64,000 bases of DNA, from assembly GCA_028583605.1 (NCBI GenBank), contig CM053328.1, positions 3,593,065-3,657,064 of the forward strand, in the 5' to 3' direction. The translations under genes and the position numbers were made by a program. Origin of the DNA: Dastarcus helophoroides. Its lineage: Eukaryota; Arthropoda; Insecta; Coleoptera; Bothrideridae. The notes under the pieces are model-generated. The model worked only from the letters and a program-made list of their open reading frames with translations, had not been told where the DNA came from and ran no database searches. Of this stretch, positions 1 through 64,000 are shown piece after piece; the first letter of the stretch is position 1, and each line of letters starts with the position of its first letter.

Positions 1-431
1 GAAAGATTTAATGGCCCCATATCCATCATAAATGGCCCCATAATTTTAAATACGAAGAGTGAAATTAAAGGTGTGTAGACAGTGGGTGATTACTAGAAGT
101 TATTAGGGAGATACACCACCGGAGGAATCACTCTTAGGTTCGAGACGTCTGTCGAATGTTTATTGGTATGGATCCAGCTTTAAAATAAATTATTTTGCCT
201 AAAACCTAGTTACTTCTTGCAAAACAAAATTTTATTTTTAACATTATTTTTCACCCCTTTAGGGATTGAGATTTTATCGACCAAGTAGGTGTGCAAGTAG
301 AATGCAATCTAGACTACAGCATGCTGTAATCTATAGTGAATCATAGGCAGCTGAACTTCCAGCAGTTGAAACACAAACGCTTAGCAAAGCGGTTGCTCTC
401 TAGAAAGATTCCAGAAGACTAAATTCTAATG
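1..431. other. AT-rich spacer, no gene seen
   Basis: No open frame with recognisable protein character and no tandem repeat is visible. It abuts the hairpin MITE that starts at 432. Confidence 0.6.
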
Positions 432-515
432 CACAGACCAATAGGTTTGAACATTTATCAGATTCAAAGTTTCCAAACTCTGAATCTGATAAATCTTCAG
501 ACCTATTGGTCTGTG
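432..515. mobile_element. Hairpin MITE, short copy (CACAGACCAATAGGT family)
   Basis: Two 35-bp arms (432-466 and 481-515) are reverse complements with two mismatches around a 14-bp loop. The outer tip reads CACAGACCAATAGGT. Related sequence occurs at 19211-19315, 21503-21664 and, in opposite orientation, about 26786-27022. This copy looks like an internally deleted foldback made of terminal sequence only. Inference: a non-autonomous DNA transposon family; no superfamily can be assigned because a clean target-site duplication is not evident. Confidence 0.6.
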
Positions 516-2685
516 GATCAAGTATGTGTTTAGTAATTTCTTTTATACATTCTCTTTATACAGAGTATTGGAGTTATCACGTAGTTTTTTGTTTGATTTG
601 ATTTTTAGAAGTAACAAAAATTAATACTCCTTGGGTATCTATGTCTTTGGAAGCAGGATTCTTGCGTTGTAGATTGGAATAGATTGTTTTACGTAAAAGA
701 ATGCAGCCCTCATCAATATGCAGAGTATACACAGCTGATAATTCCCAAATTGATAAACACGGTTGCGTCCGCATTGATGAAGCAAGCCAGCCAGTACAGG
801 TTTTTGTTTGATAGGTAAATATTGGGACAGTGGATATCCCTTACCTATATATCTAGATGCGATTACAGAATACTGGTTCTACCACATATCCAGCTAATTT
901 ATTCAGTTTTTGTGTAATAAACTTTAATGAATCATCTGGTGCCTTAAAGAGGTACTTCATTCATGGTAATATCAATTCGATCAGTAGATTAAGTTAAAGA
1001 GAGAATGATTAAACTATTTTTATTGACAGTCGTACTACTTGCAATAAAACATTAAAATAACCAAGAATTTTTGTTCTGATTTATTCGATTCTTTAGTACT
1101 CGAGTCGTAATGTCGTTAGTCACACATAACTTTTTTTTTGGGTCTAATTATACACTAATCTGAGAAATTAACAGATATAAAAAATTTTAATTTTTTAGGT
1201 GATTTTTAGAACTTTCTAACTCGAAGGCAGAGAAAAATGATAATCAAAAATTGCAGCAGAAAATTTTTTCTGCATTAAAGCGCTGATGAGTTAATGATTT
1301 TTTTAGAAATGAAGAAATCAGTCAATTCATTTCTTATTAATGAACTGATTTCTGTATTTTTAATACTGCTGCTCTCGACTTGTGCATTAATTAATAAACA
1401 ATTAATCTTTTAGGGTAAATAGAGAAGGTTAACAATTATTTTGTGGTGGCAATAGTCTGAAAAAAGTAATTTTTAAAAACTTCCCGGGGGAAGATATTCC
1501 ATGCCTCCCAAATCACCGGTATGCCTTGTGTCCACAGTTAAACCGAAATTACCCCCCAAAATTGCTTCTAGACATTCGATAGATGTCTCAAACTGAGTCA
1601 TTTCATAGCTATCTCACTAATAGTTTCTATTAAATATCTTCTAGAGCGGTCCATACACTTTACAATAACTAATGTGATTTCACAGCTCGTTATATCATGC
1701 TAACACAGGACATATTATTTTTAGAAGAAGCGCCATCTACGGGTACTATGAATGTTTTTAATATGACCTTAGACTGCCTACGCAGTCTTATAAATAATTA
1801 GGAAAACACGGAACTAAAATAGAATTAAGATTCATTTCGAACCAGGACCGGAATTACGCTTGATGAGGCCCTAAGCATTTTGGAGATATGGGGCCAGTGT
1901 TGCGAGCAAAAAAAGGTCTATTTTTTTAAACATTTTAACGCTTTTAACGTTTCTAACAAAAAAAAGGTCCTCTACCATATTAAGGCCCACCCAAGACGGT
2001 GGGGGCCCTAAACTATAGCTTATATAGGCTATACGTAAATCCAGCACCGCTTCGGACATTTTTGAAGCAGTTTGGCGTTTTCATTGCGCTGTTAGCGTAT
2101 TGCTGCGCCACATTGCCGCAACTTGAAGAAATAAACATGGTAATTTATTATTTAAAAAAATATATGTTGTAAACTTTAGAAAGTACGCGAAACAATAGAA
2201 CAATACATGCCATTAAATGCGGGCGATATTCCCCGAACGTCTCGGGCGCATTTCTCGTTTTTGCCATTCTTTACTTTTGCGTAAAGGCATGAAATTGCAG
2301 GGAGGAGTCGAAAGTTGAATGCAAGCGACCTTTCTCGGGGAATTTTCATGCCCGACCACCTGTTGTAATGCGCGTATGTCCGTACACACTTACGTATGCA
2401 AAGTGAACAATTAACGACGCGCCGAACAAGGCAAATTTTGTCACCTATTGGTATTGTTACGTAAGAGGGGCCTTGCGTCGTTCTATTTCGACGACGTCGA
2501 CTGCAATCGACTCTGAAGGTTGAATTTTGACAAATCAGGGAAATTTGTTCTAGGTTGTGTGTACCTATCTAATTCACACATTACAATGTTTATTGAATTG
2601 AAGGTTTTTTTACATGCAAATTATCCTAAAGCTGCTTGGAAGCAAATCAAATAAAGTCTGTCTATCAGAAGTTAAAAGCTTAGAC
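516..2685. other. AT-rich intergenic spacer, no gene recognised
   Basis: Short open frames here (up to 65 codons) have no family resemblance. A minor inverted repeat (AGAAATCAGT / ACTGATTTCT) lies near 1312-1357. About 2060-2480 is noticeably more GC-rich than its surroundings and non-repetitive within this window; it could be a regulatory island, but nothing in the sequence proves that. Confidence 0.5.
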
Positions 2686-3021
2686 CAGTCGTGTCTTAAG
2701 GAAATATTGGTTACCCTAGGGCCAAAATCGTTTTAATTTTTCGGACATCTGGTGGCCAAAAACGGAAACAGGTGGTACTCTCTATACGAAAACAGATGGC
2801 GCTAAGGGTACATTCGAAAGCACTGTCAGTGTTGCCAGATTAGTAGAAATTTTACTAGATTTGGTAAAATTTTTGGCTTCTGGTAGATTTATTTGCTAAG
2901 TAAAAAAGTTTGGTAGAATTTTTGTCGCTTTGTAGAATTTTTGTTAATAACAGCTGTCGCGCCCCATATTGATGACAATGGCGAGTTATATTGGCCCACG
3001 GGCCTAGTTTGGATACCCTTG
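2686..3021. mobile_element. Possible hAT-like non-autonomous element
   Basis: The left end begins CAGTCGTGTC and the right end carries GGGCCTAGTTTGGATACCC then TTG, resembling the CAGNGGTGTCCAAACTAGGCC-type termini seen in many hAT-derived MITEs. The flanking 8-mers are GCTTAGAC (2678-2685) and GACTAGAC (3022-3029), matching at 6 of 8 positions, the duplication length expected for hAT. No transposase frame is present. The interior holds tandem-like TAGAATTTTTG pieces. Identity is by terminal resemblance only. Confidence 0.4.
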
Positions 3022-3310
3022 GACTAGACCGCGGTGGGGTTAATTAATAGAGTTCACAGATCAATTGTTTTTTTATATTTTTTCTCTAAATTTCTGTCAA
3101 ATGTTACCAATAGTGTTACTTATGCAGCTACAACGTTAAAAAACCCGTGCTGGTTCCGCGTCAATACAATTTTTGACTTGTAAGGTACAGGCGATGAATG
3201 TTTTCGAAGAGATTTTAATTTCTTGCTACCAAACCCTAAATTTTGAGTAAAAGTAACACATTATGTAGGATAATACTGTGCATGGAATAGTAAAATATCA
3301 GGATTTCTAA

Positions 3311-3394
3311 CGGTACAGTTGAAATTACACATCTCACGGAAATTTGGTGTTTCATTTCGCACGTTAAGAAAACATCTTGAAGTAATGCAACATA
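3311..3394 (+). repeat. Dispersed repeat 'R3', copy 1
   Basis: Shares the order ATTACACATCTCACGGAA, GCACGTTA, AAACATCTTGAAGTAATGCA with copies at 3681-3745, 52920-53000 and, inverted, 62868-62987. The family is unknown; it has no visible coding capacity. The inverted copy at 62868 is the longest and retains more sequence on its outer side. Confidence 0.55.
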
Positions 3395-3440
3395 AATTAT
3401 TTTCTCTCTTACGTTGTACATCATTGTGTTACCAATAATA

Positions 3441-3674
3441 AATTGATATACAAAACTTGTCTCCTGAAATCAAGAAAGATTAAAAAACACAACAAACGTT
3501 ACTCTAACTCGTTTCGACGGCCAAGCTGGCAGGTATCTCTCTAAATATGACAGCTTGGCCATCGAAACGCGTTAGAGCAATGTTTGTTGCGTTTTTTAAT
3601 ATTTCTTGGTTTCAGGGGACAAGTTCTGTATTTCAATTTTTGAAGATAACCAAGGACCAGTCTGTTCCACCAAA
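3441..3674. mobile_element. Foldback MITE 'F1', copy 1
   Basis: Two long arms are near reverse complements. The left carries CTCCTGAAATCAAGAAAGAT, TAAAAAACACAACAAACGTT and a GTTTCGACGGCCAAGCTG box. The right carries CAGCTTGGCCATCGAAACGC, then the matching TTTTTTAATATTTCTTGG and CAGGGGACAAG. The right tip AACCAAGGACCAGTCTGTTC is the mirror of the left tip of the copy at 25908. No coding frame is present. Other copies lie near 25908, 26427, 32684, 51545 and 54016. Inference: a palindromic non-autonomous DNA transposon of unknown superfamily. Confidence 0.7.
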
Positions 3675-3680
3675 CAATAA

Positions 3681-3745
3681 TAAATTTACATCGCACGGAA
3701 TTTTGATGCTTCATTCTCCACATTAGGCAAACATCTTGTAATATT
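3681..3745 (+). repeat. Dispersed repeat 'R3', copy 2 (partial)
   Basis: Contains TTTACATCGCACGGAATTTT, GATGCTTCATTCTCCACATT and AAACATCTTG in the same order as the R3 copy at 3311. It sits directly beyond the right tip of foldback MITE F1. Confidence 0.5.
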
Positions 3746-4439
3746 GGTTGGTAGCTCTTCAATGTTTGGCAACTGGTTAAAGCTCAGTCGCGTAAACCTG
3801 TGGCACAAACAGTGTTGTTGACACAAAAAACTTACTACAAAACAGCCCAAATCTGGGTGTAAAACCTAGAGCAAAATTCCTTAAGTAATTTAAAATTTAA
3901 TTCATCTCAGAATTTTAGGAAAAACTTTACAATCTCAATATAGGGTAAATATCAAATATCTTTGCTATAAAATCCCTCTTCTGTGTAACTTTGTTAAAAG
4001 TGTTGAAGATGTCAAAGGTTTTTGTGGCAGGTTAGGTTATTTTCTTAATTGCTGCAAAGTCACTGGCGACTACTATTTAAAATACGCTAGTCGTATAATA
4101 AAAAATTATTATTTTTTTAAAATAAAAAGAAATTTTACTTTATTATTGTATTTATTATTATTTTATTATATTATTTTATGTCTCTTTGTTGCAGGTAAGG
4201 AAATAACTGCTTTGAGAGTCACCCTAAAAGGTAACACATATTTTGATAATTTATTTCGATAATTGTTGTAATATTTTAAACTAATTACATAATAATCTAT
4301 GATATATGACATATGAAGTTTAGCATTCAAACCAATATTAAGCATGTATACTTACAAAATCTTTTAATGGAGAGCTGTTTAAAAAAAAAATTGTCATAAA
4401 GTCCAAATGCCCATAATTTTGAAAATTTTAAACTTCGCG
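3746..4439. other. AT-rich spacer, no gene seen
   Basis: A very AT-rich stretch near 4090-4190 (runs of TTATTATT) and an A-rich lead-in to the satellite. No coding or RNA gene signal is visible. Confidence 0.5.
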
Positions 4440-7400
4440 TTTTAAACTTAATAATTCTTCCAAATATTAACTTTTTTTGAAACCTTTTTAAAATGTCAAA
4501 TTTACAAAAATTGGAAGAATAGCCAATATTTTAAAAAAAAAGTTAAAATTTTCAAAATAGGGCGTAATTCTCACAAATAGATGGAAGTTTTAAAAAAAGT
4601 CAAAATTTACAAGAGACGAATTTACAAAAGTGGGGGAAAAGTCAAAATTTTGAAACAATGGTCGAAATTTTCAAAAGGCGAATCCTTCAAAAAGTGGAAT
4701 TTACAAAAATTGAAGAAAAACTCAAAATTTTGAAAAAAGGTCGAAATTTTCAAAAAAAGTGGAAATTTTTAAAAGGCGAATTTTTTAAAAAGTGGAATGT
4801 ACAAAAATTGGAGAAAAAGGCAAAATTTCGAAAAAATGGTCGACATTTGCAAAAGGCGAATTTTTCAAAAAGTGTAATTTACAAAAATTGAAGAAAATGT
4901 CAAAATTTTGGAAAAATGGTCGAAATTTTCAACAAAAAAGTCGAAATTGTCAAAGGGCGAATTTTTCAAAAAGTGTAATTTACAAAAATTGGAAAAAATG
5001 GTCGAAATTTTCAAAAAGAGTCGAAATTTTTTAAAAAAAGGTCGTAATTTTCAAAAGACGAATTTTTCAAAAAGTCGAATTTACAAAAATTGGAGGAAAA
5101 GTCAAAATTTTGAAAAAATGGTCGAAATTTTCAAAAAAAAATCAAGATTTTTAAAAAACGGTTGAAATTTTCAAAAAAGTCTAATTTCTCAAAAATTGGA
5201 AACTACAAAAATTGGAGAAAAAGTCCAAACTTTGAAAAAATGGTTTATATTATCAAAAAGTTTTTCAAAAAAGTCGTAATTTTCAAAAGAAGTCGAAATT
5301 TAAAAAAAAAGTCGAAATTTTGTTAAAGCGAATTTTCCGAAAAGTGGAAATTACAAAAATTGGAGGAAAAGTCAAAATTTTGAAAAAATGGTCAAAAATT
5401 TGAAAAAGGGGTCGAAATTTTTAAAAGGCGAATTTTTCAAAAAAGGAATTTACATAAATTGAATTTACATAAATTGAAGGAAAAAACAATTAAAAAAAAG
5501 GCGAATTTTTCAAAAAGTGGATTTTACAAAAATTGGTCGAAATTTTCAAAAAAAGTCGAAATTTTCAAAACAAGTCAAAATTTTGAAAAAGCGAATTTTT
5601 CAAAAAGTGGAATTTACAAAAATTGGAGGAAAAGTCAAAATTTTGAAAAAATGGTCGAAATTTTCAAAAAGGGTCGAAATTTTCAAAAATAGGTCGAAAT
5701 TTTCAAAAAAAGTTGAAAGTTTCAAAAGGCGAACTTTTCAAAAAGTGGATTGTAGAAAATTTGGAGGAAAAGTCAAAATTTTGAAAAAATGGTCGAAATT
5801 ATTAAAAAGAGGTCGAAATTTTGAAAAAATGGTCGAAATTTAAAAAAAAAGTCGAAATTTTAAAAAAAAGTCGACATTTTTAAAAAGCGAATTTTTCGAA
5901 AAGTGGAAATTACCAAAATTAGAGAAAAAAAAATTTTTTAAAAAGGTCAAAAACTTCAAAAAAAGGTCGAAATTTTTAAAAGGCGAATTTTTGAAAAAGT
6001 GGAATTTACAAAAATTGAAGAAAAAGACATAATTTTAAAAAAGAAAGGCGAATTTTTCAAAAAGTGGAATTTACAAAAAATGGAGGCAAAGTCAAAATTT
6101 TCTAAAAATGGTTGAAATTTTCAAAAAAGGTCGACATTTTCAAAATTAAAGATCGAATTTTTCAAAAATAAAGGTCGAAATTTTCAACAAAAGTTGTAAT
6201 TTTCAAAAGGCGAATTTTTTAAAAAGTGGATTTTACAAAAATTGGAGGAAAAGTCAAAATTTTGAAAAAATGGTTGAAATTTTCAAAAAAGTCGAAATTT
6301 TCAAAAATAAAGGTCGAAACTTTCAACAAAAGTTGTAATTTTCAAAAGGCGAATTTTTCAAAAAGTGGATTTTACAAAATTTGAAGGAAAAGTCAAAATT
6401 TTGAAAAAATGGTCGAAATTTTCAAAAAAATCGACATTTGCAAAAGGCGAATTTTTCCAAAAGTGGAATTTACAAAAATTGGAGAAAAACTCAAAATTTT
6501 GAAAAAATGGTCGTAATTTTGAAAAAAAAGGCGTAGTTTTCAAAAAGTGGATTTTACAAAAATTGGAGGAAAAGTCAAAATTTTAAAAAATGGTCAAAAT
6601 ATTTTAAAAAAGTAGAAATTTTCACAAAAAGTCGAAATTTTCAAAAGGCGAATTATTCAAAAAGTGGAAATTACAAAAATTAGAGAAAAAGTCAAAATTT
6701 TCAAAAAAAGTTGAAATCTTCAAAAGGCGAATTTTTCAAAAAGAGGATTTTACAAAATTTGGAGGAAAAGTCAAAATTTTGGAAAAATAGTCGAAATTTT
6801 CAAAAAAAAAAGTCGAAATTTTCCAAAAAAAATCGACATTTTCAATGGGAGAATTTTTCCAAAAGTGGAATTTACAAAAATTGAAGAAAAAGTCAAAATT
6901 TTGAAGAATATGGTCGTAATTTTCAAAAAAGGGCGATTTTTTCAAAAAGTGGATTTTACAAAAATTGGAGAATAAGCCAAAATTTTGAAGCAATGGTTGA
7001 CATTTAAAAAAAAATGGAAATTTTCAAAAAAGGTCGAAATTTTCAAAAAAAAGACCAAATTTTTAAAAGACGAATGTTTCAAAAATTGGAATTAACAAAA
7101 ATTGGCAAAATTTTCAACAAAAAAAACTCGAAATTTTCCAAAATAGTAGAAATTTTCAAATAAGTCGAAATTTTCAAAGGGCGAATTTTTCAAAAAGTGA
7201 AAATTACAAAAATTGGAGGAAAAGTCAAAATTTTCAAAAAAAGGTCAAAATTTTCCAAAAAAAGTAGAAATTTTCAAAGGTTAAATTTTTTAAAAAGTGA
7301 AAATTACAAAAATTGATGGAAAAGTCAAACTTTTGAAAAAATGGTCGAAATTTTCAAAAAAAAGGTCAAAATTTTCCAAAAAAATTGAAATTTTCAAAAA

Positions 7401-9190
7401 AAATGGAAATTTTCAAAAAAGGTCGAAATTTTCAAAAAAAAAGACGAAATTTTTAAAAGACGATTGTTTCAAAAATTGGAATTTAAAAAATTGGCAAAAT
7501 TTTCAACAAAAAAAAGTCGAAATTTTCCAAAAAAGTAGAAATTTTCAAATAAGTCGAAATTTTCAAAGGGTGAATTTTTCAAAAAGTGAAAATTACAAAA
7601 ATTGGAGGAAAAGTCAAAATTTTCAAAAAAGGTCAAAATTTTCCAAAAAAAGTAGAAATTTTCAAAGGGTAAATTTTTTAAAAAGTGAAAATTACAAAAA
7701 TTGGAGGAAAAGTCAAACTTTTGAAAAAATGGTCGAAATTTTCAAAAAAAAAGGTCAAAATTTTCCAAACAAAATTGAAATTTTCAAAAAAAATCGAAAT
7801 TTTCAAAAGGTAATGTTTTCAAAGGGTGGAAATTACAAAAATAGGAGTAGAAGTCAAAATGTTGAAAAAATGGTCGAATTTTTCAAATAAAGGTCGAAAT
7901 TTTCCAAAAAAAGGTCTAAATTTTCAAAAGGCAATATTTTCAAAAAGTGGAATTTATAAAAATTGGAGGAAAAGTCAAAATTTAGAAAAAATGGTCGTAA
8001 TTTTCAAAAAAAGTCAAAATTTTCCAAAAAAATCGACATTTGCAATGGGAGAATTTTTCCAAAAGTGGAATTTACAAAAATTGAAGAAAAAGTCAAAATT
8101 TTGAAGAATATGGTCGTAATTTTCAAAAAAGGGCGATTTTTTCAAAAAGTGGAATTTACAAACATTGGAGGAAAAGTCAAAATTTTGTAAAAAATGGTCG
8201 AAATTAATTTTCAAATAAAGGTGATAACGAAGGCTTCCACGGCCAGCGTCAGTACAGGATATACTTCTTTCGGGATTTCCGGAAGAAGTATATCCTGTTC
8301 AAATAAAGGTTTTCAGAAAAAGGTGGAAGTTTTAAAATAGTCGAAATTTTCAGAGAAAGGTCGACGACTTCAAAAAAAGTCGAAATTTTGAAAAAATTGT
8401 CGAAATTTTTACATAAAGTCGAAATTTTCAAAATGTAATAGGTTCTTCAAACAACTTTCGAAAGTTTCAGAAAGCGAATTTTTCAAAAAGTGGAATTTTA
8501 CAAAAATTCGAAACAAAACGTGAAATTTTGAAAAAAGTTGAAATTTGAAAAAATGTCGAAGTTTCTAAAACAAGTCGAAATTTTCAAAAATTTGATCATC
8601 AGATTCTACAATGTTGAAATTTTCATAAGACGAATTATCCAAATTTTGAATTTATAGAAGTTCGAAGGTTCCAGAAAAAGTCAAAATATTTTTTAAAAAA
8701 GTCGAATTTTTCAAAAACAGTGCATAGTTTTAGAAAAGGTCTGAAGTTTTCAAAAAAAGTCGAGATTAAAAATAAGGTCGCAATTTTAAAAAAGACAAAA
8801 TTCCCAGTAAAATTCGAAAATTTGATAATAAAAGGTCGAAGACGTGAAATTCCGAAAAAACTTTTCAAAAACAAGGTAGTTTTAAAAAAAAGACTCAAAT
8901 TTTCATAAAAGTCGAGACTTCGAAAAAAGTCAAAATATCAGAAAAAAATTCGAAAATTGCGAAAATTTGAGAAATGGGCAAAATCTGAAACAAAGATCGA
9001 AATTTTCAAAAAGTGCACATCTTGGGGAGAGGTCGAAGTATTCAAACAAAAAATATTTCAAAATAATCGAAATTTACAAACGAAAAAATTCGAAATTTTT
9101 GGAACAAAAGTCGAAATTTGGTGTCAAAATTTGGTACAACAAATTAACGCAAATTTCCACCAAAAAGTCGAAAAAACTCTAGCTGAAGGA
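4440..9190 (+). repeat. A-rich satellite array 'A1'
   Basis: The array is built from degenerate blocks of about 15-20 bp whose cores read GTCGAAATTTTCAAAA, GGCGAATTTTTCAAAAAGTGG, TTACAAAAATTGGAGGAAAA and GTCAAAATTTTGAAAAAATGG (each listed piece is one block). These assemble into higher-order units of very roughly 100-135 bp, clear at about 6170-6440. Larger duplications are also visible: about 390 bp (7021-7410 versus 7411-7800) and a near-identical 113-bp piece at about 6842 and 8042, offset 1,200 bp. Spurious frames rich in KFSKKVEIFK arise from the 3-bp phase of some blocks; stops and random starts argue against translation. Purines dominate the + strand throughout. Confidence 0.9.
8214..8310. 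mobile_element. Small hairpin insertion in satellite A1
   Basis: A non-satellite island begins around GATAACGAAGGCTTCCACGG. It contains a perfect 16-bp inverted repeat, 8254-8269 (ACAGGATATACTTCTT) and 8283-8298, around a 13-base loop. Satellite resumes by about 8310. It looks like a tiny foldback insertion or a remnant of one; the family is not recognised. Confidence 0.45.
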
Positions 9191-12100
9191 TAAAATGCGG
9201 ATCAAATTCGTCTCTTACATTATTTCATTTAGATGAACATTTTCGGAGTTAGCTCTAGTTCACGCAATGCAGTAATTACGGTTGGAATTGAACATTTTGG
9301 GGCGATCCGGGGCGATCTCATAAACTGCGTTATTCATCGACGAAAGAATGCGTTTTATCTGAGTCTTAATCAACACGATTATCAGTCCCATAAATATTTG
9401 AACTGATTGTAGAAAAAAGTGTGTATATCTGAAAAAAGACATTTTTTTTTAATTTTTTAATTATAACACGAGTAAATTTGAATAAAATTTCAAATTCGTA
9501 TATAAGTAAAATTAATTTAATTTGGTTTATTGACTGTTCACTCTAGTAATTGGTACGGAAGCCAAATTGTGCGAGCCCGACTCGGTCTTTGCTGAATTAT
9601 TTTGTCTATTTAAATGTACCCAAGTGGTCTGATAAAACTGCCAACCATGTATTTTCCCAAATGTCACAAAAGCACCTGTCGTTTAATTTATATCGTGCAC
9701 TCCGTGTATCGATTTTATGTTTTAAAATCCTGCAAAAAGTGGAGCGAACACATATCACATATAATGTGTACAGGAAATCGCCGAACGCTCGGAAACTCCC
9801 AACAGATGATGGTACGAGTTTTGTCGGTGACACGTCGGCCCGTTGCCTCAGAAATTATTCAGGAGGGTTCGTAACAGCAGGCAACAACAGAGCGGATACG
9901 TTACTTATACACGAGTGTTCTATATTGCGTAAAATCGACTGTTTGTAAACACTTTCTGTGGGAATTAACCAGTAACAGACCCTTTATAATTTATGAGATT
10001 ATTATGCATCAGGGAAGGTAATTGCATTGTACATCGCGGTAGTATTTTAATGAAAGTTTCATCAAATTTTGATTTGTTCGATATACCCACTTTATCCTAT
10101 ACATAGACTTTTAATTTTTTTAATTCTATGATTTTATAGAAGCGACGACACTTTTTGTGGGCAATACAAATTGTGATAAAATAGTCTTATTTCATTCAGA
10201 TATTCATATACATAGGCATTTATGTATATAAGGTCATCTATTTGCGAAAATTAATTCTGCGGATACTATTACAGGGTATACTTTATATAAATCCAAATTT
10301 GAAGTCTGAAGGCAAGATCGCAGACCCAGAATGAATTTTAAACATTTTCATGTAGAGCTGCAGCCAGAGACTAACTACAGCGCTCGTAATACAGTTCTTA
10401 TTTCTGGGGCGCAATCTCGAGTAGGTCCCATATTTACAAATTGTCGAGAGTTTACACAGCGGCTGAAAATTGTTCCTCTTTGTCATGGAGATTGTAATTT
10501 AATCTTTCATCTTGCTCGCCGGTTTTATTTTCATGTTCCCTCTCTTTGTGATTTAAGTTATTGTTAGGTCGTTCGTGATAGTTGTCTAAGTTACCTGATT
10601 TCCTCTTGACGTTTCGGTTATCTTTATTCATCATAAGCTTCAGAGAAAGACGCATTAGATGGTATATTTAGAAGCATGTTGTGAATCTTTTCAGTAGAAC
10701 AAAAAAATAGCAGTCAGCAGTGTCTAGATGCCGGCTCTTTCGCTTTGTTTATTTTTATTGAGTACAACTCCCCAAAGAGAAGTGTTTTGATTGTAAAACC
10801 GAAGTTAGCTTTTACTGCCATGAATTTTTACTGCCACTAGTTTGGGATATTGTTATAACTAATAGATAAAATGCCAAACTGTGTTTGTTCGTTTTTCACG
10901 GCTCAATTACTAAAGCGATTTTGATCAAAATTGGTGTAGACATTCCTTACGTTGCAGAATAGTTAATAGTCTACTTTTTATCCTAAATTTATTTCCAAAA
11001 AGCTTAAATAACATTTTTATGCGATGTAATAATAAAAAAGGGTAGAGTGTCAACACTATGATTTTTATTTTAACAGCGCCCTCTCTTTTTACCTTTCCGA
11101 ATTATTACCATAAAAGTAGCTATCTGTATTATTGATTTCATGAATATTACGTTACCGGCTTGCAATTTGAACTGAAAATTAATTTCAAATTTCATTTAAA
11201 TGCAATATTGTTTTGAAATCATTCGGTCTCATTTCAATTATTTATTCAAGTTCGTTGACGAAGTCGCTAGAGTCGTTAGAGTCGCTAGTACATCAATACA
11301 CTGCGATTTATGATTCCAAACCAAATAAAAATTCAATTAAAGCTTAATTTGTTTTATTATAAGTATAATTAATGGATGCTGAATGTGTAAAAGTTAAACG
11401 ACCATTAAACATTAACATTAAACACTGAATGCGAAAACATGTTTCCATAATTGATCATGATCATAGCTGACTGCGATAGCTGTGCGTATTTTTACAAAGT
11501 GTCTGTGGGTTTTTAGGCCTTTCGCCCAGTTCGAATACCGGTTGTATATGCTCCCACAAAACAGAAAGGTCGTTGTGACAGCTGGTATTCGTTCATATAC
11601 AGCGGTAAATCTACACCATAGGTAACCTGGTCTTGGTCGTCTTTATCTAACACGTTTAGTCATAATTCGAAACGACTTTCCCCAACTTCCCTTTTTATGC
11701 TTGATCTCTTTTGCATGCAGCCGAGTTAAAAGTTAAAGCTCCCAAACAAATAAAATGATGTATCGAAAGTGCTCCTTGTTCAAATGTTGCCCGTGTTGAT
11801 GCATCTTTTGACATGTTGCTGCATTTGTGCCACATGCATCCCCAAGGACAGAAATTATTTCGAAAGCAATTCGTTTATAATGACTCTGAAGGTACCTTAA
11901 AAACAAGTCTGGTATTACTAAGAAACGTCATAGAAAGCAAATTAAAGATTTTTTTTCTTTTACCTTATTTTTTTGATGAAAAATTGGATGTTCCATTTCC
12001 TAACGCCAATGATAGCATCCTTTTTTCAGTTGTAACAGATCTGTGATACTGAAGAGGTATTTTATTTGTATCTCAACAGCTAATTAATGCTAATAATTGT

Positions 12101-12289
12101 ATTAATCCCTTTCTGCGTTCATCGTGTAAAATGGATGCAATTATTTTTATATTAGTTTCAAGTATCACTTATTAGCGATATTCGTCCTTGCCTCATTTCT
12201 ACATCTGCTGACGTGATAACGTTGTAAGCGTACGTTGATCTACGATAGTGGTTCGTGAATTACAAAAATGTTAAAGATCTCTTCTCGAA
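9191..12289. other. Spacer between satellites A1 and A2, no gene recognised
   Basis: Three kilobases of mixed sequence without a supported gene. The longest open frame (9550-9948, 132 codons, +) overlaps equally open frames on both strands and shows no family motif, so I do not call it. About 10873-11060 reads like a transposon tail (see separate entry). Confidence 0.5.
10873..11060. repeat. Transposon-derived sequence, probable
   Basis: The stretch GTTTGTTCGTTTTTCACGGC ... AAGCGATTTTGATCAAAATT ... TAGACATTCCTTAC resembles a phrase ('cannot-distinguish' 3' tails of insect non-LTR elements and Helitron-like elements) seen widely in arthropod genomes. Only one copy is visible here, so repeat status rests on recognition, not on internal evidence. 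Confidence 0.3.
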
Positions 12290-15200
12290 ATTTGTATTCT
12301 TTTTCCTCAAAATTCCTAGTTAGATTTTCTTGAAAATTCTTTAAACTTTCGACCTTTTCAGTTTTAACTTGAAAAATACTCCTTTTTAAAAGGTCAGCTT
12401 TAGAATCGAAATTTAGTTAATCAAAATTTGGTAAATTCGTAATTTAAAAGATAAGGAGAAGAAGAATTTTTTAACTAAAAGTCAAATGTACGTAAAAGTC
12501 GAAATTTCCAAGAAAAAGTCGAAATTTTCAACAACAAAAAAATTGCATTTTTCACTAAACGTCAAATTTACGTAAAAGTCAAAACTTCAAGAAAGAGTCG
12601 AAACTTTAAGAAAAAGTCGAAATTTATAGAAAAAAAAGTTGAAATTTTCAAGAAAAAAAATTTGGATTTTTTTAACTAAACGTCAAATTTAAGTAAAAGT
12701 CGAAACTTTAAGAAAAAGTCGAATTTTTAAGAAAAGGTCGAAATTTATAGAAAAAAAGTCGATATTTTTAAAATAAGTCGAAATTTTCAAAAAAAAATTG
12801 CAATTTCGAAAAAGTAAAAAATTTGAATTGACATTTTCAAAACAAAAGTAGAATTTTTTTAACTAAACGCCAAATTTAGGTAAAAGTCGAAACTTGAAGA
12901 AAAAGTCGAAATTTTAAGAAAAAGTCGAAATTTATAAAAAAAAGTCTAAATTTTCAAAAAAAGTCTAAATTTTCAAAAAAAAAAGTTGAATTTTTTTTTT
13001 AACCAGACGCCAAATTTATCTAAAAGTCGAAACTTCAAGAAAAATTAGAAACTTTAAGAAAAAGTCAAAATTTATAGAAAAAAAGTCGAAATTATCAAAA
13101 AAAGGTCGAAATTTTGAAAAAAAATTGAAATTTGGAAAAATTAAAAATTTGATTTGACATTATCAAATAAAAAAAATAAAAAGTTGAATTTTTTAACTAA
13201 GCGCCAAATTTACGTTAAAGTCGAAATTTCAAGAAAAAGTCGAAATTTCAAGAAAAACTCGAAATTTATAAAGAAGTCAAAATTCTTTAAAAAAATTTAA
13301 ATTTCAAAAAAGTCAAAAATTTGAATCAACATTGTCAAAAAAAAAAGTTTTTTTTTTAACTAAACGCCAAATTTACGTAAAAGTCAAAACTTCAAGAAAA
13401 AGTGGAAATTTTAAGGAAAAGTCGAAATTGTAGAAAAAAATCGAAATTTTCAACAAGTCGAAATTTCCAAAAAAAAAAAAGTTGAATTTTTTAACTAAAC
13501 GTCAAATTTACGTAAAAATCAAAACTTCAAGAAAAAGTCGGAATTTTAAGAAAAAGTCGTAATTTATAGAAAAAAGGTCGAAATTTTCGAAAAAAGGTCG
13601 AAATTTTCAAAAAAAAGTTGAATTTTTTAACTAAACGTCAAATTTACGTAAAATTTGAAACTTTAAAAAAGAGTCGAATTTTTTATAAAAACTCGAAATT
13701 TATAGAAAAAAAGTCGAAATTTTCATAAAAGGTCGAAATTTTCAAAAAAAAGTGGAATTTTAACTAAACGTTAAATTCACGTAAAAGACGGAACTTCAAG
13801 AAAAAGTCGAAATTTTAAGAAAATGTCGTTTATAGAAAAAAAGTCCAGATTTTCAAAATAAGGTCAAAATTTCCAAAATAAGTCGAAATTTTCAAAAAAA
13901 AAAGGTGAATGTTTTAACTAAACATCAAATTTAAATAAAGGTGGAAAGTTCAAGAAAGAGTCGAATTTTTTTTAAAAATTCGAAATTCATAGAAATGAAG
14001 TCGAAATTTTCAAAAAAAATTGAAATTTCAAAAAAGTCAAAAATTTGAATCAACATTTTCAGAAAAAAAGTTGTTTTTTTTTTAACTAAACCCCAAATTT
14101 ACGTAAAAGTCAAAACTTCAAGAAAAAGTGGAAATTTTAAGAAAAAGTAAAAATTTATAGAAAAAAATCAAAATTTTCAAAAAAGGTCGAAATGTTCAAA
14201 AAAAAAGTTGAATTTTTAACTAAACGTCAAATTTACATAAAAGTTGAACCTTTAAGAAAGAGTCGAATTTTTTTAAAAAACTCGAAATTTATAGAAAAAA
14301 AGTCGAAATTTTCAAAAAAGTTCGAAATAATCAAAAAAAAAGTGAAATTTTAACTAAACGTTGAATTTACGTAAAAGTCGAAATTTTAAGAAAAAGTCGA
14401 ATAGAAAAAAGGTCCAGATTTTGGAAAGGTCGAATTTTGAATAAAGGCGAAGTTCTAAAAAAAATTAAAACTACTAGACAAAGTCGAAATTTTGATGAAA
14501 AAAGATCGAAATGTTCAAAAAAATGGAGATTCTGACAAAAAAATTTCAAAAAAGTCGACATTTTTGAAATAATCCAAATTTTCAAGAAAGTCTAATGTTT
14601 CCAATGAAAGTTAAATTTACATGAAAGTCAAAGTTTTGAGAAAAAGTCTCAATTTTTAGAAATAAAGTTGAAATATTCAAAAAGAGTTGAAATTTCAAGA
14701 AAATCAGAAATTTGAATCGCAATTTTCCAAAAAAAGTTTAGATTTAGATTTTACAAACAGTCGAAGCTTTCAAATAAAAAATTTGTTATAATCGAACTTG
14801 CAAAAAAAATTCGAAAAAAAAGTCAACATTTTTTAAAGTCGAAATTTAAAAAAAAAGCCCACGTTCCACAAAATTTCGAAGTTAAAAAAAATCAAAACAT
14901 CGAAAAAAAGTCAAAAATTTGAATCGAAATATCCAAAAAGGTTTAGATTTTGAAAAACTTCCAAAAAAAATTGTAATAATCGAATTGGAAAATTTTTTTT
15001 AAAAGAGTCGAGAAAAAGTCAACATTTTTTAAAAGTCGAATCTTTAAAAAGACGTTTTCAAAAAAAAAGTCAAAACATCGAAAAAAAAGTCATAAATTTG
15101 AATCGAAATATCCAAAAAGGTTTAGATTTTGAAAAGAAAGCCTAAACTCCAAAAAAAATTGTGATAATTTCGAAAAATTTTTTTGAAAAAGTCGAAAAAA

Positions 15201-16615
15201 GAACATTTTTTAAAAGTCGAATTTTTAAAAAAGCCCACGTTCTACAAAATTCGAAAAAAAGTAATAAATTTGAATCAAAATATTCCAAAAAGGTTTAGTT
15301 TTTAAAAAAAAGCTTAAACTTTAAAAAAATTGTGGTAATCGAATTCGAAAAAAAATGAAAATTTTGGAAAAGTCGAGTTTTGTATTAAAGCCAAGTTCTA
15401 AAGGAAAAGTTACAATTTCTAGAAAAAGTCGAAATTTTGATGATGATAAAAGGTAGACATGTGCAAAAAAGTGGAAATTGTGAAAAAATCGAACATTTCA
15501 AAAAAATCGAAATTTCCGAAAAAGTCAAAAATCTGAATCGAAATGGTCAAATAAAGTTAAGATTTTGAAAATATGTCGAGGGTTTAAAAAAACATCATAA
15601 TACTCGAATTTGCAAAAAAAAGGTTAAAATTTTGGGAAGAGGTCGAATTTTAAAAAGCGTCCAAGTTTAAAAAAAAGTTAAAACCACGAGAAAAAGTCAA
15701 CATTTTGATGACAAAAGGTCGAATTATTCAAAAAAGGGGGAAAAAATCGAACATTTCAACAAAATCTTTATGAAAAAAGTCCAAAACTTCGAATTTAAAT
15801 TCTGAAAGAGTCAAAACTCAAAAAATCCGAATCGAAATTTTCTTGAAAATGTCGATGCAAATTTTTAACTTTCGAAATTTCAATTTTTTTTTTAGAAAAT
15901 TCCGACGTCGAAACTTCAAGAAAAAGTCGAAATTTTAAGAAAAATTCGAAATTTATAGAAAAAAGGTTCAAATTTTCAAAAAACGGTCGAAATTTTCAAA
16001 AAGTCGAAATTTAAAAAAAAAAGTTGTTTTTTTTTACTAAACGTCAAATTTACATAAAAGTTAAAATTTTAAGAAAAAGTTGAGATTTTCAACTAAACGT
16101 CAAATTTACGTAAAAGTCGAAACTTCAAGTGAAAGTCGCAATTTTAAGAAAAAGTCGATATTTATAGAAAAAAAGTCGAAATTTTCAAAAAAAGTCGAGA
16201 TTTTAAAAAAAATTTGAAATTTCGAAAGTCAAAAATTTTTAATCGACATTTTCAAAAAAAAAAGTTAAATTTTTTAACTGACCGCCAAATTTACGTTTAA
16301 GTCGAAACTTCAATAAAAAGTGGAAATTTTAAGAAAAAGTCGAAATTTATAGAAAAAAATCGAAATTTTCAAAAAGGTCGAAATTTTCAACAAAAATTGA
16401 AATTTCGGAAGTCAAAAATTTGCATTGACATTTTCAAAAAAATAAAGTTGGTTTTTTTAACTAAACGCCAAGTTTACGTAAAAAGTCGAAACTTCAAGGA
16501 AAAGTCGAAACTTATAGAAAAAAAGGCAACATTTTCAAAAAAAGGTCGAAATTTTCAAATAAAAATTGAAATCTCGAAAAAGTCAAAAATTTGAATCGAC
16601 ATTTTTTAAAGAAAA
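12290..16615 (+). repeat. A-rich satellite array 'A2' with ACGT box
   Basis: Tandem units of roughly 115-190 bp. Each is punctuated by TTAACTAAACGTCAAATT then TTTACGTAAAAGTCGAAAC, followed by blocks AAGAAAAAGTCGAAATTT, ATAGAAAAAAAGTCGAAATT and TTTCAAAAAAAAGTTGAATT. Landmarks of the TTAACTAAACG box fall near 12670, 12860, 13190, 13355, 13490, 13630, 13755, 13915, 14080, 14215 and 14350. From about 14600 to 15850 the units decay into less regular A-rich sequence, and the box returns near 16030-16460. The ACGT box holds a perfect 10-bp palindrome, TTTACGTAAA. The same satellite recurs inverted at 23560-25080. It shares the GTCGAAATTTTCAAAA core with A1. Confidence 0.88.
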
Positions 16616-17199
16616 AAAGTGGTTAATGTGGTTCATTTCAGTAAATTTCAGTTTAGCGTATAAAACTTTTTCTACAGGTTTACGTTTGCCCTCACTTTCC
16701 CCATGACCCCTTTCTAGTTTAAAAGAGTACTTCCTTCGAACGAAACGGTTCGAAGGTCTGGCATTTGTTTGCTGCATCATTGACGGATATATCTCTCGGT
16801 TAGATAAAAGGATGTAGAACAGGTTGGGATGTGTTTTAAATACCTGTGACGTCCCTATCTCCCCTAGAATCGATGTTAGAGCGGAGGAGGGCTTGGTTTT
16901 AGAAAGTAATGCATAAGCAGACCTTCTCCGCTGAGAAATCGTGAAGTTTTTGTTAGAAAAATTGATTAGTAACGATCGCTGATTGTTAATTTTATGCTGC
17001 ACTTACGTCATGTCTAGTGGGAGCGAGATACAAATAGGATTTAATTATAATACATACATCTCGATTTATCATATGTATGTTAGTATAACAGTTTGTTGGG
17101 ATTGTTGGGAAGCTCCTTGTAAGGAAGGTAGTCGAGCCGTCACTCGTTATGATTACTTTTAAATAACGAAAACTAAAATACGAAATTACGCTTGAGGGA
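16616..17199. other. Unique spacer, no gene recognised
   Basis: Non-repetitive sequence of higher complexity next to satellite A2. A 139-codon frame (16583-17002, minus) starts inside it and runs into the satellite, which argues against a real gene. No family motif was seen. Confidence 0.45.
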
Positions 17200-17427
17200 A
17201 TTTTGATGACATTGAATTACACAACTTTAAAGAGTTCGTGCAGATTGTAGAATGATGTTTTGTTCGCGTATCCCTAGGAGTATGGGAAGGGTTTGGTGGG
17301 GGTCGCGGCTTCAGATGACTTAAAAATTGGTTGAATCGATGTAACAAAACTAACTTAATTAGCTTGCACAGTTTGAAAGAATTCGTGCAGAGTGCAGAAT
17401 GATCGTATTGTTCAAATTCGTTGATAC
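17200..17427 (+). repeat. Dispersed repeat 'R2', left part
   Basis: The segment 17310-17427 (GGCTTCAGATGACTTAAAAA ... AACTTAATTAGCTTGCACAG ... TTCAAATTCGTTGATAC) matches 28390-28506 with scattered mismatches. A weaker copy of its AGAGTTCGTGCAGATTG portion is at 17225-17262. In the 28-kb copy the sequence continues directly to the right part, whereas here an LTR-like insertion follows TTGATAC. Confidence 0.6.
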
Positions 17428-17684
17428 TGTTACGGGGCTTATCGGTTCTAAATGATTATTAAACATTTGCTGCATAATACCCACTTTATTACCAAATTAA
17501 ACTCGGAACACTACAACTGAACAATGAACTCACGTATTGACGTCTAACTATTAACTCACTAAGTATACGGTCTAACTGACTGCCTGACTCTAACTGACTC
17601 AAGGGAAAGGCGACTGCCTTATATAGTTTTGGCTCCCAGATTCTAGAAAAATCTCGCAGATAAAGCTTATCGTTTTACTTCTTT
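17428..17684 (-). mobile_element. LTR-like sequence, minus strand, full copy
   Basis: It is missing from the related repeat copy at 28.5 kb, so it is an insertion or replacement. Read on the minus strand it has a TATATAAGGC box (around 17611-17626), an AATAAA signal (17485-17490) and ends CCCCGTAACA at 17428, the order U3-R-U5 of a long terminal repeat. The + strand accordingly begins TGTTACGGGG. The opposite terminus is unclear, and I see no internal retrotransposon genes, so a solo LTR or fragment is most likely. A partial second copy follows at 17781. Confidence 0.45.
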
Positions 17685-18047
17685 ATATATTAATTGGGGT
17701 GCAATTTTTTAATGAGAAGTACTCAACGTCACGAAAAATTATGGAAGTGAACAAAGATGTCTAAAGTTTGGAAAACACTGAACTGAACAATGAACTCACT
17801 TATTGACGTCTAACTACTAACTCACTAAGTATACGGTCTAACTGACTGCCTGACTCTAACTGACTCGAGGGAAAGGCGACTGCCTTATATAGTTTTGGCT
17901 CCCAGGTTCTAGAAATATCCCGCAGATAAAGCTTATCGTTTTCCTCCTTTATATATTAATTGGGGTGCAATTTTTCAATGAGAAGTACTCAACGTCACGA
18001 AAAATTATGGGAAGTGTACACAGATGTCAAAAGTTTGGAAAACACTA
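17515..18047. repeat. Tandem duplication, two units of about 266 bp
   Basis: Unit 1 is 17515-17779 and unit 2 is 17781-18047, differing by scattered substitutions and 1-bp indels. Each contains part of the LTR-like sequence with its TATA box plus the right part of repeat R2 (TTATATATTAATTGGGGTGC ... TACTCAACGTCACGAAAAAT ... GTTTGGAAAACACT). Because both components are inside the unit, the duplication happened after the LTR-like insertion. Confidence 0.85.
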
Positions 18048-18889
18048 ATTTGAGGGTAGAATACAGTATACATTTTTCAATATCTGAATGCAAGAAGTTT
18101 ATCTTGAACTACGTACATTTGAAGCTACACTTTTATTAATTTAAATTGTATTATTTTTGCGATTGATTGCTGTTCGGGCGTGACGTGTTCTCAGCATGAT
18201 TGGCTCGGTTACACATAAAGCTTATTAAACCTGTTCCGATTACCGATAATGATTGCTTATTTTATTTTAAAAACGTAACGTACACATGAACACCTTAAAA
18301 AGAAGAATGTGAATTTCCTGAACTTTATATTAATTGGCACCAGGTGTCTTAAACTCGTTCAGTCTCCATCCACTTTGAAGATACGATCATATAAATATAG
18401 TTCAGTTAGTTAGGAAGTTAGTTGTGGAACTTGTAACTCATGCTTTAGTTTTAATTGCCACATCTTTTATAAATTCCACTTATTTACGTGTCTAAGAAGT
18501 TTTAATCATGGATAATTATTTAGGTTTCTCTGGTTCTGAGATCGGTCATCTCGTAAGGCTAATGTATATCGTAAACAAGTTTTACTTTTCGGTTTATTGG
18601 CAAAAGAGGTGAAATTATATCGGACATAAAATGTTTACGTTCGTTAGCGAAACACCATTAATGGATGATTTTGTAGGTCGCATTGGGAACAACTATAAAT
18701 TAAATTTCTTATGTAGCGGGATTTAATTGGTTTTAGTTAAAAATTAAACGTCATAATAACACTATCAACCCAGTCCTTACGCAGAAGCGATAAAGAACCG
18801 GTCAACGACGTATAAAATCGTAACTAGTCTCTGATCATGACATATTTCATATACATAACACCTATATCTACAATATTGGAAATGTGGTC
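18048..18889. other. Unique AT-rich spacer, no gene seen
   Basis: No coding, RNA or repeat signal recognised. Short frames only. Confidence 0.5.
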
Positions 18890-18985
18890 CATGATTAGAA
18901 AGTTTACTAGTTTGGTATGCTCGACGTGTAAAAAACAGAGGTCGAGGGTTCAAACCCCGGTGCCGATCAGGCATTTTTGGAGTTC
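18890..18985 (+). repeat. tRNA-like / SINE-like fragment
   Basis: Carries a strong RNA polymerase III B-box, GGTTCAAACCC (18947-18957), followed by CCGGTGCCGATC, and a weak A-box-like TAGTTTGGTATGC upstream (18908-18920). A T-arm can be drawn (loop TTCAAAC) but its lower stem has mismatches, and no acceptor stem pairs with the 3' side. It is therefore a degenerate tRNA pseudogene or the head of a tRNA-derived SINE, not a working tRNA. Confidence 0.4.
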
Positions 18986-19471
18986 AAACTTGAGCGTTGA
19001 GCGATTTTTGATAGGAGTGGTTTCCTGTCGCTATCACGCTAATTTCCTTAGAGCATGTTGCTAAGGCATAATGGTGACACGTGACGATAACACAAAACCA
19101 AGTTTACCCTCATACCCAAAAATCGTTCAAACGCGCCTAAAGAAGTTTTCAAAATTTCCGAAAAACCCTGCATTGGGCCACAAAAACCTGTACAGGTATA
19201 GGCTTTAAATGCACAGACCACATTTATTAGATTCGAAGTTTGGAAACCAAAGGCTGGCTTCGTTCGATCTTATTAGATCTCGTCAGTTTGGTGTATCCAA
19301 CTCGAATGCCGACTGTTTTTTTTTTGTAAAGAAGGGGAAAATCCTTACGGACATCTAGCAAGATAACCCTAAATAGTGTCGGACTTCCGTTCAAACTACG
19401 GGTACCAACTAAAAACCCCTACTTCTTGGCTCCCAATCCCTCCGTCTGAACAGTACAAAAGTTCTGGAGCA

Positions 19472-20352
19472 CTATTGTAAGTTGTTTTGCGTCAAACATA
19501 AGAAACAAACAAAACAGAATGAAAGACGCAGCCTAGAGGACCACCCTTGGTGTCCTAATCTTGGTTGGGATGTCTGGATCGTAATCCACTGCCTGTTGGG
19601 ATGCGTTTCTGCTCTCACCATCACCCTAGAATTAATTTCTCTAAGAAAATCCCTTACCAAAGGTAATTCAGCTTCCCTATGGAGTTTATTGCTTCTTGCA
19701 AACCATGGAGCGTCCATGGCTTATCTTAGAAAGACGTTCTGGAACACCTCGAGTTTCTTCATCTGATTATCCGTCGCCTGTGACCAAGCTACAGATGCGT
19801 AGGTCTTTGGTGGTCTTTGATTGATGTGTATAGTAACATTTTAAGTCCAATGGACAGATAACTATTTCTACCAATCATCGCTTGCAGCAGTCCCTTCAGC
19901 ATTTTGGCTTTGGACATTGCATAATCGATGTGTGCCTGAAATATAAGTCTTTTGTCAAGAATTACACCTAGATATTTTGCCTGAAATCTCCAGTCGACGT
20001 TTTGCCCATGAACATTTACATGTCCATATGGTTGGAGTCTTCTTCGGGTGAAAAAGACTGCTTGGGTCTTGTCTGCGTTGACTTGGGTCTTGTCTGCGTT
20101 GACTTGGGTCTTGTCTGCGTTGACTTGAATTCTCCATTGACCGAAGAAATCTAGTAGACTGTCTGTTGCCCCCTGAAGTCGTCTAATGACCAACTCTGGA
20201 CTGTAAGAGTACGCCACCAAAGCTATGTCGTCTGCATAAGTTGCCAATAAGGTGTGGTCGATTGTTGAATTGATTCTTGGTCCGCTGTGAACAAAGAATA
20301 CAGTAGAGGTGACAAGGCAGAACCTTGAGGTACCCCATACTATAGCCTAAAC
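19472..20352 (-). pseudogene. LINE ORF2 pseudogene, RT motifs GVPQGS/YADD to C-terminus
   Basis: Read on the minus strand from 20345 the peptide contains GVPQGSALSPLLYSLFTAD (RT motif 4). A frameshift then moves to the frame with TYADDIALVAYS (catalytic motif 5, from 20247) and later KYLGVILDKRLIFQAHID (thumb region). After another interruption near 19790 it resumes as TYASVAWSQATDNQMKKLE and DAPWFARSNKLHREAELPLV, typical of the Jockey C-terminus. A small in-frame triplication of VNADKTQ lies at about 20060-20125 (a 21-bp tandem repeat). The Asp pair of YADD is intact, but frameshifts make the gene non-functional. Confidence 0.8.
20060..20125. repeat. 21-bp tandem triplication inside LINE ORF2
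   Basis: The 21-bp phrase containing TTGGGTCTTGTCTGCGTTGA is present three times in tandem, encoding VNADKTQ repeats in the minus-strand RT frame. This is a local expansion, since homologous LINE proteins normally have a single NADKTQ-like motif at this point. Confidence 0.8.
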
Positions 20353-20365
20353 TGGTTTGATAGTT
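20353..20365 (+). other. Target-site duplication, left copy
   Basis: TGGTTTGATAGTT is identical to 21010-21022 and brackets the 644-bp insertion. The LINE protein frame can be followed up to both copies, which fixes this as the insertion scar. Confidence 0.85.
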
Positions 20366-20440
20366 ACGCCGAGGACGTTTGTATCTATGGATGTTGCGAT
20401 GCAACCCGTGATACAAGCTTTGCCTCATCTACGTGAACTT

Positions 20441-20494
20441 TGCAATTGCAGTCTAATTTTCATTAGATTCTAATGAAATTAGATTTCAATTGCA
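20441..20494 (+). other. Long hairpin in terminal repeat copy 1
   Basis: TGCAATTGCAGTCTAATTTT with CATTAGA faces TCTAATGAAATTAGATTTCA with ATTGCA, an imperfect stem of about 26 pairs with almost no loop. The same structure is at 20907-20960. Confidence 0.75.
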
Positions 20495-20504
20495 TCGTAA
20501 TAAA

Positions 20505-20528
20505 CTTGTATATATTCGTATATACAAG
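20505..20528 (+). other. UUCG-capped hairpin, copy 1
   Basis: CTTGTATATA-TTCG-TATATACAAG: ten perfect base pairs closed by a TTCG (UUCG in RNA) tetraloop. It is identical at 20971-20994 in the second terminal repeat. Confidence 0.85.
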
Positions 20529-20676
20529 GCTTATTATCTCAGCAGAGAGTAATGCTTCAATTAGCATGTAGCGAGAATGTTTGCGTAATAAACAGTTAAA
20601 AGTCAGTTACAAGTCACCCAATGGAGGTTTGCTCTCTTGGATACTTATACGACTGACTAACGGCTTTAAATTGGAA

Positions 20677-20751
20677 GTGTGTACAACCACCGTACCATGC
20701 TGATGAGGCCAAGGAAGGTCGAAACTAATCTATGGTTGCGGTTGTACATAT
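20677..20751 (+). ncRNA. Type I hammerhead ribozyme, minimal stem III
   Basis: The conserved core is complete. CUGAUGA lies at 20700-20706. Stem II is GGCC/GGUC with loop AAGGAA, and GAAA follows at 20721-20724. The cleavage triplet is AUC, with the predicted cut after C20730. Stem I is closed by ACCAUG (20694-20699) with UAUGGU (20731-20736), then an asymmetric internal loop, then UGUACAACC (20680-20688) with GGUUGUACA (20740-20748), extendable by wobble pairs. Stem III is only about one pair (A20724-U20729), as reported for hammerheads of Penelope-like elements and animal retrozymes, which usually act best as dimers. In life it would process RNA of the host element into unit-length pieces. 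Activity of this copy is inferred, not shown. Confidence 0.82.
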
Positions 20752-20831
20752 TTTCAATTTTAAGCACGTTTAACTGTTTAATTACAGAACATTTAATTGG
20801 TCATTTGTCAAAACTAGATGAAAGTAAAGTC

Positions 20832-21009
20832 ACGCCGAGGACGTTTGTATCTATGGATGTTGCGATGCAACCCGTGATACAAGCTTTGCCTCATCTACGT
20901 GAACTTTGCAATTGCAGTCTAATTTTCATTAGATTCTAATGAAATTGGATTTCAATTGCATCGTAATAAACTTGTATATATTCGTATATACAAGGCTTAT
21001 TTATTATCT
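20832..21009 (+). repeat. Terminal repeat of retrozyme-like element, copy 2
   Basis: Second, partial copy of the 466-bp unit. It stops before the hammerhead would recur, so only one ribozyme is present. It includes the long hairpin (20907-20960) and the UUCG hairpin (20971-20994). Confidence 0.9.
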
Positions 21010-21022
21010 TGGTTTGATAGTT
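21010..21022 (+). other. Target-site duplication, right copy
   Basis: TGGTTTGATAGTT, identical to 20353-20365. Confidence 0.85.
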
Positions 21023-21023
21023 C

Positions 21024-21490
21024 CTATCCCACCGTTGCTCTGAATGAGCCCTGGTCCAAGAACGAGCTTACCATTTGAACTATCCTTAGAGGTGTTCCAA
21101 ACTGGTGCACCTTATAGGCTAGTCCTTGGTGCCAAACTGTGTCAAAATGCCTTGGATATATCAAGAAAATAACTCCAACTGCTTGGTTCCAGTTCACGTG
21201 TTGAGTGATTGTTTCAACCACTCTCAGCAGTTGGTCTGAGGTAGAGTGCATAGGAAACCCAAATTTTTCCTTGGGAATGACGTCGCAATCGCTGATGATA
21301 TTCTGCAGACGTTTCCTCAAAATCCTTCCCGGCACCTTACCCAAGTTGAATAAGAGGCTGATTGGCGTGTAATTTTGAGAAAATTTCCCATCCTTAACTG
21401 GCCTAGGAATGAAAATAACGTTTGCAGACTTCCACCTTGTGGGAAATACCAGTACTTAAACATGGAATTGAACTATTGCTCTCAAAGTAT
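21024..21490 (-). pseudogene. LINE ORF2 pseudogene, N-terminal reverse transcriptase part
   Basis: On the minus strand this reads, in order, FPTRWKSANVIFIPRP, NYTPISLLFNLGKVPGRIL, the IPKEKFGFPMHSTSDQLLRV segment (RT motif 2 region), and VIFLIYPRHFDTVWHQGLAY. The last corresponds to the first catalytic motif (usual pattern FLDVSKAFDxVWH). Here the first catalytic aspartate of that motif is replaced (LIYPRHFD), which adds to the evidence of decay. A stop interrupts the frame near 21440. The segment ends at the retrozyme insertion; downstream motifs are at 19472-20352. Confidence 0.8.
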
Positions 21491-21664
21491 TTGACAGCTT
21501 GGTTCGAAGTTTGGAAACCAAAGACTGGCTTCGTTCGATCTTAATAGATCTCGTCAGTTTGGTGTATCCAACTCGAATGCCAACTGATGTTCCGGAAAAT
21601 AAATACTATAGAATCAATTAATTTCGTGTGACTCCTTGTACCCCGCCACCTATTGGTCCATAGA

Positions 21665-22187
21665 GAAATTGTGGACAACTCCAACAACTTGCACACGATT
21701 GTATGTAGGTTTTTATAAAAGTAGTACCAGCTTATAAAAGAGGTTATTTTAAAATCACACACACAATTCAATTGTATTAAAATATAGTAAAAAGCCCTTC
21801 ATACAATAAAAATTAAAACTTTTTTTTTTGCTAGGCGCGGTAAAATTCCTTGAGATTAACATCGTAATAATAAATTATGTAAATTATGAAGGATACATCA
21901 GAATAGGAATTTGGACTAATTCTAATTTTTTTGCTTATTTACATTTTTTTTGTACCGTTCGGTATTCGTCAAGAAGCGAGGCCAAGCAGTTCATACATTT
22001 ATTCAGATGCTTCAGGAAATATATTAACTTCATATTTGAATGTCGGTTTCTTTATTTGTATCAGATCGTACAAAGAAGCTTTTTTTACATAAATTACGTT
22101 TAAAGAGACTATGTCGGCACTAAGACAAGTTATTTACAAAATGAAACTCGTAGACTCAAGATTCAAATAATTTCAGTTCGAAAGCCT
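21665..22187. other. AT-rich spacer, no gene seen
   Basis: Short frames on both strands, no family signal. It lies between the split MITE and the microsatellite. Confidence 0.5.
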
Positions 22188-23329
<1,142 letters not shown>

Positions 23330-23559
23330 ACGAAATTTCAAGAGAAAATTTTGAAAAAGTGTCGGAAGTTTTCAAAATGTCAAAAATTGAAAGAAGTTGC
23401 GATTTTCAAATAAAGTCTTAGTCGATACTTCTTTTCAATTTTCAAAAAGAGTCGAAAATTAAAACAAGTTGCGATTTTTAAAAAAGTTTTAATTAAAAAA
23501 AATCGGAATAGTCGAAATTTTCAAAAAAAAAAGAAAGTCCAAGTTTAACAAAATAATGC
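23330..23559 (+). repeat. A-rich satellite-like sequence
   Basis: Degenerate GTCGAAAATT / TTTTCAAAA blocks in A-strand orientation, between the microsatellite and the inverted A2 array. Confidence 0.6.
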
Positions 23560-25080
23560 AAAATTTCAGCAGAAAAATTTTCGACTCTTTCCTAAAATTT
23601 CAACTTTTATGTAAATTTGACGCTTAGTTAAAAACTTCGACTTTTTTTTGAAAATTTCGTCCTTTTCTTGAAAATTTAGCCCTGTTTTTCTGTAGATTTC
23701 GAATTTTTCTTAAAATTTCGACTTTTTCTTGAAGTTTCGACTTTTACGTAAATTTGACGTTTAGTTAAAATTCACCCTTTTTTTTTTGATAATTTCGACT
23801 TTTTTTTTTAAAATTTCGACCTTTTTTTTGAAAATTTGGACCTTTTTTCTATAAATTTCAACTTTTTCTTGAAGTTTCGAATTTTACGTAAATTTGAAGT
23901 TTAGTTAGAAAATTCAATTCTTTTTTTTTGAAAATTGACTTTTTTTGAAAATTTCGACATTTTTTTAAAAATCTGGACCCTTTTTTTATAAACTTTGACT
24001 TTTTCTTAAAATTTCGACTTTTTCTTGAAGTGTTCCGACTTTAACGTTTAGTTAAGATTCCACTTTTTTTGAAATTTCGACCTTTTTTGAAAATTTCGAG
24101 TTTTTTTCTATAAATTTCGAGTTTTTTTTTAAAAAAAAAATTCGACTCTTTCTTAAAGTTTCAACTTTTATATAAATTTGACGTTTAGTTAAAAAATTCA
24201 ACTTTTTTTTTGAAAATTTCGACTTTTTGAAAATTTCGACCTTTTTTTTGAAAATCTATAAACTTCGACTTTTTCTTAAAATTTGGACTTTTTCTTGAAG
24301 CTCCGACTTTTACGTAAATTTAAGGTTTAGTTAAAATTCCACTTTTTTTTAAAATTCCGATCTTTTTTTGAAAATTTCGACTTTTTTTGAAAATTTCGAC
24401 CTTTTTTTACAAATTTTGACTTTTTTCTGTAAATTTCGTCTTTTTCTTAAAATTTTCACTTTTTCTTGAAGTTTCGACTTTTAGTTAATTTGGCGTTTAG
24501 TAAAAAATACAACTTTTTTTTTTGAAAATGGTTCAAAGTTTTGACTTTGAAATTTCAATTTTTTTTGATATTTTTTAAAATTTCGATCTTTTTTTGAAAA
24601 TTTCGACTTTTTTTGAAAATTTCGACCTTTTTTTACAAATTTTGACTTTTTTCTGTAAATTTCGACTTTTTCTTAAAATTTTCACTTTTTCTTGAAGTTA
24701 ATTTTTAATTTTTTTAATTTTCTTTAGTTAATTTGGCGTTCAGTAAAAAATACAACTTTTTTTTTGAAAATGGTTCAAAGTTTTGACTTTTTTGAAATTT
24801 CAATTTTTTTAAAAAAATTTCGACTTTTTTTCTATAAATTTCGAGTTTTTCTTGAAATTTTCAATTTTACGTAAATTTGGCGTTTAATTAAAAAATTCAA
24901 CTTTTTTTTTGAAAATGTTGATTCAAATTTTGGACTTTTTCGAAATTTCAATTTTTTTGTAAATTTCGTTGCGATTTTTAAAAAAGTTTTAATTAAAAAA
25001 AAATCGGAATAGTCGGAATAGTTTTGCAAAATAACGCAAACTTTCAGGAGACAAATTTTTGAAAAAAAGGTCGAAATTTT
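23560..25080 (-). repeat. Satellite A2, inverted array
   Basis: The reverse complement of the A2 unit is evident: TTTTACGTAAATTTGACGTT then TAGTTAAAA, TTTCGACTTTTTCTTGAAG, ATAAATTTCGACTTTTTCTT and long T runs. ACGT boxes fall near 23750, 23890, 24310 and 24870. Two ~190-bp stretches around 24520-24790 repeat the phrase GAAAATGGTTCAAAGTTTTG, a local duplication. Orientation is opposite to the array at 12290-16615. Confidence 0.88.
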
Positions 25081-25907
25081 TAGCATTTCATCATGTTCAT
25101 TTTTTCAAATTTCAGTTTTTATCAAGATTTTGACTTTTTTCAAAATTATGACAGTCGCTACTTCTAGATTTAAAAAGAAAATCGAAAATTCCAAGCTGCA
25201 AATTTTTTGTATAATCAGAGTTGTGGAAATTTTCAAAAAAGAAGTTAAATTTTTCAAGTTTTGCAACATAATTCAAAATTTCAAGAGAGAAAGGTTCGAG
25301 AAAGTGTCGAAATTTTCATCGCTTTAACATTTCCGCTTTTTTCAAATTTCATTATATCAAAATTTCGACTTTTTTAAAAATTATGAGGTGCTTTAAACAG
25401 TCAATACTCAATTTTCAAAATAAAGTCGAAAATTGAAACAAGTCCCAATTTTCAAAAACGTCTGAATTAAAAAAAATCAGAATAGTTGGAATTTCAAAAA
25501 TTGCTGAATTTTTCAAAAAAAAGTCAATTTTACAAATTAATTCAAAATTTCAAAAGACAACGTCTCGGAGTTGTCAACATTTCAAAATCTTCGCTTTTTA
25601 CGGATTCCACTCTTTTTATCAAAATTTCAACTTTTTTCAAACTTATGAGGTGTTTCAAAGAGTCGATACTTCTCAATTTTCAAAGAAAAGTCGAAAATTG
25701 GGACACGTTGCAATTTTCAAAACAGTGTTAGTTTTAAAAAATCGGAATAGTTTAAATTTTCAAAGAAAGTCGAATATTTCAAAAAAAAAGTTGTACAAAT
25801 TAATTCAAAATTTTAAGAGACAAAATATTGAACAGAGAACGAAATTTTCAAACAGTTAAGGTTCTGAAATCTTGAAATTTTGAAAAAGTCGAAACCTATT
25901 ACATAAA
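25081..25907. repeat. Degenerate A/T-skewed satellite, mixed orientation
   Basis: Blocks such as AAAGTCGAAAATTGAAACAA and AATTTCAACTTTTTTCAAAC alternate strand sense. Two loosely similar units start near 25380 and 25640 (TTATGAGGTGCTTTAAACAG versus TTATGAGGTGTTTCAAAGAG). Confidence 0.55.
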
Positions 25908-26126
25908 TTTGATGGAACGGACTGGTCCTTGGTTATCTTCAAAAATTGAAACACAGAACTTGTCCCCTGAAACCAAGAAAGATTAAAAAACACAACAAAG
26001 GTTGCTCTAACGCGTTTCGACAGCCAAGCTGTCATCTTCAGAGGGAAACTTTCTCTCTCGTTAGAGCAACCTTTGTTGTGTTTTTTAATCTTTCTTGGTT
26101 TTAGGGGACAAGTTCTGTGTTTCAAC
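25908..26126. mobile_element. Foldback MITE 'F1', copy 2
   Basis: The left tip GGAACGGACTGGTCCTTGG is followed by GTCCCCTGAAACCAAGAAAG, AAAAAACACAACAAAGGTTG and CGTTTCGACAGCCAAGCTGT. The right arm returns from CGTTAGAGCAACCTTTGTTG to TAGGGGACAAGTTCTGTG. The right arm lacks the outermost tip present on the left. No coding frame. Confidence 0.75.
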
Positions 26127-26426
26127 TATTACATAAAAAACTTTAAAAATTTCTAGAAAAGTTCAAATGTTCAAAATAAATCAAAATTTTGAATAAAAAC
26201 TCTCCATTTTGATAGTTGAAATTTTTTTAAAAAGTGGAAATTTTGAAAACCTTAAAAATGTTTGAAATATTTAGAAAAAGTCGAAATTTTTAAATTAAAA
26301 TTTGGAAAAACTTTAAATTAAAAAAAACTCGAAATTTTCAAAAAATTACAGACGTTTTAAAAAATTAATATTTTCAAAAGACTCGAAATTAAAAGTTTTT
26401 CAAATTAGATCAAAATTTCGATTTTC
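26127..26426 (+). repeat. A-rich satellite-like sequence
   Basis: Degenerate GTCGAAATTTTT and AAATTTTCAAAAA blocks without a clear higher-order unit. Confidence 0.55.
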
Positions 26427-26618
26427 GAAACCAAGAAAGATTTAAAAGTACAACAAAGGTTGCTCTAACACGTTTCGACAGCCAAACTGTCATCTTCAGA
26501 GAGTATCTTTTTGAAGAAGCGTTAGAGCAATATATGTTCCATTTTTTCTTTGTTGGTTTCAGGGGACAAGATTTGTATTTCAATTTTTGAAGATAACCAA
26601 AAACCAAATTCCACCAAA
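26427..26618. mobile_element. Foldback MITE 'F1', copy 3 (degenerate)
   Basis: Shows GAAACCAAGAAAGATTTAAA, CGTTTCGACAGCCAAACTGT, GCGTTAGAGCAATATATGTT, TTTCAGGGGACAAG and a right tip AAGATAACCAAAAACC ... CCACCAAA. The left tip is missing. Confidence 0.7.
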
Positions 26619-26785
26619 TTATGTTAAAGTTATAAACAAGTTATGAATACAAAAACATTCAAAATTTTAATAAACAAACCCAATTCTTCAAAAAGTAAGT
26701 CGAGATTTAAAACAAAAAGTCGAAATTTTGAGTCAGTTAAAATTCTCAAACAGTAAAACTAGAAATTTGTTTAGCGATAGTTTTT

Positions 26786-27022
26786 CTATAGACCAATAGG
26801 TGGCGGTAGTATTAAGCGTCACACGGGCGACGTCTGCTGATTCTTTAGTATTTACTTACTGGAACATTTGTTGGCATTCGAAACTGACAAGATCTAATAA
26901 GATCGAACGAAGTCAGTCTTTGGTTTCCAAACTTGGATATACCAACGTGATGAAATTTAACAAAATCGAAACCGGTCTTTGGTTTCCAAACTTCGAATCT
27001 AATAAATGTTCAAGACTCCATT
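26786..27022. mobile_element. CACAGACCA-family MITE, longest uninterrupted copy
   Basis: Reading left to right: AGACCAATAGGTGGCGG, GTCACACGGGCGACG, TTTAGTATTTACTTACTGGA, GTTGGCATTCG, ATCTAATAAGATCGAACGAA, GTCAGTCTTTGGTTTCCAAA, a second diverged GGTCTTTGGTTTCCAAACTT, then CGAATCTAATAAATGTTCAA and CCATTGGTGGTATGTGC. It is the reverse of the element at 19211-21664 without the LINE. The two TTTGGTTTCCAAACTT phrases suggest internal duplication. Confidence 0.6.
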
Positions 27023-28354
27023 GGTGGTATGTGCTTTAGAATGAACACGAACAACGAGAAATTTATAGATGACGGACCTGTTTTAAGTTTCGTAAGAACG
27101 TAAGGAACTTTGTTACAAAAAGAGCAATTTCATCTCTTATCCCGTGTTCCGTACCAGTGAGCACCTCAGATATAAGCTACGAAATCCCTTATTTATAGAC
27201 TCGGGGTTTAAGCGATTATTTTCAGATATACTATCAATATTTTCACTCTGCGGACTAATATTTTTCTTTGTTAGAGGCGAGCCACAGCTGCTACTCCGTA
27301 TTTAACTTGATGTCAGTAGGTTGTTACTTTAGCCTGTCAACCCTTCATAATTTTGGTCTTCTTAGAGATATACGTACATTATTTACATGAAAGTGATATT
27401 CCTGCTACTGCCAGTTTCGCCAAAAGTGATAACAATTTTTGATTCTACTTTCTGCAAATTTTAATATTTTTAGAATCGATTCGTTTTATGGATACAATGA
27501 ATATAAAGTAAGTGATATTTGAAGTAAGTATTGATTTGGAATTCAATTTATTTTTAATTTAGAATGCCATGGCTCCATGATACACCCTAATTAATTCTGT
27601 ACACTATTAATGACGCAACAGTAACACATTAACTATACGAATAGGTTAAACCGCGTCAAAAAAATGGTATTTTATTTTTTTATCATCACAGAATTAGTTT
27701 TTGGAGAAACAGAAATTGTTTTTCCTTTTGTTCTACAGTGCTCTCAATCCTTTATTGTCTCAAACAATGTTAAAATCAAAAAGTTAAAGCAGATAAATTA
27801 CCATCGAATTTAATTATCTTCATACATTAAAAAAGTTCGATATTACATTTTTTTTTATATAATTTAGTATTTTGTTTCCATATAATATATGCAAACTGCA
27901 GCTTAATATAAAGTTGGCAACCTTTTTTTGCACGTTATTTAAAGGCCAGGGTCCCGTTATTACATAAGCATGTATTCCTCGTATCGAGTTGTGGCTGTTC
28001 GGCGAATTTTTATAACTATTTGCACCAAATAACAATACAAATTGTTGTTATGATTACTTCACTCTATCGAACTAAAATAAAACAATATTCACCTTTACAA
28101 TAACTGAATTTGGAAATTAAATAAACTCGTGGAGGTTTAGATTAAATTAATATTAGTTGTTTTGCTCGACCAAAACAACTGTCATTGCTGCCCTTAGAAT
28201 GTCTGTAAAATTGCACAGTTAGATCCAAAAAAGGTTTCCACATGCCACATGCACTCATTAACAAAAGATTGCGCGACTGTATTTCGTCAGCAGGACTAGC
28301 ATCATCAAGCGTATTACTAATGTAATCTAAGGGTTGCTAAAGTGTGGTACGCGT
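27023..28354. other. Unique AT-rich spacer, no gene seen
   Basis: No repeat block, RNA gene or credible coding frame recognised in 1.3 kb. Confidence 0.5.
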
Positions 28355-28651
28355 ATCACTAGGGGTGTGGTGCAGCGCGTACCCCCGCGGCTTCAGATGA
28401 CTTAACGATTGTTTGAATCGACGTAACAAAACCAACTTAATTAGCTTGCACAGGTTTAAAGAGTTCGCGCCAGATTGCAGAATGATGTAATGTTCAAATT
28501 CGTTGATACATTTAGCCAAACCAACAGACAGACAAACACACTTCCTCATTTATATATTAATTAGAATGCGATTTTTTAACGAGAGGTACTCAACGTCACG
28601 AAAAATATTGGAAGGGATACACATATGTCGAAAATTTGGAAAACACTATTC
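28355..28651 (+). repeat. Dispersed repeat 'R2', copy without LTR-like insert
   Basis: 28390-28506 matches 17310-17427, and 28546-28648 matches the right part of the 266-bp tandem units (TTATATATTAATTAGAATGC, TACTCAACGTCACGAAAAAT, TTTGGAAAACACT). The intervening 40 bp (ACCAACAGACAGACAAACAC) differ from the 17-kb copies, where the LTR-like sequence sits. This is the 'empty' comparator. Confidence 0.65.
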
Positions 28652-28689
28652 GATTTTGGTGGATTTTGGTTATCCTCAAAAATTGAAAT
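28652..28689. mobile_element. Foldback MITE F1 tip fragment
   Basis: TTTTGGTGGATTTTGGTTAT then CCTCAAAAATTGAAATT matches only the outer tip of F1. It directly follows the end of repeat R2. Confidence 0.45.
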
Positions 28690-29965
28690 TTTCGCCTTTT
28701 ATGAAGATATGAATTCGTCTAAAAATCTCCACTTCATTTCAGAAGTTCAAGTTCTTTTTTTCATCAAATTTTGAGTTTTTTCAAAATTTTTTACATGTTT
28801 TACTTTTCAAATTGTAAACTTTTTCATATTTCGCCCTTTTGAAAATTTAAAATTGTTTGAAAACTTATTAATCGAAAAGTTCACATTTTTTTTAATAACT
28901 TGCACCCCTTTCTCTTCTTTTTCCTAGAATTATTTTTAAAGATCCGTAAAAATATTGTTTTCCTCTTCTTTCTCTTGCTTCTCTTAATCTTCTTCCTCTT
29001 GACTCTTCTCTATTTTGAAGATTTCAACATTATTGAAAACTTTTATTAATCGAAAAGTTGACATTTTTTTGATAACTTAACTCCTTAATTTTTGATAAAT
29101 GTCGAGTTTTGTGAAGCGTTGAAATTTTTCAAAATTTCGATTTTATTTAAAAATTTAGACTTTTACAAAATTTTGTCTTATTAAAATTTGGGTTCTAATT
29201 AGAGTGTAATAATCTATTAATTCTTCATGATGGACTCATTGGTCAGAAACATTATGTTCATTAATTTTATTTAACATAATCTTTATTAAGTTTTAATATG
29301 TATTTATACGTATTTATTAATATTCATTCGTTTTGAAAATTTCAACTTTTTCTCAAATGTTTGACTTTTTAAAAATTTCTAGTGCCTTTGAAAATTTCGA
29401 CTTCTTTTAGGTTTTAATTGTTTTCGAAAAAGTATTCGATTTTTTTTTAGAAATTCTACTTTTCAAAGTTGATATGTTTACGAAAATTAGACTTTCACAA
29501 AATTTTGTCTTCTTATTAAAATTTGGGTTCTAATTAGAGTGTAATAATCTATTAATTCTTCATGATGGTCTCATTGGTCAGAAACATTATGTTTATTAAT
29601 TTTATTTAACATAATCTTTATTAAGTTTTAATATGTATTTATACGTATTTATTAATATTCATTCGTTTTGAAAATTTCAACTTTTTCTCAAATGTTTGAC
29701 TTTTTAAAAATTTCTAATGCTTTTGAAAATTTCGACTTCTTTTAGGTTTTAATTGTTTTCGAAAAAGTATTCGATTTTTTTTTTAGAAATTCTACTTTTC
29801 AAAGTTGATATGTTTACGAAAATTTAGCATTTTTTTTTCTGAAAATTTCCATTTTTTTGCAAAACCTCTAGTTTTCAAAATTGCTTACTTTTTTGAAAAT
29901 GTAGTTTTTATAAATCTTTTTAAAAATTTGGGACTTTTTCAAAATTTCACCGTTTATCTGAAAGT
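28690..29965 (-). repeat. T-rich satellite-like block with 335-bp tandem duplication
   Basis: TTTTGAAAATTTCGACTTTT-type blocks in T-strand orientation. Two almost identical units (29181-29515 and 29516 to about 29828) begin TTAAAATTTGGGTTCTAATT, pass through CATGATGG(A/T)CTCATTGGTC and end near CAAAGTTGATATGTTTACG. A short pyrimidine tract at 28900-29000 already contains an AGAATTATTTTTAAAGATCC box like those of the following array. Confidence 0.75.
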
Positions 29966-30006
29966 GATAATATGCGAGGTATCATTTGGAAGAGCTATTT
30001 AGAGGG
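29966..30006 (+). repeat. Shared left edge of pyrimidine arrays
   Basis: GAGGTATCATTTGGAAGAGC then TATTT is repeated at about 54391-54415 (GAGGTATCATTTGAAAGAGC), in each case just before the first polypyrimidine stretch. Confidence 0.6.
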
Positions 30007-32683
30007 ATCTTAAATTTGTTTCTCTTCTTCCTTTTGCTCCTGTTCCTCTTGCTCTTCTTCCTGCTTTTCCTCTTCTTTTTTCTCTTCTGTTTTTCTTCTT
30101 TTTCTTATAACTATTTTTAAGGATGTTATTTCCAAACTGGGCCGAAGAAATGTTAAATAAATTGAAAAAAACATAATATTTCCGGTCAATAAGGGTCTAC
30201 CATGAAGAATATTTTTAAAGATCTTAAACATATTTTTACTCTTCTTCCTGTTCTTTTTCTTCTTCCTCTTCTCTTACTTCTCTTCCTCTTCTTCCTTTTA
30301 CTACCCTTCCTACTCTTTCTCTTAACTTGTTCCTCTTCCGCTTCGTCTTCCTAGAGTTAGTTTTAAGGATCTGAAAAATATTTTTTCTTTTTCGTTTCTT
30401 CTTGCTTTTCTTCCACTTGCTCCTCTTTCTCCTCTTCCTCTTCTCGCTCCTCCTCCTGCTCTTCTTCATCTCGTTCCTCTTCTTCTTCCTAGAGCTAGTT
30501 TTTAAGGATCTGAGAAATATTTTTTTTTCTCATTCTTGCTTCTCCTACTTTTGCTCCTCTTCCTTCTCTTCCTCTTGCTTCTTCTCCTCTTTTTGCTCCT
30601 CTTTTTCTTCCTAGAGTTGTTTTTAAAGATTTTAAAAATATTTTTTCCCTCTTCTTCCTGTTCTTTCTCTTCTTCCTCTTCTTTCTCTTCTTCCTCTTCT
30701 TTCTCTTCTTCCTTTTGCTCCTGTTCCTCTTGCTCTTCTTCCTGCTTCCTCTCTTTTTTCTCTTCTGTTTTTTTCTTTTTTTTATAACTATTTTTAAGGA
30801 TCTTAAACATATTTTTTACTCTTTTTCCTGTTCTTTTTCTTCTTCCTCTTCTCTTACTTCTCTTCCTCTTCTTCCTTTTACTCCCCTTCCTACTCTTTCT
30901 CTTAACTTGTTCCTCTTCCGCTTCGTCTTCCTAGAGTCAGTTTTAAGGATCTGGAAAATATTTTTTCCTTTTCGTTTCTTCTTGCTTTTCTTCCACTTGC
31001 TCCTCTTTCTCCTCTTCCTCTTCTCGCTCCTCCTCTTCCTCTTCTCGCTCCTCCTCCTGCTCTTCTTCATCTCGTTCCTCTTCTTCTTCCTAGAGCTATT
31101 TTTAAGGATCTGAGAAATTTTTTTTTTCTTATTCTTGCTTCTCCTACTTTTGCTCCTCTTCCTTCTTTTCCTCTTGCTTCTTCTCCTCTTTTTGCTCCTC
31201 TTTTTCTTCCTAGAGTTGTTTGTAAAGATTTTAAAAATATTTTTTCCCTCTTCTTCCTGTTCTTTCTCTTCTTCCTCTTCTCCTCTTCTTTCTCTTCTTT
31301 CTCTTCTTCCTCTTCTTTCTCTTCTTCCTCTTCTTTCTCTTCTTCCTTTTACTCCTGTTCCTCTTGCTCTTCTTCCTGCTCCTCCTCTTCTTTTTTCTTT
31401 TCTTTTTTTTCTTCTTTTTTTATAACTGTTTTTATGGATCTTAAACATATTTTTTACTCTTCTTCCTGTTCTTTCTCTTCTTCTTCTTACTTCTCTTCTT
31501 CTTCTTCTTCTTTTGCTCCCCTTCCTACTCTTCCTCTTAACTTGTTCCTCTTCCTCTTCTTCTTCCTAGAGTTAGTTTTAAGGATCTGAAAATATTTTTC
31601 TTTTCTTTTTTCTTCTTTTCTTCCACTTGCTCTCTTCCCTCTTCCTCTCTCGCTTCTCTCTTTGCCTCTCTCTCTTCCTCTTTTCTCCGAGTTTTTAGTT
31701 TAATTTTTTTTTCTTCTTCTTCTTTCCTTTTCTTCTTGCTTCTTCTTTTTTTCTTTTCTTTTTAAATTTTAGAAATATTTTTTTCCTCTCTTCTGTTTCC
31801 TTCTCTCGTCCTTTCTATTTTTAAGGATCTGAAATATTTCTTTCTTTTTTTGCTTCTCCACTTGCTCCTCTTTCTTCCTCTTCCCTTGCTTCTCCTTCCT
31901 CTTTTTGCTCCGTCTTTTTCTTCCTAGAGCTATTTTTAAGTATCTAAAATATTTTTTTTTTCTCTTGCTTCCCTTGTTCTTTCTCTCTTCTTTGCTTCTC
32001 TTCCCTTTCTTCCTCTTTTTTCCTGCCTCTTACTGTTCTTCCTCTTCTTTGTTGTCCTCCTTTTCCTATTCTTCTTCCTAAAGCTATTGTTAAGGATCTG
32101 AAAGATATGTTTTCCTCTTTTTTCTCTTATTCTTCTTCTTTTTGCTTTTCTTCCTCTTGCTTTTCTTCCGCTTGCTCCTCTTCCTTCTCTTTTCCTTCTT
32201 CTTCTTCTTCTTGCTCCTCTTCCTGCTATTCTTCTTCATCTTGTTCCTCTTCTTCTTCTTCTTTTTCTCTTCTTTTTCTCTTTCTGTTGCTCCTCTTCCT
32301 CTTGCTTCTCTTCCTTTATTTGCTCCTCTTTTTTTTCCTAGAGCTATTTTTAACGATCTTAAAAATATTTTTTTCTTCTTCTTCCTGTTCTTTCTCTTCT
32401 TCTTGCTCGCTCCTTATCCACTTCCTCTTCTTTCTCTTGATCCTCTTCTTCTTCTTAGAACTGTTTTTAAGGATCTTAAAATTATTTTTTCTCTTCGTTC
32501 TCATGCTTCTTTTCCTTTTTTTCCGCTTCTGCCTCTTCCTGCTCTTCATCTTCTTTTTCTTCCTCTTCTTCGTCCTAGAGCTATTTTTACGGATCTTAAA
32601 AATATTTTTCCTCTTCTTTTTCTTCTTCATCTCTTCTTCTTCTTCTTCTCTTCTTCCTCCTCTCCTCCTCCTTCCTCCTCCTC
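30007..32683 (-). repeat. Polypyrimidine satellite 'Y1' with palindromic boxes
   Basis: Long CTTCTTCCTCTTGCTCCTCT-like tracts on the + strand are interrupted by a box of the form CCTAGAGCTATTTTTAAGGA followed by TCTTAAAAATATTTTT. The box core is TTTTTAAG-GAT-CTTAAAAA, a perfect 8-3-8 palindrome in its consensus form. A larger unit of 580-635 bp is visible: the phrase CTTAACTTGTTCCTCTTCCG or its near copy is at 30321, 30901 and 31536. Tracts encode meaningless Leu/Phe/Ser or Lys/Glu/Arg strings with open frames on both strands. No protein is inferred. Confidence 0.93.
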
Positions 32684-32850
32684 TTAAAAAACACAACAAA
32701 CGTTGCTTTAACTCGTCTCGATAGTCAAACTATCATCTACACTCTGAAGGTGATAGCTTGGCTATCGAAATGCGTTAGTTAACAACCTTTGTTGTGTTTT
32801 TTAAACTTTCTTGATTTAAGAGTTTAAGAGGAGAAGATTTATATTTCAAC
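32684..32850. mobile_element. Foldback MITE 'F1', copy 4, at the end of array Y1
   Basis: TTAAAAAACACAACAAACGT and GTCTCGATAGTCAAACTATC on the left arm, GATAGCTTGGCTATCGAAAT and ACAACCTTTGTTGTGTTTTT on the right arm. The outer tips are eroded. It begins exactly where the pyrimidine tract stops. Confidence 0.65.
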
Positions 32851-33540
32851 TATTCGATTAGCAAATCAAGTAGGGGTAAAGTCTTGTTTGGACCTAAATA
32901 TAACGTGAACATTTTAGGGAAAATGTTAATAAAAACGTCCATAACTGACGAAGAATTTTGTAAAAGTGTTTACGGTCGACTTGACAATAAAAGCTAATTT
33001 TAACCGACTTATCTCGAGTTGAAATCAATAGGTTAAGTTATTGAACCACAAAACGTGGTACCGCCTGGCTATTTCACATTATTGCCCCATAAAACTCCAT
33101 TATATTTTCGCTTTTAACGTTACACCGTAACGAAGTGTTTTAACAACTGTCATCGCCGACTTAATGTACAATAATCATAAACAGCCAGTCAAATGCGAAA
33201 CATGATAAAGAGAAAGTATAATTTAACTAGGAACATTATGTAACTATAATAATAGAGCCACATTAGGAATATTACATGAGGAAGGCCTTGATAGCCGCTC
33301 TATGGTCAACAATGTCGTGTGAAATTTGATATTTAATATTTTAATGTTATTTAACCAGCCTTTGATATTTTAAAAATACTAAGAGTGATAGTTTGATTAG
33401 CTTTGATTTGCTACACTATTACCACATACGGGCCTATTTTCATCAATCTCATGACTTACAGATGACACCCTAAATTGGTGCACCTAAATCTAGAAGCATG
33501 AAATTTGAAAGTTCCTTATGCAACTTTAAGTGCTAAGGAA
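32851..33540. other. Unique spacer, no gene seen
   Basis: Non-repetitive AT-rich sequence with no credible frame; it separates the pyrimidine array from the purine array. Confidence 0.5.
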
Positions 33541-33960
33541 GAGTAGAACTTCCAGAAAAAGTCAGAACATTGAATTTGAATTATTACGGAATATTTCGAA
33601 AAGAGCTGGAATTTCTGAAAAAAAGTCGAAATTTTTAAAAGACGGATTTTGTGAAAATTCGCGATTTTCAAAATGAGTCCAATTTGGAGAAAAAAATTGA
33701 AATATTCAAAGACTTTTCTCTCAGAATTTTGTTTTATTTAAATTTTAACATAATTGAAATTTACAAGAAAGCTTTTTCTCTAAATATTCTAAAAATATTC
33801 TTACTTAGTGTTGAATAATTAAAACTTTTTAATCGCAATTTTTAAAAAATTTTTAAAATATTAAAATTTCAAGAAAAAATCAAAATTTAAAAAAATTGAA
33901 TTTTTCTAAATAAAAATCGAAAATTTCAAACAAAAAAGAAAAGAATTGAATTATTAAAGT
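33541..33960 (+). repeat. A-rich satellite-like block
   Basis: Degenerate AAAAAGTCGAAATTTTTAAA type blocks in the same purine-strand sense as the following array. Confidence 0.6.
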
Positions 33961-34125
33961 AACATAGTTAGTGTATTACGAGATTTAATCCAATTCTGAT
34001 TAGTAATTCTACGATCTTACAACTGCCTTGTGCTTTTTCATCCTTCAAGCTGAATTTCTCGATGTTCATGACTTTGGATCGAAAATTATCAAAACAAATT
34101 TAAGATAACCTAAATATATAGCTCT
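33961..34125 (+). repeat. Shared left edge of purine arrays, copy 1
   Basis: GTGTATTACGAGATTTAATC, AATTCTACGATCTTACAA, CTTTTTCATCCTTCAAG and GGATCGAAAATTATCAAAA recur in the same order at about 47966-48115. Each copy leads straight into a TAG(C)CCTAGG / TAGCTCTAGG box and a polypurine tract. Confidence 0.8.
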
Positions 34126-37100
34126 AGGAAGAAGAAGAGGAAGACGAGTAGGAGGAAGACGAGCAAGAGAAATAAGAGGAAGAGCAGGACGAGAAGCAAG
34201 CGGGAGATGAGGAAAAGAAGCAAGAGGAAGAAAACGAAGAGCAGCAAGAGGAGCAAGACGAAGAGCAGCAAGAGGAGCAAGACGAAGAGCAGCAAGAGGA
34301 GCAAGAGGAAAAGAGGAGAAGCAAGAGGAAGATAAAGAGGAGGAAAAAAATATTTTTAAAATCCTTAAAAATAGCTCTAGGAATAAGAAGAGGAAGAGAT
34401 ACAAGGGGAACAAGAGAAAGAGCAGGAAAGTTGAAAGAAAAAGAAGAGGAAGAGAAACAAGAGGAAGAAGAGAAAGAGGCAAAAGAGGATAAAATATATT
34501 TATAAGATCCTTAAAAATAGCTAAAGGAAGAAAAAAATAAAGAGGAACAAGAGCAGGAAGAGAAACAAGCGGAAGACGCGGAAGAGAAGCAAGAAAAAGA
34601 AGAGGAAAACAATATTTTTAGGATCTTTAAAAATAGTTCAAGGAAAAAGAAGAGGAAGTGGAAGAGAAGCAAGAGGAAAAAGAGGAAGAGAAGTAAAAGG
34701 AAGAAGTAGAGAAGAGGGAAAAAAAGTATTTTTAAGATCCTTAAAAATAGCTCTAAGAGGAAGAGGAAGAGGAGCAAGAGGAAGAAGAGAAAGAGCGAGA
34801 AAAGGAGCAAGCTGAAGAAGAGGAACAGAATCAGAGAGAAGAAAAGGAAAAATATTTTTTAAATCTATAAAAACAGTTCTAGGAAGAAGAAGAGGAAGAG
34901 CAGCAAAAGGAGGAGGAGCATCAGAAAAAGAAGCAGGAGGAAGAAAAGAAAGAGACACAAGAAAAAGAGAATGAAGAGAAAACAAGTATTTTTAAGATCC
35001 TTAAAAATAGCTCTAGGAAAGAGGAGCAAAAAGAGGAAAAAGAAGAAGACAAGAGGAAGAAGAGGAAGAGATGCAAGAGGAAGAAGAGGAAAACAATATT
35101 TTTAGGATCCTTAAAAATACCTATAGGAAGAAGAAAAGGAAGAGGAACAAGATCAAGAAGAGAAAGAGCAGGAAGAGAAGCAAGCAGAAGAAGAGGAAGA
35201 GAAGCAAAGGGAAGAAGAGGAAAAAACATTTTTAAGATCCTTAAAAAGAGCTCTAAGAAGAAGAAAAGGAAGAGGAGCAAGAGGAAGAACGAGAAGAGGG
35301 GCAAGCGGAAGAAGAGAAACAGAAGCAGGAGGAAGAAGAGAAACAGAAGCAGGAGGAAGAAGAGAAAAAATATTTTTTAAATCTTTAAAAATTGTTCTAG
35401 GAAGAAGAAGGAGAAAAAGAGCATGAGCAAGAAAAAAACAGCAGAAAAAGAAGCAAGAGGAAGAAGAGGAAGAGAAACAAGAAGAAGAGAAAGAAGAGAA
35501 AATAAATATTTTTAAGATCTTTAAAAATAGCTCTAGAAAGAAGAAGAGGAAAAAAGAGCAGCAGGAAGAGGAGCAAGAGGAGGAAGAAGAAGAGCAGGAA
35601 ACTGAGCACGAAGAAGAAGAGAAAGAGAAGCAAGAGGAAGAAGAGGAAAACAATATTTTTAGGATCTTTAAAAATAATTCTAGGAAAAAGAAAAGAAAGG
35701 GATGCAAGAGGAAAAAGAGGAAGAGAAGCAAGAGGAAGAAGTGGAGAAGAGGAAAAATAGGAAGAAGAGGAAAAATAGGAAGAAGAGGAAAAAATAGGAA
35801 GAGAGGAAAAAATATTTTTAAAATCCTTAAAAATATTCTCTAAGAAAAGGAAGAGGAACAAGAGCAAGAGCGGGAAGATGAGCAAGAGAAGAAAGGAGAA
35901 GAAGGAGGAAGAAACGGAGAAGAAGGAGGAAGAAGCGGAAAAATATTCTTTAAATCTTTGAAAATAGTTCTAGGAAGAAGAAGAGGAGAAGAGCAGAGGA
36001 AGAAAAGAAAGAGCAGGAAAAGAAGCAAGATGAAGAAAAGGAAGAGAAACAACAAAAGAAGAAATAGAAGAGGAAACAAATATTTTTAAGACCCTTAAAA
36101 ATAACTTTAGAAAAAAAGAGGAGGAAGAAGAGGAGCAGGAAGAGGAGCAAGAGGAGAAGAAGGAGGAAGAGCAGGAAACAGGGCAGAAGGTAGAAGAGGA
36201 AGAGAAACCAAGAGGAGGAAGAAGAAGAGGAGAAATATTTTTAACATCCTTAAAAATAGCTCATAGGACGAGGAAGAGGAAGAAAAGAAATGGAAATCAG
36301 AAAGAAACAGAAGCGGAAGAAGAGGAAAAGAAGCATGAGAACGAAGGGAAAAATAATTTTAAGATCCTTGAAAACAGTTTCTAGGAAGAAGAAGAGGATC
36401 AAGAGAAAGAAGATGAAATCGGCAAGGAGGGAGCAAGAAAAAGAGAAAGAACAGGAAGAAGAAGAAAAAAATATTTTAAGATCCTTAAAAGAGCTCTAAG
36501 AAGAAGAGAAGAAAGGAAGAGGAGCAAGAGGAAGAACGAGAAGAGGAGCAAGCGGAAGAAGAGAAACAGAAGCAGGAGGAAGAAGAGGACAGAAGCAGGA
36601 GGAAGAAGAGAAAAAATATTTTTTAAATCTTTAAAATAGTTTCTAGGAAGAAGGAGAAAAAGAGCATGAGCAAGAAAAAAACAGCAGAAAAAGAAGCAAG
36701 AGGAAGAAAGGAAGAGAAACCAGAAGAATAGAAAACAAATATTTTAAGATCTTTAAAAATAGCTCTAGAAAAAGAAGAGGAAAAAAAGAGCAGCAGGAAG
36801 AGGAGCAAGTGGAGGAAGAAGAAGAGCAGGAAACTGAGCACGAAGAAGAAGAGAAAGAGAAGCAAGAGGAAGAAGAGGAAAACAATATTTTTAGGATCTT
36901 TAAAAATAATTCTAGGAAAAAGAAAAGAAAGGGATGCAAGAGGAAAAAGAGGAAGAGAAGCAAGAGGAAGAAGTGGAGAAGAGGAAAAATAGGAAGAAGA
37001 GGAAAAATAGGAAGAAGAGGAAAAAATAGGAAGAAGAGGAAAAAATATTTTTACAATCCTTAAAAATATCTCTAAGAAAAGGAAGAGGAACAAGAGGAAG

Positions 37101-37700
37101 AGCGGGAAGATGAGCAAGAGGAAGAAGAGGAGAAGAAGGAGGAAGAAGCGGAAAAATATTCTTTAAATCTTTGAAAATAGTTCTAGGAAGAAGAAGAGGA
37201 AGAGGAGCAAGAGGAAGAAAAGAAAGAGCAGGAAAAGAAGCAAGATGAAGAAAAGGAAGAGAAACAACAAAAAGAAGAAATAGAAGAGGAAACAAATATT
37301 TTTAAGATCCTTAAAAACTACTTTAGAAAAAAAAAAGAAGAGGAAGAAGAGGAGCAGGAAGAGGAGCAAGCGGAGAAGAAGGGGGAAGAGCAGGAAACAG
37401 GGCAGAAGGTAGAAGAGGAAGAGAAACAGGAGGAGGAAGAAGAAGAGGAAAAATATTTTTAACATTCTTAAAAATAGCTCTAGGACGAGGAAGAGCAAGA
37501 AAAAGAAAACGAAAATCAGGAAGAAGCAGAAGCGGAAGAGGAGGAAAAGAAGGAAAAGAAGCATGAGAACGAAGAGAAAAAATAATTTTAAGATCCTTAA
37601 AAATAGTTCTAGAAAGAAGAAGAGGATCAAGAGAAAGAGGAGGAAATGGGCAAGGAGGGAGCAAGAAAAAGAGAAAGAACAGGAAGAAGAAGAAGAAAAA
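34126..37700 (+). repeat. Polypurine satellite 'R-array 1' with palindromic boxes
   Basis: GAAGAAGAGGAAGAGAAGCA-type tracts are interrupted by TATTTTTAAGATCCTTAAAA followed by ATAGCTCTAGG. Boxes fall near 34122, 34373, 34516, 34628, 34747, 34872, 35007, 35115, 35248, 35391, 35527, 35672, 35831, 35970 and 36101, so spacing is mostly 110-160 bp. A 1.22-1.24-kb duplication is visible: about 35250-36490 versus 36490-37680 (GCATGAGCAAGAAAAAAACA at 35421 and 36664; GAAATAGAAGAGGAAACAAA at 36061 and 37277). Part of it is inverted relative to 32385-32600. Confidence 0.93.
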
Positions 37701-39335
37701 AGCTATGCAAAGAAAATAGCCTAATTTATAAGTTGACAGTTGACCTTATTGTGTTTGCTTAACCACACAATACTATTTTCTTTTTTCATATTCATTCATT
37801 TTATTTCGTTTCGTTCGTACAAATAGGTAACCCTTCACAAATTCAAATATTTACGCAGGCGAAGTCTACGTGATTACTAGTTAACAATTTAACATAAAAA
37901 AGGCGATTAATTACTTGTTACGCTGTCTCCAGCAATCTTCTGTCGCCGGCGCAAACCTCGAATTATCTCTGCAGTTGACAAACAAGATTTACGCCGAAAT
38001 CCGCCCCTGTCGGTCGGGAAAGAGCATACGAACTTGTTCGGTAGTTAAAGAGGCACTTATTCCGCTAACAAGGATTTTCATTATGTTGACAACTTCGTGT
38101 GTATAGCAGGTAACGTACCAAGACCACGTTGTGTCGTTTATTATTAACAGTCAGAGCCCCGGCTTTAATGAACTCACTCCGCAACGCAGATACCGACGTC
38201 TCACCTGGGAGAGAAGCTTTCAGTTGCTCGACTCGATTTACAAATAATTGCACTTCACCTTGACGCCGTAATTACGCCCTAATGGAAAGCCCTTCTGGCA
38301 AAAACTCGAAATGGTTTGGAAGAACCACCGTTTTCCATTAAACGTGTTCTAAGATTTTAAAAGAGTTTTAGGTACACATGTATAATTAATGTCAACAGGG
38401 TTAAAGTTTTGGAATGTTTGGGTCACTACCACGTCCTAAGTGGGATGAAATTTTGTAATATTGCTCGAGCGGCCATAACTTCATAAATAATAGCTAAAGA
38501 GGGGGCAAATTGGGTAATAAAGCGCTTTAGGTTCTGTTTAAATATTAAGAGAACTTGAAAGTTCGATTTCGAATAAAATGGTTTCGCCTCAGTGACTGTT
38601 ATCAGCTCGGTGACGCGTGTACGATTTTTAAAAATTAATTACATTAGTAACAGATCATTATTAATATTTTCATTCCCCCATTAACCTAAGCGCTGACAAA
38701 GCCTTTAAAGAGTTTGATCCAGTATCATTCAAAATTTTTAATTAAAGCGTAATTAGCTATCGATTTGTCTTAGCTTTGTGTTATGTTTCGGGGGAGCTTT
38801 TATTACTTTTTGTGCGTTTAAAGTTTTGTAGAAAAATCTGAAACGCTGGCATTAATTATTTTGAACCGTACTTGTCAATGTCGTGCTTTATGGGTCCTGC
38901 AATTTATCTTCTTCTGCTCGGCTCTTTAAAACCAACAATTTTAAATCAATGTGTATCTAAATTCTAATTTTGATGGGATTAATTATCTACAATGGAGCAA
39001 GTGACATGTATCTTTAAAGGGCATCAAAGTGATTAGAATACCACAACAAATCTCCTAAGCTAATCACAAAGAATTGGATCTGAAGACAAAATTAAGCGTC
39101 ACTAATGTTTTTTCCCATTTATTCTCGTATTTATTATATTATGTAATGGCGATTGTCGTAATTTTCTCATTATCGACTAACGCGCCCAACTAAATAGCCA
39201 CCTGGTCATTTTTTAACAAATGAGTATTTTGGAAAGAGGATATCATTCTCTAAACAATGATACAATTTGTTCTTCTGTTAATCTATCATTATCTTTCAAA
39301 TTCATTACTGAAAAACTACATGTATTTCCGTCAGT
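37701..39335. other. Unique spacer island, no gene recognised
   Basis: The largest non-repetitive stretch inside the purine-array region. 37900-38330 is comparatively GC-rich, with overlapping 60-codon frames on both strands and no motif. Could be conserved regulatory or a missed short exon; nothing seen decides it. Confidence 0.5.
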
Positions 39336-41970
39336 GAAGAGATACAAAAGGAAGAGGAGCAAGAGGAAGAAGAGAGAAAGAACCAAGAGGAAGAAGAAAG
39401 AGAGAACCAAGAGAAAGAAGAGGAAGAGAAAGAAGAGAAATAAAAGAAAAAACAGGAAGAGAAGTAAGAGAAAGAAGAGGAAGAACAGGAAGAAACATAT
39501 TTTTAAAAACCTTTAAAATAGCTCTGGGAAAAAGAAGAGGAGGAGCAGCAAGAGCAAGAAGAGAAAGAAAAAAAAGAAGATAAAAAAATATATTTTTAAA
39601 ATTCTTAAAAATATCTCTAGGAAGACAAAAAGAGAAGAGCAGGAAGAGGATCAAGAGGAAAAAGGAGAAGAGCAAGAGAAAAAAACGGGAAGCGGCGCAA
39701 TAGAAAGAAGAGAAAGAGAAGCAAGAGGAAGAAGAAAAAAAACAAAAAGAAACATCGAAGAAGAAATAGAAAAGCAGAATAAAGAAGAAGGGAAGCAAGA
39801 GGAAGAGAAGTAAGAAAAAAGGAAGAAGAGAAATAAAATAGCCTTAGGAAGAAGGAGAAGAGGAACAAGATCCTTAAAAAGAGCTCTAGAGAGAAGAACA
39901 AGAGGAAAAGGAATAAGAAGAAAAAAAAAGGAAGAAGGGAAAGAAAACAGCCCTAGGAAGAAGGGAAAGAAGAACAAGAGAAAGAAGAAGAAAAACAAGA
40001 AGAGGAAGAAGAGAAAGAATAGGAAGAAAGATATTTTTAAATTCCTTTAAAATGGCTGCAGATAGAAGAAGAGGAAGAGCAGCAAGAGGAAGAAAAGAAA
40101 GAAAAAGAAGATGAAAAAATATATTTTTAAAATTCTTAAAAACATCTCTAGGAAAACAAAGAGGAAGAGCAGGAAGAGGAGTAAGAGGAAGATGAAGAAG
40201 AAGAAGAGCAAGAGGCAGAAGAGGAATAACAGGAAGAGAAGCAAGAGAAAGAAAGGGAAGAAAAGCAAGAAGAAGAAGAGAAAGAACAGGAAGAAACAGT
40301 TTTGAAATTCTAATAACTCCAAGTAGAAGAGAAACAGGAGGAAGAAGGGAAAGAGAAATACAAATATTTTAAAATCCTTAAAAATAGCTCTAGGAAGAGA
40401 AAGAGAAACAAGAGGAAAGGCAGGAAGAGGAACAAAAGAAAGAAGAGAAAAAAGAAGAAAAGGAAAAAATGTTAAATCCTTAAAACTAGCTCTAGGAAGA
40501 AGAATAAGAGGAACAAGGGGAAGAAGAGGAAGAACAGGAAAAGGAGCAAGAGAAAAAAGAGGTAAAAACGAAAATAAGACGAACAGAAAGAAACATATTC
40601 AAATTTTCTTTAAAATAGCTCTAGGAAGAAGAGAAAGAAGAAAAAGAAAAATAAGTTGAAAAAATATTTTTTTAAATCCTTAAAAATATCTCTCGGAAAA
40701 CAAAGAGGAAGAGCTGGAAGGAGGAGCCAGAGGAAGAAGAATAAGGGAAGTACAAGGAAGAAGAGAAAAAAATATAATATTATAAATAGCTCTAGAAAAA
40801 AAGAAGAGGAAGAGGAGCAAAGGAAGAAGAGAAAGAAGAGGAAAAACAGGAAGAGAGCAAGAGAAAGAGAAGCAAGAAGAAGAAGAGAAAGAGAAAAGAA
40901 CCGGAAGAAACATGGCTTTAAAATCCTAATATCTCTAAGAAGAGGAAGAGGAGGAGAAAGGGCAAGAGGACGAGAAGCAAGAGGAAAAAGAAGAAGAAAG
41001 GAAGTACGAAGAAGACGAGAAGTACGAGAAAGACGAGAAAAAAATATTTTTAAGATCCTTCAAACTAGCTTCTAGAAAGAAGAACAAAAGGAAAAGCAGA
41101 CAACGGGGCAAGAAGAAGAAGAAGAAAAGGAAGAGAAAAAGGAGGAAGAAAGAGAAAGAGAAAGAATAACAAGAGAAAGAAGAAAAAGAGGAGGAAGAAC
41201 AGGAAGAGGAGGAACAAAAGAAAGAAAACGAAGAACAGGAAGAATCATTTTTAAAATCCTTCAAAACTGCCCTAAAAAGAAGAAGAGGAGCAGCAAAAGG
41301 AAGAATAGGGAGAGAAGCAAGAGAAAGAAGAGAAAGAGAAGTACAAGGAAGAAGAGGAAACAATATTTTCAAGGTTCTTATAAATACCTCTCGGATGAAG
41401 AAGAGAAAGAGGAACAAGGGTAAGAAGAGAAAGAGCAAGAATAGGAACAAAAAGAACAAGAGGAAGAACGGGGAAGAAGAGCAAGAGAAAGAAGAGGAAG
41501 ATAAGCAAAAGAAAGAAGAGAAAGAACAAGAAAAGGAGCAAGAGAAAGAAGAGGAAGAACAGGAAGAAATATATTTTTAAAAACCTTCAAAATAGCTCTG
41601 GGAAGAAGAAGAGGAGCAGCAAGAGGAAGAAGAGAAAGAAAAAGAAGAAGATGAAAAAATATATTTTTAAAATTCTCTGGGACGACAAAAAGGGAAGAGC
41701 AGGAAGAGGACCAAGAGGAAGAAGAAGAGCAAGAGGAAGAACGGGAAGAGGAGCAAGAGAAAGAAGAGGAAGAGAAGCAAAAGAAAGAAGAGGAGCGAAA
41801 GAAGAGAAAAAACAGGAAGAAACATATTTTTAAATACTTTCAAAATAGCTCTGGGAAAAAGAAAAGGAGGAGCAGCAAAAGGAAGAAGAGAAAGAAAAAA
41901 GAAGAAGATGAAAAAATATATTTTTAAAATTCTTAAAAATATCTCTGGGACGACAAAAAGGGAAGAGCAG
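39336..41970 (+). repeat. Polypurine satellite 'R-array 2a'
   Basis: Purine tracts interrupted by boxes of the form ATTTTTAAAATCCTTAAAAA then TAGCTCTAGGAAGAAG, a form in which the palindrome has partly decayed (AAAATCC for AAGATCC). Some boxes read AAAATTCTTAAAAATATCTC then TAGGAAGACAAA, a second box type that alternates with the first. Ends at the LINE insertion. Confidence 0.92.
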
Positions 41971-42190
41971 GAATAATAATAATATTACTTTATTAAATGT
42001 ATAAATAAATAATACATATTTTAACAGGAAAACATTATTGGTTAACAAGAAACATTCATTTTAACATGGACACCTAACTTTCTCTTAAAACTAGACAAAT
42101 TATTTGCACTTTTTATTTCATTTGACAGATTATTAAATAAAGACACATCCTTATAAAATAAAGATCTATATGTCGATTCTTCACTAACAG

Positions 42191-42255
<65 letters not shown>

Positions 42256-42510
42256 CTACAGTTACGTGTTTCATAGTTATGTACTTCATTAACATTTCGT
42301 ATATTGTACATTAAGTATTCTGGCAACAATCCTTTAATAATTTTATAAATAAATACCATAGTTTGATAAAACAAATATTGTTGTACAGACAGTGAGCCCA
42401 GGACAATGAAGCATCAGATCGATTGGTGTATAAAAGTTACATTTCAATATTGCTCTATGACATTTGTTTTGCATTATCTGCAGTTGTTTTAAATGGTATT
42501 TATTAGCAAA
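41971..42510 (-). mobile_element. LINE 3' end fragment (clade undetermined)
   Basis: On the minus strand the translation gives HLKQLQIMQNKCHRAILKCN and YTPIDLMLHCPGLTV, then after a frameshift MVFIYKIIKGLLPEYLMYNI, VNEVHNYETRNCSN and a tail SLFYKDVSLFNNLSNEIKSA, the usual C-terminal region after the reverse transcriptase of several non-LTR clades. The 3' end has AATAAAG and a short TAATATTATTATTATTC tail (+ strand 41971-41990). Only the end is present and it is frameshifted, so it is a dead 5'-truncated insertion into the purine array. A TA microsatellite has expanded inside the frame. Confidence 0.75.
42194..42253. repeat. (TA)n microsatellite inside LINE coding region
   Basis: About 29 TA repeats, read as YIYIYI in the minus-strand LINE frame, between RNCSN and NTVSEE. 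Confidence 0.95.
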
Positions 42511-43667
42511 GAACAAGATAGGAAGGAAGAGGACCAAGAGGAAGAAGAAGAGCAAGAGAAAGAACGGGAAGAGGAGCAAGAGAAAGAAGAAGAAGAGAAG
42601 CAAGAGGAAGAAGAGAAAGAACAGAAAGAAACATAGTTTTAAAATCCTAACAACTCTAAGAAGAAGAGGAAGAAAAGCAGGATAAAGAAGAAGAGAAGCA
42701 AGAGGAAGAAGAGGAAGAGAAGTACGAGGAAGAAGAAAAACAAATATTTTTAAGATCCTTAAAAAGAACTCTAGGGAGAAGAACAAGAGGAAAAGGAGTA
42801 AGAGGAAGAAAAAAGGCAGAATAGAAATAAAATAGCCCTAGGAAGAAGGAGAAGAAAAACAAGAGAAAGAAGAAGAAGAACAAGAAGAGGAAGAAGAGAA
42901 AGAAGAGGAAGAACAGGAAGAAACATATTTTTAAATTCCTTTAAAATGGCTGCAGGAAGAAGAAGAGGAAGAGCAGCAAGAGGAAGAGAAAGCAAGGGGA
43001 TGAAGAAGAAAACTAGAAGCAATAGGAAGAAGAAAAAGAAGAGGAATAACAGGAAGAGGAGCAAGAGAAAGAAAAGGAAGAGAAGCAAGAAGAAGAAGAG
43101 AAAGAACAGGAAGAAACAGTTTTGAAATCCTAATAACTCTAAGAAGAAGAACAGGAAGAGAAGCAGGAGGAAGAAGAGGAAGAGAAGTTCGAGGAAGAAG
43201 AGGAAGATAAAACAAATATTTTAAAATCCTTAAAAATAGTTCTAGGAAGAGAAAGAGGAACAAGAGGAAAGGCAGGAAGAGGAGCAAGAGAAAGGAGAGA
43301 AAAAAGGAGAGGAAAAAAAGTTAAATCCTTAAAACTAGCTCTAGGAAGAAGAATAAGGGGAACAAGGGGAAGAAGAGGAAGAGAAAGAAGAGGAAGAACA
43401 GGAAAAGGAGCAAGAGAAAGAAGAAGTAAAAGAGAAAGAAGAGAAACGGGAAGAAACATATTTAAAAATTCTTTAAAATAGCTCTAGGAAGAAGAAGAGA
43501 AAGAAGAAAAAGAAAAAGAAGTTGAAAACATATTTTTTTAAATCCTTAAAAATATCTCTAGGAAAACAAAGAGGAAGAGCTGAAAGGAGGAACAAGGGGA
43601 AGAAGAGGGAGAGAAGCAAGAGGAAGAGGAATCAGGGAAATACAAGGAAGAAGAAGAAAAATATATT
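42511..43667 (+). repeat. Polypurine satellite 'R-array 2b'
   Basis: Continuation of the purine array with TTTAAGATCCTTAAAAAGAA, TAAATTCCTTTAAAATGGCT and AAATCCTAATAACTCTAAGA boxes. The AATAACTCTAAG form marks a third box type, shared with 40310, 43130, 44025, 44870 and 47092. Confidence 0.92.
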
Positions 43668-43889
43668 TGTTAGCATTAGGGAACCCGCCACTCTCTTCCC
43701 CACATAGAATGTGCCACATGTGATACAAACCCGTGACCTTGAGCGTGAAGAAGCAAGGGGAAGAAGGCAGTCGAGAATGAGCAGAGTAGATATCGAGAGC
43801 ATATGTAGAAGAGATCAATAAAACGTGTCTTAAGTAAATTGTGTGTTATTGCATCGACCATTAACTAGGATCCATCATTAGAGTTTACA
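43668..43889 (+). mobile_element. Solo LTR, 222 bp, in the purine array
   Basis: It starts TGTTAGCATTAGGGAACCCG and ends GAGTTTACA, with TG...CA termini. An AATAAAA signal lies in GATCAATAAAACGTG near 43818. The flanks show a 4-bp duplication TATT (43664-43667 and 43890-43893). Removing it restores a normal box, AAAATATATT then TTAGATCCTTATAAATAGCT. BEL- or Gypsy-type LTR is likely; no internal region remains. Confidence 0.6.
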
Positions 43890-46800
43890 TATTTTAGATC
43901 CTTATAAATAGCTCTAGGAAAAAGAAGAGGAAGAAGAGCAATAGGAAGAAGAAGAGCAAAAGGAATAAGAAGAAGAGCAAGAGGAAGAAGAGAAAGAAAA
44001 CAACCGGAAGCTTTAAAATCCTAATAACTCTAAGAAAAAGAGGAACAGGAGCAGGGGGAAGAAGAGGAAGAGCAGCAAGAGGAAGAAGAAAAAGAAAAGA
44101 AGTACGAGGAAGACGACAAAAAATATTTTTAAGATCCTTAAAACTAGCTCTAGGAAGAAGAACAAAAGGAAAAGCAGGAAACGGGGCAGAGGAAGACGAG
44201 GAAGAGAAAAAAAAAGAACAAGAGGAAAAACATTTTAAAATCCTTAAAAATAGCTCTAGAAAGAGAAAGAGGAACACGAGAAAAGGCAGGAAGAGAAGCA
44301 AGAGAAACGAGAGAAGCAAGAGGAAGAAGAAAAAAAATAAGAAGAGGAAAAATATATCTTAAATCCTTAAAAATAGCTCTAGGAAGAAGAGTAAAAGGAA
44401 CAAGAGGAAGAAGAGGAAGAGAAGCAAGAGGAAGAAGAGGCAATGGAGAAAGAAGAGGAACAAGAAGAAACATATTTAAAAATTCTTTAAAATAGCTCTA
44501 GGAAGAAGAAGAGAAAGAAGAAAAAGAAAAAGAAGATGAAAACATATTTTTCTTAAATCCTTATAAATATCTCTAGGAAGACAAAAAGGAAGAGCAGGAA
44601 GGAGGATCAAGGGAAAAAAGGAAGAGAAGCAAAAGGAAGAAAAATAAGGGAGGTACAAGGAAGAAGAGGAAAAATTATGTTTTAGATCCTTATAAGTAGC
44701 TCTAGGAAAAAGAAGAGGAAGCGGAGCAAGAGGAAAAAGAAAAGCAAGAGGAAGAAGAAGAGCCAGAGGAAGAAGGGAAAGAAGGGGAAAACGGGAAAAG
44801 GAGCAAGAGAAAGAGAAGCAAGAGGAAGAAGAGAAAGAAAAGAACCGGAAGGAACATGGCTTTAAAATCCTAATAACTCTAAGAAGAAGAGGAAGAGGAG
44901 CAGGAGGAAGAAGAGAAAGAGAAGCAAGAGGAAGAAGAAAAAGAGAAGTACCAGGAAGACAAGAAAAACAAGCGGAAGAAGAGGAAGAAGACGAAGAGCA
45001 AGAAGAGGAGGAGAAGTAAAGGGATGGACAGGAATAAGAGAAAAATATTAAGTTGAGGAAGAGAAGTACGAGGAAAAAGAAAAATAAATATTTCTAATAT
45101 CCTTAAAACTAGCTCTAGAAAGAAGAACAGAAGGAAAAGCAGGAAACGGGTCAAGAAGAAGAGGAAGAGAAAAAGGAGGAAGAAGAGGAAAAACATTTTT
45201 AAATCCTTAAAAATAGCTCTAGGAAGAAGAGAAAGAGAAAGAATAACAAGAGGAAGAAGGAAAAGAAAAGGATGAACAGGAAGAGCAGCAAAAGAAAAAA
45301 GAGGAAGAAAAGAAAAAAGAAAGAAGAGGAAGAACAAGAAGAAACATTTTTAAAATCCTTCATAATTGCCCTAGGAAGAAGAGGAGCAGTAAGAGGAAGA
45401 ATAGGGAGAGAAACAAGAGAAAGAAGAGGAAGAAGAGTTTTCAAAACTACTAAAAATATTTTCAAAGTTCTTATAAATAGCTCTAGAATGAAGAAGAGGG
45501 AGAGGAACAAGGGTAAGAAGAGGAAGAGAAGCAATAGGAAGAAGAAGAGAAGTACGAGGAAGACGAGAAAAACAAATATTTTTAAGATCCTTAAAACTAG
45601 CTCCAGAAAGAAGAACAAAAGGAAAAGTTGGAAACGGAGCAAGAAGAAGAAGAAGAAGAAGAGAAAAAAGAGAAAGAACAAAAAAAACATTTTTAAATCC
45701 TTAAAAATAACTCTATAAAGAAGAGGAAGAGAAAAAGTAGCAAGAGAAAGAAGGAAAAGAAGAGGAAGAACAGGAAGAGAAGCAAAAGAAAGAAGAGGAA
45801 GAAGAGAAACAAGAGGAAGAACAGAAAAAAACATATTTTTAAAATCCTTCAAAATTGCTCTAGGAAGAAAAAGAGGAGCAGCAAGAGGAAGAATGGGGAG
45901 AGAAGCAAGAGAAAGAAGAGAAAGAGAAGTACAAAGAAAAAGAGGAAAAAATATTTTTAAGGTTCTTATTAATAGCTCTAGGATGAATAAGAGGAATAAA
46001 AACAAGGGTAAAAAGAGGAAGAGAAGCAAGAGGAAGAAGAAGAAGAGAAGTACGAGGAAGACGACAAAAAATATTTTTAAGATCCTTTCACCTAGCTCTA
46101 GAAAGAACAACAAAAGGAAAAATAGGAAACGGGGCAAGAAGAAGAGGAAGAAAAAAAGGAGAAAGAAGAGGAAAAACATTTTTAAATCCTTAAAAATAGC
46201 TCTAGGAAAAAGAGAAAGAAAGAATAGCAAGAGGAAGAAGGAAAAGAAGAGGAAAAACAGGAAGAGGAGCAAAAGAAAGAAGAGGAAGAACAAGAAGAAA
46301 CATTTTTAAAATCCTTCATAATTGCCCTAGGAAGAAGAGGAGCAGTAAGAGGAAGAATAGGGAGAGAAACAAGAGAAAGAAGAGAAAGAGAAGTACAAGG
46401 AAAAAGAGAAAAAAATATTTTCAAAGTTCTTATAAATAGCTCTAGGATGAAGAAGAGGAAGAGGAACAAGGGTAAGAAGAGGAAGAGAAATAAGAGGAAG
46501 AAGAAGAAGAAAAGTACGAGGAAGACGAGAAAAACAAATATTTGTAAGATCCGTAAAACTAGCTCTATAAAGAAGAACAAAAGGAAAAGCAGGAAACGAG
46601 GCAAGAAGAAGAGGAAGAGAAAAAGGAGGAAGAAAAGGAAAAACATTTTTAAATCCTTAAAAATAGCTCTAGGAAGAAGAGAAGAGAGAATAACAAGAGG
46701 AAGAAGGAAAAGAAGAGGAAGAACAGGAAGAGGCGCAAAAGAAAGAAGAGAAAGAAAAGAAAGAAGAGGAAGAACAAAAAGAAACATTTTTAAAATCCTT

Positions 46801-47440
46801 CAAAATTGCCCTAGGAAGAAGAAGAGTAGCAGCAAGAAGAAGAATAGGGAGAGAAGCAAGAAAAATAAGAGGAAGAGAAGTACAAGGAAGAAGAGGAAAA
46901 AATATTTTCAAAGTTCTTATAAACAGCCTTTGGATGAAGAAAAGGAAGAGGAACAAGGGTAAGAGGAGGAAGAGCAAGAGAAGGAACAAGAAGAACAATA
47001 GGAAGAAGAGAAAGAAGAGGAAGAACAGGGAAGAAGAGCAAGAGAAGCAAAAGGAAAAGAGAAAAATCAGGAAGAAACAGTTTTAAAATCCTAATAACTC
47101 TAAATAGAAGAAGAGGAAGAAGAGGAAGAGGAGCAAGGGGAAGAAGAGGAAGAGGAGCAAGGAGAAGAAGAGAAAGAGAAGCAAGAAGAAGAAGAGAACA
47201 AAGAGGAAGAAGAGAAGAATAAATATTTTTAAGATAGCTCTAGGAAGAGAAACAAGAGGAAAAGCAGGAAGAGGAGCAAGAGGAAGGAGAAGAAGAGAAC
47301 CAAGAGGAAGAAAAGAAAAAAAGAAGGAAAGAAAAAGCATTTTTTAAATCCTTAAAAATAGCTCTAGGAAGAAGAGGAAAACGAAGAAAAGGAAGAGAAG
47401 CAAGAGAAAGAACAGGAAGAAACATTTTTAAAATCCTTCA
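43890..47440 (+). repeat. Polypurine satellite 'R-array 2c' with ~480-bp units
   Basis: Purine tracts as above. From about 45350 to 47050 a higher-order unit is clear: the box ATTGCCCTAGG (or ATTGCTCTAGG) is at 45364, 45854, 46321 and 46805 (spacings 490, 467, 484). Each unit also contains AAAGTTCTTATAAATAGCTC then TAGGATGAAGAAG, and AAGATCC(T/G)T-AAAACTAGCTC. Frames on either strand are composition artefacts. Confidence 0.92.
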
Positions 47441-47960
47441 AATGAGCGCAACACGTTTTTAAATTTTTTTCTCAGTTTTACAATAAATACTTTCCATCAC
47501 CACATGATTATTAGATATTTTCTGCATCTTTGCGAAGTAGTCTTATTTTCAGTCATATTCTATTGGCTTTGTCTTCGCCACTTACTCCTTCCACAATTCT
47601 AAATTATGAACATTGCATTCGGTTGCTAATTATTACCACGTCCTTTCTGAAACCGCGTTATCCACTTTCGATTTTCTCGGCCTTTAAAAATTCGCCAACA
47701 TTGACCTCATTTTTAAATTATACTCCGTGGGTATCTACTTAGGCATAAGAAAATCGTTCTATGAATACCATTTGCAAAATACATTGTGGACACGCATACA
47801 CACTTTATAATAATAACAAATTTATTACGTACTTGACTTTTATGTGTTCAGAATTAATTATTCATTGCGTAGTTGTCCAATTAAATCTGCGGTGTGCTGT
47901 AAAAGGAGCAATTAAGCGAAGTGTACAGCCGAAAGTGTAATTAGACATAAGGTAAATGCA
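47441..47960. other. Unique AT-rich spacer, no gene recognised
   Basis: Contains a 70-codon frame (47530-47742, +) with no motif. It separates R-array 2 from the shared edge of R-array 3. Confidence 0.5.
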
Positions 47961-48115
47961 GTTCGTGTATTACGTGAATTAATCCAATTTTAGTTAATAA
48001 TTCTACGATCTTACAAATGCCTAGTCTTTTTCATCCTTCAAGAATGAATTTCTCAATCATGGATCGAAAATTATCAAAAAAAACATTTTTAAGATACTAA
48101 AATGTAGCCCTAGGA
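47961..48115 (+). repeat. Shared left edge of purine arrays, copy 2
   Basis: Matches 33961-34125 (GTGTATTACGTGAATTAATC, AATTCTACGATCTTACAAAT, CTTTTTCATCCTTCAAG, GGATCGAAAATTATCAAAAA). A further GATCATGGATCGAAAATTT is at 48359-48377, inside the array. Confidence 0.8.
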
Positions 48116-50205
48116 AGATGAAGAAGACGAGCAAGAGGAAGAACAGGAAGAGAAACACGCGACAGAAGAGGAAGAGAAGCAAGCGGAAGAAGAGAAAGAA
48201 AAGCAAGAGGAAGAAGACGAAGAGCAAGAAGAGGTGCAAGAGGAAGAAGAGGAAGAAAAGCAAGAGGAAGAAGACGAAGAGCAAGAAGAGGTGCAAGAGG
48301 AAGAAGAGGAGGAGAAGCAAGAGGATGAACAGGAAAAAGAGGCGAAAAATATGTTGATGATCATGGATCGAAAATTTAAAAAAAAGTATTTTTAAAATAC
48401 TTCAAAAGAACCAGAAGAAGAAGAGAAAGAAAAGGAAGAAGAGGAAAAAACATATTTTTAAAATCCTTAAAAATAGTTCTAGGGAGACGAAGAGGAAGAG
48501 GTACAAGAGGAAGAGCAGAAAGAGGAATAAGAGGAAGAAGAGGAAGAGAAGTACAAGGAAGAAGAGGAAGAGAAGTACAAGGAAGAAGAGGAAGAGAAGT
48601 ACAAGGAAGAAGAGGAAGACAAGCAAGAGAAAGAAAAGAAATAAGAGGAAGAGCAGTAAGAAGATCAAGAGACAGAAGAGGAAGAACAGGAAGATACATA
48701 TACTTCAAAATAGCTCTGGGAAGAAGAAGATGAGGAGCAGCAAAAGAAAGAAGAGAAAGAAAAAGATGAAAAAATATATTTTTCAAATCCTTACAAATAT
48801 CTTGGAAACAAAGAGGAAAGAGCAGAAAGAGGAGCAAGAGAAAGAAGACGAGCAAGAAAAGGAGGAAGAAGAGGAAGAAGAAGAAGAGATGCAGGAGGAA
48901 GAAGACGAAGAGCAGGAAGATACTAAAATGTAGCCCTAGAAAAAAGAAGAAGACGAGCAAGAGGAAGAAAAGGAAGAGAAACACGCGAAAGAAGAGGAAG
49001 AGAAGCAAGCGAAAGAAAATGAAGAAAACGAAGAGCAGGAAGAGGAAGAGGAGCAAGAAAAGGAGGAAGAGGATAAAGAAGAAGAAGAGAAGCAGGAGGA
49101 AGAAGACGAAGAGCAGGAAGATACTAAAATGTAGCCCTAGGAAAAAGAAGAAGACGAGCAAGAGGAAGGAAAGGAAGAGAAACACGCGAAAGAAGAGGAA
49201 GAGAAGCAAGCGGAAGAAGAGGAAGAAAACGAAGAGCAAGAAGAGGAAGAGGAGCAAGAGAAAGAAGAAGAGCAAGAAAAGGAGGAAGAGGAGGAAGAAA
49301 AAGAAGAGATGCAGGAGGAAGAAGACGAATAGCAGGAAGATACTAAAATGTAGCCCTAGGAAAAAGAAGAAGACGAGCAAGAGGAAGAAAAGGAAGAGAA
49401 ACACGCGAAAGAAGATGAAGAGAAGCAAGCGGAAGAAAATGAAGAAAATGAAGAGCAGGAAGAGGAAGAGGAGCAAGAAAAGGAGGAAGAAGAGGAAGAA
49501 GAAGAAGAGATGCAGGAGGAAGAAGACGAATAGCAGGAAGATACTAAAATGTAGCCCTAGGAAAAAGAAGAAGACGAGCAAGAGGGAAAACAGGAAGAGA
49601 AACACGCGAAAGAAGAGGAAGAGAAGCAAGTGGAAGAAGAGGAAGAAGATGAAGAGCAAGAAGAGGAGGAGAAGCAAAGGGATGGACAAGAATAAGAGGA
49701 AAATATTAAGTTGAGGAAGAGAAGTACGAGGAAGAAGAAAAACAAATATTTTTAATATCCTTAAAAATAACTCTAGGAAGAAGAACAAGAGGACAAGGAG
49801 CAAGAGAAAGAAAAAAGGAGGAAAAAAGGAAGAAGTGGAAGAAAATAGCCCTAGAAAGAAGGGGAAGAAGAACAAGGGAAAAAAGGAAAAGAACAGGAAG
49901 AGGAGCAAGGGAAAGAAGAGGAAGAACAGGAAAAAACAAATTTTTATATTCCTTAAAAATAGCTGCAGGAAAAAGAAGAGGAAGAGCTGCAAGAGAGAGG
50001 AGAAAAAAAAGAAGATGAAAAAATATATTTTTAAAATTCTTAAAAATATCTCTAGGAAAACAAAAAAGCAAGAGCAGGAAGAGGATCAAAAGGAAGAAGA
50101 AGAATAGTAAGAGAAAGAACGGGAAAAGGAGCAAGAGAAAGAAGAAGAAGAAAAGCAAGAGGAAGAAGAGAAACAAAAAGGAGATGAAAAAATATATTTT
50201 TAAAA
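48116..50205 (+). repeat. Polypurine satellite 'R-array 3' with exact ~210-bp units
   Basis: GATACTAAAATGTAGCCCTA occurs at 48094, 48919, 49130, 49339 and 49550. The last four are 211, 209 and 211 bp apart and the intervening purine text (AGAAGACGAGCAAGAGGAAG, GAGAAACACGCGAAAGAAGA, GATGCAGGAGGAAGAAGACG) is highly similar. A 24-bp GAAGTACAAGGAAGAAGAGG tandem lies at about 48535-48615. The 538-codon frame on the minus strand is a composition artefact: it spans unit after unit of low-complexity sequence. Confidence 0.93.
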
Positions 50206-51146
50206 TAAAAAATTTTGAAAAAATTCGTAAACTGTTTTTTAAAAAACTCGAAATATTGAAAAACGGTCAAAAATTTCAATGAAAAAAGGTGAAATTTTAA
50301 AAAAAAGTCGAAATATTTCTTAAAATTTAAAGACTTGAAAAACTGTAATTTTCAAAATATAAAAGCAAAATTTCAAAAATTCGAAAATTTTAAAAAACTT
50401 TCATAATTTTGAAACATCTTCAAAATTTTGTATATAAATTTTTAAAATTCGCTGAGATTTACAAATAAAAGGCGAAAATTTGAAAAAAGTAGAACTTTTA
50501 AGTGAAATTTCAAGAAATGTCAGAATGTTCATGAAAAGTTTAAATTTTCAAAAAGAAATCAGAATTTTTAAAAAATTCGCAATTTTGAAAAAAATCGTAT
50601 AATTTTAAAAATTCGAACTGAAAAATGGTCAGATACCTCAAAATAAACAAATTTCAAAAAAGTCAACATTTTTTCAAAAATTAAAAACTTTAAAAATGGA
50701 GCAATATTCACAAAAATTTAAAATTTTAAACAAAATAGAAGTTTTAAAATACCTAATTCTAGAATCTTAAAAAAATTTCAAATTTTCGAAAAAAGTCAAC
50801 ATTTGGAAAGTAGATAAATTTTGAAAAGAAATCGACATTTTTAAAAACCAATATTTTTAAAAAAAAAAGTTCAATTTTGTGGCAAAGGGGCGAAAATTTA
50901 AAAAATAGTGGACATTTTAAAGAATAATCGAAAATTTCAAAGGGGCCACATTTCGAAGAAACAATATCGAACCTCGAAAAATCGATGTTTGAAAAAAGTC
51001 ACCCTTTTTAAAAGTTTTATTACAAAAAAATTGAATTTCGAAAAATCAAGATTTTCAGAGATATTCGAAATGTTGAAAAAACGTCGAAATTTTAAAGTCA
51101 AAACTTAATAAAAAAGTTAACATTCTGAAAAGTTGAGAATTTAAAG
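50206..51146 (+). repeat. A-rich satellite-like block, including duplication copy 1
   Basis: TTGAAAAAATTCG and AAAAGTCGAAATATTT blocks follow the purine array without a gap and in the same strand sense. 50801-51146 is repeated at 51190-51537. Confidence 0.7.
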
Positions 51147-51189
51147 AACTGTAGAAATTGAAATACAAATCTTGTTCCCTGAAACCAAT
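51147..51189. mobile_element. Foldback MITE F1 end fragment between duplicated units
   Basis: GAAATACAAATCTTGTTCCC followed by TGAAACCAA equals the sub-terminal part of F1. It lies at the junction of the two 389-bp duplicated units. Confidence 0.6.
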
Positions 51190-51537
51190 ATTTGGAAAGT
51201 AGATAAATTTTGAAAAGAAATCGACATTTTTAAGAACCAAAATTTTCAAAAAAAAGTTCAATTTTGGGACAAAGGGGCGAAAATTTAAAAAAATAGTGGA
51301 CATTTTAAAGAATAATCGAAAATTTCAAAAGGGCCACATTTCGAAGAAACAATATCGAGCTTCGAAAAATCGATATTTGAAAAAAGTCACCGTTTTTAAA
51401 AGTTTTATTACAAAAAAATTTAATTTCGAAAAATCAAGATTTTCGGAGATATTCGAAATGTTGACAAAACGTCGAAATTTTAAAGTCAAAACTTAAAAAG
51501 AAAGTTAACATTCTGAAAAGTTGAGAATTTAAAGAAC
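51190..51537 (+). repeat. A-rich block, duplication copy 2
   Basis: ATTTGGAAAGTAGATAAATT ... CAAAGGGGCGAAAATTTAAA ... CACATTTCGAAGAAACAATA ... AAAGTTGAGAATTTAAAGAA repeats 50801-51146 with few changes (389-bp offset). Confidence 0.85.
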
Positions 51538-51544
51538 TTGTCCC

Positions 51545-51832
51545 AAATCTTGTCCCCTGAAACCAAGAAAGGTTAAAAAACATAAAAAGGTTGCACTAAC
51601 GCATTTCGATAGCCAAGCTATCATCTTCAGAGCGATACTCTCTGAAACGCGAAAAACACAAAAAGCTTGGCTCTAACGCGTTTCAGAGAGTATCGCTCTG
51701 AACATGATAGCTTGGCTATCGAAATGTGTTAGTGCAACCTTTGTTGTGTTTTTTAATCTTTCTTGGTTCCAGGGGACAAGATTTGTATTCCAATTTTTAA
51801 AGATAACCAAGGACCAGTCCGTCGCACCAAAA
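51545..51832. mobile_element. Foldback MITE 'F1', copy 5, with an inner palindrome
   Basis: Outer arms as in other copies: GTCCCCTGAAACCAAGAAAG on the left, CTTTCTTGGTTCCAGGGGAC on the right, and a right tip AACCAAGGACCAGTCCGTC. Inside, a further perfect inverted repeat of at least 20 bp (51632-51651 and 51677-51696, GCGATACTCTCTGAAACGCG and its complement) surrounds AAAAACACAAAAAGCTTGGC. The centre therefore contains a nested palindrome, perhaps from an internal rearrangement. Confidence 0.75.
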
Positions 51833-52139
51833 AATAAAAATGTAAATTTAAAAAAAAAATTCGAAATTATCAATCAAAATGAGATTTGAAAAAATCGAAA
51901 TTTTATAAAAAAAATTGAATTTCTAGAATTTCGAAATATCTCCGAGATATCCGAAATCTTGAAAACATGTCGACATTTTAAAAAACATGTCGAAATTATT
52001 ATAATTATTATAAATTTAAATTTTATAAAACATCTTACTTTCTGGAGTTAAATTTTGAAGCAATGTCGATATTTTAAAAGTCAAAACTTAAAAAAAGTTA
52101 GTAAAAGGTTAAGTTTTACTGGAATATAAATAGCCTAAA
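51833..52139 (+). repeat. A-rich satellite-like block
   Basis: Degenerate AAATTCGAAATT and CATGTCGACATTTTAAAAAA blocks, no clear unit. Confidence 0.5.
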
Positions 52140-52280
52140 AGGTACCCCTAAAAATACTCTACATTTTAGTAAAAGTTTCATTAAAATCGATTAAGCAGTT
52201 TTCCAAAATTAGGCCCGGACAAATGATCAGTCGACAGACGGACAGACGCTTTAATTTTATTACTATAGATCAACTTACAC
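52140..52280. repeat. Transposon-derived sequence, probable
   Basis: AAAAGTTTCATTAAAATCGA, TTAAGCAGTTTTCC and CAGTCGACAGACGGACAGAC followed by TTTATTACTATAGAT resemble the widespread insect phrase '...attaaaatcggttcagtagtt...gacagacagac...tttattatatagat' found near the ends of many transposons. Single copy here. Confidence 0.35.
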
Positions 52281-52919
52281 CAAAATTAGGACCTGTCGTG
52301 ATTTAATCTTTCGTATTTTAAATCCGAAACTCCGAACAATTAGGTCCCGATCGAGGTGCTGAATTCGAAAGTCAAATGTTATGCCACGTCAGTACACGTC
52401 TATCATCCCTTAATTCTGAAAACAGGAAACTCGAGTCTAGAACATGTCACCGCAAACTGCCTAAACAAATATTCCGCCGCTTTTTCTTTCAAAGATATAA
52501 ATCACACCCTTTAGGCCGACGTCGGGAGCACAGATGCAACCTCGACTAATAGGGTTCAAAGTTATCCCAAAAAGCTCGCTTAAGGACTTCGCCGTCCGTC
52601 TTAAGTGACACTCTCATTTAGTCTCGTCCAAGACGACGCTATTCTGAAGCGTATGATTGCTTTGGTCAGCGTCGGGAAACGCTTCATTTTCATGACCTCC
52701 TTGTTGGCGTCTTTGTTAGATTTTAGAATTGTTTTACAACGAGAAATATTATTGTTTTTATCAAGCCATGTGAAGTCACCAAAATCTCCTAAGTTCTTTG
52801 GCATTTTTGGTGCAATTATATCAGAAACACAATTTTAAATTGTTTTCTTCCAAAAAAGTTTTGGGTTAAAAAGAACGTTTTTCATTTACGAAATACTAGC
52901 TATTACCTGCGACTTAGTC
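52281..52919. other. Unique spacer, no gene recognised
   Basis: Mixed-composition sequence with 60-77-codon frames on both strands overlapping each other; no motif supports either. Confidence 0.45.
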
Positions 52920-53000
52920 AAATTTGAGATTATGCATCTCACTGAATTTCGGTGCTTCATTGTGCACGTTAGGGAAACATCTTGAAGTAGCTGCAACATA
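52920..53000 (+). repeat. Dispersed repeat 'R3', copy 3
   Basis: ATGCATCTCACTGAATTTCG, TGCTTCATTGTGCACGTTAG, GAAACATCTTGAAGTAGCTG match copies at 3311 and 62868. Confidence 0.55.
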
Positions 53001-54015
53001 GCATCTCAACTACTTCTTTTTGGGAACGCAATGCGGTGTTGTCGACTCAATAAATCTACTGCAAAGCGACTTTTGATGTTTCATTATACAGGGGGCTCAT
53101 TTTAAATTAACATTTTTTTAATCGCGTTCGTAATGTCACCGAAAATTATAAGCCACAACTTTTGATTTTCCCGTACAGATATGAATTTAAGAGATGCTTT
53201 TTTAACTTTCAAATAAATGATACTTTTGGAAGCAATCTCAAAGTGGCCCCCGTTTACGACTCGGAAGCAATAAAATCCAATGGAACATGTAATACAGAGA
53301 TTTCTTTAAATGCTCGCTTACATACTGCTTGTCCTAATGGCTTTAGCCGCCCGGAGACTGGCCCAGAAAAGGAATATTACGCCGATAGCATCTATCCGAG
53401 CGTAGAAGATTCGCCACAAGAATAAAACTGGCGTCTTTTGTGTTTAATTCATGCAGATCTATGGAGCTGGGTTAAAGGTTAAGGGGTCATTTTCTAAGGC
53501 GAAACTGTGCTACTTGCAACCATCTCGCTTTCTCACTGTAACGCCCACTAAGCATTAAAAAAAAATTCATTTCGATTCTTTTTTTCTTCGGTCAATCTGT
53601 ATGTTGTAACGTCATTAGTTAAAAAACTGTGATAAACATCTCACAATTAATTTCACTTTAATTCGATAGTTTTCGGCCGATATATCGAGGTCTTTACTTT
53701 CTGATTATGTTGATTTTCATTTGTTCTCAAGGTCGTTGGTATCCGGTCTGGTATCACTTGTTTTACCAACTGGAACAACAACCGCAGCCTCCTAAATGCA
53801 CCGTTAAGTGTTACAACTGTTGGAAGTTCTCTTGCGTTTTCCGCATACATTATTACTTAATTTAACATATTATTCATTGCGGTTTTTATATACGAGAATG
53901 GAGTTTTCTGAATTAATTAAAAATAGTTGTGAAATTGCTAATTATCTTCACACTCACAATCAGTTGAAACAGTAGCTAGTTTTCCACAAATTAAAATTGT
54001 TTAAGAGAAACTTTT
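53001..54015. other. Unique spacer, no gene recognised
   Basis: An 87-codon frame at 53162-53425 (+) has a balanced composition but no known motif, splice context or upstream start context I can defend. Confidence 0.45.
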
Positions 54016-54110
54016 ATTGAAATACAAATCTTGTCCCCTGAAACCAAGAAAGATTAAAAAACACAACAAAGGCAAATTTGTGTTTCATTTTGAAGATAAC
54101 CAAGGACCAG
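54016..54110. mobile_element. Foldback MITE F1, internally deleted copy
   Basis: Left part ATTGAAATACAAATCTTGTC, CCCTGAAACCAAGAAAGATT, AAAAAACACAACAAAGG is joined directly to the right tip TTTTGAAGATAACCAAGGAC then CAG. The centre and most of the right arm are missing. Confidence 0.65.
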
Positions 54111-54129
54111 TTATCCCTCTACATCTCCT

Positions 54130-54250
54130 TACAGGATGTATTTTTAGGGTTCCGTTCCTTAAAAGGTAAAAAGGAATCATTATAATTCCACTCTCGTTCG
54201 TCTATCCGTCCGTCCGTCCGTCCTTCTGCCGCGAAAGTTTTTTTTCGAAA
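54130..54250. repeat. Transposon-tail-like sequence with (GTCC)n
   Basis: TTTTTAGGGTTCCGTTCCTT then AAAAGG, followed by TCCGTCCGTCCGTCC, resembles a phrase common in insect repeats (gggttccgtacctcaaaagg ... gtccgtctgtctgtc). Recognition only; one copy here. Confidence 0.4.
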
Positions 54251-54390
54251 ATTATGGAACGCAGGAATAGGTTTGTCACAATGTTGAGGTTTGTTGGCGT
54301 GGCCAAAGCTTAAAATTTTTTTTTAGATTAAAATGGGGCAGGGTTAGTTGGCTCCCAAAAGGAAAAAAGTTGTAATTAATATATCGCTTG

Positions 54391-54415
54391 AGGTATCATT
54401 TGAAAGAGCTATTTT
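54391..54415 (+). repeat. Shared left edge of pyrimidine arrays, copy 2
   Basis: GAGGTATCATTTGAAAGAGC then TATTT, as at 29966-30006. Confidence 0.6.
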
Positions 54416-57400
54416 TAAGGACATTAATTTTTTTCTCTTCTTCATTTTCTTTTTCTTGCTTCTTTTCCTCTTCTTCCTGATCTTAATCTTCTTACTCTTG
54501 CTTCTCTTCTTTCTATTTTTCCTCTTACTCCTCTTCTTTCTCTTCTTCCTCTATTTCCTCTTGCTGTTTTTCCTCTTCTTCCTCCTGCTCCTTTTCCTGC
54601 TCTTTCTCTTACTCCTCTTCCTAGAGCTATTTTTAAGAGTCTTAAAACTCTTGCCTCTCCTGCTCGTTTCTCTCTTACTCCTCTTCATCTTGCTGCTCTT
54701 CCTGCTCTACCTTTTTTCTCTTCTTCTTTTTAGACTACTTTTTCTTCTATTTTTCTTGATTCCCTTCCTCTTCTTCTTCTTGTTCCTCTTCCTCTTCATT
54801 GTTCTAGAGCTATTTTTAAGGATTTTAAAAATGTTTTGTTCTCTTCTTCCTCTTGCTCCTCTTCTTGCTCTTCCTCTTCTTCTTCCTAGAGCTATTATTA
54901 AGATCCTTTTTCCTCTTCTTTCTCGTCTTACTGGTACTTCTTTTTCTCTTCTTCCTCGTGTTTCTGTTCCACTTCTTCCTGTTGCTTCTCTTCCTTTTCT
55001 ACTTCCTAAAGCTAGTTAGGATTTGAAAAATGCTTTTTCTTCTTGTTCCTCTTCTTCTTGCTTTTTTTCCTATTTTTCTCTTCCTCTTCTTCCGAGAGCT
55101 ATTTTTAAAGATCCTCACATTTTTTCTTCTCTTTCTCCTCTTTCTCTTCTTCCTCTTCTTCCTCTTGCTTCTCTTCCTGTTCCTCCGCTTGTTCCTCTTC
55201 CTTTTTTTCCTAGAACTATTTTTAAGGATTTAAAAAATATTTTTCCTCTTCTTCCTTTTTTCTCTTCTTCCTCTTGCTTTTCTTCTTCTTGTTCTTGCTC
55301 ATCTACCTACTCTGCCTCTTGTTCCTCTTACTCTTCTTCTTCCTTTTGCTTCTCTTCCACTTCTTCCTGTTGCTCCTCTTCCACTTCCTAAAGCTATTTA
55401 GGATTTTAAAAATGTCTTTTTTTTCTTCCTCCTCTTCTTACTTCTCTTCCTATTCTTCATGTTGCTCCTCTTCCTGCCTTTTCTTTTCCTCCTCTTGCTC
55501 TTCTTCCTAAAACTATTTTTAAGAATCTTAATCTTTTTTCTTCCCTTCTTCTTTTCCTGTTCCTCCTCTTGTTCCTCTTCCTCTTCTTCCTAGAGTTATT
55601 TTTAAGGATTTAAAAAATGTGTTTCCTCCTCTTCCTCTTTTTTCTCTTCTCCCTCTTGGTTCTCTTTCTCTTCTTCCTCTTGCATATCTTCCTGCTCTTC
55701 CTCTTATTCCTCTTACTCTTCTTCTTCTTAAAAATATTTGTTCTTATCTTCTTCCTCTTGCTTCTTTTCCTGTTCCTCTTCTTGTTCCTCTCCCTCTTCT
55801 TCTAGAGCTATTTTTAAGGATTTAAAAAATGTGTTTTCTCTTCTCTTTTTTCCTCTTCCTCTTGGTTCTCTTGCTCTTCTTCCTCTTTGTTCTCTTCCTC
55901 TTCTTCCTCTTGCACATCTTCTTGCTCTTCCTCCTGTTCCTCTTGCTCTTCTTCTTCTTAAAAATATTTGTCCTTATCTTCTTCTTCTTGGTTCTTTTCC
56001 TGTTCCTTTTCTTGTTCCTCTCCCTCTTCCTAGAGCTATTTTTAAGGATTTAGAAGATGTGGTTCCTCTTCTTCCTCTTTTTTCTTTCTCCCTCTTGCTT
56101 CTGTTCCTCTTGTTTCTCTTATTCTTCTTCTTAAGAATCTTAAAAATATTTATTCTTCTCTTCTTTCTGGTACTTCTCTTTCCTCTTCTTCCTCTTGATT
56201 CTCTTCCACCTTCTTCCTGTTGCTCCACTTCCTCGTCCACTTTCTAAGCTATTTAGAATTTTAAAAATGTTTTTTTTCTTCTTCTCTTCTTCTTGCTTCT
56301 CTTCCTATTCTTCCTCTTGCTCCTCTTCCTGCGTTTTCTTTTCTTCCTCTTGCTCTTCTTCCTAAAACTATTTTTAAGAATCTTAACATTTTTTCTTCCC
56401 TTCTTCTTTTTTATCTTCTTTCTCCTACTTTCTCTTCCCCTTTCTTCCTCTTGCTTCTTTTCCTGTTCCTCCTCTTGTTCCTCTTCCTCTTCTTCCTAGA
56501 GTTTATTTTTAAGGATTTAAAAAATGTGTTTCCTCTTCTTCCTCTTTTTTCTCTTCTCCCTCTTGATTCTCTTTCTCTTGCACATCTTCCTGCTCTTCCT
56601 CTTGTTCCTCTTACTCTTCTTTCTTCTTAAAAATATTTGTTCTTATCTTCTTCCTCTTACTTCTTTTCCTGTTCCTCTTCTTGTTCCTCTCCCTCTTCTT
56701 CCTAGAGCTATTTTTTAAGGATTTAAAAAATGTGTTTTCTCTTCTTCGTCTTTTTTCTCTTCTCCACCTTGCTTCTCTTCCTCTTGTTCCTCATACTCTT
56801 TCTCTTCCTCTTGCACATCTTCTTGCTCTTCCTCCTGTTCCTCTTGCTTCTTTTCCTGTTCTTCTTCTTGTTCCTCTCCCTCTTCTTCCTAGAGCTATTT
56901 TTAAGGATTTAAAAAATGTGGTTCTTCTTCTTCCTCTTTTTCTTTCTCCCTCTTGCTTCTCTTCCTCTTGTTTCTCTTACTCTTTTTCTTTTTAAGAATC
57001 TTAAAAATATTTTTTCTTCTCTTCTTCCTGGTACTTCTCTTCCTTTTCTTCCTCTTGATTACCTTCCACCTCTTCCTGTTGCTCCACTTCCTCTTCCACT
57101 TCGCAAAGCTATTTATAAGAATCTTAACATTTTTTCTTCCCTTCTTCATTTTTATCTTCTTTCTCCTACTTCTCTTCCCCTTCTTCCTCTTGCTTCTTTT
57201 CCTGTTTCTCTTCCTCTTCTTCCTAGAGTTATTTTTAAGAATTTAAAAAATGTGTTTCCTCTTCTTCCTTTTTTTTCTCTTCTCCCTCTTGGTTCTCTTC
57301 CTCTTCTTTCTCTTGCACATCTTCCTGCTCTTCCTCTTGTTCCTCTTACTCTTCTTCTTCTTAAAAATATTTGTTCTTATCCTCTTCCTCTTGCTTCTTT

Positions 57401-58180
57401 TCCTATTCCTCTTCATGTTCCTCTCCCTCTTCTTCCTTTTTTTTCTCTTCTCCCTCTTGCTTCTCTTTCTCTTGTTCCTTATACTCTTCTTCTTCTTAAG
57501 AATCTTAAAAATATTTGTTCTTCTCTTCTTCCTGGTACTTCTCTTCCTCTTCTTCCTCTTAATTTTCTTCCTGTCGCTCCACTTCCTCTTCCACTTCCTA
57601 AAGCTGTTTAGAATTTAAAAAATGTTTATCTTCTTCTTCCTCTTTTTGCTGCTTCTCTTCCTATTCTTACTCTTGCTCCTCTTGCTGCCTTTTCTTTTCT
57701 TCCTCTTGTTTTTCTTCCGATAGCTATTTTTAAGGATCTTAACATTTCTTCTTCCTTTCCTTTTTTTCTCTTCTTCCTTCTACTTCTCTTCCTTTTCTTC
57801 CCCTTCATTCTTTTCCTGTTCCTCCTCTTGTTTCTCTTTTTTGTCTTCTCCCTCTTGCTTCTCTTCCTCTTCTTCCTCTTTCGCACCTTCCTGCTCTTCC
57901 TCTTATTCCTCTTACTCTTCTTCTTCTTCTTAAGAATCCTAAAAATATTTGTTCTTCTCTTCTCCCTTTTACTTCTCTTCCTCTTCTTCCTCCTGCTTCT
58001 CTTCCTCTTCTTAGAGTTATTAGGATTTTAAAACTATGTTTATTCTTATTCTGCCTCTTCTTTATCTTACTTCTGTTTCTCTTCTTACTCTTCTTCCTCT
58101 TCTTCTTCCTCTTGCTCCTCCTCTTGCTCTTTCTCTTTTTTCTCTTGCTCCTCTTCCTCTTCTTCTTCCTAGAGCTATTT
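54416..58180 (-). repeat. Polypyrimidine satellite 'Y2' with box variants
   Basis: CTTCTTCCTCTTGCTTCTTT-type tracts on the + strand with boxes TAGAGCTATTTTTAAGGATT then TAAAAAATGTG(T/G)TTCCTC. This box variant (GGATTTAAAAAATGTG) has lost the right half of the palindrome. The TAAAAAATGTG box is near 55611, 55823, 56517, 56723, 56907 and 57241. A second box, CTTCTTCTTAAAAATATTTG, alternates with it (55725, 55955, 56625, 57355), and a third, CTTAAAAATATT(T) then (A/T)TTCTTCTCTTC with CTGGTACTTCTCTTCC, marks larger units at about 56160, 57025 and 57535. No protein is inferred. Confidence 0.92.
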
Positions 58181-59250
58181 ATATAAATTTTCGGTTGTTT
58201 TTCGGAATTTCGAAATTGTTCAAAATTTTGAATTTTTTTGAAAATTACTCCACTTATTAAATATTTATCATTTTTCAAAAATTTTGATTTTTTTCAAAAA
58301 TTGTTTTATTTGAATTTTTTGATCATTTTTTCATACCTAATTCGATATTTTTAAATTGTTACGCTTTTTTTTCAAAATTTCGACATTTTTGAAAATTTGA
58401 TTTTTTCAAATTTAACTTTTATGAAAATTTTGACATTTCTCAAAATTTTACTCTAAGATTTCTACTGCTTTTTTCCAATTTTCGCCCTTTTTTGAAAATT
58501 GCGCCGCTTTTGAGATTTATGAATTTTAAGAAAAATTTTTGAATTTTTAAGAACATTTTAATTATTTTTCAAAATTACCTCTTTTTTTGGACTATTTTTC
58601 CCAATTTTGAGTTTAAAATTTTGACTCTTTTCAAAATTTTGTTTTGAATTTTTTGATCATTTTTTTATATCTAAGTCGACATTTTTAAATTGTTACGTCA
58701 TTTGGACATTTTTAAAAAATTTGATTTTTTTTTGAAAATTTAGTTTTTATGAAAATTTAGACATTTTTCAAAATTTTACTTTAGGATTTGTACTTTTTTT
58801 TTCAACGCTCTTTTTTGAAAATTACACCGTGTTTTGAAATTTATGAGTTTTTAGGAAAATTGTAGAATTTTTAGGAAAATTCTTATTTTTTTTGCAAAAT
58901 CACATCTTTTTTGAGTATTTTCAAAATTTTGACCATTTTTTAAAATATTGACTGTTTTCAAAATTTTCGAATTATTTAAAATTTAAAATTTTTCTTAACA
59001 TATCGACCCTTTAAAATTTTTCTTAACATTTCGCCCCTTTAAAATTTCGATTTTTTTTGGAATTTTGACTTTTGTTAACATTTTGCGTTATTTTTCAAAT
59101 TTTCGAATCAAAAGTTTCGGCTACTTTTCAGAATTTCGACATTTTTCAAAATTTCGCAAACTTTCAAAATTGAAACTATTTGAAAATTTTTATTTTCTAT
59201 TTGAATTGTCGACTCTATTCATTTTATTGAAAAAACTTAAAGGGGGATAT
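58181..59250 (-). repeat. T-rich satellite-like block
   Basis: TTCAAAATTTTGAATTTTTT and AAAATTTCGACATTTTTGAA blocks. Two loosely similar units start near 58310 and 58645 (TTGAATTTTTTGATCATTTT in both). Directly adjoins the pyrimidine array in the same strand sense. Confidence 0.75.
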
Positions 59251-60530
59251 ATTTATACTTCAGGGGGCACAACATACCCCACCTTGCGCTGACCTTGCAA
59301 GGATCAGATAGTTTTTGCAAACTTTAAATACAAAGTATTTCAGTAATGTCATTAAGTTTAATAGTAAAGAAAAATCTGTATTATACGATATAAGAGTCTG
59401 CTGACCTATGAAGTCGTAAACGATTTATTGCGACAGCACGGTATGGAGGGTTTATATTATAAGTTGACTTAATCTTTTTTTTAATGGGGAGATACAGATT
59501 TTTTTTTCGATTTTTCATCTTTACTAAATGTTTGCAATACCTGGTTAAAATAAATGACATTACGACAGAAACATCGTCTAGTTTTTATAATAAAGGTATA
59601 ACACAATATCGCTTTTACTCTAACTTGTTAATACGGTACCTTCAAAGAACCATTAGCAGCTGTCTCTTTTGTGTTTACAACAAATAACGACTTATATCAC
59701 TTTAGGCAACATGTGAAGGTCTGTAAATGTGCGTTTTAAACGACAAATTGATGAATTATTCCGAGTTTCCTTAAATCGTTTAATCAATTCGTGAATAAAT
59801 GTTTTAATTCATCATGATTAACATTCTCGAACAAAGTTACTCTTAATTGTTATTTGTTTAAGCAGCTGAATTGTTTTGTCTGTCATTCTACTAAATTACG
59901 CATACATTTGAAAAGCCTTCTAGATATTCTTGTTTAATGGTGGTAATAGTCCCAAGTTCTTCATCGCTTCATCCATAGATCATAATGTCTCGAACTAAGG
60001 CATAAGAATTTTTTGTTCGATTAACTTAATGAAGGTGGCCGATTTATGAAGCATGAACCTTTCATCGCAATGGGAGTGCCCCGTCCGTTAAATAATACCT
60101 TCCTCCATGGAAAATATTCTATAATAAACTTTAAATTATTCACATTAACTCGTACCTATTGTTCATTCGAAGTTACTTCCTCTGGTAATCATCACTTAAA
60201 ATGTTTTTAATTCGTTCAGTTTTGATTGACATTGCTAGTCGAAATTCAGTCGGCAAGGACTCATAGCAATTTCGAAATGAAAGAAATTTTGAAAAATAAA
60301 CAAGACAAAAGTTTTCAAGTTTACATTCAAAATGTGTCAATTTTTTTAAATTTAGATCAAAATTTCAAAAAAAAAATCTCGGGCAAGGTTTCCAAACCAT
60401 TTGTCAGATGTCCAATTAAATGTTCTTTAATTGAACAGTTAAACGTGCCAAAGTTGAAAATATTTACAACCACAGTCATAGACCTCTTCATCTGAGCATG
60501 GTACTATCAAGTAGTAGCTAGTAGCTAGTA
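59251..60530. other. Unique AT-rich spacer, no gene recognised
   Basis: No repeat, RNA gene or defended frame. The 89-codon frame at 60226-60495 is low-complexity in its middle and unlike any family I know. Confidence 0.5.
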
Positions 60531-61790
60531 AGTCTTCTTCTCCTCCTTCCTTTTCTTCTTCTTCTTTTTCTCCTTTTCCTTCTTCTTGTCCTTCTTCTCC
60601 CTCTCCTTCTTCTTTATCTTCTTCTTTTTCTTCTTCTTCTTCCTTTTCTTCTTATTCTTCTTCTTTCTTTTCTTCTTATTCTTCTTCTAATTCTTCTTCC
60701 TTCTTATTCTTCTTCTTCTTATTCTTCTTCTTCTCCTTCTTCTTCTTCTTCTTCCTCCTCCTTCTTCCTTTTCTTCTTCCTCTTCTTCTTCTCCTCCTCC
60801 TCCTTCCTTTTCTTCTTCTTCTTTTTCTCCTTTTCCTTCTTCTTGTCCTTCTTCTCCCTCTCCTTCTTCTTTATCTTCTTCTTTTCTTCTTCTTCTTCCT
60901 TTTCTTCTTCTTATTCTTCTTCTCCTTTCTTTTCTTCTTATTTTTCTTCTAATTCTTCTCCTTCTTATTCTTCTCCTCTTCTTCTTCTTCTTCTTCTCTC
61001 CTTCTTCTTCCTTTTCTTCTTCCTCTTCTTCTTCTCCTCCTCCTTCTTCTTTTTCTTCTTCTTTTTTTTTCCTCCTTCTTTTTCTTCTCCTTCTTCTTCT
61101 TCTCCTTCTTCTTCTTCTTCTTCTTTCTTTTCTTTTTCTTTTTCTTCTTCTTCTTCTTCTTCTTCTTCTTCCTTCTTCTTCTTCTTCTCTTCCTCTTTTC
61201 CTCCTCCTTCTTTTTCTTCTTCTTTTTTCTCCTCCTTCTTTTTCTTCTTCTTCTCCTTCTTCTTCTTCTTCTTCTTCTCCTCCTCCTTCTTCTTCCTCTT
61301 CTTCTTTTTCTTCTTCTTCTCCTTCTTCTTCTTCTTTTTCTTTTCCTCCCCTTCTTCTTCCTTTTCTTCTTCCTCTTCCTCTTCTTCTCCCCCTCCTCCT
61401 TCTTCTTATTCTCCCTCTCCTTCTTCATCTTTTTCTTCTTCTCCTTCTTTTCCTTTTCCTTCTTCTCGTTCTCCCTCTCCTTCTTCTTTATCTTCTTCTT
61501 CTTCTTTTCCTCCTTCTTCTTCTCCTTCTTCTCCTATTTCTCCTTCTTCTTCCTTTTCTTTTCCTCCTTCTCCTTCTTCTCCTCCCTCTCCTTCTTCTTC
61601 TCCTCCCTCTCCTTCTTCTTCTTCTTTTTCTATTCCCCCTCCTCCTCCTTCTTCTTCTCCTTCTGCTCCTTCTCCTCCTTCTTCTTATTCTTCTTCTTCT
61701 CCTCCTCCTCCTTCTTCTCCTCCTCCTCCTCCTTCTTCTCCTCCTCCTTATTCTCCTCCTTCTCCTTCTTCTTCTTCATTCTCTGAGGTC
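60531..61790 (-). repeat. Nearly pure (TTC)/(CTTCTC) polypyrimidine tract
   Basis: About 1.26 kb almost devoid of purines on the + strand, made of TTCTTCTTC, CTCCTCCTC and CTTTTTCTC runs. Unlike Y1 and Y2 it has no palindromic boxes. A 257-bp direct duplication is visible (60541-60797 versus 60798-61054; the phrase CTTGTCCTTCTTCTCCCTCT is in both). The 353-codon Ser/Phe/Pro frame is spurious. Confidence 0.95.
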
Positions 61791-62867
61791 GGTTTCTCTG
61801 AGGTAGGCATCTCAACCTGTTCTAATCTTCAAGCCTCTTGTTCTTATGATCTCCAGCATTCTTTCCTTGTTTTCCTCTTGGTTTCAGTGTCTTCGCTTGT
61901 TTGACTATTCTATTTTCATCCATTCTTTCGGTGTGCTGGTTCCAGTATTTTATTTTCAAGAGATCTAACTCCCATTGAGTTACTTGTTCTATTTCTACTT
62001 GGAAGATGTGCCAAAACTTCAAAAAACGTCTTCAACAAATATTTCTCGACGGAAATACATTCCCAATTCAATAATGATTCATTGTGGGTAGCTAGAAAGG
62101 ATTTTGAGGTTTTAATAATTGAATTATCGTCTTTCCCAAATATGCACTCGCCTAATCTAACACCGATTAGCGGAAACGAGCGCGCCCATCTCACGCATCT
62201 GACTTTCTACACCGACACTCGCTTTTAATTAAACTTAACAGCCGTTTATCTAATTGAGTGCTAATTACCGAATTAAAAAACGCTCTTTAATTGTAAATAC
62301 GAGCAACTAAAAATTAAAAGCCCCACCATCGGCCAAATTACAAACGAACGTTGCCCCAATCGAAAGCAGTCAAAAGCAGCCGCATGAATATGAAATACCG
62401 TGAGAAATGGTCTGAAAAATGCAACAGCCTGGACGGCCGTGCAATTATTGTGTCATTAGCATTTGCCCATCGGCTGAAAAAATTAAAACTGGCGGATTCC
62501 GGGAATGCCCCTGGGTTATTCGGAAACGAAATTGCGTCGGGCGTAATTTTTAGTCGGGAAACCGGGTTCTATTTTAAATAACCGACAAATTGGAAATTAT
62601 ACGAGGCATTTTGGGAAAGAATAATTCGCTTGAAGTTGACTAAATTGCGAAAAAAATCTGTAGTGCGACCAACAAAATCAATACTAACAAGGAAAGTGTA
62701 TCCGGGGCATGCCTTACTGATTATCTTTGTTTCGAAATATATTTATTTATTTCGAGTTTACGTCGAAATTAGCGATCCCCCCACCAAATTTGGACCACCA
62801 TAAAAAAATGTTTGAATCAATTTTGTGGTAAACTTAAAAAAGAGTTGCACCCAAAGGCATCTAGAGG
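61791..62867. other. Unique spacer island, no gene recognised
   Basis: 62200-62620 is comparatively complex, rich in TAATTA/TAATTG homeodomain-type core sites (for example TAATTAAAC, TGCTAATTACCG, CAATTATTG), and free of repeats. It could be a regulatory or deeply conserved non-coding element. A 76-codon frame at 62351-62581 has no motif. Confidence 0.45.
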
Positions 62868-62987
62868 CAGTAGAACGCTATGTTGCCATTACTTCAAGAT
62901 GTTTCCCTAACGGGCGGAAGGAAGCATCGAAATTCCGTGAGATGTATAATTTCAAATTGCGATTACGCAGTAACGGTACCGCTGGAA
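62868..62987 (-). repeat. Dispersed repeat 'R3', copy 4 (inverted, longest)
   Basis: Read on the minus strand: CCAGCGGTACCGTTACTGCG, GAAATTATACATCTCACGGA, ATTTCGATGCTTCCTTCCGC, CCGTTAGGGAAACATCTTGA, AGTAATGGCAACATAGCG. It matches copies 1-3 in order and extends past their ends. Confidence 0.6.
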
Positions 62988-64000
62988 ATTTTGACATTCG
63001 TTCAAAATTTGGACCACAGTTCTGAGTTTTCTGAAAATGTCGATTTTTTTTCAAAAATTTCGATTCTTTTTTCTCAAAAATTTCGACTCTTTAAATTTCG
63101 ACTTTTTTTGACAATTTTCAACTTCGTATTATTTTTTTTGCTCAAAAATTGGAATTTTTTTGAAAATTTGGAATTGTTTTGAAAATTTTGACATATTTTC
63201 AACATTTACTCAAAATTGACTTCTAAGGTTTTAAAGCGCCAATTTTTTTCAAAATTTTTCCTTTTTTAAAAAATTTTTAATTTGTTTAAAATTTTGACAT
63301 CTCAAAGTTGCGACTTTTTTGAAAATTTCGAATTTTGTTTTTGAAAATTCTCGAATTTTTTCAAAATTTCCAAATTTTGACTTGTTTTAAAAATTTCGAC
63401 ACTTACAGTTTCGCTTTGTTTTCTCAAAATTTCGACTTTTTTTCAAAATTTCGACTTTTTGTGGAAATTTTGAATTTCGTACTAGTTTTTTATTTTTCTC
63501 AAAAGATTTAATTTTTTTTAAATTTTAACACAAAATTTCCACTTTTTCTCAAAATTGATTGCAAACATATTTTCTTCGAAATTCGATTATTTTGAAATAT
63601 TTTTTTTTTCAAAACTTCGATTTTTTTTCCAAATTCCCGCTTTTTGAAAATTTCGATATTTTAAAATTTTTGGTATTTCTCAAAGTTCTGACTTTTAAAA
63701 TATCGAATTTTGTTTTAAAAAATTTGCTGTTTTTTGAATGTTTCGAATTATTTTGAATATTTTGGATTCTCTAATTTTTTTTTTATTTCGAATTTATCCA
63801 TTTTTTTTTAGTTTGTAAAATTTAACATATTTTGAAAAAATTACACTTTCATATATTCGCTTATTTTGCTCAAAATTTCGATTTTTTCAAAATTTCATCT
63901 TTTTCTGGAAATTTTGAATTTCGTATTAATTTTTTTGTTTCCTCAAAATTTCGCATTTTTTGAACATGTTGACACAAAATTTCAACCTTTTCTCAAAATT
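62988..64000 (-). repeat. T-rich satellite-like block, runs off the window
   Basis: TTTTCAAAATTTCGACTTTT and GAAAATTTCGAATTTTG blocks. Two loosely similar units share GGAAATTTTGAATTTCGTA(C/T) followed by TA (near 63465 and 63915) and CTCAAAATTTCGA upstream. Continues past the right edge. Confidence 0.8.

What the first reader, a model, noticed from the sequence alone, without database searches (positions are those of the whole stretch)
20366..21009. Hammerhead-bearing retrozyme/Penelope-like relic caught in a dead LINE
Seen: a 644-bp insertion made of 1.4 copies of a 466-bp non-coding unit, a complete hammerhead core (CUGAUGA, stem II, GAAA, cleavage after C20730), and an identical 13-bp duplication TGGTTTGATAGTT on both sides. 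Known: hammerheads with a minimal stem III mark Penelope-like elements and animal retrozymes, whose RNA is processed and may circularise. Inference: this is a retrozyme family of the host, or a pseudo-LTR remnant of a Penelope-like element. The LINE frame on both sides gives exact element borders, which are usually hard to define.
Basis: partly seen in the sequence, partly recalled or inferred. Interest (0 to 1): 0.87.

Follow-up and report, generated by a model that had tools for sequence, protein, structure and literature searches.

The report
Ribozyme retroelement moved the Penelope way
This is a small non-coding RNA parasite that carries a self-cutting ribozyme, and the mapped copies in its host genome bear the same insertion scars as a Penelope-type retroelement there, which points to the machinery that may move animal retrozymes.

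Summary
Window 20366-21009 is 1.38 copies of a 466-bp hammerhead unit with an exact 13-bp target duplication inside a decayed LINE. It belongs to a large retrozyme family: 1343 exact ribozyme cores in the 539-Mb host genome, 0 in reversed controls. The window copy is a one-armed member with changes in ribozyme stems II and III.

I mapped 69 loci; 42 are head-to-head inverted arms. In 38 of 42 one arm ends at site A and the other at site B; none is A/A or B/B; 4 have an unclassified end. 33 of the 38 have duplications of at least 10 bp, mostly 12-13. Units in both arms share variants, so one monomer sequence was copied repeatedly, most simply from an RNA circle. Both sites lie in or next to predicted hairpin loops.

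A Penelope-like family in this genome (RT plus GIY-YIG) looks alike: in six two-armed copies the arms end at two sites 25-39 nt apart, with a 12-bp duplication in the clearest case.

Inference: a Penelope-type enzyme copies the retrozyme RNA from both cut target strands. Cleavage, circularity and the enzyme's identity are not shown.

The parts
20353..20365 (.). Left copy of the 13-bp target-site duplication
   Evidence: exact direct repeat
20366..21009 (+). Retrozyme insertion, single plus-strand arm of 1.38 units, 3' end at site B
20366..20535 (+). First copy of the repeated part of the 466-bp unit (unit positions 102-271, position 1 = first base after the cleavage site)
   Evidence: 169/170 identical to 20832-21001
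20663..20765 (+). Extended stem I hairpin holding the hammerhead; fold energy z -7.2 against shuffles
   Evidence: inverted repeat I1
20682..20752 (+). Hammerhead ribozyme (type I layout, stem III of one A-U pair in this copy; commonest family stem III palindromic ACUAGU), cleavage after C20730
20806..20814 (+). Site A (unit positions 76-84): where one arm ends in 38 of 42 two-armed loci; in or next to the 7-nt loop of a predicted hairpin. Not an end of the window copy
20538..20544 (+). Site B in the first unit (unit positions 274-280): where the other arm ends in those loci; in or next to the loop of the predicted hairpin UCUCAGCAGAGA
20832..21009 (+). Second, partial copy; its 3' end at 21009 is site B, with a 4-nt TTAT duplication just before it
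   Evidence: alignment; ends listed
21010..21022 (.). Right copy of the 13-bp target-site duplication
   Evidence: exact direct repeat
19789..20346 (-). Host LINE relic, later part of the reverse transcriptase
   Evidence: RVT_1 25.3 bits, below the curated cut-off of 29.6
21024..21455 (-). Host LINE relic, earlier part of the reverse transcriptase
   Evidence: RVT_1 30.3 bits; 51.4 when continued across the junction
60400..60503 (-). Older relic of the same family; ribozyme core destroyed; homology stops at unit position 82, i.e. at site A
   Evidence: 72/84 identity, E 9.7e-22; nhmmer 60503-60400, E 9.6e-12

Best explanation
The insertion is a copy of a non-autonomous animal-type (non-LTR) retrozyme. 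Its 466-nt RNA is released from multimeric transcripts by the hammerhead and probably closed into a circle (inferred). A Penelope-type reverse transcriptase/endonuclease, supplied in trans, cuts both target strands about 12 bp apart, leaving two 3' ends. Each 3' end primes copying of the retrozyme RNA at the loop of a short hairpin: one strand starts at site A, the other at site B. Copying runs round the template one or more times. The two cDNA arms meet head to head, and filling in the cut gives the 12-13-bp duplication. The window copy is a single-arm product that started at site B. Shown here: family, unit, ends, arm pairing, duplications, shared variants, and matching anatomy of a Penelope-like family in the same genome. 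Inferred: cleavage, circle, the enzyme, and one start site per strand as the cause of the pairing.
For: Family size: 133 matches at the 40 scored of 1907 candidate places; 761 + 582 exact ribozyme cores, 0 in the reversed-pattern controls. Ribozyme: 94 of 154 complete ribozyme regions share one sequence, with GGCC/GGCC stem II and CUAGUC; Rfam HH9 matches at seven places in L042, 22.5 bits each. Pairing rule: 30 of 31 two-armed loci in the best-scoring 40 and 8 of 11 in the 29 pattern-ordered loci are A/B, 0 A/A, 0 B/B, 4 with an unclassified end. Duplications: 33 of the 38 A/B loci have at least 10 bp; over all 69 loci 38 do (one of these, L073, by its offsets looks spurious), against 3 of 400 mismatched flank pairs. 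One template sequence per insertion: at 17 family-polymorphic sites unit pairs disagree in 26 of 1353 same-arm and 14 of 1362 other-arm comparisons, against 36.6% between loci (also 85). Start sites at hairpin loops: probability of lying in an apical loop 0.58-0.98 at u78-84 and 0.97-0.98 at u277-280, mean over the unit 0.082. Penelope-like family: one open frame has RVT_1 and GIY-YIG, both over their cut-offs; in six two-armed copies (L080, L082, and places on C10, C5, C8, C3) the two arms end at two sites 25-39 nt apart by BLAST ends; duplication 12 bp exact at C5, 9 exact (12 with one mismatch) at C10. Literature: a Penelope enzyme cuts and extends both strands and starts inside a stem loop at two sites (PMC11167929, Main text section read whole); Penelope copies show head-to-head arms with an optional 31-bp tail on one arm (PMC3846280, passages).
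Against: No RNA data, no cleavage assay. Rfam scores stay below the gathering score, and in L042 the best Rfam matches are microRNA models lying on the palindromic centre, not the hammerhead. In vitro the Anolis Penelope enzyme showed no difference in start site between strands and did not need ribozyme cleavage (PMC11167929), so neither the strict A/B split nor the circle follows from that work. Shared variants would also be expected from a multimeric transcript of one young, uniform array; L040 has units of different sequence in one arm (21 of the 40 discordances). 27 of 69 loci, the window copy included, have one arm; the 9 of these in the best-scoring set show no hidden second arm. In the pattern-ordered loci 3 of 11 two-armed ones have an end that is neither A nor B. 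No sequence similarity was found between the unit and L085. The Penelope-like queries contained the longer 3' end, so the first arm of each such copy was selected to be the longer one; only the second arm was free. The second arms at L083 and at C4 do not reach a 3' site. As duplications only 9 bp at L080, 8 bp at L082 and 7 bp at L083 were found.
Confidence: 0.78

Rival explanations
1. Same retrozyme and same Penelope-type enzyme, but the template is an uncleaved multimeric transcript of a tandem locus, not a circle; the ribozyme is then dispensable for movement. (This shares every step with the best explanation except the circle, so the two confidences overlap.)
For: Anolis Penelope insertion in vitro does not need ribozyme cleavage (PMC11167929). 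Long arrays exist as sources (L042, about 4.5 units in one arm). L040 has mixed units. The window copy's weak stem III may cut poorly; its catalytic fold is close in energy to an inactive one (-17.9 against -18.6 kcal/mol).
Against: Unit pairs agree at polymorphic sites in 98% (same arm) and 99% (other arm) of comparisons; 94 of 154 ribozyme regions are identical, though these copies are young.
Confidence: 0.27
2. A LINE enzyme moved it, and the inverted arms are L1-style twin priming.
For: The animal retrozyme paper names LINEs as well as Penelope-like elements as possible helpers (PMC7229834 Discussion). Duplications of about 12-13 bp are in the usual LINE range (recalled).
Against: Twin priming would put the second arm's end at varying internal places (recalled); here both ends are fixed in 38 of 42 two-armed loci. 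The resident Penelope-like family shows similar pairing.
Confidence: 0.06
3. It is a remnant or deletion derivative of a Penelope-like element, its unit being a pseudo-LTR.
For: Hammerheads are known in Penelope pseudo-LTRs (PMC7761336, passages); a divergent unit-like sequence (68% over 244 nt) lies about 730 bp downstream of an endonuclease frame in L082. No full-length Penelope-like element of this genome was examined.
Against: No similarity between the unit and L085, and no strict hammerhead in L085 or L086/L082; the unit's longest frame (89 codons) is not unusual (108 of 1000 shuffles) and has no Pfam match; copies occur as arrays of the unit. The L082 case is more simply an older retrozyme insertion.
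Confidence: 0.08
4. Inverted arms arise by DNA-level fold-back or recombination of tandem DNA.
For: The unit contains palindromes, and at least one centre lies in such a stretch (L012, arms overlapping by 54 bp).
Against: 33 of 38 A/B structures are flanked by one duplication each, with different targets, arm lengths and centres but fixed outer ends.
Confidence: 0.03

Closest known systems
Metazoan non-LTR retrozymes (Cervera and de la Pena 2020, PMC7229834: abstract, passages, two sections)
   Same: Type I hammerhead in tandem non-coding repeats of low GC, dispersed in many copies, duplications longer than 4 bp, strongly self-paired unit
   Different: 466 nt instead of about 170-400; stem III near-minimal and palindromic; 42 of 69 mapped loci are head-to-head arms with two fixed ends, which the passages and sections I read do not describe
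Penelope-like elements, Penelope/Poseidon type (PMC3846280 passages; PMC11167929 Main text)
   Same: Head-to-head arms, two alternative 3' ends, copying that starts at a stem loop (here by predicted fold), tandem or partial tandem copies; duplications here are 76% AT against 69% in the flanks
   Different: No reverse transcriptase or endonuclease in the unit; the two sites are about 197 or 269 nt apart round the unit instead of 30-40; strict pairing of the two sites
Plant LTR retrozymes (PMC4918200, seen in search listing only; PMC7761336, passages)
   Same: Hammerhead retroelement, proposed circular intermediate
   Different: Type III hammerhead, LTRs and 4-bp duplications in plants; here type I layout, 12-13 bp
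Schistosoma W-elements with hammerheads (PMC8490949, passages)
   Same: Hammerhead-bearing tandem repeats with signs of mobility
   Different: The term head-to-head does not occur in that paper, and the passages I saw describe no two-ended anatomy

Membership tests
Metazoan non-LTR retrozyme | Type I hammerhead motif in the unit | tested here: met
   structural scan, 94 of 154 regions identical; Rfam HH9 matches below its gathering score
Metazoan non-LTR retrozyme | Tandem repeats of about 150-450 bp | tested here: inconclusive
   tandem yes, period 466; slightly above the published range
Metazoan non-LTR retrozyme | Low GC and no protein coding | tested here: met
   GC 0.365, longest frame not unusual, no Pfam match
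Metazoan non-LTR retrozyme | Target duplications longer than 4 bp | tested here: met
   12-13 bp mode
Metazoan non-LTR retrozyme | No LTR, primer-binding site or polypurine tract | not tested
   no search for a primer-binding site or polypurine tract was made; the terminal repeats of the window copy are part of a 466-bp tandem period
Metazoan non-LTR retrozyme | Expressed as linear and circular RNA; self-cleavage | not testable with these tools
   no RNA data
Penelope-like element | Single frame with RT and GIY-YIG endonuclease | tested here: not met
   longest frame of the insertion is 89 codons without a Pfam match; such a frame exists in L085 of the same genome
Penelope-type insertion mechanism (works like) | Head-to-head arms with two alternative 3' ends inside one duplication | tested here: met
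   not met by the window copy itself, which has one arm
Penelope-type insertion mechanism (works like) | Copying starts at a stem loop | tested here: met
   predicted folds of one unit only
L1-type LINE product | Fixed 3' tail on one side, variable inversion point on the other (recalled) | tested here: not met
   both outer ends fixed in 38 of 42 two-armed loci
LTR/TRIM element | 4-6-bp duplication | tested here: not met
   12-13 bp mode; 13 bp in the window

The most novel reading that the evidence does not exclude
A single RNA circle is held by a dimeric Penelope-type enzyme with one subunit at loop A and one at loop B. Each subunit is primed by one of the two cut target strands, and both copy the same circle by rolling round it. 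This would explain why all 38 classifiable pairs are A/B, why both arms carry the same variants, and why arms can be several units long.
Probability: 0.4. Interest if true: 0.87.

Novelty: new variant of a known kind. Interest (0 to 1): 0.74.

Why it matters
How animal retrozymes move is left open in what I read: PMC7229834 (Discussion) and PMC7761336 (passages) call Penelope-like elements a strong or likely candidate because of shared hammerheads, tandem copies and co-existence, and a 2024 review names LINEs or Penelope-like elements (PMC11722881, passages). Here 38 mapped insertions carry a specific, checkable signature that resembles that of a Penelope-like family of the same genome. That makes the question directly testable with one enzyme, one RNA and mapped start sites. 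The one-A-one-B rule would also constrain how Penelope enzymes use the two target strands; the in vitro work saw no strand difference.

Tried and rejected
Rfam at gathering threshold found nothing in the window; the family-type ribozyme scores better but still below threshold. The plain hammerhead text pattern is not significant in the window. Two weak collinear matches near the 60.4-kb relic (61957-61987 and 59962-59980) did not beat shuffles and are not claimed. The 89-codon frame in the unit is ordinary. Exact-pattern scans for the ribozyme (viral contigs; prokaryote genomes) and for a conserved stretch of the unit (viral contigs) found nothing. Simple pol III box patterns: none in the insertion. 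A second tandem repeat at 17507-18046 gave no hammerhead match in Rfam. A likeness of sites A and B to each other in sequence was seen by eye only and is not claimed. A fold of the Penelope-like 3' region is not used, because beyond the outer end it contains flanking DNA. Between the first and this version of the report I mended counts and wording against the calls; the only changed odds are those of the pseudo-LTR rival (0.06 to 0.08), because no full-length Penelope-like element was examined.

Full report
What was checked. The insertion, the 13-bp duplication, the 466-bp period and the LINE on both sides are as described. Leaving out the insertion and one duplication gives one continuous reverse transcriptase match (51.4 bits) where each side alone gave a partial one (30.3 and 25.3 bits). 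The hammerhead is there by structure: one strict motif in the window, and 1 of 100 shuffled windows with any. Rfam's best match is HH9, under its gathering score.

The unit. The 466-nt strand folds far better than shuffles (-160.1 against -102.5 +/- 5.8 kcal/mol); the opposite strand does too (-141.7 against -92.2 +/- 6.0), so this is not strand evidence. 2 of 23 other 466-nt slices of the window fold about as strongly. I number the unit from the first base after the cleavage site (u1 = window 20731).

The family. After several unanswered tries the host genome could be searched. The window lies in a 538.9-Mb assembly of 50 contigs. A 618-bp query gave 133 matches at the 40 scored of 1907 candidate places. 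Exact ribozyme cores number 761 for a CTGATGA pattern and 582 for a stricter CTGACGA pattern, none in the reversed controls. There are 154 complete ribozyme regions in 65 of 69 loci, and 94 share one sequence. That type has stem II GGCC/GGCC and GAAACUAGUC, so stem III is a palindrome, as is needed for dimer-forming hammerheads in eukaryotic mobile elements (PMC6466107, passages). The 29 pattern-ordered loci were chosen by an intact core, so their cores are not independent evidence. The window copy differs from the commonest type at a variable core position, in stem II and in stem III.

The anatomy. I mapped the 40 best-scoring loci (the window's included) and 29 loci taken in order along contig 1 by the ribozyme pattern (30 fetched, one duplicate dropped). 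42 of 69 are two arms, minus then plus, so that both 3' ends point outward. I class outer ends at u70-95 as site A and at u265-292 as site B. In 38 of 42 two-armed loci one end is A and the other B (30 of 31 and 8 of 11 in the two sets); in 4 one end is neither; A/A and B/B do not occur. If A and B were chosen independently and evenly, 38 of 38 would have a probability of about 4e-12; this simple figure assumes independent insertions, which their different flanks and arm lengths support. Among the 27 one-armed loci 17 end at A, 6 at B (the window copy included) and 4 elsewhere. A hidden second arm was looked for in the 9 one-armed loci of the best-scoring set and not found.

Duplications and targets. 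33 of the 38 A/B loci have an exact flanking duplication of at least 10 bp, 15 of them 12 and 9 of them 13. For all 69 loci 38 have 10 or more, against 3 of 400 mismatched flank pairs. Outside the duplication on the B side the first base is G in 19 of 33, against 15.5% G in the flanks. The exact start of each arm is blurred by bases shared with the target. The geometry, with each arm primed by one strand and the duplication between, is that of a cut with about 12-nt 3' overhangs; this is deduction.

Centres. The arms meet at scattered unit positions; in 24 of 38 A/B loci the BLAST ends of the arms overlap by one or more bases. No control was made for that overlap. Arms reach 2082 bp, about 4.5 units.

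One template sequence per insertion. Unit pairs within an arm differ by 0.70 per 100 nt, across arms of one locus by 0.81, between loci by 3.35. At 17 sites polymorphic in the family, pairs disagree in 26 of 1353 within arms, 14 of 1362 across arms, and 36.6% between loci, with 46 informative loci. L040 is the main exception, with 21 of the 40 discordances. A circle copied more than once explains this simply; a uniform multimer is not excluded.

Start sites. In the predicted circular fold of a unit from L042, a 7-nt loop spans u78-84 and a 4-nt loop u277-280. Apart from a few outliers, the arm ends fall at about u76-84 (A) and u274-280 (B), so in these loops or within about three bases before them. 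Probabilities of lying in an apical loop, sampled from a linear fold, are 0.58-0.98 at u78-84 and 0.97-0.98 at u277-280, mean over the unit 0.082. Only one unit was folded this way; the commonest hairpin form occurs 110 (A) and 100 (B) times among the matched instances, which are young copies.

The Penelope-like family. GIY-YIG matches are plentiful (91 matches from 150 scored of 1070 candidates). L085 holds a stop-to-stop frame of 417 aa with RVT_1 and GIY-YIG. Its 3' region has 2117 and 2055 candidate places in two searches, 40 scored in each. In one search, 35 of 40 main rows end at query 768-776; the other 5 run on to 780-801 (one is L085 itself). Where a second, inverted arm reaches a 3' end, it stops earlier, by 25-39 nt by BLAST ends: L080 and L082, C10 and C5, C8 and C3. 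Because the queries contained the longer end, the first arm of each was selected to be the longer one; the second arm was free and was the shorter one in six of six. Two further second arms (L083, C4) do not reach a 3' end. The duplication is 12 bp at C5 and 9 bp exact (12 with one mismatch) at C10; at L080, L082 and L083 only 9, 8 and 7 bp were found. Published Penelope copies show head-to-head arms, one with a 31-bp tail (PMC3846280), and the tail lies between two start sites of copying (PMC11167929). No full-length member was examined, and no strict hammerhead was found in L085 or in L086/L082.

Conclusion. The window holds a one-armed copy of a retrozyme family whose mapped insertions look like products of Penelope-type, two-strand target-primed copying. 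The family is best filed as an animal retrozyme, a known kind. I did not find its insertion anatomy described in the listings of my searches or in the passages read; only open-access papers are held. Papers not held (for example those behind) may contain related observations.

Noticed in passing
22191-23327: A 1.1-kb (CTGG)n array, 97% matches, next to the LINE.
   Followed up: no
about 28000-64000: Long stretches with strong purine/pyrimidine skew: blocks of GAAGAA-like arrays that switch strand.
   Followed up: no
3440-3691, 25908-26125, 26427-26632, 32684-32849, 51549-51847: Dispersed, partly palindromic MITE-like repeat family, about 74-90% alike in the listed pairs.
   Followed up: no
19232-19315 and 21503-21586: 84-bp direct repeats (96%) flank the LINE relic; related sequence also lies at 26781-27009.
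   Followed up: no
17507-18046: 266-bp unit in two tandem copies (94%), single partial relative at 28542-28648; no hammerhead match in Rfam.
   Followed up: partly
L084 995-1467: A retrozyme copy lies directly against the endonuclease frame of a Penelope-like element, ending near site B; nested insertion or chimera.
   Followed up: partly
L040: A two-armed retrozyme locus whose units carry different variant sets, unlike most other loci; may show template switching or a multimeric source.
   Followed up: partly
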